Position numbers and translations under genes: made by a program
Notes under the pieces: model-generated
What the model was told of the DNA's origin: nothing
What the model saw: the letters and a program-made list of their open reading frames with translations, nothing else
Database searches by the model: none
Shown here: positions 1 to 32,210 of the stretch, piece after piece
Numbering within the stretch: the stretch's first letter is position 1
Layout of the letters: the number at the start of each line of letters is the position of its first letter
Assembly (NCBI GenBank): GCA_039961735.1
Contig: JABRVX010000062.1
Location: forward strand, 1-32,210
Length of the DNA: 32,210 nucleotides
From: Fimbriimonadia bacterium
Lineage (GTDB): Bacteria > Armatimonadota > Fimbriimonadia > Fimbriimonadales > JABRVX01
Reading direction: 5' to 3'

Positions 1-1
1 C

Positions 2-1038
2 GCGGCCCAAGTGGTTGGCTCCGAACTTCGAGTGCACATCACCACGCGGGAGAGCATTCCGCCTCAGGCCCCGGGTGTGTACGTCTTCGAGTGCTACTTC
101 GATGCGCCTCTGGGGTCATCTGGCAGTCGAATACTCGTCGCAGCACTCGGCCAGTCGGAGCCGAAGTATGGTTGCTCGCCGCCCCTACCGGCGGTCGCCG
201 GAGCCGTGGTTGATGACACCCACCCTACCTACGCCAGGTTGTCTAGCGCCGGACTAACCGTGGCCTACAACGTCCTAACTCTCACTACTAACCAGACGAG
301 CTTGCTCCAGCCGGAATACCTCACCTACGTCGCGGCTCGATACTACGACCCTCCCGAGGATGCGTACGGTGAAGCAGTTGACGTTGTCGTAGTCTCCCCT
401 ATGAATGGAGGATCCGTCCTCTTCGGGATCGGTCCTGACTTCGTCGGTGCCTCGCCCGCCATCGAGGGCCTGATGCGAGACGGACCGAGTCCAGCCCGCC
501 CGCCGCAGGTAAGGAACTGGTTTGGCCCAAAGGACCCGAGGGGCAGATGGTGGCAATGCCCGCCGAATGAGCACCAGCTTCCCCTACTGCCCACCCTTCG
601 AACGGCGACAGGGACATTGACGACGATGGAACGGACGACTGGTACTACGGTCCAAGCCTTACCGGAGGAGGCAGCGAATTCCGGGGTTGGAATGACCCGG
701 TTGGCAGCGACGACAGCTTTGTGGCTGTAATACCAATGCCGGGCGGCGGGTACAAGTATCTTGGAGGCTGTCGCTGGGGGAGGGGTGCCAACGAGGCGTG
801 GATAGACGAGAACGGCCTCGCACACTGGCTCAGTATTGAGGTGAGTCCAGGGCAAACTAAGCCCATGCCTGGAAACAGGATGTACCACTGGGTCTACAAT
901 CCGTACACGGGTCAGCTCCGACTATGGTGCGGGCACTATAAGTCTGCAGACGGCTGGCTGGGTCGCGACTGGGCCGCCCCACCGCAGTCCTTATCGGCGT
1001 ACTTCGAGGAGTGGCGATGCGTGTTTGCGGAACGCTGA
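2..1038 (+). pseudogene. Frameshifted surface-type protein fragment, 5' end outside window
   Basis: One protein appears to be split over two frames. The frame open from base 2 gives protein-like sequence (VYVFECYFDAPLG ... VLFGIGPDFVGASPAIEGL) up to about base 560, then becomes low-quality until its stop at 728-730. From about base 571 the frame one base back becomes protein-like (NGDRDIDDDGTDDWYYG, then GGGYKYLGGCRWGRGANEAW) and runs to the TGA at 1036-1038, with no start codon preceded by a Shine-Dalgarno sequence. Inference: a single gene carrying a frameshift between about 520 and 620, either a decayed gene or an assembly error. The 'GPDF ... NGD-DIDDDGTDDWYY' layout recalls the C-terminal parts of pseudopilin-like proteins in Armatimonadota, but I do not recognise the family with confidence. 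The putative lipoprotein gene starts 14 bp after this stop. Confidence 0.5.
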
Positions 1039-1051
1039 GAGGAGGACGACG

Positions 1052-1864
1052 GTGACTTCACGAGGCTCTCGCAATACCAGGCAGAACGCGCGTGGCCATA
1101 CGTTCAACAGGTGCTTCTCGGCGGTGTTCTGCAACCTCACTGTATTGGGACTCGCTACCCTGTGCATCGGGGCAGGCACGGGCTGTGACCGTATAGGCGA
1201 GCGACCCGACGAGGGATACCGGAGTCGAGTGGCAGCCTGGCAAGATCGGAGTGGCGACTCTACAGCGACGTCCTTCTCCGCACCCGGACATCCGGTGGGA
1301 ACGATTGATGCGCCGGCCTACGCCGACCTTCGTCATGTGCGAATCGTGTATGACGGTTCCTGTCTAGATGTGACCCTGCGCATGGGAGGCCCGATACCCG
1401 AGCGCATCGCCGATTGGCTTTGGGTAGAGGTTGAGCCGCGTGTACTCGTTTCCCCGGATCGCGCAATGGCTGTTGGCGTGGTGGGCGGCAGCTACCCGTC
1501 CGATCCCGAGGTGAAGCTTGGTCACGCCAGCCTCGTGACCGGTGACTATGTCGAACGAGTGGGTAGATTTGTGGCCAAACGTGTAGGCGAAGTCACTATG
1601 CGCAGGCTGGGTGCGGAGGTCCACCTTAATATCCCGTTAGCTCAGGTAGATCACAGATACGCGGAGGGCTTCCGAGCTCTTGGGAACTCACTGAGGGGCG
1701 ACCTCGAGCCGAGCGCATGTGGTGTGCGTGTGTTCTACGTGCCTCGGCATGCGCCGACAGGCCCGAACTGGTTCGTAGAGCCGTGCGACGAACTGGATGT
1801 GCCCCGCACCGGCAGCATTCTCACGACTGCCTTGCCCACCCACCCACAACTCGTCGAGCCTTAG
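1052..1864 (+). CDS. Putative secreted lipoprotein of unknown function
   Basis: A 270-residue protein. I chose the GTG at 1052 because GAGGAGG lies 6 bases upstream; an in-frame TTG at 1025 would overlap the previous reading frame and has no ribosome binding site. Residues about 20-42 form a hydrophobic segment (VFCNLTVLGLATLCIGAGTGC) followed by CDRIGERPDEG, so the protein is probably exported and may be lipid-anchored at that Cys, although the lipobox is not canonical. The remainder is a soluble, beta-rich-looking domain without a motif I recognise. It follows the broken surface gene by 13 bp and precedes the pseudopilin, so all three may belong to one cell-surface group. Function unknown. 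Confidence 0.6.
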   Translation: MTSRGSRNTRQNARGHTFNRCFSAVFCNLTVLGLATLCIGAGTGCDRIGERPDEGYRSRVAAWQDRSGDSTATSFSAPGHPVGTIDAPAYADLRHVRIVYDGSCLDVTLRMGGPIPERIADWLWVEVEPRVLVSPDRAMAVGVVGGSYPSDPEVKLGHASLVTGDYVERVGRFVAKRVGEVTMRRLGAEVHLNIPLAQVDHRYAEGFRALGNSLRGDLEPSACGVRVFYVPRHAPTGPNWFVEPCDELDVPRTGSILTTALPTHPQLVEP

Positions 1865-1893
1865 GGCTCCCCGAAATGTATCCATGAAAGGAC

Positions 1894-1921
1894 GAGGACA
1901 GTCTCCTCGCAGGCTGTCCTC
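1894..1921 (+). terminator. Hairpin after lipoprotein gene, possible terminator
   Basis: GAGGACAG at 1894-1901 pairs perfectly with CTGTCCTC at 1914-1921 around a 12-base loop, 30 bp after the stop codon. There is no T-tract, so intrinsic termination is uncertain. Confidence 0.35.
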
Positions 1922-1943
1922 ACACCCCACGCCCCCCCGGGAC

Positions 1944-1972
1944 TTGACGAATACGAGTTCTTGGATCAGAAT
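1944..1972 (+). promoter_or_regulatory. Probable sigma70-type promoter for the pseudopilin gene
   Basis: TTGACG at 1944-1949, a 17-base spacer, then CAGAAT at 1967-1972, 60 bp before the ATG at 2033. The -35 is near consensus; the -10 is weaker. Confidence 0.45.
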
Positions 1973-2032
1973 GGAGGTTGTTATTGCGCGGCGGCGCCGG
2001 ATGGCCCCCGCCCGCAGAAAGGAATCGTTCAG

Positions 2033-2812
2033 ATGAAACGCCGTTTTGGCTTCACGCTCATCGAGCTTCTCGTCGTCATCGCCATCATCGCCATCCTTGC
2101 TGCGATTCTTTTCCCGGTCTTTGCGCAGGCGCGAAGCGCTGCCAAGAAAACCGGCTGCATCAGCAACGGGAAGCAACTCATGGTCGCGCACCGGATGTAC
2201 TCGGACGAGTTCCAGGGCACGCTGATGGGAGGCCGCACGCATGGCTTGCCGCCCAACTGGGCTACCGAGATCATGTGGCCGAAGTTCCTGTTCCCTTACA
2301 TGAAAAGCAAGGACGCCTATCTGTGCCCGGCCGAACCCAACACGCATTATGCAGATCTCGGCGATGCCGATCGGTACAACAACCGAGGTTGGCTCTCCAT
2401 CGGCTACAACGCGAGCGTATCCATCTGGTATTGGACGGGCGACAACACGTTAGTCCGTATCAAGCAGAATCAGATTCGCGTGCCGGCCATGACCGCCATG
2501 TTCGCCGACACGATGTCTGGAGACGTTCGGGACGGCTACTACGGCTATTGTGCGGACAACACCGGTATTAACATCACTGGTGGGTGCAACTTGAGCGACC
2601 GCCATGGTGGAGCCAAGAAGGCAGCCGATCCGTACGGCCAGATCAACGTGCTGCTGCTGGACGGACACGTCAAATCCTACGGTTGGAACCGTATCAAGTC
2701 CGGCCAGGTAAGTGACATGTACCCGGGCTGCAACGCGGAGGAGGCCAGAGACTTCAATGCTGCCGGCCTCAAGTGGATGCTGTGGGGCAAGTGCAAGCAC
2801 CCGGATAACTAG
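2033..2812 (+). CDS. DUF1559-type pseudopilin (prepilin N-terminal cleavage/methylation protein)
   Basis: A 259-residue protein. The ATG at 2033 follows an AAAGGA ribosome site. The N-terminus MKRRFG^[16 protein letters not shown] is a type IV prepilin/type II pseudopilin signal: a basic leader ending in Gly, cleavage before Phe, Glu at +5 of the mature protein, then a hydrophobic helix. The continuation [19 protein letters not shown] is typical of the very large pseudopilin-like family in Armatimonadota. The C-terminus carries the H-x-DGH-type signature: RHGG near residue 193 and [15 protein letters not shown] about 14 residues later. Such proteins are processed by a prepilin peptidase and inserted in the envelope; their roles are largely unknown. 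A small membrane protein gene begins 2 bp after this stop and is probably co-translated. Confidence 0.9.
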
Positions 2813-2814
2813 CT

Positions 2815-3009
2815 ATGAAACAAGGAAGTTCGAAGCTGGTTCTGATCGTAGTTCTCGTGCTCGTCATCGTCGCGGCTGCGGCGTATGTATTCCTCGGCCC
2901 TGGGCGGGAAGCCTTCGGCGAGGGAGCGCGCGCGCCCGGCGAAAAGATCGATCTGACTCCAACTCCCGAGCACCCTGCGACGCCAGGTATCGGCGGCGGC
3001 GGCAACTAA
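2815..3009 (+). CDS. Small single-pass membrane protein, unknown function
   Basis: A 64-residue protein whose ATG lies 2 bp after the pseudopilin stop, indicating translational coupling. MKQGSSK is a short positive N-terminus; residues about 8-27 (LVLIVVLVLVIVAAAAYVFL) form one transmembrane helix. The remainder is a short Pro/Gly-rich tail (TPTPEHPATPGIGGGGN). Short proteins of this layout are often found directly behind DUF1559 pseudopilin genes in this group; I infer an accessory or anchoring role. No catalytic motif is present. Confidence 0.7.
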   Translation: MKQGSSKLVLIVVLVLVIVAAAAYVFLGPGREAFGEGARAPGEKIDLTPTPEHPATPGIGGGGN

Positions 3010-3038
3010 CACCATCGCCACGTTTCGTACATAGTCAC

Positions 3039-3064
3039 GCCCCCACAGCTCTCGCAGTGGGGGC
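3039..3064 (+). terminator. Hairpin after the pseudopilin pair, likely terminator
   Basis: GCCCCCAC at 3039-3046 pairs with GTGGGGGC at 3057-3064 (8 bp, 10-base loop), 30 bp after the stop of the small membrane protein. No T-run follows, only CTGTCGTC. Confidence 0.5.
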
Positions 3065-3269
3065 TGTCGTCATTGGATAGCAGATCACGAGCCCACCCAC
3101 ACGCTTGGGAAACCACGCTCACAGCGCTCGGTCGCTACAGGAAAGCCCATCAATATCTCGACCCCCACGGCCAAAGAAATGTAAGCTACCGGGGTTCCTG
3201 ACGCCGGGCGTACACCCGGCGTCCTTCCCAATGGCAGTACCGGAATGGCCGGATACCGGAGGTGAACGG

Positions 3270-3686
3270 ATGAAAGCGCTTTGGGTGATTGCGGTGCTCT
3301 CCATGCTCGCGTTCCTCACGGGCTGTGGAGGCGGCGGAGGCATGCACGACGCCAACCCCTGGCAGGGGCGCTATGTCGGGCAATACGAAATGGCAAACGA
3401 CTACGGCGACCTGGACGTCGTGATTGACTACCGCGGAAAGATGGACGGCGAGTGGTTCAGTCGCGTGGACGGTGCTACAGGGAGGCTTTGGGGTGACATC
3501 ACGCGGTCCGGGCGCTTCACCTTCTACACGAGCTGGGTTACCGCGTATGGACACGGAGAAGTGTGGAACGGCACTCGCGTGCTGATCATTGACGGGTATT
3601 CCACACGCGGCCCGGTGCAGCCCAAGATCTCCAACCTGAAGAAAGTGGACGACAAGCGTACCTCTGGCGACCTCGTCGGCAATTGA
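3270..3686 (+). CDS. Small lipoprotein, unknown function
   Basis: A 138-residue protein. The ATG at 3270 is preceded by GGAGGTGA. MKALWVIAVLSMLAFLTGC is a clear lipoprotein signal peptide with lipobox LTGC, so the mature protein begins at Cys19 followed by a Gly-rich linker (GGGGGM). The rest (PWQGRYVGQYEMANDYGDLDVVIDYRG ... DGEWFSR ... GRLWGDITRSGRF) has the repeating pattern of a small beta-barrel in which successive strands read 'G-x-W/Y-x-G'; this resembles small lipocalin-like or META-like envelope lipoproteins, but I cannot assign a family. It stands alone, followed by a strong nested hairpin. Confidence 0.75.
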   Translation: MKALWVIAVLSMLAFLTGCGGGGGMHDANPWQGRYVGQYEMANDYGDLDVVIDYRGKMDGEWFSRVDGATGRLWGDITRSGRFTFYTSWVTAYGHGEVWNGTRVLIIDGYSTRGPVQPKISNLKKVDDKRTSGDLVGN

Positions 3687-3687
3687 C

Positions 3688-3737
3688 GATCGCGGGGCCA
3701 TCCGATTGCGGTAGGATCGGACGGGTGCCCCGCGATC
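3688..3737 (+). terminator. Nested hairpin between lipoprotein and mmgE/prpD gene
   Basis: GATCGCGGGGC (3688-3698) pairs perfectly with GCCCCGCGATC (3727-3737). Inside it TCCGAT (3701-3706) pairs with ATCGGA (3716-3721). It begins one base after the lipoprotein stop, so it most likely ends that transcript; a role in the leader of the next gene, 47 bp away, is the alternative. Confidence 0.5.
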
Positions 3738-3784
3738 CGGATATCGGCAGGGCCCGCTAGCTTTTTGCCAAGGAGTTGCCGAAG

Positions 3785-5137
3785 GTGTCCACACTCGCCG
3801 AGACCTTTTCACGTTTTGCCTATGAACTCGACTACGCCAAGCTGCCCGAGGAGACGCGCCACGAAGCCAAGCGCAGGCTCATCGATTCGCTGGGTTGTGC
3901 AATGGGCGCCTACCTCGCCGAGCCATCCAAGATCGCCAGGCGCATAGCCCACTCGGTCCACGGCGGCGCGACGGTCATAGGCACGTTCCACCAGACATCG
4001 CCCGAGCTCGCTGCGTTCGCCAACGGCGTGCTGTTTCGCTACCTCGACTACAACGACACCTACCTGTCGAAGGAGCCTGCCCACCCCAGTGACAACATTG
4101 CTGCGCTGCTGGCAGTCGGAGAGCTGGCGGATTGCAGCGGAGAAGACCTGATTACTGCCATCGTAGCATCCTACGAGGTGCAGTGCAGGTTGTGCGATGC
4201 GTTCTCCATTCGCAGTAAGGGATGGGACCATGTTACCTATGGTAGCTTCTCGACGGTGGCGGGTTGTGGCATGTTGTTAGGCTTCCAACCGGAGCAGTAC
4301 GTGCACGCCTTCGGGTTGGCGGGAGTACCGAACAACGCGATGCGCCAGACGCGTGTGGGCGAACTGAGCATGTGGAAAGGATGTGCTTTTGCCAACGCTT
4401 CTCGCAACGGTGTGTTTGCGTCGCTACTCGCGTCCGGGGGTATGACTGGTCCGGCACCCGTCTTCGAGGGCGAGATGGGGTTCTTCAAACAGGTATCCCA
4501 CGAGCCTTTCGAGGTAGCACCACTGGGCGGCGACGGATACATGATCAACCGCACCTACATCAAGAAGTACCCGGCCGAATACCACAGTCAGAGCGCGATA
4601 GATGCTGCACTCGAACTGCGACCGCAGATCAAAGACCCATCGCAGATTGATAGCATTCTGATCGAAACATTCGACGCGGCAGTGGAGATCATCGGCGGGG
4701 AGCCGGAGAAGTGGCGGCCTCAGAGTCGCGAGACCGCCGACCACAGCCTGCCCTACTGCACCGTGGTAGGCCTCGTGGACGGAGAGGTTACACAAGATAG
4801 CTTCGCGCCCGCCAGATTCACCGATGATAGGCTGCTGCAGATCGTGGCAAAGGTGAAGGTGAAGGCGGATCCCGAGCTTAACGCCATGTATCCCGAAAAG
4901 GGCATCCCCAACCGCGTGACAGTGACACTGAAGAACGGGGAGAAGTTGGTTAGCGAGGTGGCAGCGCCGCGCGGACACGCACTCAATCCGATGACCGACC
5001 AAGAAGTGACAGCTAAGTTCCTGTCCATGGCCACGAAAGTCCTTGGGCCTGCTGAGGTGGATGAAGCGCTGGAGCGCCTCTGGAGCCTGGAGAACGAGCG
5101 GGACCTGACAGACCTGCTCGCGCTGTTCGCTGTGTGA
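3785..5137 (+). CDS. MmgE/PrpD family protein
   Basis: A 450-residue protein of the MmgE/PrpD family (2-methylcitrate dehydratase fold, all-helical large domain plus a smaller alpha/beta lid). Family length is usually about 440-490. Recognisable segments are the N-terminal helix RRLIDSLGCAMGAYLAEP, the conserved LFRYLDYNDTYL and HPSDNIAALLAVGE, the GSFSTVAGCGMLLGF helix, and KGCAFANASRNGVFASLLA. I chose GTG at 3785 because AAGGAG ends 9 bases upstream; the in-frame TTG at 3776 is adjacent to that site and too close. Characterised members dehydrate 2-methylcitrate or decarboxylate aconitate-type acids; many paralogues act on unknown substrates. No prpB/prpC lies here, so the substrate is not known. 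It converges on the cyclase gene with only 3 bp between stops. Confidence 0.85.
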   Translation: MSTLAETFSRFAYELDYAKLPEETRHEAKRRLIDSLGCAMGAYLAEPSKIARRIAHSVHGGATVIGTFHQTSPELAAFANGVLFRYLDYNDTYLSKEPAHPSDNIAALLAVGELADCSGEDLITAIVASYEVQCRLCDAFSIRSKGWDHVTYGSFSTVAGCGMLLGFQPEQYVHAFGLAGVPNNAMRQTRVGELSMWKGCAFANASRNGVFASLLASGGMTGPAPVFEGEMGFFKQVSHEPFEVAPLGGDGYMINRTYIKKYPAEYHSQSAIDAALELRPQIKDPSQIDSILIETFDAAVEIIGGEPEKWRPQSRETADHSLPYCTVVGLVDGEVTQDSFAPARFTDDRLLQIVAKVKVKADPELNAMYPEKGIPNRVTVTLKNGEKLVSEVAAPRGHALNPMTDQEVTAKFLSMATKVLGPAEVDEALERLWSLENERDLTDLLALFAV

Positions 5138-5140
5138 TTA

Positions 5141-5722
5141 TCAGCGGACAGGCAGCAGCACGGCACGTACCCACGTCGCATCGGGATCCGGGATAGGTAA
5201 CGGGAGTGCGATCATCTCGTAGTCGCCTTCGGGTGCAGCCGACAGGTCGAGACTCTCGAGAATGGGGATGCCTGCGCCTAGCAGCGTGCGATGATTGGGA
5301 TAAGTATCATCATCGGGGGTATCCACCGACATGATGTCCAGTCCCACCAGTGGAATGCTTGCGGCGGCGAGTCGTACTACCAGTTCAGCCGGCGGCGGGC
5401 CCACACCTTCGCACCGAAAAAGTGGCCGCACACTCGGTAACCAATCACGCTCCGATAGCACGCTCCAATCAGAGACGTGGATCACCTCGGCACGTCCAAT
5501 GAAACGGTCCAGAGCGGGCTCCGACGCATCGGCGAAAAAGTGCCGAGGCATGTCCACGTGCGTCCCTGCGTGTGCGCTCCCGAGCAACACGCTAACAGAA
5601 TAGCGGTCCCCGCGTTCGAAACTGTACGCCTCGACCCTGGAAAACGGCACGTCGCCCGGATAGACCGGTGTCTGTGGGCCCAGCGGTCGCGTGATGTCCA
5701 GTATCAGCATCTCGTCGGCCAC
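5141..5722 (-). CDS. Cyclase family protein (kynurenine formamidase-like metal hydrolase)
   Basis: A 193-residue protein starting at GTG 5722, only 2 bp after the stop of the upstream PLP-enzyme gene, so translationally coupled; an internal ATG at 5710 is an alternative start. It opens with LDITRPLGPQTPVYPGD, the typical beginning of the cyclase/KynB family, and carries the metal-binding motif HAGTHVDMPRHF (H-x-G-T-H-x-D-x-P-x-H). The end has IPIPDPDATWVRAVLLPVR-like core sequence. Members of this family hydrolyse N-formylkynurenine or related amides with Zn or Mn. The kynureninase-like partner supports a tryptophan/kynurenine-type pathway, but no tryptophan dioxygenase is in the window, so another aromatic or cyclic amide is possible. 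Confidence 0.85.
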   Translation of the reverse strand: MADEMLILDITRPLGPQTPVYPGDVPFSRVEAYSFERGDRYSVSVLLGSAHAGTHVDMPRHFFADASEPALDRFIGRAEVIHVSDWSVLSERDWLPSVRPLFRCEGVGPPPAELVVRLAAASIPLVGLDIMSVDTPDDDTYPNHRTLLGAGIPILESLDLSAAPEGDYEMIALPLPIPDPDATWVRAVLLPVR

Positions 5723-5724
5723 GG

Positions 5725-6876
5725 TTACGCCGTCGTCGTCATCAAGGGCAAAAGTGCGTCAACCGCATCGAAGAAGCGGTCTACGTCCGCATCCGTGTTG
5801 TAGAAGTGGGGAGACACGCGAATGCCGGCGCCGGTGCGGAAGTCCACATAGATGTTCTCTTTGCGCAGCGCATCGGCCAGGGTCTGGTCTCCCGGTATCA
5901 CCATCGAGACCGCACCCCCGCGTTTTTCTGGGTCCTCCGGGGTGCTCAACCGAAAGCCCCTCGCCTTGGCCCCAGCGATCAGGCGGTCCGTCATCCGCAA
6001 CGAATTCGCCCGGATCGCGCCGATGCCTAGGCTGCCGATGATGTCCAGGCCCGGCTCGCACGCGAACAACCCTGCCATGTAGTAACCGCCGTTCTGAAAG
6101 CGCAACGCCCCGGTCGTCGGTTCGAACGAGTGGACGTCGAAGTCGGCCACCCTGGCATGTGCCATCGCGCCCGTCAGCTTCGGCACCCACTGCTTGGCGA
6201 GGTCCGGACTCACGTACAGAAAACCGGTTCCGGAGCCGCCGCACAGCCACTTGGCACAGCCCCCGATAGCGAAGTCCACTCTCCACTTCTCGCAGCGCAC
6301 GGGGAGCACCCCCGCGCTCTGGTACACGTCGAGAATGACGTACGCCCCCACCTCGTGCGCACGCCGACACACTGCTTCTGCGTCCAGAACGTATCCGTTA
6401 CGGAAGAACACGTGCGAGACGGGGACGAAGAGAGTGTGATCGTCGATGGCACTGAAAAGCTCGTCCATGTCCGGCCCGATGCCGTCGCGCAAGGGCACGA
6501 TCGCCACTTCGGCGCCGATACGCTCCTGCTGCATGCACAGGTAGGCCTGCGACGTGAAGCAGCCCTCGGTGAACACAATCTTGTTGCGTTGCGGCGTAGG
6601 CTCTAGGCAAGACATCGCCACGGCACACGCGAGGGTGCTGTTCGTGTGGAAGCTGATCGTGTCCGCCTCGGCACCGATGAACGCGGCAATCTTGTCTCCG
6701 ACGCGTTGCATGGTGGGAGGCCCGAACGCCTCCCAGTCGGCTCTCAACCAGCGCTCTGCGTACTCCTTCAGCCTTTCCGCTCCCTGCACGGGCGGAGCTC
6801 CGGCAGAAGCCGTCATCAAGTATGTGCGCTCAGTTACGGCAGGAAATTGGTCTCTTTGATATCCCGATAGGTTCAC
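5725..6876 (-). CDS. Class V aminotransferase-fold PLP enzyme, kynureninase-like
   Basis: A 383-residue fold-type I PLP enzyme. The start GTG at 6876 is preceded by TGAGGA and gives the expected family N-terminus (RDQFPAVTERTYLMTASAGAPP); the reading frame stays open upstream only by chance toward the tRNA. Motifs: NSTLACAVAM (phosphate/cofactor region), the PLP-ring aspartate with Gln/Ser in LDVYQSAGVLPV, and the Schiff-base lysine in GGCAKWLCGGSGTGFLYV. The later segment around QNGGYYMAGLFACEPGLDIIGSLG resembles kynureninases. Kynureninase cleaves kynurenine to anthranilate and alanine; coupling to a formamidase-like gene 2 bp downstream supports that, but isopenicillin-epimerase-like or cysteine-lyase activity cannot be excluded by motif reading. 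Confidence 0.8.
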   Translation of the reverse strand: MNLSGYQRDQFPAVTERTYLMTASAGAPPVQGAERLKEYAERWLRADWEAFGPPTMQRVGDKIAAFIGAEADTISFHTNSTLACAVAMSCLEPTPQRNKIVFTEGCFTSQAYLCMQQERIGAEVAIVPLRDGIGPDMDELFSAIDDHTLFVPVSHVFFRNGYVLDAEAVCRRAHEVGAYVILDVYQSAGVLPVRCEKWRVDFAIGGCAKWLCGGSGTGFLYVSPDLAKQWVPKLTGAMAHARVADFDVHSFEPTTGALRFQNGGYYMAGLFACEPGLDIIGSLGIGAIRANSLRMTDRLIAGAKARGFRLSTPEDPEKRGGAVSMVIPGDQTLADALRKENIYVDFRTGAGIRVSPHFYNTDADVDRFFDAVDALLPLMTTTA

Positions 6877-6993
6877 GGCGTCCTCACAACGATGGACTCT
6901 CATGGCGGTTCGACAGCACCTGTTGCCTGCCTTCTGTCCGCCTGCTGTTTTCGGAACCGCGAACTGAACGGTCCTATCTTGGGCCCAGCAAAG

Positions 6994-6999
6994 TACAAT
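6994..6999 (+). promoter_or_regulatory. -10 element for tRNA-Thr
   Basis: TACAAT at 6994-6999, 9 bp before the first base of the mature tRNA. No clear -35 at 16-18 bp. Confidence 0.4.
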
Positions 7000-7008
7000 G
7001 CGGCACAC

Positions 7009-7083
7009 GCCGGCGTAGCTCAGGGGTAGAGCGCCCGCCTTGTAAGCGGATGGTCAGGGGTTCGAATCCCCTCGCCGGCTCCA
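7009..7083 (+). tRNA. tRNA-Thr (anticodon TGT)
   Basis: A 75-base cloverleaf with encoded CCA. The acceptor arms GCCGGCG and CGCCGGC pair fully; the D-arm is GCTC/GAGC; the anticodon loop is CTTGTAA with anticodon TGT at 34-36, reading ACA; the T-arm AGGGG/CCCCT encloses TTCGAAT. The discriminator is T. The anticodon stem has one C-A mismatch at 27-43. It stands alone between divergently oriented genes. Confidence 0.95.
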
Positions 7084-7160
7084 GCAGACCCAAGAACGGG
7101 ATCAACATCCGGTGAGTTTCGAGGCGGGACGCAGGGCGGCGGGAAGCAATACTTAGGGTA

Positions 7161-7166
7161 TATAAA
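7161..7166 (+). promoter_or_regulatory. Possible -10 element for the E1-E2 operon
   Basis: TATAAA within the AT-rich stretch GGTATATAAATAA, 58 bp before the E1 start. No recognisable -35. Confidence 0.35.
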
Positions 7167-7224
7167 TAACCGGCGCAGACGATGGCGTCTAGCCCACACT
7201 CATCGGAAGCAGAGGTGCTTGCCC

Positions 7225-9210
7225 GTGCCCACGACAACCCGCGCGCGCTCCGCCACAACCAAGCCGCTTGCCAAGCGAGAACTGCTGGAGACGATGCTCC
7301 TCGCCCGCGAAGGCGACCGGCGCGAGGCCATTCTCATTCGACAATCCAAAGGCTGGTTCCACATCCACGGTATGGGTCACGAGGCGCTCGCCGCCCTCGT
7401 TGCTCACCTCAAACCGGACGACTATCTGTTCCCGCACTATCGCGATCGGGCCATGGTGCTCGCAAAGGGCATCACCAACCGCCGACTGGCCCTCGCTTTC
7501 CACGGCAAGGCGACATCGAGCTCGGCCGGAAGGCAGATGCCCGGCCACTACTCAGACCGATCGCTGAACATCTTCAGCATGCCCTCGCCAGTAGGTGCGA
7601 ATTGCTTGCCCGCTGTAGGTGCGGCGTGGGGCATGAAGATGGACGGCAAGGACTCTGTCGTTCTCGTCAGTATCGGTGAGGCTTCGAGCCGCCAAGGCGA
7701 GTTCTATGAGGCGGTCTCCTTCGCGCTGGAGCGCAAGCTGCCAGTGGTTTTCTTGGTGCAGGATAACCGATACGGCATCAGCACGAACACGGACGAGAAG
7801 AACCCTTTCCGCCTCGGCGTGTTCAACGAGAAGAATGTGGTTCGCGTGAACGGTCGCCTGGTGGACGAGGTGTACGTGAAGGGTGGCGACGCCATCGCCA
7901 AGGCACGCTCGGGTGCTGGCCCGACCATTTTGTGGCTGGAGTTGGACCGTCTCGGCTCGCACAGCTCCTCGGACGACCATCGCGTGTATCGCGACCAGGC
8001 GGACATAGACAAGATGTTCGAGCGCGACCCCATCACGCTTCTGGCTCAGGACCTTATCGCCAGTGGCGAACTGACCGAGGCCGAGTGGGCACAGCTGCAA
8101 GAAGAGACGCGCGAGCGAGTGGATGCCGAGTATCGCGAGGCCGAGGATGCTCCCGACCCGGATCCAGCGAAGCTGAACGACCACCTGTACGGTGACCCGG
8201 CGACGGCGGTGCCTCCCGCAATAGAGCCCGGCTCCCGCACTACCATGGTCAAGGCCATCGGGGAGACGTTGCGCAAGGCCCTTGCCGAAAACGAAAAGGT
8301 GATCCTCTTCGGTCAGGATATCGAAGACCCGAAAGGCGGCGTGTTCGGCTTCACCAAGGGCTGCTCGGAAGCGTTTCCCGACCGTGTGCTCAATTCGCCG
8401 CTCGCCGAGGCCACCATCGTCGGAGTAGCAGTCGGCCTGGCCGCGTACGGGTGGCGTCCCGTGTTCGAGCTGCAGTTCACCGACTTCATCCCACCCGCGT
8501 TCAACCAGCTCATCACCAATGTCGCCACGCTGCGATGGCGAACCAACGGAGACTGGAAGTGCCCGATGGTGCTCTACGCCCCGTACGGTGCTTATCTCCC
8601 GGGGGGATCCATCTGGCACAGTCAGAGCAACGACGGTATCTTCGCTAAGCTACACGGTGTACGCCTGGCAATACCGAGCACCCCTGAAGATGCTTCTGGG
8701 CTATTCCAGACGGCAATCCATGGCGACGACCCGACGCTTATTTTGGTCCCGAAACACATCTTTCGCAAGCAGGTGGATGTCCCGAACACGCTGGACCCCG
8801 TGCCGCTCGGTAAGGCTCGAATCGTGCGAGAGGGCTCGGATGTCACTCTCGTGACGTGGGGTAACTGCGTAGAGCTGGCGCAGGAGGTGGCCGAGCAAAT
8901 GGCGGCAGAGGCTGACATCGAGATCCTCGACCTTCGGAGCCTGGTCCCATGCGATTGGGACGCAATCGAGCAGTCGCTGGCCAAGACGGGCCGGCTGGTA
9001 GTGGTGCACGAAGACAGCCGGACTTGCGGCTTCGGCGAAGCCATCATCACCGAGATGACAAGCAAGTCCGAGCGGTGGGACTTGTTCCTTTCCCCACCAC
9101 AGCTGGTCGCACGCGAGGACGTGCACATAGGATATAACCCTATCTGGGAATATGCCAGCCTGCCGGACACAGAGCGGGTTATGAGTGCGATTCGATTGAC
9201 CATGGAGTAG
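7225..9210 (+). CDS. 2-oxoacid dehydrogenase E1, alpha-beta fusion
   Basis: A 661-residue thiamine-diphosphate enzyme combining E1-alpha (residues about 20-320) and E1-beta (about 335-661), as in fused branched-chain or acetoin-type dehydrogenases. It decarboxylates a 2-oxoacid and passes the acyl group to the lipoyl arm of E2, encoded 3 bp downstream. Visible features: HYRDRAMVLAKG, GRQMPGHY, the cofactor region IGEASSRQGEFYEA...VQDNRYGIST, SHSSSDDHRVYR, and in the beta half GQDIEDPKGGVFGFTKG, LNSPLAEATIVGVAVGLA, and VTWGNCVELA. The usual GDG of the ThDP motif is here GEA (residues 151-153). Start GTG 7225 has AGAGGTG 7 bases upstream; TTG 7219 is too close to it. No E3 lies nearby. Substrate unresolved. 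Confidence 0.9.
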   Translation: MPTTTRARSATTKPLAKRELLETMLLAREGDRREAILIRQSKGWFHIHGMGHEALAALVAHLKPDDYLFPHYRDRAMVLAKGITNRRLALAFHGKATSSSAGRQMPGHYSDRSLNIFSMPSPVGANCLPAVGAAWGMKMDGKDSVVLVSIGEASSRQGEFYEAVSFALERKLPVVFLVQDNRYGISTNTDEKNPFRLGVFNEKNVVRVNGRLVDEVYVKGGDAIAKARSGAGPTILWLELDRLGSHSSSDDHRVYRDQADIDKMFERDPITLLAQDLIASGELTEAEWAQLQEETRERVDAEYREAEDAPDPDPAKLNDHLYGDPATAVPPAIEPGSRTTMVKAIGETLRKALAENEKVILFGQDIEDPKGGVFGFTKGCSEAFPDRVLNSPLAEATIVGVAVGLAAYGWRPVFELQFTDFIPPAFNQLITNVATLRWRTNGDWKCPMVLYAPYGAYLPGGSIWHSQSNDGIFAKLHGVRLAIPSTPEDASGLFQTAIHGDDPTLILVPKHIFRKQVDVPNTLDPVPLGKARIVREGSDVTLVTWGNCVELAQEVAEQMAAEADIEILDLRSLVPCDWDAIEQSLAKTGRLVVVHEDSRTCGFGEAIITEMTSKSERWDLFLSPPQLVAREDVHIGYNPIWEYASLPDTERVMSAIRLTME

Positions 9211-9213
9211 AAC

Positions 9214-10413
9214 ATGCCGAGCCAAGTGATCCACGTACCTGCCATCGGTGAAGGCCTTCAGGAAGCGCGCATCGTTCAGTACCTGAAGAAGCCCGGTGAA
9301 ACCGTCAAGCGCGATGAACCGCTGTATGAGATGGAGACCGACAAGGCGGTGATGGCCGTCGAGTCGCCCGTGAGCGGAGTCGTGGAAGAGTGGCTCGTGC
9401 CCGAGGGCGAGGTGGTGCCCATCGGCGCCGAAGTGTTGCGGATGAATACCGACGAGAAGGGGAGTGCACAAGTCGAGGCGCCCAAGCCCGAACCCGCAAG
9501 GGCGGCCACGCACGTGGCTGCCTCGCCGCAGAAGCCCGCTGCACCCCGAGGCAATCTCTCCATCCCGCCGAGGACCCGCGCCTACGCCAAAGAAAAAGGC
9601 TTGGCAGAAGACGCCTTGGCCACTATCCCGGCGAAGGGCTCGAAGCTGACCCCTGCTGATATCGATGCATACCTGCAATCAGCCGAGAAGCCCGCCGCGC
9701 CGGCCAGGGACGGTGCTTTCGCCGAGACACCACTCTCGCAGCGACAACGCACGCTGGCATACCGACTCAATCGCGGCGCGCAGGTTGTAGTACCTGGCAC
9801 GATAGAGCGCCCAGTGGATTGGAGCGGCATCGAGGCGGCGAGGCAACGCTTCCGAGACGCAGGGGGGGACTTTCAGCCGTCTACTTACACCATCTTCGCC
9901 TATGGCGTGGCGCAGGCGGCCAAAGCCCACCCCAAATTCCGCTCCTCGATGCCGGACGATAGCAAGCTCAGAACCTACCACCATATCAACCTCGGCACGG
10001 CAGTAGCACTGCCAGACGACGAACTGGTGACGGCAGTGGTACCCGAGGCGGACACGTTGGACTTTCGCACCTTTGCCCAACGCATGCGCGAGGCCATAGA
10101 CAATGCGCGCAAAGGGCAGGACCAAGCTACAGAGAGCACCCAGCTTACCATCACGAACATGGCAGCTTTCGGCTTACGCACGGCTGTCCCGGTGTTAGTA
10201 TCTCCTGCCGCCTCCGTGCTGTTCCTGGGTGAGCCGTACGATGCGCCGCGCCCCATCCAGCGAGGTTTCGGGTTCGAGTTCGTTCGCACGGCTAACCTGT
10301 CGCTCACGTTCGACCACCGACTGATCAACGGCGTGGGTGCCGCCCACTTCTTGTCTGATGTATGTGAGCGGACGGAGAACGTCCTCCACTACCTCAAGTC
10401 GGACCTACCATAA
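9214..10413 (+). CDS. Dihydrolipoamide acyltransferase E2 of 2-oxoacid dehydrogenase complex
   Basis: A 399-residue E2. Domains: lipoyl domain at residues 1-80 with attachment lysine K44 in METDKAVMAVESP; an Ala/Pro-rich linker; peripheral subunit-binding domain at about 112-150 (IPPRTRAYAKEKGL ... SKLTPADIDAYL); catalytic CAT-like domain at about 175-399. Near the C-terminus the acyltransferase motif reads DHRLINGVGAAHF: the catalytic His (H368) is present, but the Asp of the family's DHRxxDG is Asn (N372). The domain still shows the family's SPAASVLFLGEP and NLSLTFDHR segments. It is co-transcribed with E1 (3 bp gap) and followed by an intrinsic terminator. It forms the core of the complex and transfers the acyl group to CoA; the Asn may lower activity or tune substrate choice. 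Confidence 0.92.
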   Translation: MPSQVIHVPAIGEGLQEARIVQYLKKPGETVKRDEPLYEMETDKAVMAVESPVSGVVEEWLVPEGEVVPIGAEVLRMNTDEKGSAQVEAPKPEPARAATHVAASPQKPAAPRGNLSIPPRTRAYAKEKGLAEDALATIPAKGSKLTPADIDAYLQSAEKPAAPARDGAFAETPLSQRQRTLAYRLNRGAQVVVPGTIERPVDWSGIEAARQRFRDAGGDFQPSTYTIFAYGVAQAAKAHPKFRSSMPDDSKLRTYHHINLGTAVALPDDELVTAVVPEADTLDFRTFAQRMREAIDNARKGQDQATESTQLTITNMAAFGLRTAVPVLVSPAASVLFLGEPYDAPRPIQRGFGFEFVRTANLSLTFDHRLINGVGAAHFLSDVCERTENVLHYLKSDLP

Positions 10414-10426
10414 CCACCGATTGCAT

Positions 10427-10457
10427 GCCTCCACCGCTTGCGGTGGAGGCTGTTTTT
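10427..10457 (+). terminator. Rho-independent terminator of the E1-E2 operon
   Basis: GCCTCCACCG (10427-10436), loop CTTG, CGGTGGAGGC (10441-10450), then TGTTTTT. Ten perfect base pairs with a T-tract, 14 bp after the E2 stop. Confidence 0.9.
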
Positions 10458-10524
10458 GGGCCCCGAGCCTACGGCCGCCACGCGGAGACCACATAACACC
10501 CCAGCATCTGGCCGTCTAGGCGAC

Positions 10525-11565
10525 TCACCTTACTTTCAGCTCCGAAACCAATTCGAAGTACCGTAAGAGATTCGGCAGCGGTATGTTCGCCGGTAGGTGG
10601 TTGCCCGTGGCGAACACGAACCCGGGGCAGTGCTTCGCCACGGAAAACACCCACCGCAGCTCGCGCTCGATGTCGGCCTCCGTGCCAAACGTGAGCGTCC
10701 GGCAATCCGCCCCACCCATGATCACATGCGTCCGTCCGAACCGCTCCACCATGGCGGCTAGATCGTTGCACGGCTCGAAGCAGAAGCCGTCCGCCCCCGC
10801 CTCCGCCAGGTCGTCCAGGAACATATCGAACCGGCCGTCCGAGCAGAATATGATACGCTTGCCGGCCTCGCGTAGCGGCCGCCACAGCTCTCGGTAGCGT
10901 GGGAAGATGTAGCGCCGATAGAACTCGGGGCGAAAGATGGGACCTTCCGTCCATACCATGTCATCGTGGCAGATGAACGCCTCGATGGAGGTCTCAGCCC
11001 ACGCCCTATAGTGGCAAAGCGACAGGCGGAAGATAGAACCTAACACGTGCTCGCCGAAACGCTCGGGGTCCTCGCCCGCCGCCTCTAGCAACCGCTCCCA
11101 CCCGAACGCCTCGATGGCCCCGGAGACGATGGTCTTGTAGTATCCACCAGGTATGAGCTGGTCGTGCGCGCTCTGTTCTTGGCGATACCACTGCTCGTAG
11201 AACGATACCAACTGCGCGTGCTCGGGTGCGCCGTATTCGGCAAGGGCGTCGAACGCTAACACGTCCTGTGCATCACGAAACGGGCTGGGCTGGTGCGGGC
11301 GGAAGTCGGATGCGTCCTCCACGTAGGCGGCATGCCCCATGTCAGTTACGCGCCCCCTCTCGGCCCAGGGCACGGACCCGTCGTGGGTGCGCCATAGGAA
11401 GTCGAGTCCGACGGCGTCATAGAAGTCCTTGTTAGCCGAGGGGTCATCGCGGGGGTCGCGTCCGGTGAAATGGCGCACGACCTCCCAGTTGTCGTTATAC
11501 TCTGTGTGAGCGACGCGCTCGGCCTCCTCCAGCCTCACCACCGCCCTCCCGATGCGATAGGACAT
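10525..11565 (-). CDS. Uroporphyrinogen decarboxylase (URO-D) family protein
   Basis: Up to 346 residues. This belongs to the broad URO-D/methyltransferase superfamily: TIM-barrel sequence with FICHDDMVWTEGPIFRPEFYRRYIFPRYRELWRPLREAGKRIIFCSDGRFD (the conserved 'H-D-D ... G-P-x-x-x-P' and 'H/C-x-D-G' regions), then ADGFCFEPCNDLAAM and VIMGGADCRTL, followed by FATGNHLPANIPLPNLLRYF. These later motifs match the distant URO-D branch that acts in methyl transfer or unknown catabolism rather than haem synthesis; the haem enzyme's N-terminal R-x-P-V-W-x-M-R-Q-A-G signature is absent. ATG 11565 lacks a ribosome site; GTG 11538 with GGGAGG 6 bases upstream is a good alternative start. It diverges from the HNH gene by 97 bp. 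Confidence 0.8.
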   Translation of the reverse strand: MSYRIGRAVVRLEEAERVAHTEYNDNWEVVRHFTGRDPRDDPSANKDFYDAVGLDFLWRTHDGSVPWAERGRVTDMGHAAYVEDASDFRPHQPSPFRDAQDVLAFDALAEYGAPEHAQLVSFYEQWYRQEQSAHDQLIPGGYYKTIVSGAIEAFGWERLLEAAGEDPERFGEHVLGSIFRLSLCHYRAWAETSIEAFICHDDMVWTEGPIFRPEFYRRYIFPRYRELWRPLREAGKRIIFCSDGRFDMFLDDLAEAGADGFCFEPCNDLAAMVERFGRTHVIMGGADCRTLTFGTEADIERELRWVFSVAKHCPGFVFATGNHLPANIPLPNLLRYFELVSELKVR

Positions 11566-11635
11566 GTCGACGGAGAATGTACCCCGGGCGGCAGATTCGG
11601 CGCTTCGGCACCAGGTACGGCGCAGCGCTGCGAGG

Positions 11636-11641
11636 TATAGT
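11636..11641 (+). promoter_or_regulatory. -10 element for the HNH gene
   Basis: TATAGT at 11636-11641, 21 bp upstream of the ATG at 11663, with AGGAAAGG ribosome site between. No clear -35. Confidence 0.45.
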
Positions 11642-11662
11642 CGTCACATAGGAAAGGCTGCG

Positions 11663-12526
11663 ATGCATCTACTCGCATTCTGGAAATACGAGAATTACTG
11701 CCGAGACATGGACGAGTTTGGAGGGGGATACAACTTCAACTCGCGCCAGCGAGTGCTACACGATGGGGTCAGCGTTGGAGAGAACCTGTGGCTGGCAACG
11801 CTGACACGTGACAGGCCGGAAAGACTGATCATTGTTGCCAGGTTGATAGTGCGAGACAAGACCATCAACGCTCCAGGATCGCCTTACGGGCCTTACTGCG
11901 TGTGGGGCGACAAGCAAGAGAGTAGATACTACCTGGACGATGGCAAGCGCGATGAACACGGCGTGCTTTCTACCCTGTCATACGTCGGATCGTCTGCACG
12001 CGGCTACGATCATCGTCGCACTGCGCAGGCCCTCCAGACGATTCGAAAGCTTACAGCAAAGGCACACGAAGACCTCTGCACGGTTGCGGGGACATTAGTT
12101 GCCGACCCCAGGGCCCGACCTCACCCCGACGAGGAGGCTTACGAGGCATATGCTACCGGACTGAGCGCTCTACCGCCATCGCTGCCCCATCCGGCAATAC
12201 AGCAACCTCGCGCAAGGTTGCGGGCGGGACGCGCGTTAGCACACCGGCTCCATGAATACTATCGCGGCAGGTGCCAGCTGTGTGGCTTTGATCCGATTAC
12301 CACTTACGGGATCGGTGTGTGCGAAGTGCATCACGTTGTGCCGTTGTCGCTGGGCGGAACACATGAAGAGCGTAACGCCATTTTGTTGTGCCCCAATCAT
12401 CATCGCCTAGTCCATCGTGCGGATGCCCACTTCGACTATGCTAGGCTCGGCTTCAGCTTCTCCCATCTTGGGCGGTACGAGCCGCTCGTTCTCAATGAGC
12501 ACGTTCCAAAGGCAGATGCAGTCTAA
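11663..12526 (+). CDS. HNH endonuclease with unrecognised N-terminal domain
   Basis: A 287-residue protein. The ATG at 11663 has AGGAAAGG 5 bases upstream; the frame is open further up but without a ribosome site and overlapping the divergent gene. The C-terminal third (residues about 203-256) is a textbook zinc-ribbon HNH nuclease: RCQLCGF ... VCEVHHVVPLSLGG (HH, metal-binding His and catalytic His), then HEERNAILLCPNHHRLVH (second CxxH pair and Asn/His). The N-terminal about 150 residues (FWKYENYCRDMDEFGGGYNF ... GENLWLATL ... PGSPYGPYCVWGD ... SRYY) look like a beta-rich recognition domain I cannot name. Family knowledge: HNH proteins with such layouts act in restriction or mobile-element defence. 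A second small gene overlaps its 3' end by 32 bp, so the two are probably co-expressed. Confidence 0.88.
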   Translation: MHLLAFWKYENYCRDMDEFGGGYNFNSRQRVLHDGVSVGENLWLATLTRDRPERLIIVARLIVRDKTINAPGSPYGPYCVWGDKQESRYYLDDGKRDEHGVLSTLSYVGSSARGYDHRRTAQALQTIRKLTAKAHEDLCTVAGTLVADPRARPHPDEEAYEAYATGLSALPPSLPHPAIQQPRARLRAGRALAHRLHEYYRGRCQLCGFDPITTYGIGVCEVHHVVPLSLGGTHEERNAILLCPNHHRLVHRADAHFDYARLGFSFSHLGRYEPLVLNEHVPKADAV

Positions 12527-12947
12527 CGCAGATTCGCAGTTCTTCATGGAAGTGATCAGGGCAAACCTGAGTGATGATCTGTTGTCGCCTGAGCAAAGCA
12601 GTCGCCTTGGACCAGAGCGAAGGCCATGTGCCGGTCACTGCTATATCGCGGTAGAAGCGCTGTGGCACCTTGCAGATGGTCGTTCGCGCCGATGGCAGAC
12701 CGTCTCATTGAGACTGCCGGATGGCAACACTCACTGGTGGATACGGACCCCTGAAGGAGAGGTCCTGGATCCGACTGCGCATCAGTTCGCGACACCACCC
12801 GATTATTCGGCAGGAACCCCGCGAGGCTTGCTCACGCGACAGCCCTCGCGTCGGTGCCGCGTGCTCCTAGATCGAGTGAATGCCGTGCTGCTACGCCGGG
12901 GCAGCTCCCGTTCCCCATCTGACCCGCAGACGCAACAGAGGCATTGA
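12495..12947 (+). CDS. Conserved small protein with GHCY...HWW...DPT signature
   Basis: A 150-residue protein overlapping the HNH gene's end by 32 bp; ATG 12495 is assumed, with ATG 12516 and ATG 12546 as alternatives (ribosome sites are weak for all). It has the pattern RPCAGHCYIAVEALWHLADG, then LPDGNTHWWIRTPEGEVLDPTAHQF, then a C-terminal RGLLTRQPSRRCRVLLDRV. I recognise this layout from uncharacterised proteins of phages and actinobacteria that share GHCY, HW and LDPT segments. The order Cys, His, Asp resembles papain/transglutaminase-like cysteine hydrolases, but this is inference only. The C-terminal 20 residues are Arg/Ser-rich and probably disordered. Confidence 0.65.
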   Translation: MSTFQRQMQSNADSQFFMEVIRANLSDDLLSPEQSSRLGPERRPCAGHCYIAVEALWHLADGRSRRWQTVSLRLPDGNTHWWIRTPEGEVLDPTAHQFATPPDYSAGTPRGLLTRQPSRRCRVLLDRVNAVLLRRGSSRSPSDPQTQQRH

Positions 12948-13263
12948 TGGCTACGCGCTAGGACTTGAGCCAACCCCATGTCTCTCCCCTCATGAACAGT
13001 GGGCGGTGCCTGCCGGAATCGTCAAGCCAATGGTTGCGGAGACCGAGAGATGCTTCGAGAGCCATTCACCTTCGCGATCAGTGAAGATGCCAGAGTTGTG
13101 TGTGAACCGTTGGCGGCACTGGGGAATTCTGTCTAGTGAGAGAGATGCCCGAATTGGGGCTCGCCAAGGGGAGAGGTTGGAGCCGACGGTCGGCTGAGGC
13201 TAGTGCGGACCGCTGGGTTGGTAGTGGCCACCGCCGAACCGTCAGGGCATGCACTCGGACTGG
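12948..13263. other. Gene-free interval
   Basis: About 316 bases with no ORF showing protein-like composition. It contains a short perfect hairpin GCCGAC-G-GTCGGC near 13186 but no promoter, tRNA or coding signal I can support. Confidence 0.5.
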
Positions 13264-13283
13264 GTCCCCGCCTCTGCGGGGAC
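13264..13283 (+). repeat. REP-like hairpin GTCCCCGC-CTCT-GCGGGGAC
   Basis: A perfect 8-bp stem around CTCT. Near-identical CCCCGC-CTC(C/T)-GCGGGG hairpins recur at 13327, 13480 and 13633, each followed by GA(C/T/G)GAC(AGG); the last three head the 153-bp tandem units. Confidence 0.75.
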
Positions 13284-13326
13284 GACGACAATCGGAACAG
13301 ACGATGCCGGCTTCGTCGGACTGGAC

Positions 13327-13769
13327 CCCCGCCTCCGCGGGGATGACAGGAGGAGATAGGGACACCGCCGACATGGCGCGTCCGAGTCATACCCCGGCGC
13401 AGTCCTTAGGTTCCTAGTGGGCGTTCAGTGGGTGGAGTGCGGCGGACGCAGGCCAGGGCATACAGCGCCGATTTTGGGTCCCCGCCTCCGCGGGGATGAC
13501 AGGAGGAGATAGGGACGCCGCCGACATGGCGCGTCCGAGTCATGCCCCGGCGCAGTCCTTAGGTTCCTAGTGGGCGTTCAGTGGGTGGAGTGCGGCGGAC
13601 GCGGGCCAGGGCATACAGCGCCGATTTTGGGTCCCCGCCTCTGCGGGGAGGACAGGAAGAGCTAAGGACTCCGCCGACACGGAGGGCCTGGGTATTTGTC
13701 AGGCACGATCCTTAGGTTCACGATGCACGATCAGCGGGCGGAGTGCGGCGGACGTGGGCCAGGGTATAG
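13327..13769 (+). repeat. 153-bp tandem repeat, about 2.9 copies
   Basis: Units start at 13327, 13480 and 13633, each with CCCCGCCTC(C/T)GCGGGG. Units 1 and 2 (13327-13479, 13480-13632) differ by only three substitutions and no indel. Unit 3 (13633 to about 13769) is shortened and diverged, though ATCCTTAGGTTC, GTGCGGCGGACG and GGGCCAGGG(T/C)ATA remain. No unit keeps an open reading frame. The period and absence of short direct repeats with variable spacers exclude CRISPR. Confidence 0.9.
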
Positions 13770-14294
13770 GGTTCTCAGAGAGCATCGTGAACGATGAGGC
13801 CCTTCCACCCCGCAAGAATCTGGGGTGGGACGTGAACCCTGGGGCTCCGGGAGGAGTCATATAAACTGGGCGGGTGCCCGATGCGGGATGCCGCCCGAGC
13901 TGCGTCCGGGTGCAGGCCGGGAATCTGCCTGGGACGGGCGAGGAAAAGTGCGACAATCGGAGCGGCGGTATGGAAGAAGCAACTAGCGGGAGTACGCTGA
14001 GAGTCTTGCCCGTCGCTGTGCGTATTACGGGATAGAGGTGGTAATGACTCGAGGCGTTCGACGTGTATCCTGTTGTCCAGGGTTCGGTGGTAAGGTCGGG
14101 GTTCGGCGGACGGGCAGTCTCCCGGCGGGGTTGGGCTCGATGAGGCCGCTCCGCGGAGGCAGTCCGTCCGGGTAGCGGCTGGAGATCAGCTTTCCGAAGA
14201 GCCTCGGCCTCGAGAGAGTGCCGGGGCTCAGCAGCATTGTGGGACGCACGGGGAGACCCTCGACCCCGAGACACCGGGGGAGGTCGGGAGAACA
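13770..14294. other. Gene-free region upstream of prkA
   Basis: About 525 bases without a supportable gene. A TATAAA at 13860-13865 could be a -10 but has no -35. If it is used, prkA has a leader of more than 420 bases. Minus-strand open frames here are Arg/Pro/Ser-rich and do not look like protein. Confidence 0.4.
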
Positions 14295-16220
14295 ATGAGC
14301 ACGCATGACTTTTTGAAGCGAATCGAACAGCAACGCGGGCAAGAGATGGAGATGGGGTGGAAAGGCACCTTTGCAGACTACCTCGCCATTGTCGAGAAGA
14401 ACCCGCGGGTCGCCGACCTTGCCCACGCACGCATCTACAACATGCTGCGGGCGGCGGGCTACGACGAGGAAGAGGGACGGCCGACGCGCTACCACTTCTT
14501 CGCCGACGACCTGTTCGGCTTGGACCACAGCCTCCAGCTCATCGTCGAGGAGTATTTTGCTCCTGCTGCCAGGCGGCTGGACGTGCGCAAGCGCATTCTG
14601 ATGCTGGTCGGGCCGGTGGGTGGGGGCAAGTCCACGCTGGTTACCCTCATCAAGCGCGGGCTGGAGCGCTACTCCAAGACCGAGGGCGGGGCCGCTTATG
14701 CCATTGACGGCTGCCCGATGCAGGAAGAGCCGCTGCACCTGGTCCCCGAGGACCTGCGGGACGACTTCCGCAATCGCTTCGGTGTGATGATCGAGGGCGA
14801 CCTGTGCCCCGTTTGCCGCTATCGGCTCGAGCACGAGTGGGGCAGCAACATCCATAGCGTGCCCGTGAGGCGGATTGCCTTCTCGGAGCGGGAGCGCTGC
14901 GGCATCGGCACCTTCAAGCCTAGCGACCCGAAAAGCCAGGACGTGGCGGAGCTGACCGGGAGCGTGAACATCGCGTCGCTCACCCAGTACGGGGTGGAAT
15001 CCGACCCTCGCGCCTACAACTTCGACGGCGAGTTGAACAAGGCGAACCGAGGCGTGATGGAGTTCATCGAGATGCTCAAGGCGGACAAGCGGTTCCTCTA
15101 CGAGCTGAACACCGTCGCCGGGGAGCAGATGATCAAGGTCGGGCGGTTCGCCCTGATCTATACCGACGTTGCAGTAATTGCCCACACCAACGAGTTCGAG
15201 TACAACTCGTACTTCAACAACAAAGAGAACGAGGCGATGATCGACCGCATCTGGGTGGTGCGGGTGCCATATAACCTGAAGCTGAGCGAAGAGACGCGCA
15301 TTTACGAGAAGCTGATCAAACAGTCTCAGTTCACGGAAGGCACCGAAGACCTCACCCAGGTGCACATCGCGCCGAACGCGCTGAAGATGGCAAGCATGTT
15401 CGCCATTCTGACCCGCCTGAAGCCCAGCAAGAAGAGCGGCCTCAGCCTGATGACCAAGCTGAAGCTGTACGACGGCGAGAAGCAGGTCGGCGATTGGGAT
15501 CAGCGCCACGTACGCGAGTTGCACGAAGAGTACACCGACGAGGGCATGGTGGGCGTCTCGCCGCGGTTCATCATCAACCGCATCTCGTCGGCGCTGGTGC
15601 GGGGCAAGAAGTGCGTGAACGCGATTGACGTGCTCCGCTCGCTGCGCGACGGGCTGCACGAGTACACGAACAACGAGGAAGAGCGCAAGAAGCTGCTCGG
15701 CTTCATTGACGAGGCGCGCAAAGAGTACGACGAGACCGTGAAGAAGGAAGTGCAGCGAGCGTTCGTCTACTCCTACGAGCAGGCGGCGCGAACGCTGCTC
15801 GACAACTATTTGGACAACGTGGATGCGTTCTGCAACCGCAACAAGATGACGGACCCCATCACCGGAGAGGAAGTGGACCCGGACGAGAGGCTGATGCGCG
15901 CGATCGAAGAGCAGATCGGCGTCACGGAAAACGCGAAGCGCGAGTTCCGCGAGGGCATCTTGCGCTCGGTCGCGTCACTGGCCCGACGAGGCGAGGGCTT
16001 CGAGATTCGGAGCGACGAGCGGTTGAAGGAAGCCATCGAGAAGAAGCTGTTCTCGGATATGAAGGACATGGTAAAGATCACCACGTCTACTAAGACGCCG
16101 GACGAGGAGCAGCTTCGCAAGATCAACGAGGTGGTGGAGCGGATGGTCTCGGAGCAGGGCTATTGCGTGCACTGCGCCAACGAGACGCTCCGCTATGTGG
16201 GAACTCTGCTGAATCGCTAG
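14295..16220 (+). CDS. prkA: PrkA family AAA ATPase / serine protein kinase
   Basis: A 641-residue protein, matching the usual 630-645 of PrkA. Start ATG 14295 is preceded by GGGAGA. The N-terminal AAA domain has Walker A GPVGGGKST (residues about 106-114), and the protein ends with the PrkA C-terminal domain (VEKKLFSDMKDMVKITTSTK and EQGYCVHCANETLRYVGTLLNR-like segments). The middle shows AELTGSVNIASL, NKANRGVMEFIEMLKAD and TNEFEYNSYFNNKENEAMIDRIWVVRVPYN, all conserved in the family. PrkA proteins are cytoplasmic stress-related ATPase/kinase or protease-like proteins; in Bacillus PrkA is linked to sporulation, in enterobacteria YeaG to starvation. It heads the cluster with yhbH and spoVR. 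Confidence 0.96.
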   Translation: MSTHDFLKRIEQQRGQEMEMGWKGTFADYLAIVEKNPRVADLAHARIYNMLRAAGYDEEEGRPTRYHFFADDLFGLDHSLQLIVEEYFAPAARRLDVRKRILMLVGPVGGGKSTLVTLIKRGLERYSKTEGGAAYAIDGCPMQEEPLHLVPEDLRDDFRNRFGVMIEGDLCPVCRYRLEHEWGSNIHSVPVRRIAFSERERCGIGTFKPSDPKSQDVAELTGSVNIASLTQYGVESDPRAYNFDGELNKANRGVMEFIEMLKADKRFLYELNTVAGEQMIKVGRFALIYTDVAVIAHTNEFEYNSYFNNKENEAMIDRIWVVRVPYNLKLSEETRIYEKLIKQSQFTEGTEDLTQVHIAPNALKMASMFAILTRLKPSKKSGLSLMTKLKLYDGEKQVGDWDQRHVRELHEEYTDEGMVGVSPRFIINRISSALVRGKKCVNAIDVLRSLRDGLHEYTNNEEERKKLLGFIDEARKEYDETVKKEVQRAFVYSYEQAARTLLDNYLDNVDAFCNRNKMTDPITGEEVDPDERLMRAIEEQIGVTENAKREFREGILRSVASLARRGEGFEIRSDERLKEAIEKKLFSDMKDMVKITTSTKTPDEEQLRKINEVVERMVSEQGYCVHCANETLRYVGTLLNR

Positions 16221-16231
16221 GGCGACCCAAC

Positions 16232-16266
16232 GGCCGCCGCCGCGGTCCCGATCGGTGGCGGCGGCC
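16232..16266 (+). terminator. Strong hairpin between prkA and yhbH
   Basis: GGCCGCCGCC (16232-16241) pairs perfectly with GGCGGCGGCC (16257-16266) around a 15-base loop. No T-tract follows, so it may partly stop or stabilise prkA transcripts rather than fully terminate. Confidence 0.55.
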
Positions 16267-16322
16267 TGTCGCCCTTGCAGCAGGGTTGGGCGCAAGAGTC
16301 TGGCGCCCGGTTGGAGAAGAGG

Positions 16323-17486
16323 ATGAACGGCAAAGGTTACGCCCTGAGCGATGACCCTTGGGACCTGCACCGACGTGCCGACCGCGATCGCATGAGGCAC
16401 AACGAGAAGCTGAAAGAGGTCATCAAACAGAACCTGGGCGAGATCATCAGCCAGCAGGACATCATCACCGCGGACGACGGCAAGATCGTGAAGGTGCCGG
16501 TCCGCGGCCTGGAGCTTCCGCGCCTGCGGTTCGACCCCCACAGCGGCGAGGAGGTTGGACACGGCGAAGGCGGAACGCAGCCGGGCGACATCATCGGGCG
16601 TGCACCTGCCGACAAGACCGGGCAGGGCAAGGAGGCGGGTCAGGAACCCGGCGTGGACTTCTACGAGGCCGAGTTCACCATCGAGGAACTCGCCGAGATG
16701 GTGTTCGAGGACCTTCACCTGCCCGACCTGAAAGACAAGGGCGCGCAGAACATTCTCGGAGAAGAGGCCGACTTCAACACGGTTGCCCGGAAGGGGCTGC
16801 AGGCGAACCTCGACCGCAAGCGGACCCTGATTGAGGCATGGAAACGAAACGCCCTGGAGGGAAAGCCGGGCTGGGAGATCCGCCCCGAGGACCGCCGCTA
16901 CCGAAGCTGGGAGATGGTTCCGCAGCCTCAGCGCAACGCAGTGATCTTCGCGATGCGCGACGTCTCCGGCTCGATGGGCGAATTCGAGGCGTACATTTGT
17001 CGCAGCTTCTACTACTGGATGGTTCGCTTCCTACGCAAGTTCTACACCGGCCTGGAGATCGTGTTCATCACTTGCCACACGGAGGCGAAGGAGGTCAGCG
17101 AAGCCGACTTTTTCGCCGCGGGGGATTCGGGCGGCACGAAGTTGTCGGCTGCCTACAAGTTGACGCTGGACCTGATCGAGAAGCGATACGATAGCCGCGA
17201 GTGGAACATCTATCCCTTCCTGTTCTCCGACGGCTACAACTGGGGAGACCAGGAGTGCGTAGAGTTGGTTCGCAAGCTGCTCGACCACAGCAACCTCATC
17301 GGGTATGGCGAGATCGCGAGCGACGTGTGGAGCCAGCAACCCGGTCTCGCACCTCTCGGTCAAGCGTTCATGGACGCATTCGAGGGCGATGAGCGTATGG
17401 TGGTCGTGAAGGTGTGCAAGAAGGAAGACGTTTGGCCCGCACTCCAGGAGTTCTTTTCGAAGAGCGCGGACGCGGCACGAATCTAG
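16323..17486 (+). CDS. yhbH: YhbH/YeaH family (DUF444) von Willebrand A-like protein
   Basis: A 387-residue protein of DUF444, the standard partner of PrkA. ATG 16323 has GGAG 6 bases upstream. The N-terminal part is charged (ADRDRMRHNEKLKEVIKQNLGEIISQQDII) with a Gly-rich stretch (HGEGGTQPGD). The C-terminal half is a vWA-like domain with a MIDAS motif DVSGSMGEFE (D-x-S-x-S) after about residue 216, then FITCHTEAKEVSEADFFAAGDSGGTKLSAAY (Thr of MIDAS) and FSDGYNWGDQ. In other bacteria YeaH/YhbH acts with PrkA/YeaG under nutrient stress. It sits 102 bp after prkA and upstream of spoVR in the same direction. Confidence 0.95.
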   Translation: MNGKGYALSDDPWDLHRRADRDRMRHNEKLKEVIKQNLGEIISQQDIITADDGKIVKVPVRGLELPRLRFDPHSGEEVGHGEGGTQPGDIIGRAPADKTGQGKEAGQEPGVDFYEAEFTIEELAEMVFEDLHLPDLKDKGAQNILGEEADFNTVARKGLQANLDRKRTLIEAWKRNALEGKPGWEIRPEDRRYRSWEMVPQPQRNAVIFAMRDVSGSMGEFEAYICRSFYYWMVRFLRKFYTGLEIVFITCHTEAKEVSEADFFAAGDSGGTKLSAAYKLTLDLIEKRYDSREWNIYPFLFSDGYNWGDQECVELVRKLLDHSNLIGYGEIASDVWSQQPGLAPLGQAFMDAFEGDERMVVVKVCKKEDVWPALQEFFSKSADAARI

Positions 17487-17573
17487 TTCCCCAGCTCGAG
17501 TTCGAGCAGGCGCCTTGGGCTACGCCGAAGCACCTTGAAAACCAGGGAATCCGAAAAAAACGCACCGGCACTC

Positions 17574-17602
17574 TTGACACGGCCGGGAATGTTTGATATG
17601 CT
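17574..17602 (+). promoter_or_regulatory. Sigma70-type promoter before the PEP-CTERM gene and spoVR
   Basis: Consensus TTGACA at 17574-17579, 17-base spacer, TATGCT at 17597-17602. About 65 bp upstream of the PEP-CTERM start, so the PEP-CTERM/spoVR part may be transcribed separately from prkA-yhbH. Confidence 0.75.
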
Positions 17603-17667
17603 AAGCACATAGTTGAAATGCGCGCTTTCGGGAGTAGGCAGCCCGAGGCGCGGTTGGGAGGATGGTA

Positions 17668-18573
17668 GTGCGCCCTATGCTTGGTATGGGGTCGGTCGTG
17701 CTGGCCCCGATACTTCTTTTCTCCACGACTCTTGCCGACCAGCCGGTGTACACGAGCTCTCGAGGCTTGCCGCTGGACCCTTTCGACATGTCCAAGGGCG
17801 TCATCACCTACTCGGTGACAACCTCATGGGAGTTCGATGGCGGTGTGTCCAACCCCACGATCGTGGAGGGAGAGGCCCTAGGCTTCACTTGGGAGATCAG
17901 GTTCTCCATCTCTCAGCGAGGCGGCGCGGGCTTCATCCCTGCGATCGTGCTGAGAATGCCCGACGGTGTTTACACGCCTGGAGCACCCGTGTGGGGTCAG
18001 AACGGTGAGTGCTGGCTGGCGGTGATGGGCGACGCGGTGTTCGACTACGACCTGCCGTGGACAGTGGAGTCCGACAATGGCTTGGGTGTGGACCAGGAGC
18101 TGAGTGTCGGACCGGGTGAGATGATGGGCGAGATGTGGGCCATCGCTCACGCCGAGACCGTGTACGACCCGCGCGGCCTGGAATACTGCCGGAACTTCTA
18201 TGGCGATGGCGGTTGGATCCGTGTACGTGGGTGGATCAGGGGGATGCGCATGCCAGACATGCCGATGCACGAGCACTTCGTGATAGATGGCATGTGGGGC
18301 CACATCGAGCCGCACGGTATGTGGGGCGAGGGGCAACGCTGCTTTCCCACAGGCATCGTGCCAGACCCCGACGCCTCGACAGCCCCGTGGGAAGGAGGCA
18401 CTCTGTGGGCCCACGGCGGCAAGGGATATACGGATAACATGGCTTGGCGCTCTTTCAACGTGGTACCGGAACCGGGTTCTCTGGCAATCTTGTGCTTGGG
18501 CTTCGCGGCTCTCGGACTGAGAGGTAGGAAGCATGACACAAGCGGAACGAGAGGAACTGAACCGATGGCTTGA
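17668..18573 (+). CDS. PEP-CTERM sorting domain protein
   Basis: A 301-residue exported protein. GTG 17668 is chosen since GGGAGG ends 6 bases upstream (ATG 17662 directly abuts it). Residues 1-26 are a signal peptide (MLGMGSVVLAPILLFSTTLADQ). The body has a WEFDGGVSNPTIVEGEALGFTWEIRFS segment and many Gly, Met and Trp residues. The C-terminus carries a PEP-CTERM anchor: VPEPGSLAI, then a hydrophobic helix (LCLGFAALGL) and a basic stretch RGRK. Established: PEP-CTERM proteins are cleaved by exosortase and linked to extracellular polysaccharide. It has an unusually long tail of 14 residues after RGRK, because the gene overlaps spoVR by 41 bp in another frame. No characterised function; it is not a normal member of the prkA-yhbH-spoVR group. 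Confidence 0.85.
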   Translation: MRPMLGMGSVVLAPILLFSTTLADQPVYTSSRGLPLDPFDMSKGVITYSVTTSWEFDGGVSNPTIVEGEALGFTWEIRFSISQRGGAGFIPAIVLRMPDGVYTPGAPVWGQNGECWLAVMGDAVFDYDLPWTVESDNGLGVDQELSVGPGEMMGEMWAIAHAETVYDPRGLEYCRNFYGDGGWIRVRGWIRGMRMPDMPMHEHFVIDGMWGHIEPHGMWGEGQRCFPTGIVPDPDASTAPWEGGTLWAHGGKGYTDNMAWRSFNVVPEPGSLAILCLGFAALGLRGRKHDTSGTRGTEPMA

Positions 18574-19975
18574 CGCCATCTATGAGAAGGCGCTGGAGAT
18601 GGGGCTCGACCCATTCCCGGTGCACTTCGAGGTGGTGCCGGATCATGTCATCTACGAGCTGGGGGCCTACGGGCTCCCGGCTCGATTCTCACACTGGACC
18701 TTCGGGCGGGACTACCACCGCATGAAGACCAGCTACGAGTACAACTTGACACGCATCTACGAGATTATCTTCAACACCGATCCTTCGCAGGCGTTCCTGT
18801 TGGACAGCAACTCGATGCTGAGCCACAAGCTCGTAGCGGCCCACTGTTATGGACACAGCGACTTCTTCAAGAACAACACCTACTTCCAGCATACGGACCG
18901 CAGTATGATCGAGCGTGCGCGCCTTCACGCGGAGCGTATTAGAAAATATCAGATGGAGCACGGCCCTGAGGTAGTTGAACGCTTCCTCGACGCCGCGATG
19001 AGCATCCAGGAGCACCTGGACCCGGCAAAAATGTCTCGGCCTAACGCGCAGCCAGTAGCGGAACCCAAAGAGAACGAGCAGCCTCCCCGAGGACCTTATG
19101 ACGATATCTGGTATGTGGTGGAGGAGAAGCCTGCACCACCTGCTCGCGAGCAGCGATTCCCGCCGGAACCCGAGAAGGACCTACTACTCTTCCTGCGCGA
19201 TTACGCCCGCGATCTCGAGCCGTGGCAGCGAGACTGCTTGGAGATCCTTCGCGACGAAATGTTGTACTTCCTGCCTCAGATGCGAACCAAGATCATGAAC
19301 GAAGGTTGGGCATCCTACTGGCACGAGAAGATCCTGGAGTCCCTGCCACTTACATCGGAGGAGCATCTGGAGTTCCGTCGCATGCATAGTGCGGTGCTTT
19401 CTCCCGGGGGCAGCGTGCATCTGAATCCCTACTATGTGGGATACCAGATATTCAAGGACATCGAACGGCGCTGGAATGGAGAGCCAGACCCCGATGGTGA
19501 GCCGGAAGAAGACTGGTTGGGTAACACCATCGAGCGCCCGACCGGACAAGGACGGGAGAGGATCTTCCAGTCGCGTCTCGAGGACGACGACCAGAGCTTC
19601 CTGGGCAAGTACCTAACCGCCGGACTATGCAAGCGCATGGACCTCTTCACCTACAAAATGGAGGAGATCAACGGCGAGATGGTATGGGTGGTACAAGAGA
19701 CCGATTGGCGGAAGGTGCGTGATGCGCTCGTGGCGCAAATGACGAACCTCGGCGCACCCTATGTCACCGTGGAGGATGGCGACTTCGAACACCGAGGTGA
19801 GTTGCTGCTGCGACACCACTACGACGGTCGCCCACTGGACTTCGACTATACCGCACGTACCCTGCGCAATCTCGCCTACATATGGGGCCGGCCGGTGCAC
19901 GTGGATACCGTGTCGAATGACGAGCCGGTCCGCATTTCCTGCGACGGGGAGAACATTACGCAGACGGGGACGTAG
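18533..19975 (+). CDS. spoVR: SpoVR family protein
   Basis: A 480-residue SpoVR protein. ATG 18533 has an AGGTAGGAAG ribosome site that lies inside the PEP-CTERM gene. Conserved segments are LPARFSHWTFGRDYHRMKTSYEYNLTRIYEIIFNTDP, HCYGHSDFFKNN, FLRDYARDLEPWQRDCLEILRDEMLYFLPQMRTKIMNEGWASYWHEKI, and SVHLNPYYVGYQIFKDIERRW (near residue 305). In Bacillus SpoVR is needed for the spore cortex; in non-sporulating bacteria the homologue (YcgB) travels with prkA and yhbH and has an unassigned stress role. No spore genes appear here, so the latter is more likely. It overlaps the PEP-CTERM gene by 41 bp, suggesting translational coupling. Confidence 0.95.
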   Translation: MTQAEREELNRWLDAIYEKALEMGLDPFPVHFEVVPDHVIYELGAYGLPARFSHWTFGRDYHRMKTSYEYNLTRIYEIIFNTDPSQAFLLDSNSMLSHKLVAAHCYGHSDFFKNNTYFQHTDRSMIERARLHAERIRKYQMEHGPEVVERFLDAAMSIQEHLDPAKMSRPNAQPVAEPKENEQPPRGPYDDIWYVVEEKPAPPAREQRFPPEPEKDLLLFLRDYARDLEPWQRDCLEILRDEMLYFLPQMRTKIMNEGWASYWHEKILESLPLTSEEHLEFRRMHSAVLSPGGSVHLNPYYVGYQIFKDIERRWNGEPDPDGEPEEDWLGNTIERPTGQGRERIFQSRLEDDDQSFLGKYLTAGLCKRMDLFTYKMEEINGEMVWVVQETDWRKVRDALVAQMTNLGAPYVTVEDGDFEHRGELLLRHHYDGRPLDFDYTARTLRNLAYIWGRPVHVDTVSNDEPVRISCDGENITQTGT

Positions 19976-20071
19976 TACACGGCCCTCCGGCCCAAAAGCG
20001 CCCTTCCACGGCTTGCTGCCGACTAACCTCCATCGGTCCCTCACCACTCGCAGCGGGCAGGAATGGACGGG

Positions 20072-20119
20072 ATAGCCGGAGACGTCATGCTGCACGGCAT
20101 AGCCGGAGACGTCATGCTG
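20072..20119 (+). repeat. 21-bp direct repeat, two copies at a 27-bp period
   Basis: ATAGCCGGAGACGTCATGCTG occurs at 20072-20092 and exactly again at 20099-20119. The second copy runs into the REP-like element at 20111. Confidence 0.85.
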
Positions 20120-20135
20120 AGCCCGTCGAAGCATG
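20111..20135 (+). repeat. REP-like element, forward copy
   Basis: GTCATGCTGAGCCCGTCGAAGCATG. It matches the reverse complement of 20191-20215 at 24 of 25 bases and is a form of the widely dispersed CTTCGACAGGCTCAGC(A/G)TGAC element. Each copy is itself a partial palindrome. Confidence 0.8.
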
Positions 20136-20190
20136 ACGTCGTAGGCCACATGCTATCACACGAAGATGCTCCGGTCGCGGCTATCGCGCT

Positions 20191-20215
20191 CATGCTTCGA
20201 CAGGCTCAGCATGAC
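20191..20215 (-). repeat. REP-like element, inverted copy
   Basis: CATGCTTCGACAGGCTCAGCATGAC on the plus strand; inverted relative to 20111-20135, separated by 55 bases. Confidence 0.8.
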
Positions 20216-20452
20216 GATTCTCTCACTGCTACCGATGGCAGCCGCAGCAGTGAGGGGTGGAGAGCGACCTCTCGGAACAACGGCGCCGAGCAGACGAACG
20301 TCGAAGCCCCGATGGCTTGCCGAGCGCTAGCAGACTTACTTGCCATCGCTAAACACTGGCAGGGAGCCTTCGTGCAGGATGGCACGAAGTGGCGGCGTAG
20401 TACGATTCCAGGGAGCAGACCTTCGCCTCCCCAGCGAAAGGACGTGACAGCG

Positions 20453-21904
20453 ATGTGCCACCACAACTGCAGCGATTCGGTACATGGGATTTCCCGCCGC
20501 GACTTTCTCGTTGGGGCCGCAGTCGCAGCCGCAGCGGGACCTTATCTTCTGAGAGCCGCGAGCGCACAGGAGGCTGCCCGCCGGACACGGAGCGAGAGCC
20601 CGGCCGATTGGCCCGAGGTCAAGGTCGCCTACCTGCGCCCGCGTGACAAATACTGGCTAGGCTGGCCCGGTACCGCGTGGGACAAGAAGATGTCCGAGCG
20701 TTTTCTGACGCAATCCCGTAACCGCCTCGAGCAGCTTGCCAAGGAGCTGCGCGTTCGCCTCGAGTTCCAGCCGCAGCCGCTCTACGATGAGACGGCGGTG
20801 AACGCGTTCGTGCAGATGCTCTCGGACAGGAAACCGTCCGGGGTAGTCGTGTTCCCGCTCCACATGGATCGCTGGGGGCACGTGCGACGAATCGCCGAGG
20901 CAGGCGTTCCGACCGTCATCTATGCAGCACTCGGTATGTGCTTCACCGGTCACATCGCAGGGATCTCGCGCCAGCCGGGCGTGCACCTCATCTCCTCACC
21001 CGATCCGGACTTAAACCCCCTGCGGTTCGGGATAAAGCTTTTCCGGTCTCACCACGATGTTCGCAACTCGCGCATCGCCGTGCTGGCTGGAGACCGAACC
21101 AACGACGAGGTTCTGGAACCGTTCGGCCTCCGTATTCGCCGGCTCCCGCGCAAGCGCTTCGCCGATGCCTTCAATGCCGTTGCCGAGACCGGAGAGGTGA
21201 AGGCGATGGTGGAGGACTACCGAAAGGCCGCAGACAAGATCGTGGAGCCCTCCCAGACAGACCTCGTGAACGCCTCTCGCGCCTACTTTGCCGCACAGAG
21301 GATCATGCGCGAAGAGGACTGCAACGGCATCACGATGGACTGCCTCGGCGCCGTGTTCGAGCGGCAGATTCCCGGCCCGCCGTGCCTCGCGTGGTCGCGC
21401 CTGCTGGATGCCGGAATCCCCGCCATCTGCGAGGCGGACATCAATGCGGTGATGTCGCACACCCTGTGCTGCAGGCTGCTCGACAAGCCGGGCTTTATGC
21501 AGGACCCCGTTCCCGAGACCGTGCACAACACTTTCATCGGGGCGCACTGCGTGTGCCCGACCCGGCTAAACGGCTACGACAAGCCCCGCGAGAAGTTCAT
21601 CCTGCGCAGCCACGCGGAGTCCGATGTCGGAGTCTCGGTTCAGGTCCTGTGGCGGAGCGGACAGCCTGTTACGCTGATGCAGTTCGTGGACCCCGGCAGG
21701 ATGATCCTAGGACGGGGCAAGGTGCTGCGAAACCACCACACCCCACCCATGGGCGGATGCCGAACCTCGGTCGAGCTCGCCCTAGAGGGGCCCGCCGACA
21801 CTCGAGACACGAAGGGCTTTCATCAGCTCTTCATCTATGGCGACCACGTTCGGGACTTCCAGGCGTACGGTCAGATGTACGGCATCGTAACCGAGGCCAT
21901 CTAG
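20453..21904 (+). CDS. Tat-exported sugar-isomerase-like protein
   Basis: A 483-residue protein with ATG 20453 preceded by GCGAAAGGA. Residues about 13-40 are a Tat signal: SRRDFLVGAAVAAAAGPYLLRAASAQ. The mature part resembles the L-fucose/L-arabinose isomerase-like fold: an N-terminal Rossmann-like region (VVFPLHMDRWGHVRRIAEAGVPTVIYAALG), then RIMREEDCNGITMDCLGA, a GIPAICEADINAVMSHTLCCRLLDKPGFMQDPV block, HNTFIGAHCVCP, and GCRTSVELALEG. The ITMDCLG, CEADINA and AHC segments correspond to metal-ligand regions of isomerases. Export of such a fold is unusual; the activity and substrate are unknown. It is alone on its operon, following the REP-like repeats. Confidence 0.75.
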   Translation: MCHHNCSDSVHGISRRDFLVGAAVAAAAGPYLLRAASAQEAARRTRSESPADWPEVKVAYLRPRDKYWLGWPGTAWDKKMSERFLTQSRNRLEQLAKELRVRLEFQPQPLYDETAVNAFVQMLSDRKPSGVVVFPLHMDRWGHVRRIAEAGVPTVIYAALGMCFTGHIAGISRQPGVHLISSPDPDLNPLRFGIKLFRSHHDVRNSRIAVLAGDRTNDEVLEPFGLRIRRLPRKRFADAFNAVAETGEVKAMVEDYRKAADKIVEPSQTDLVNASRAYFAAQRIMREEDCNGITMDCLGAVFERQIPGPPCLAWSRLLDAGIPAICEADINAVMSHTLCCRLLDKPGFMQDPVPETVHNTFIGAHCVCPTRLNGYDKPREKFILRSHAESDVGVSVQVLWRSGQPVTLMQFVDPGRMILGRGKVLRNHHTPPMGGCRTSVELALEGPADTRDTKGFHQLFIYGDHVRDFQAYGQMYGIVTEAI

Positions 21905-21918
21905 CTCGCAACTCCCCT

Positions 21919-21948
21919 TTGAGCCAGAGAGGCCTCGGAACCGACAAT
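21919..21948 (+). promoter_or_regulatory. Weak promoter candidate for the MshEN-pseudokinase gene
   Basis: TTGAGC at 21919-21924, an 18-base spacer, GACAAT at 21943-21948, 56 bp before ATG 22005. Both elements deviate from consensus. Confidence 0.3.
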
Positions 21949-22004
21949 GAATTGGATATGCGCGAAGTTCTAGATGCATCGGGCCGGGTCGAGGGGAGTT
22001 GCCG

Positions 22005-23342
22005 ATGAACGACTACCGCAAACTGGGCGAATTGCTGGTATCGAAGGGGTTGATCAGCAGCCTTCAGCTATCCATCGCACTCGCGGCCCAGCGCACCTCC
22101 AGTAGGCGGCTGGGAGAGATTCTGGTCGAACGCGGCTTCGCCACCGAAGCCGCCATCGCGCACTGCCTGGCCGAGCAGTACGGCTATCCGTTGCTGAACC
22201 TAGACCAGATGCGGGCACAGCCAGAGGCTTTGGCCCTGATCCAGCCGGAAACCGCCCTCACGATGAGGGTACTGCCGCTCGCCGTATCGGGGTCGACGCT
22301 GGAATGCGCCATCTGCGATCCGCTGGACATCCAAGGCACCGACGCCATTGCCCGAATGACAGGACGAAGTCTGGCGGTACGGATCGCCTCTCAGTCCGAC
22401 CTGCTGACGGCCATTCGCTTGGCCTACGGGCTTGCCGAGTCCCTTCCGGAAGGCGTCTTCTCGCGTGTGCAGGCCCTGCCCAATCGGTTTCGTAATGCCG
22501 AGCCTCGCCGTTGTGTGGATTCGGTTGCGCTCTTCGACGCGTGGGACGAGGTTCTCGAGCGACCCGTCACCCTCGCCTCCGTACCCGAGCAGGCACCCGA
22601 GGCCACGCATCAGTTCCTATTGGCCAAAGCAGCGGCGCGAGTGCACTCCGATACGGTCGCTGCAGTCTACGACTGGTTCCCGTCCGAGGGCTATCGCTGG
22701 ACGGTCTTCGAACACCTCGAAGGCGAGAACTTGCAGCACGTGCTTCGGACCCGAGGTGCCCGCTCGATTGCGCAGGCGACCCAGCTCGTAGCAGCCCTGG
22801 CGGATGGGGTGGATGCGCTGAACCGCAAGGGGGGGTCGTGCGATATCGTGTGCCCGGCGAATGTGTTGATCACGCCCAACGGGCCGCTGTGGGTGCCTCT
22901 GGTTCGCCCTCCGGCGGAATACCTTGCACCCGACAGAGCCGGGCAAGTGGGAGCGGCGACAAGCATGGTCTTCCCTCTAGGCACCCTGCTGTGGCACTGC
23001 GTGACGGGAAGCAACCCGCACGAGAGTGGCGCGAGCGGCCGCCACTGGACGCATCAGTATGATGATGACCAGCGGCTACCCTTAGCCCTGCGCGAGATTC
23101 TGGCACGGTGCCTCGATGCTGATCCGGAGCGTCGGTTCACCTCGCCTCTGCAGCTCAGCCAGGTTCTACGCTCCTACAGTTGGTCCGCAGAGATGCCGGA
23201 GGCTCCCTCTCCGCCAATCGAAGCCGACCAGGACCGGGACCAGCTTCTCGACCTAGTGGTGGTGCACGGGGAAAGGCCGAGCCGCGAGCCTTTCTGGCGA
23301 CGTTGGCTTGGGAGGCGCGATCGCGGCGCGAGGGCAGCCTGA
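22005..23342 (+). CDS. MshEN (c-di-GMP-binding type) domain fused to a pseudokinase
   Basis: A 445-residue protein; ATG 22005 with GAGGGGAG 6 bases upstream. Residues 6-29 (KLGELLVSKGLISSLQLSIA...Q) and 35-58 (RLGEILVERGFATEAAIAHC...Q) are the two 24-residue motifs, separated by exactly 5 residues, that bind c-di-GMP in MshEN domains. MshEN normally precedes the ATPase of PilB/MshE/GspE. Here no ATPase follows. Residues about 170-400 look like a protein kinase: VHSDTVAAVYDWF, VFEHLEGENLQHVLRTRG, CDIVCPANVLI (catalytic-loop-like with D280), EYLAPD, LGTLLWHCVTGSNPHE and LDADPERRFTSPLQL. The VAIK lysine is absent (VTLASV), the DFG is missing, so it should not phosphorylate. The C-terminus is basic. 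Likely an adaptor coupling c-di-GMP to the ATPase 33 bp downstream; inference. Confidence 0.82.
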   Translation: MNDYRKLGELLVSKGLISSLQLSIALAAQRTSSRRLGEILVERGFATEAAIAHCLAEQYGYPLLNLDQMRAQPEALALIQPETALTMRVLPLAVSGSTLECAICDPLDIQGTDAIARMTGRSLAVRIASQSDLLTAIRLAYGLAESLPEGVFSRVQALPNRFRNAEPRRCVDSVALFDAWDEVLERPVTLASVPEQAPEATHQFLLAKAAARVHSDTVAAVYDWFPSEGYRWTVFEHLEGENLQHVLRTRGARSIAQATQLVAALADGVDALNRKGGSCDIVCPANVLITPNGPLWVPLVRPPAEYLAPDRAGQVGAATSMVFPLGTLLWHCVTGSNPHESGASGRHWTHQYDDDQRLPLALREILARCLDADPERRFTSPLQLSQVLRSYSWSAEMPEAPSPPIEADQDRDQLLDLVVVHGERPSREPFWRRWLGRRDRGARAA

Positions 23343-23375
23343 TGCGGCGGAGACTAGTTTGGGGGCTTATGTAAC

Positions 23376-24182
23376 ATGAGGACGATTGCAGTTACGAGCG
23401 GAAAGGGTGGCGTCGGGAAGACCAACCTGTCGGCGAACCTGGGTCTCGCTCTCGCCTCGCTTCAGAAGCGCGTGGTGATCTTCGATGCGGATCTGGGCCT
23501 TGCCAATCTGGACATCGTACTGGGAACGCGGGCCGCGTTCAATCTGCAGAACGTGGTGTCGGGGGAGAAGCGGCTCTTAGACGTGGTCGCCACGGGACCC
23601 GGCGGCGTCCGATACATCGCAGGCGGATCTGGTGTAGAGACCCTTGTCAACCTGAGCGGGCCCCAGCTCGAGTCGTTCCTGATGGGTCTGGAGGAGCTCC
23701 AAAGCTCCACCGACTACCTCATCTTCGATACCGGCGCAGGGGTGGACGCGCACGTGATGATGTTCCTGGAGGCCGCCGACGAGACGCTGCTGGTCGCCAC
23801 ACCCGACCCAGCGAGCCTCACGGACGCGTACGCCACCGCCAAGGTGCTTTACGGACGAAAGCCGGATGCCGTGGTGAGGCTGGTGGTGAACATGGCGGAG
23901 GACGACGCCCAGGCCTCCGCCCTGTACGTGAAGCTGCAGTCCATCGTCAAGCAGTTTCTCGGTAAGTCGCTGCAGTACGCAGGCGCGATCCGTCACGACC
24001 CGAAGGCCATCCAGTACATCCGGCAGCGGAAGCCGTTCCTTCTGGCCGATCGGGGGCTCCAGGCTTCTCGGGGCGTTCTCACGATAGCCTCTGTCATCGC
24101 TGGACAGGCTATAGAACAGGAGCAGGGCGGGATCGTGAACCGCCTACGTTCGGTGTTTGGGCTCGAACGAAGGACGGCTTAG
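23376..24182 (+). CDS. FleN/FlhG/MinD-family ATPase
   Basis: A 268-residue deviant-Walker ATPase. Residues 9-16 are GKGGVGKT, followed by VVIFDADLGLANLDIVLG (Walker A' region), and DYLIFDTGAGVDAHVMMFLEAADETLLVATPDPASLTDAYATAKVL, the typical Walker B and FleN/MinD switch region. The C-terminal IVNRLRSVFGLERRTA may be a short membrane-targeting helix like MinD's. Members set number and position of flagella (FlhG/FleN), pili or division sites. No flagellar gene is in the window; the pairing with the MshEN-pseudokinase gene 33 bp upstream suggests pole or pilus positioning. The stop overlaps that of the convergent DivIVA-like gene by 4 bp. Confidence 0.9.
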   Translation: MRTIAVTSGKGGVGKTNLSANLGLALASLQKRVVIFDADLGLANLDIVLGTRAAFNLQNVVSGEKRLLDVVATGPGGVRYIAGGSGVETLVNLSGPQLESFLMGLEELQSSTDYLIFDTGAGVDAHVMMFLEAADETLLVATPDPASLTDAYATAKVLYGRKPDAVVRLVVNMAEDDAQASALYVKLQSIVKQFLGKSLQYAGAIRHDPKAIQYIRQRKPFLLADRGLQASRGVLTIASVIAGQAIEQEQGGIVNRLRSVFGLERRTA

Positions 24183-24760
24183 CGGAGCTCTGCCTGGTCC
24201 ACGGTGTGGATGAAGCTCTGGGCGACCTGACGCGCGTTCGCTAGGAACTCCTCGAACTCGCGTCTGAGCCGTGCTTGCTCGGCCTCGAACTCCTCCCGCT
24301 TCTGCCTCGTCTCCTTGTCGAAGCGTTCCGCCCGCTCGATGGCGGCCCGCAGGATGCCGTCGCTCTCCTTGCGAGCTCTGGACTTCATTTGTTCGGCCGC
24401 TTCCTGCGCCGCCGAGAGGATCTTTTCCGTGCGATTGCGGTCCGCTGCTAGCTGCTCGCCGAGTGCCGCTCGCTCCGCTTCGAGCCGAGCCACTTCCTGT
24501 CGGAGCGCTTCCATCTCGGACTCGACCCGTGCGCGAGACGCCCGCTCGGTTTCCAGTTCCGCGCTTAGTCGGGCGAGTTCGGCCGTGGCCTCATCCGCCT
24601 GCTCTCGAAGGCGCACGCGCTCGGCCTCCAGTGCCCGAACCTGAGCCGTCGTCTGCTCTATCTCGCGTCCTAGCTGGTCCAGATACTCGTGAACTTCCGG
24701 GGGTGAGTAGCCTCGGAAGGCGAGCCGAAACAGCGGTTCGCGGTCAGTTTCCCTTGCCAT
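24179..24760 (-). CDS. DivIVA-like coiled-coil protein
   Basis: A 193-residue protein. The N-terminus LFRLAFRGYSPPEVHEYLDQL matches the DivIVA lipid-binding domain (F-x5-GYxxxEVxxFL-type). Residues about 30-190 are one long Glu/Arg/Ala-rich coiled coil (QVRALEAERVRLREQADEATA ...) ending in a degenerate amphipathic helix. ATG 24760 has AGAGG 8 bases upstream. DivIVA-family proteins bind curved membrane and recruit pole or septum factors, including MinD-like ATPases in some bacteria. It converges on the FleN/MinD-like gene with overlapping stops; the tail-to-tail pair is suggestive but not proof of interaction. It may be transcribed with the PII-like gene 145 bp upstream. Confidence 0.88.
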   Translation of the reverse strand: MARETDREPLFRLAFRGYSPPEVHEYLDQLGREIEQTTAQVRALEAERVRLREQADEATAELARLSAELETERASRARVESEMEALRQEVARLEAERAALGEQLAADRNRTEKILSAAQEAAEQMKSRARKESDGILRAAIERAERFDKETRQKREEFEAEQARLRREFEEFLANARQVAQSFIHTVDQAELR

Positions 24761-24905
24761 GGGTTCGCCTCTTCGCTGGTCTATACGCCACTACGGCAAG
24801 TGGCGTGCCGCAGGCGATGCCACGCCGCGCGCGCTGCAGAACCCGCCGATGTGCCGGGATCACTCACGACGGCCTGACTCTTGCCAGGCGGGTCCGGCCT
24901 GTCCC

Positions 24906-25199
24906 TCAGATGCACACATTTGCCGGCGTGGCGAAAACGCGCAGCGCGACGGGCTTTCGGCTCTCATGGCTCTCGCAGAACTCTTTGAGCTTCTCGCATA
25001 CCTTCGCGGCAAGCTCGTCCGGCATGACGCTGATGAACAGGGTGTTCTGGCCGGGAGACATGTGCGAGCCTCGTCTACCTCCCTCGCCGACCCCCGAGAA
25101 CCCGGACTGCCGGGTGTATCCTGGCACTTCGAGCTCGTCCAGAATCTTCGTGACGCGGTAGTCCACGCCCGTCTCGCATACGATGAAGAGCATCTGCAT
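24906..25199 (-). CDS. PII-superfamily small protein
   Basis: A 97-residue protein. ATG 25199 has GGAGG 7 bases upstream. Its layout MQMLFIVCETGVDYRVTKILDELEVPGYTR ... SGFSGVGEGGRRGSHMSPGQNTLFISVMPDELAAKVCEKLKEF fits a ferredoxin-like PII fold: beta strand, helix, 'GYT' strand, a Gly-rich T-loop-like segment, then a strand and the VDDEKA-type helix. It resembles the transporter-associated PII-like group rather than GlnB (no Tyr51 uridylylation loop). Such proteins sense nucleotides or ions and regulate transporters; the ligand is unknown. It diverges from radC across a shared promoter region of 142 bp. Confidence 0.75.
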   Translation of the reverse strand: MQMLFIVCETGVDYRVTKILDELEVPGYTRQSGFSGVGEGGRRGSHMSPGQNTLFISVMPDELAAKVCEKLKEFCESHESRKPVALRVFATPANVCI

Positions 25200-25275
25200 C
25201 TCCCGCCTCCTCTCGCAGGGTAAGAGCGCGATGCCTCGGCGCGGCGGCTCAAGCCGATCCGTGCCGCGCAACTCC

Positions 25276-25283
25276 ATTATAGT
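25276..25283. promoter_or_regulatory. Overlapping divergent -10 elements between PII-like gene and radC
   Basis: Plus strand: TATAGT at 25278-25283, 58 bp before the radC GTG. Minus strand: TATAAT at 25281-25276, 76 bp upstream of the PII-like ATG. The two -10 boxes share four bases. No clear -35 on either side. Confidence 0.5.
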
Positions 25284-25341
25284 GAACGTAGGCGCGAATC
25301 GTGTCCCCTTTGCCTCGATACCGCCGAGGTAAGCTAGCCGA

Positions 25342-25995
25342 GTGAGCGCACTCGACGACCTGACGGTCCGGTTGCAGAGGCACGGGCCGGGCTCGCTGGC
25401 CCCCGTAGAATTACTTGCGCTCCTTCTTGACGCCGGTCCCAACGGTGAAGACCCCGTGGATACAAGCCGCGGTCTGCTGCAGCAGCTCGGGGGCATCCGC
25501 CGCCTCGGAGACGTGGCGCCCGCCGACCTGCAGGGTATCCCGGTGTCGCCGGTCGCTGTGTGTCGGGTGCTGGCCGCGCTGGAGCTGGGCAGGCGGGTGT
25601 TTCAGGCAGGGCTCGGTGAGCGCACGGTGATTTGCGGACCCGAGGACGTGGCCAGAGAGTTTTCTCACCTGCGCGACGAGCGCCGCGAACACTTCTGTGC
25701 CATCCTACTCGACTCGAAGGGCCACATCTTGAAGAGCCGAACGGTTTCCATCGGAGCACTCGACACCACGGTGGTGCAGCCGAGAGAGGTTTTCCGGGAG
25801 GCCGTCCGCGAGGGCGCGGCGAGTGTCATCGTAGCCCACAACCACCCGAGCGGCGACCCCGAACCGAGCGAGGAGGACCTCGCCGTGACCCGGCGGTTGG
25901 CAGAGGCGGCGCGAATCCTGGGCGTGGACCTTTTGGATCACGTGATCCTTGGGGAGAACCGCCACGTTAGCTTGCACGAGAGAGGTGTGATATGA
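25342..25995 (+). CDS. radC: RadC family JAB/MPN protein
   Basis: A 217-residue protein, close to the usual 220-230. The N-terminal helical segment (PVELLALLLDAGPNGEDPVDTSRGLLQQLGGIRRLGDV ... IPVSPVAVCRVLAALELGRR) has the RadC helix-hairpin-helix-like layout. The C-terminal MPN/JAB domain has the zinc motif AHNHPSGDPEPSEED (H-x-H-x7-S-x2-D/E), preceded by VVQPREVFREAVREGA and followed by LLDHVILGENRHVSL. GTG 25342 is the likely start. Despite its name RadC is not shown to be a repair protein; JAB domains often act as metal isopeptidases or nucleases. Its last 4 bases overlap the start of the translin-family gene. Confidence 0.93.
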   Translation: MSALDDLTVRLQRHGPGSLAPVELLALLLDAGPNGEDPVDTSRGLLQQLGGIRRLGDVAPADLQGIPVSPVAVCRVLAALELGRRVFQAGLGERTVICGPEDVAREFSHLRDERREHFCAILLDSKGHILKSRTVSIGALDTTVVQPREVFREAVREGAASVIVAHNHPSGDPEPSEEDLAVTRRLAEAARILGVDLLDHVILGENRHVSLHERGVI

Positions 25996-26630
25996 GCGAC
26001 TCAGGTTGGGCGCAAGTGATGGAGGACCTGCGGCAAACCCTGACCCTTCAGCACCAAGGACGCGAAGCCGCTTTGCCTCTATGCAGACAGGTGGTGCAAT
26101 CCAGTTCCCGAGCGATTCGCAGCATCCATCGCAAGGAGTTCGACGAGGCGCGCGCCAAGCTCGACGCGACCAGGCAACTGGTGCGCGACATGCAGGCCGC
26201 CCTCGCCCCCTACCCCGAGCTGTGCTATTCCAACTACCGTAGCGACGCCGAGAAGGAGTACGTCGAGGGCGAGGCGGTACTGGCAATCGTGCTAAATCGG
26301 CCGCTGCCCAGTCCAGAGGATCTCGAGGTAACGATTCCTGCGTACATGAACGGAATGGCGGAGGCATCTTCGGAGTGCAGGCGATACGTTCTCGACCTAA
26401 TGCGTGCTGGCAACCTCGCTGAGGCCGACCGCATCATGTCCGTTATGGAAGAGATCTACGACGAATTGATCACCGTGGACTTCCCCGACAGTCTTACCGG
26501 TGGTCTGCGCCGGACCTGCGATGCGTTGCGGACAGTTCTGGAGCGGACGCGCTCCGATCTTGCCTTAACCCACATACAAACCGAGCTACTCCGCGCAATC
26601 GGCAAAGCGATGGACAAGCTGGGCGGCTAG
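25992..26630 (+). CDS. Translin-family protein
   Basis: A 212-residue helical protein. ATG 25992 overlaps the radC stop (ATGA) with GAGAGG 6 bases upstream. Several segments match the translin/TRAX family: SSRAIRSIHRKEFDEAR (helix 1-2), the DAEKEYVEGEAVLAIVL motif (residues about 80-96; the Glu-Tyr-Val-Glu of TRAX active sites, KExVEA in most members), and IPAYMNGMAEASSECRRYVLDLMRAGNLAEADRIMSVMEEIYDEL ... GGLRRTCDALRTVLERTRSDL. Human TRAX uses the two Glu of this region and an Asp further on for RNase activity; the GNLAEA segment lacks an obvious equivalent of that Asp, so nuclease ability is uncertain. Translins form octamers on single-stranded nucleic acids. Coupling to radC suggests a nucleic-acid role; inference. 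Confidence 0.75.
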   Translation: MSDSGWAQVMEDLRQTLTLQHQGREAALPLCRQVVQSSSRAIRSIHRKEFDEARAKLDATRQLVRDMQAALAPYPELCYSNYRSDAEKEYVEGEAVLAIVLNRPLPSPEDLEVTIPAYMNGMAEASSECRRYVLDLMRAGNLAEADRIMSVMEEIYDELITVDFPDSLTGGLRRTCDALRTVLERTRSDLALTHIQTELLRAIGKAMDKLGG

Positions 26631-26657
26631 TCTGTGCGCGATATCGCGTTCATACGG

Positions 26658-26686
26658 TTGTCGGCTCGCTAAGCCCGCGTTATAAT
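26658..26686 (+). promoter_or_regulatory. Promoter of the first GATase/dockerin gene
   Basis: TTGTCG at 26658-26663, a 17-base spacer, TATAAT at 26681-26686 (consensus), 68 bp before ATG 26755. Confidence 0.7.
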
Positions 26687-26691
26687 GGTGG

Positions 26692-26742
26692 GGGGACACA
26701 GCGGCGAATCAATCCCCGATCGCCGACACGGGACCGTGTCCC
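26692..26742 (+). promoter_or_regulatory. Structured 5' leader before the GATase/dockerin gene
   Basis: GGGACAC at about 26692-26698 can pair with GTGTCCC at 26736-26742, enclosing GGCGA/TCGCC. A competing hairpin GACACGG-GA-CCGTGTC uses the same downstream arm, directly before the AAGGAG ribosome site. Not matched to a known riboswitch class. Confidence 0.3.
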
Positions 26743-26754
26743 AAGGAGAGTGGC

Positions 26755-27867
26755 ATGAACCGAGCGATTATCCTCGTGCTTCTCGGGTGTCTCGCGCAGG
26801 CGACGCCTGCAGTCAACGTAGGCATCTTCGACAACTCCCGGCTCCTCGGTCCTTCGTGGAATATCGAGACCGCGGGGCAGCTCTCCCAGTTCCGTACCGA
26901 GTGGCAAAACCGTGGCGCCGTCTGGCAGCAGACATCGTCACTCACATCCACGTTCCTCAATGGCGTCAGCGTATTCGTAACCAGCAAGATCAGCACGCAG
27001 AACCTCGGCTCCGCCGAGAAGACCGCGCTGGTGAACTGGGTTCAGGCGGGCGGCACGCTGGTCGTCACCGCCGAGTGCAACTGCTACAACAACCAGACGG
27101 CCTACAACAGCATGCTGGCCCTGTTCGGCTTCGTGCTGAGCGGCACGATTGCCGAGGCTTACGGGAGCGTTGTCGGCTCGCACCCCATTACCCAAGGGGT
27201 GACCTCGCCGTACATCGGTCAAAACGGTCATCTCGCACTGCCCGACGGTGCTCAACGGCTCATCGTGGACCAGCTCGGAAACGACTGTGCAGCCGTCCTC
27301 GAAGGTAGCCCGATCGTGGGGCTCGGCAGGGTGTTCGTCATCGGCGACTGCGACATGTTCATTGACTTTTTCTTGACGCTGGAGGAGCAAAACCTGAAAC
27401 TGGTGAGGAACCTCGCCAACTGGGCCATGAACCCCACGGTAACGCTGTACGGCACGGTATCGCTTGCGGACTACGTGGGGCCCATGACGGGTATGCCGCT
27501 CGAACTGTGGGTCTATCAGGACGGCGTGCTCGTGGACTCGCTGTTCACGTGGCTCGAGGACGAGGCCGGGTCGTACACCTTCACACTTCCGGGTCCCGGC
27601 ACCTACACCCTGCGCTGCAAGGCCTGGCATTGGCTGAGCGTCCTCAAGCCGGGCGTCACGATATCTGGTCCGACTGCCATGGGCTGGCACTTCCCGTACA
27701 ACGGTGACGTGTGGAACGATAACGCGATTGACATCGCGGACCTGAACATGGTGCTGGTGGACTTCGCCAAGAGTGGATTCAACTTGGCCGATGCCAACGG
27801 CAACGACCTCGTGGATCTGCTGGACCTCAACATCGTGCTGATCAACTTCGCCCGTGTAGGGCAATAG
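26755..27867 (+). CDS. Secreted GATase-like/dockerin protein, intact paralogue
   Basis: A 370-residue exported protein with AAGGAG 8 bases before ATG 26755. Residues 1-20 are a signal peptide (MNRAIILVLLGCLAQATPA). Residues about 20-230 resemble the class I glutamine-amidotransferase-like/ThuA-like fold (VNVGIFDNSRLLG ... NWVQAGGTLVVTAECNCYNNQ ... FVIGDCDMFID), without a clear catalytic triad. Residues about 230-305 form a carboxypeptidase-regulatory-like beta domain (GTVSLADYVGPMTGMPLELWVY ... GSYTFTLPGPGTYTLRC). The last 55 residues are two dockerin-type EF repeats (NDNAIDIADLNMVLVDFAK and DANGNDLVDLLDLNIVLINFARVGQ). Dockerins bind cohesins in cellulosomes; in bacteria without cohesins their partner is unknown. 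A paralogue follows at 28265. Confidence 0.8.
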   Translation: MNRAIILVLLGCLAQATPAVNVGIFDNSRLLGPSWNIETAGQLSQFRTEWQNRGAVWQQTSSLTSTFLNGVSVFVTSKISTQNLGSAEKTALVNWVQAGGTLVVTAECNCYNNQTAYNSMLALFGFVLSGTIAEAYGSVVGSHPITQGVTSPYIGQNGHLALPDGAQRLIVDQLGNDCAAVLEGSPIVGLGRVFVIGDCDMFIDFFLTLEEQNLKLVRNLANWAMNPTVTLYGTVSLADYVGPMTGMPLELWVYQDGVLVDSLFTWLEDEAGSYTFTLPGPGTYTLRCKAWHWLSVLKPGVTISGPTAMGWHFPYNGDVWNDNAIDIADLNMVLVDFAKSGFNLADANGNDLVDLLDLNIVLINFARVGQ

Positions 27868-28264
27868 CCGGTCTTCGGGACTGGGATGTCCTGGCCATCT
27901 CGATTGTCGAGTCATGGCTCACCTAGCTGCGTGCCACGCGCAACGCGTTGCCCGTACTAGGCTGCACCGTCCAGTCGGTGTCGCTGCGGAGACTGCAGAA
28001 CGATCTTCACCTTACACCCACTTGTCGCCACATCCTTCCCATGGCCAGCCACCGCGCCGCGGACGCGCCATAAGGTGTACCCTCGCACCCATCCGGCAGC
28101 ACCTACTGAAGTCCTCCTCCTCGTCCGGTCATTCCTGCGTTATAATGTACAAACCTACCGGCCAGTCGAGTAACCGGCTGTGGCAATTGGCGGCACTGTC
28201 CGACGAAGTGACCCCCGCTCGAGCCGCCTCGGCGATTTCATGCCGGTGATAAGGAGAGTGGCCT
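27868..28264. other. Intergenic region with -10 element and structured leader
   Basis: About 397 bases between the two paralogues. The only supported signal is TATAAT at 28141-28146. A plus-strand open frame from 27914 to 28249 is Arg/Ser/His-rich, without a ribosome site; I do not regard it as a gene. Confidence 0.5.
28141..28146 (+). promoter_or_regulatory. -10 element of the interrupted paralogue
   Basis: Consensus TATAAT preceded by TGCGT, the same context (GCGTTATAATG) as at 26681. No -35 at 17 bp. It would give a leader of about 110 bases. Confidence 0.55.
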
Positions 28265-29371
28265 ATGAAGCGCATCCTGGCTGCGTTGGCACTGAGTGTC
28301 GGCGGAGCCTCTTGGGCCGCGGACGTCGGCATCTTCGCCGACAGCGTGCTTCTGAGCTACGTGTACAACATGGAAACCGGATCGTACATGTCCGGCGTGC
28401 GTGCCCTGTGGAACGCTCGGGGGGTCACCTGGCGGCAGACCACGGTGCTCTCCGAGGAGTTTCTGAACACCGTTGACATTCTGTACTTGTCGCACTTTAA
28501 AGGCCCCTCGATAACCGCGCCGGAACAAGCTGCGCTGTTCCAGTGGGTTCGCGATGGGGGGACGCTCATCTTTTTCGGGGACTGTGGCTGAGGCATCGAT
28601 CAGGCCGTACTGAACTCCGTTGTGAGCACGTTCGGAGTGAGCATCTGGAGTCAGACGACGTACGGCTGGGGTCAGGTCGTGACCCCGCACGCAATCAACC
28701 AAGGCGTTACGCAGTTGTATGTGCCAAAGAACGGGGTGGTAAACGGCCCCGCTTCCGCAGTCACCCTCTTTAATGATCCCTATGGCACCAAGGACTGCAT
28801 CGTGATGGAGCAGACACTGGAGACCGCCAACGGCCGAGTATTGGTCTTTGGCGACTGGGACGGCTTCTCACAGGTCTACTTCCCGAACTACACCGAGAAC
28901 CAGACCGTTGCTGCGAACATCGTTGACTGGGCGCTCCGTACAGCAACGATCTCGGGGTATGTCCAGCTCGCGGGATACGCCGGTTCCCTGGTCGGGAAGC
29001 CTGTAAAGCTGTCCCTTTACCGCGAGGGGCGGCTGGTCAAGGCCGTGGACACGGTGCTCGGGCCATCGGGCGAGTACAGCGTGTCGGTCTACCGCTCGGG
29101 CACGTACGACCTCGTGCTGAAGCCCGAGGGCTATCTTTCGGTGAAGCAGGTGGGCATCCCGCTCATCTACGGATACAACACAGTGGACTGGCAAGTGCCC
29201 TACATCGGCGATGTCAACGGCGACAACGCCGTGGATATCCGCGACCTGAACCCCATCCTGATCCACTTCGGGGCGCCCGGACCGCATCCGTGCGACGTGA
29301 ACGGGGACGGCACGGTCGGATTGGACGACATCGCCGCGACCCTGGTGAACTTCGGTCGTTTCGGGCAGTAG
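28265..29371 (+). pseudogene. Secreted GATase-like/dockerin paralogue with in-frame TGA
   Basis: A 368-codon reading frame with one internal TGA at 28589-28591 (codon 109). Ribosome site AAGGAG as in the upstream paralogue; ATG 28265; signal peptide MKRILAALALSVGGASWA. Up to the TGA the protein follows its paralogue (VGIFADSVLLSYVYNMETG ... WVRDGGTLIFFGDCG). After it the same frame continues (GIDQAVLNSVVSTFG ... VFGDWDGFSQVYF, a beta domain SGYVQLAGYAGSLVGKPVKLSLYREG, and two good dockerin repeats DVNGDNAVDIRDL and DVNGDGTVGLDDIAATLVNFG). The TGA aligns without gaps to Cys110 of the paralogue. Most likely a TGC-to-TGA nonsense mutation in a recently duplicated gene; selenocysteine recoding or a sequencing error are alternatives. 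Confidence 0.8.
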
Positions 29372-29453
29372 GCACCTGTCGCGCGGTTTCGCCGTCCCGG
29401 CGATGAATCGCATCCGGCGGGACGCCGGAACTACGAAGCTCTGCGCCTCCCTG

Positions 29454-29483
29454 CTGACGACAAGGATATTTAGCATGTATAAT
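29454..29483 (+). promoter_or_regulatory. Promoter of the phytanoyl-CoA-dioxygenase-like gene
   Basis: CTGACG at 29454-29459, 18-base spacer, consensus TATAAT at 29478-29483, 40 bp before the TTG start. Confidence 0.65.
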
Positions 29484-29506
29484 GATCTGGGCCGAGCGCC
29501 CAGATC
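29484..29506 (+). promoter_or_regulatory. Palindromic operator candidate over the transcription start
   Basis: GATCTGGGC (29484-29492), 5-base centre, GCCCAGATC (29498-29506): nine perfect inverted base pairs starting right after the -10 box and spanning the expected start site. Confidence 0.5.
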
Positions 29507-29523
29507 CCTGAAGAGGTGTCCCG

Positions 29524-30282
29524 TTGCAAACTGTTTCCATCGACCCGACAGCAATCACACAGGCCGATGTGGACCTCTATCGTCGGCAAGGTTACATCCG
29601 CTTTGGACGCATCCTCACCGACGACGAGTTGGCAGCCGCGCGCGAACACGTGGACTGGCTGATGGCCAACCTGAAGGAAGACGAGTGGCCGGAGCGTATG
29701 AACGGCATCCACAACGAAGACGAGAAGATGTACGCGCTATGCACCAACCCCCGTTTGTTGGATGCCGTCGAGAAGTTCATCGGCCCGAACATCGTGCTGT
29801 TCTCCAGCCATCTGTTGTGCAAGCCCGAGCGTGAGGGGCACGCTGTCCCGTGGCACCAAGACGGCATTTTCTGGCCGCTGGAGCCGATGGACATCTTGAC
29901 CGTGTGGCTGGCGATTGACGACGCGGGGCCAGAAAACGGCTGCATGAGGGTCATCCCGGGTACGCACACCCGCGGCCCCATTGAGCACGTGCCGCAGGAC
30001 ACCGGCACACAGGTTCTGCACCTCGGCCTGCCGATGAGCGAGGTGGACGAGAGCAAAGCCGTGGACATCGAGCTGAAGATGGGTGAGTTCTCGATGCACG
30101 AGCCTTGGCTGATTCACGGCTCGAACGTGAACCGCTCGAATAAGCGGCGCGCCGGCTACACCATGCGCTTCATGCCGGCGACGACGAAGCTGACGCGCAC
30201 ACCGGGCTTCTACGAAAAGCACAAGATGTACGTCGTCCGCGGCAACCCGGTCCCCGGCATCAACGACTACGCGAACGTGTAG
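29524..30282 (+). CDS. Phytanoyl-CoA dioxygenase (PhyH) family protein
   Basis: A 252-residue Fe(II)/2-oxoglutarate oxygenase. TTG 29524 is the start since AAGAGGTG lies 5 bases upstream and no other start fits. The double-stranded beta-helix motif is visible: WHQDG (H111 and D113), a core with LTVWLAIDDAGPENGCMRVIPGTHTRG, and the distal His in LIHGSNVNRSNKRR (H198), with Arg following for 2-oxoglutarate. The N-terminal residues about 14-50 (ADVDLYRRQGYIRFGRILTDDELAAAREHVDW) are typical of PhyH proteins. Members hydroxylate CoA-linked lipids, secondary metabolites or nucleosides; the substrate is not shown. It is transcribed from its own promoter and followed by a hairpin. Confidence 0.9.
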   Translation: MQTVSIDPTAITQADVDLYRRQGYIRFGRILTDDELAAAREHVDWLMANLKEDEWPERMNGIHNEDEKMYALCTNPRLLDAVEKFIGPNIVLFSSHLLCKPEREGHAVPWHQDGIFWPLEPMDILTVWLAIDDAGPENGCMRVIPGTHTRGPIEHVPQDTGTQVLHLGLPMSEVDESKAVDIELKMGEFSMHEPWLIHGSNVNRSNKRRAGYTMRFMPATTKLTRTPGFYEKHKMYVVRGNPVPGINDYANV

Positions 30283-30298
30283 CCCGATTCCCCGACAC

Positions 30299-30330
30299 CT
30301 TGCCCCCATCCGCCCTGGGATGGGGGCAAG
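30299..30330 (+). terminator. Strong hairpin after the PhyH-like gene
   Basis: CTTGCCCCCATCC (30299-30311) pairs perfectly over 13 bp with GGATGGGGGCAAG (30318-30330), loop GCCCTG, 16 bp after the stop. No T-tract follows. Confidence 0.65.
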
Positions 30331-30543
30331 CCAAGCCTAGGGAGTAACCAGCCCGGCCGAAGCAAGGCATCTCTCCACCCGATGATGAGGGTGGGTTATT
30401 GGGAACTGACTCCCTTCAGAGCGAAGTGGCGGGGGGAGGTTTGGGGTAGGCGTCAGGTTCAGGCAGTACAGGGGTGCGGACGCCGCCCCGCCGGAATGTG
30501 GTGTCTCGTCAGTGACCCGACCTCCCCCCCCATGGAGCAGCGC
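30331..30543. other. Intergenic stretch without gene
   Basis: About 210 bases between the hairpin and the promoter of the KBL-like gene; nothing further that I can support. Confidence 0.5.
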
Positions 30544-30573
30544 TCGACTCCGGCCCGACCCCTCCGATATACT
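30544..30573 (+). promoter_or_regulatory. Promoter candidate of the KBL/BioF-like gene
   Basis: TCGACT at 30544-30549, 18-base spacer, TATACT at 30568-30573, 22 bp before ATG 30596; GGAGG lies between. Confidence 0.5.
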
Positions 30574-30595
30574 ATGCTTCCGGAGGAACCCGGCA

Positions 30596-31792
30596 ATGAA
30601 CCAGACTCTACAGAATTGGCTCGCGAGCCAGCTCGACACGCTCAAGCAACAACACCTCTACAAGACACCTCGCATTCTGGAGACCCCCGCAGGCGGGCGC
30701 GTCCGCATGAACGGCAGAGAAGTCGTCAACATGTCGTCCAACAACTACCTCGGCCTGGCCAACCACCCGAAGGTGCGGGAGGCGTTCGTGAAGGCCGCCA
30801 TCGAGTGGGGAGTGGGCGCCGGCGCCGTGCGATGGATCGGTGGCACCATGGCGATTCACGACGAGTTGGAGCAGCGACTCGCGAAGTTCAAGCAGGTGGA
30901 AGCCGTGCTGGTCTTCACCAGCGGCTTTACGGCCAACTCGGGGTGCATACCCGCAGTGATGGTGGACGGCGACGTGATCATCTCCGACGAGCTAAACCAT
31001 GCCAGCATCATTGACGGTGTGAGGCTCTCCTCCGCCGCCTACAAGAAGTCCGAGGGCTACGTGTACGCCCACAAGGACATGAACCACCTCGAGGACATCC
31101 TTAAGAAGACGCAGCATTTCGCTAAGCGAATGATCGTGACAGACGGGGTATTCAGCATGGACGGAGACATCGCACCACTACCTGACATCGTGGCGCTGGC
31201 CGAAAGGTACGACGCGCTGGTAATGGTGGACGATGCGCATGCGAGCGGAGTGTTAGGCAAGAATGGTGCAGGCTCGACCTCTCACTTCGGTCTGTACGGA
31301 CGGGTGGATATTCAGCTCGGTACTCTGAGCAAGGCGCTGGGCGTAGTAGGTGGCTATATCGCGGGGTCGCAGTTGCTCAAGGAGTGGTTGATCAACCGTG
31401 GCAGACCCTATCTGTTCAGCACCGCACACCCACCCGCAGTGGCTGCGGCACTCATCGCGGCGATAGACATCATGGAGAACGACCCCGAGCCGATGAACCG
31501 TCTATGGTCGAACGCACGCAAGTGGAAGCAAGACCTAGCAGGTCTCGGCTTCGACACCATGGGTTCGGAGACTCCGATCACCCCGGTTTACATCGGTGAC
31601 GAGGGCAAGACTCAGGAAGCCGAGCAGATGCTGTGGAACGAGGGCGTGTATGCCCTCGGCATCGTCTATCCGACGGTTCCGCGCGGCAAGGCACGCATTC
31701 GTACGATGCCATCCGCCGCCCACACCGATCGAGACCTGGCCGACGCCCTCGAAGCCTTCCACAAAGTTGGCAAGTCCCTCGGCCTGATCTAA
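30596..31792 (+). CDS. Glycine C-acetyltransferase / 8-amino-7-oxononanoate synthase-family PLP enzyme
   Basis: A 398-residue alpha-oxoamine synthase, matching the 390-400 of Kbl and BioF. ATG 30596 has GGAGG 9 bases upstream. It shows NMSSNNYLGLANHPKV, AVRWIGGTMAIHDELEQRLAKF, FTSGFTANSG, DELNHASIIDGVRLS, VTDGVFSMDGDIAPLPDI, VDDAHASGVLG and the lysine for the cofactor K246 in GTLSKALGVVGGYIAG, then RPYLFSTAHPP. Kbl makes 2-amino-3-oxobutyrate from glycine and acetyl-CoA; BioF makes 8-amino-7-oxononanoate from alanine and pimeloyl-thioester. The overall spelling is closer to Kbl, but no threonine dehydrogenase is next door; other biotin genes are absent also, so the substrate is open. Confidence 0.93.
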   Translation: MNQTLQNWLASQLDTLKQQHLYKTPRILETPAGGRVRMNGREVVNMSSNNYLGLANHPKVREAFVKAAIEWGVGAGAVRWIGGTMAIHDELEQRLAKFKQVEAVLVFTSGFTANSGCIPAVMVDGDVIISDELNHASIIDGVRLSSAAYKKSEGYVYAHKDMNHLEDILKKTQHFAKRMIVTDGVFSMDGDIAPLPDIVALAERYDALVMVDDAHASGVLGKNGAGSTSHFGLYGRVDIQLGTLSKALGVVGGYIAGSQLLKEWLINRGRPYLFSTAHPPAVAAALIAAIDIMENDPEPMNRLWSNARKWKQDLAGLGFDTMGSETPITPVYIGDEGKTQEAEQMLWNEGVYALGIVYPTVPRGKARIRTMPSAAHTDRDLADALEAFHKVGKSLGLI

Positions 31793-32020
31793 CCCCCTTG
31801 CCCCCTTCCCGGGCCTGTTGAAAAAGCCCATAACTGCCCGACATGGGGGCGACTCATGCCACCGACTTCTGCCCCAACGCTCGTGGCGCCCGATAGCACG
31901 CTTCGACAGGCTCAGCGTGACGGTACGAGCGACTAGCGACGGCCGAAACAGGATCAGGATGTGTCGGAGGGGATGTCACTCCGAGGGAGAAGGTGAGCGC
32001 GGCGCGGCGCCCCCAGACGG
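31793..32020. other. Intergenic region with a dispersed REP-like repeat
   Basis: About 228 bases. CTTCGACAGGCTCAGCGTGAC at 31901-31921 is a third copy of the REP-like element seen at 20111 and 20191. No gene recognised. Confidence 0.6.
31901..31921 (+). repeat. REP-like element, third copy
   Basis: CTTCGACAGGCTCAGCGTGAC, same orientation as 20191-20215 on the plus strand and differing from it by one base in this core. Confidence 0.75.
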
Positions 32021-32209
32021 CTACTTGCTTTTCGGGTCGCCGGGCATCGTGCCAGCCTTGATCTCCGCGAGGTTCTTCACGCCGTCCCCGTCCGAGTCGA
32101 CGTCGTTCAGCTTCTTCAGAATCTCCGCGGTCAGCTTCTTGCCCTTGTCGGCCTGTACCAGCTTGTCCAGAGCCTGCCCGTAGGGATTCAGTTTCTTGGT
32201 CATCCCGAC
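32021..32209 (-). CDS. 3' end of a small probable CxxCH/calcium-motif protein, 5' end outside window
   Basis: At least 62 residues, ending KKLNPYGQALDKL ... LTAEILKKLNDVDSDGDGVKNLAEIKAGTMPGDPKSK. The frame runs to the window edge (VGMTKK), so ATG 32203 may be internal. The pattern 'LNPYG-x-AL ... LDSDGDG-x-x-N-x-x-E-I-x-A-G-T-x-P-G-D-P' is one I know from small proteins that begin with a CxxCH haem-type motif; that part would lie beyond the window. DSDGDG is a thrombospondin-type-3-like calcium loop. Function unknown. Confidence 0.65.
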   Translation of the reverse strand, partial: VGMTKKLNPYGQALDKLVQADKGKKLTAEILKKLNDVDSDGDGVKNLAEIKAGTMPGDPKSK

Positions 32210-32210
32210 A

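Follow-up and report, generated by a model that had tools for sequence, protein, structure and literature searches.

What might a protein do that joins a domain for binding c-di-GMP to a kinase fold from which the catalytic residues have gone? The question is raised by a gene in the window analysed here, a stretch of 32,210 nucleotides from a genome of the Fimbriimonadales (Armatimonadota). An initial annotation, made from the letters of the DNA, described the product as a c-di-GMP-controlled adaptor that replaces the usual fusion of the MshEN domain to an ATPase. The features that bear on this proposal are collected in Table 1. The open reading frame was borne out at its full length, and its product, which we call P0001, has full-length orthologues within the same order that are 34-46% identical to it.

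Table 1. Positions of the genes, domains and motifs discussed in the text (window coordinates; residues are those of P0001).
Feature	Position	Strand	Basis or remark
MshEN-pseudokinase gene (P0001, 445 aa)	22005..23342	+	open frame, Pfam/NCBIfam, full-length orthologues
Predicted c-di-GMP motif 1, residues 6-29 (KLGELLVSKGLISSLQLSIALAAQ)	22020..22091	+	VcMshE ligand positions, shuffle test
Predicted c-di-GMP motif 2, residues 35-58 (RLGEILVERGFATEAAIAHCLAEQ)	22107..22178	+	VcMshE ligand positions
MshEN C-terminal subdomain, residues 59-146	22179..22442	+	PF05157 match, 6.5e-19
Predicted pseudokinase domain, residues 161-390	22485..23174	+	PknB-like fold in model; HRD Asp, DFG Asp, VAIK Lys and activation loop absent
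Degenerate catalytic loop CDIVCPAN (C279-N286), equivalent to HRDxKPxN	22839..22862	+	alignment via G208 homologue to PknB
DRDQLLDLV motif, residues 410-418	23232..23258	+	also in kinase-less homologues; motif table, conservation
Basic, aromatic tail, residues 426-445 (PFWRRWLGRR...)	23280..23339	+	typical of kinase-bearing forms only; sequence table
FlhG/FleN-type ATPase gene (P0002, 268 aa)	23376..24182	+	without N-terminal FlhF-activating extension; FleN/FlhG matches
DivIVA-domain coiled-coil protein gene, 193 aa	24179..24760	-	PF05103 1e-15, 58.3 bits vs cut-off 28

The MshEN domain

The two motifs near the N terminus, to which the initial annotation had drawn attention, are each 24 residues long, are separated by a spacer of five residues (30-34) and fit the relaxed form of the RLGxxLVxxGxIxxxxLxxxLxxQ motif of MshEN domains. 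When P0001 was shuffled 20,000 times, no copy contained two such motifs at the same spacing. Profile searches also identify the domain as MshEN; besides the Pfam match given in Table 1, P0001 scores 65.8 bits against the NCBIfam c-di-GMP motif NF053729 (cut-off 38), and PilB and MshE proteins of known structure match it at 1e-17 to 2e-21.

The residues that contact the ligand in VcMshE (PMC5013675) served as the reference for P0001. In motif 1, K6, L7, G8, L22, L26 and Q29 align with R9, L10, G11, L25, L29 and Q32 of VcMshE, and in motif 2, R35, L36, G37, I51, L55 and Q58 align with R38, L39, G40, L54, L58 and Q61. Ten of the 12 are identical and the other two are conservative replacements; these two, Lys6 for R9 and Ile51 for L54, both fit the relaxed MshEN motif (PMC5013675). 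The ligand residues are mostly kept in the 13 kinase-bearing orthologues of P0001, and the same genome encodes six GGDEF proteins. P0001 probably senses c-di-GMP through this domain.

The MshE/PilB/PilF-type ATPases of type IV pili and type II secretion systems have the same N-terminal c-di-GMP domain with the same motif spacing. P0001 differs from them in that no secretion ATPase is fused to it: MshEN and kinase are its only domain matches, a RecA-like domain is missing, and the ATPase, of the FlhG type, is a separate protein.

A kinase fold without catalytic residues

The kinase-like region noticed at the outset is supported by structure prediction. Foldseek aligns the AlphaFold model of P0001 to PknB of M. 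tuberculosis (TM 0.74 on the target, E 4e-13), other Hanks-type kinases match as well, and the model confidence over the domain is mostly good. The Pfam Pkinase match, at 1.3e-6, lies under Pfam's cut-off. The catalytic loop was aligned through the less degenerate homologue from G208, a protein that itself matches PknB at 2e-41. In this alignment, Asp280, previously taken for the catalytic-loop aspartate, stands at the position of the HRD Arg and is not conserved, and Ile281 occupies the position of the catalytic Asp, so that this identification has to be withdrawn. The reported lack of the VAIK Lys and of the DFG motif proved correct.

These losses are not peculiar to P0001. Among the 17 kinase-bearing homologues, counting those from G208 and the paralogue described below, the HRD Asp and the DFG Asp are absent in every one, the VAIK Lys is retained in G208 only and the activation loop is deleted in 15. 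Asn286 of the catalytic loop is retained in most of the homologues, and in loci L011-L014 the domain degrades further. The loss of catalytic motifs in all homologues rules out an active kinase. Having the kinase fold and lacking all three of the VAIK Lys, HRD Asp and DFG Asp, the domain is, by sequence and model, a pseudokinase rather than a Hanks-type Ser/Thr kinase, and a more degenerate one than had been thought.

The conservation of the parts follows the same lines. Mean majority identity, computed among 12 kinase-bearing orthologues, is highest in MshEN_N (0.75) and in the FlhG-type partner (0.70), and the pseudokinase (0.48) is the least conserved folded part. The DRDQLLDLV motif reaches 0.66, compared with 0.32 for the linker that precedes it. 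Amphipathic membrane tails were also sought: the amphipathicity of the P0001 tail is not significant, its hydrophobic moment being no better than that of shuffled sequences, and the same holds for the moment of the P0002 tail, which is of an RLRSVFG type conserved in the kinase-bearing loci.

Since the binding residues are retained, the catalytic residues are gone in every homologue and MshEN_N is the best-conserved part, P0001 is best read as a c-di-GMP-responsive adaptor whose kinase domain is dead, and to this extent the original proposal stands. The ATPase has not simply been replaced, however, as an FlhG-type gene follows.

The FlhG/FleN-type partner

This gene had been overlooked, as had the DivIVA-domain gene, the C-terminal motif and a paralogous pair. 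It is the next gene after that of P0001, in frame with it across a gap of about 33-36 bp, and its product, P0002, matches FleN at 8e-50, FlhG at 6.5e-48 and E. coli MinD at 7e-16. The fold agrees with that of FlhG (4rz2) with a TM of 0.93 on the target (Foldseek), and the deviant Walker A motif reads SGKGGVGKT. Both in sequence and in fold P0002 is nearer to FlhG/FleN than to MinD/ParA. An assignment to MinD was ruled out, FlhG/FleN being far closer and P0002 also falling short of the NCBIfam MinD cut-offs. The protein begins MRTIAVTSGKGGVGK, with zero residues ahead of strand 1, and thus lacks the N-terminal extension through which FlhG stimulates FlhF (PMC7226244).

Counted from gene coordinates over the 113 genomes of the order, the pair is present in 44 genomes, and the FlhG-type gene lies directly 3' of the MshEN gene and on the same strand in 45 of the 47 family loci; one of the two unpaired loci is at a contig edge. 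The intergenic gaps in the loci read range from -4 to 36 bp, some of these values depending on the start codon chosen. The FlhG-type gene of the P0002 type is a conserved partner that is separate from the MshEN protein. FlhG-type genes of the same family also occur without an MshEN partner in G158 (L118), G127 (L117) and G021 (L119); in G158, the preceding gene codes for a protein of ~396 aa that is unrelated and matches no Pfam family.

Gene adjacency is by itself no proof of a complex between P0001 and P0002. A structure prediction in which the two were fused into one chain through the in-frame gap gave no interface support (pTM 0.47); the MshEN and FlhG domains came out well, the tail with a pLDDT below 50. 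As regards binding of FlhG by the C-terminal tail of P0001, this one fused prediction, with the tail not ordered, is negative or uninformative.

A proposed mechanism

We hold, with roughly even confidence, that P0001 and P0002 form a two-gene module in which P0001, as an adaptor responsive to c-di-GMP, serves a positioning ATPase of the FlhG type. We infer the ligand binding, the physical interaction of the two proteins, the direction of regulation and the target, as follows. The MshEN domain of P0001 would bind c-di-GMP, and the kinase-fold domain, carrying out no phosphotransfer, would serve as a spacer or docking surface. P0001 would work with P0002 and probably bind it, perhaps through the DRxxLL motif, with the tail or the MshEN domain as other candidate contacts. 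Through P0001, c-di-GMP would alter the ATP-dependent dimer/membrane cycle of P0002, and P0002 would determine the site or the number of the polar surface machines that are built, such as flagella or type IV pili. A DivIVA-type marker of the pole or septum possibly takes part.

This last step is suggested by the gene that converges on the FlhG-type gene. Its 193-aa product has an N-terminal GYxxxEVxxxL-type motif and a coiled coil, as in DivIVA. The same convergent neighbour is found in G019, G010, G004 and G154, which makes five of the ten kinase-bearing loci with neighbourhoods long enough to test; it was found in none of the kinase-less loci examined. The canonical DivIVA of this genome is encoded elsewhere (C44). 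It is a rather doubtful extension of the adaptor reading that the genes make up a previously undescribed polarity module, in which c-di-GMP directly governs an FlhG/MinD-type positioning ATPase through a dedicated MshEN-pseudokinase adaptor near a DivIVA-type landmark and does so beyond flagella.

Flagella, pili and the pair

The pair might instead represent the flagellar FlhG function, relocated away from the flagellar cluster, with P0002 being the FlhG of this lineage and P0001 linking the number of flagella to c-di-GMP in the manner of FleQ with FleN. The flagellar cluster on contig C20 contains FlhA, an FlhF-like gene adjoining it and, by eye, look-alikes of FliF to FliJ, and has no FlhG; apart from P0002 and its degenerate paralogue, the genome encodes no FlhG-like protein, and the nearest solved relatives of P0002 are FlhG and FleN. 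Against this, P0002 is without the FlhF-stimulating extension (PMC7226244), and the genomes of family f2 have a strong FlhF but no FlhG-like match at 1e-12. FlhA is present in 34 of the 36 genomes with the pair and in 43 of the 52 without it (counted by hand among genomes at least 90% complete), and FlhA is missing from two well-covered genomes that carry the pair, G134 and G154. A strict flagellar link is thus unsupported by the distribution of FlhA, and a flagellar role is possible, not demonstrated; we regard such a relocation of FlhG as unlikely, if worth keeping in mind. The FlhF-like gene itself (G000:C20:63146-64162; L077 9147-10163) scores 105 bits, the FlhF equivalog cut-off being 174.

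The persistence of the pair in genomes without FlhA would also be compatible with a role in type IV pili or type II secretion, with P0001 as a free-standing MshEN domain that takes the place of PilB's own N-terminal domain or modulates it, and P0002 localising the machine. PilB-type MshEN ATPases are available for this in nearly every genome of the order, including the present one, where four further MshEN matches lie in long open frames. We consider this improbable; no pilus or secretion gene was found beside the pair in the neighbourhoods read.

Loss of the kinase domain

The history of the family bears on what the pseudokinase contributes to the adaptor. One clade has MshEN proteins of ~180-215 aa without the kinase domain, and these retain the MshEN domain and a C-terminal [DE]RxxLLxx[ILV] motif. 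In a maximum-likelihood tree of the FlhG partners, with G208, a genome of another order, as the outgroup, all 18 short forms fall into one clade (95/89) and the kinase-bearing forms, including that of G208, lie outside it. Therefore, the pseudokinase was lost once, to judge from the tree, with the MshEN domain and the DRxxLL motif remaining beside FlhG. As the kinase-less clade retained the rest, the pseudokinase is not the essential part.

Several of the kinase-less MshEN domains (L017-L020, L057-L071) are without the motif-1 Gln, having K, R, S, H or A in its place. This observation would suggest that c-di-GMP binding may be weaker in the kinase-less clade.

A second, paralogous pair of an MshEN-pseudokinase and an FlhG-like protein is encoded on contig C10 of the same genome (G000, locus L002, 1459-2823 and 2833-3657). 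In the sensor, the ligand residues L, Q, G and Q are replaced by E, S, S and L, and the GKGGVGK of the ATPase has become GGRTGLGR. Both partners have decayed, as would be expected if sensor and ATPase work together.

Two further explanations do poorly against this record. It is hardly credible that the kinase-fold domain retains nucleotide binding, or shows some unusual activity, and forms the output of a c-di-GMP switch: the fold is intact and Asn286 is mostly kept, but the Lys and both Asp residues are absent, the activation loop is deleted, and the part in question is weakly conserved, decays in L011-L014 and was lost altogether in one clade. That P0001 is a decaying remnant of an ancestral MshEN-kinase, with no present function, is very improbable too; the kinase part is lost step by step over the order and the paralogous pair is degenerate, which might point that way, but all orthologues have open frames, MshEN_N and FlhG are strongly conserved and the gene order is retained across families.

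With its natural series, from a PknB-like ancestor to a pseudokinase and on to complete loss of the domain, the family makes it possible to tell apart what the pseudokinase and the sensor each contribute. A scan of genome contigs gave only five loci, all in Armatimonadetes and all of them already found by the genome searches. In G208 (L116, 6022-8163), the MshEN-pseudokinase is longer, having an additional C-terminal region and a probable transmembrane segment, and the FlhG-type gene lies upstream of it, not downstream.

Relation to known systems

Access of a second messenger to positioning ATPases of the MinD/FlhG type is known in few cases. In the FleQ-FleN system of Pseudomonas aeruginosa, a c-di-GMP receptor acts with an FlhG-family ATPase (PMC10723142), and FleN and FlhG are the best solved relatives of P0002. 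However, FleQ is a REC-AAA+-HTH transcription factor with another c-di-GMP site, whereas P0001, which has no DNA-binding domain, relies on MshEN and a pseudokinase. In cellulose secretion by Escherichia coli, BcsE-BcsQ(-BcsR), a c-di-GMP sensor made of degenerate enzyme domains recruits a MinD/FlhG-like ATPase (PMC7439463). BcsE uses degenerate REC-GGDEF modules for this, and P0001 shows no relation to BcsE in Pfam or NCBIfam scans. The FlhF-FlhG system shares the FlhG-type ATPase core with its MinD-like motifs; P0002 differs in that its partner is not FlhF, it has no extension to activate FlhF and its gene is outside the flagellar cluster. Most likely, then, the adaptor-FlhG pair resembles FleQ-FleN and BcsE-BcsQ by analogy, yet is built from unrelated parts.

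The initial annotation knew of no described protein with this architecture. A 2016 paper on MshEN domains (PMC5013675), however, lists MshEN together with a Ser/Thr kinase domain, that is, an MshEN and a kinase-fold domain in one protein as in P0001. What may set the P0001 family apart is that all its kinase domains are catalytically dead and that its genes keep an FlhG neighbour. Our literature search found no link between FlhG and MshEN beyond passing mention, and titles and abstracts on pseudokinases and c-di-GMP yielded no Hanks-type example to the point. The MshEN-kinase class is not new, but the papers searched contain no description of a kinase dead across the whole family, of the constant pairing with FlhG or of the loss series. 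The pair in the Fimbriimonadales suggests a new route for c-di-GMP control over the placement of surface machines. Belonging to a little-studied phylum, it also offers a small, apparently soluble system that is easy to test and whose input is likely to be c-di-GMP.

Other features of the window

PrkA, DUF444 and SpoVR genes stand in a row at 14295-19975, forming a cluster of the conserved PrkA-YeaH-SpoVR type, and a PEP-CTERM protein gene (17662-18573) is inserted between DUF444 and SpoVR. A repeat, GTCATGCTGAGC..GTCGAAGCA, occurs at 20111-20133 (+), 20193-20215 (-) and 31899-31921 (-), the chance expectation being 0. Two of the copies are inverted within the 5' part of the open reading frame at 20063-21904, and the true start of this TAT-signal protein is probably further downstream.
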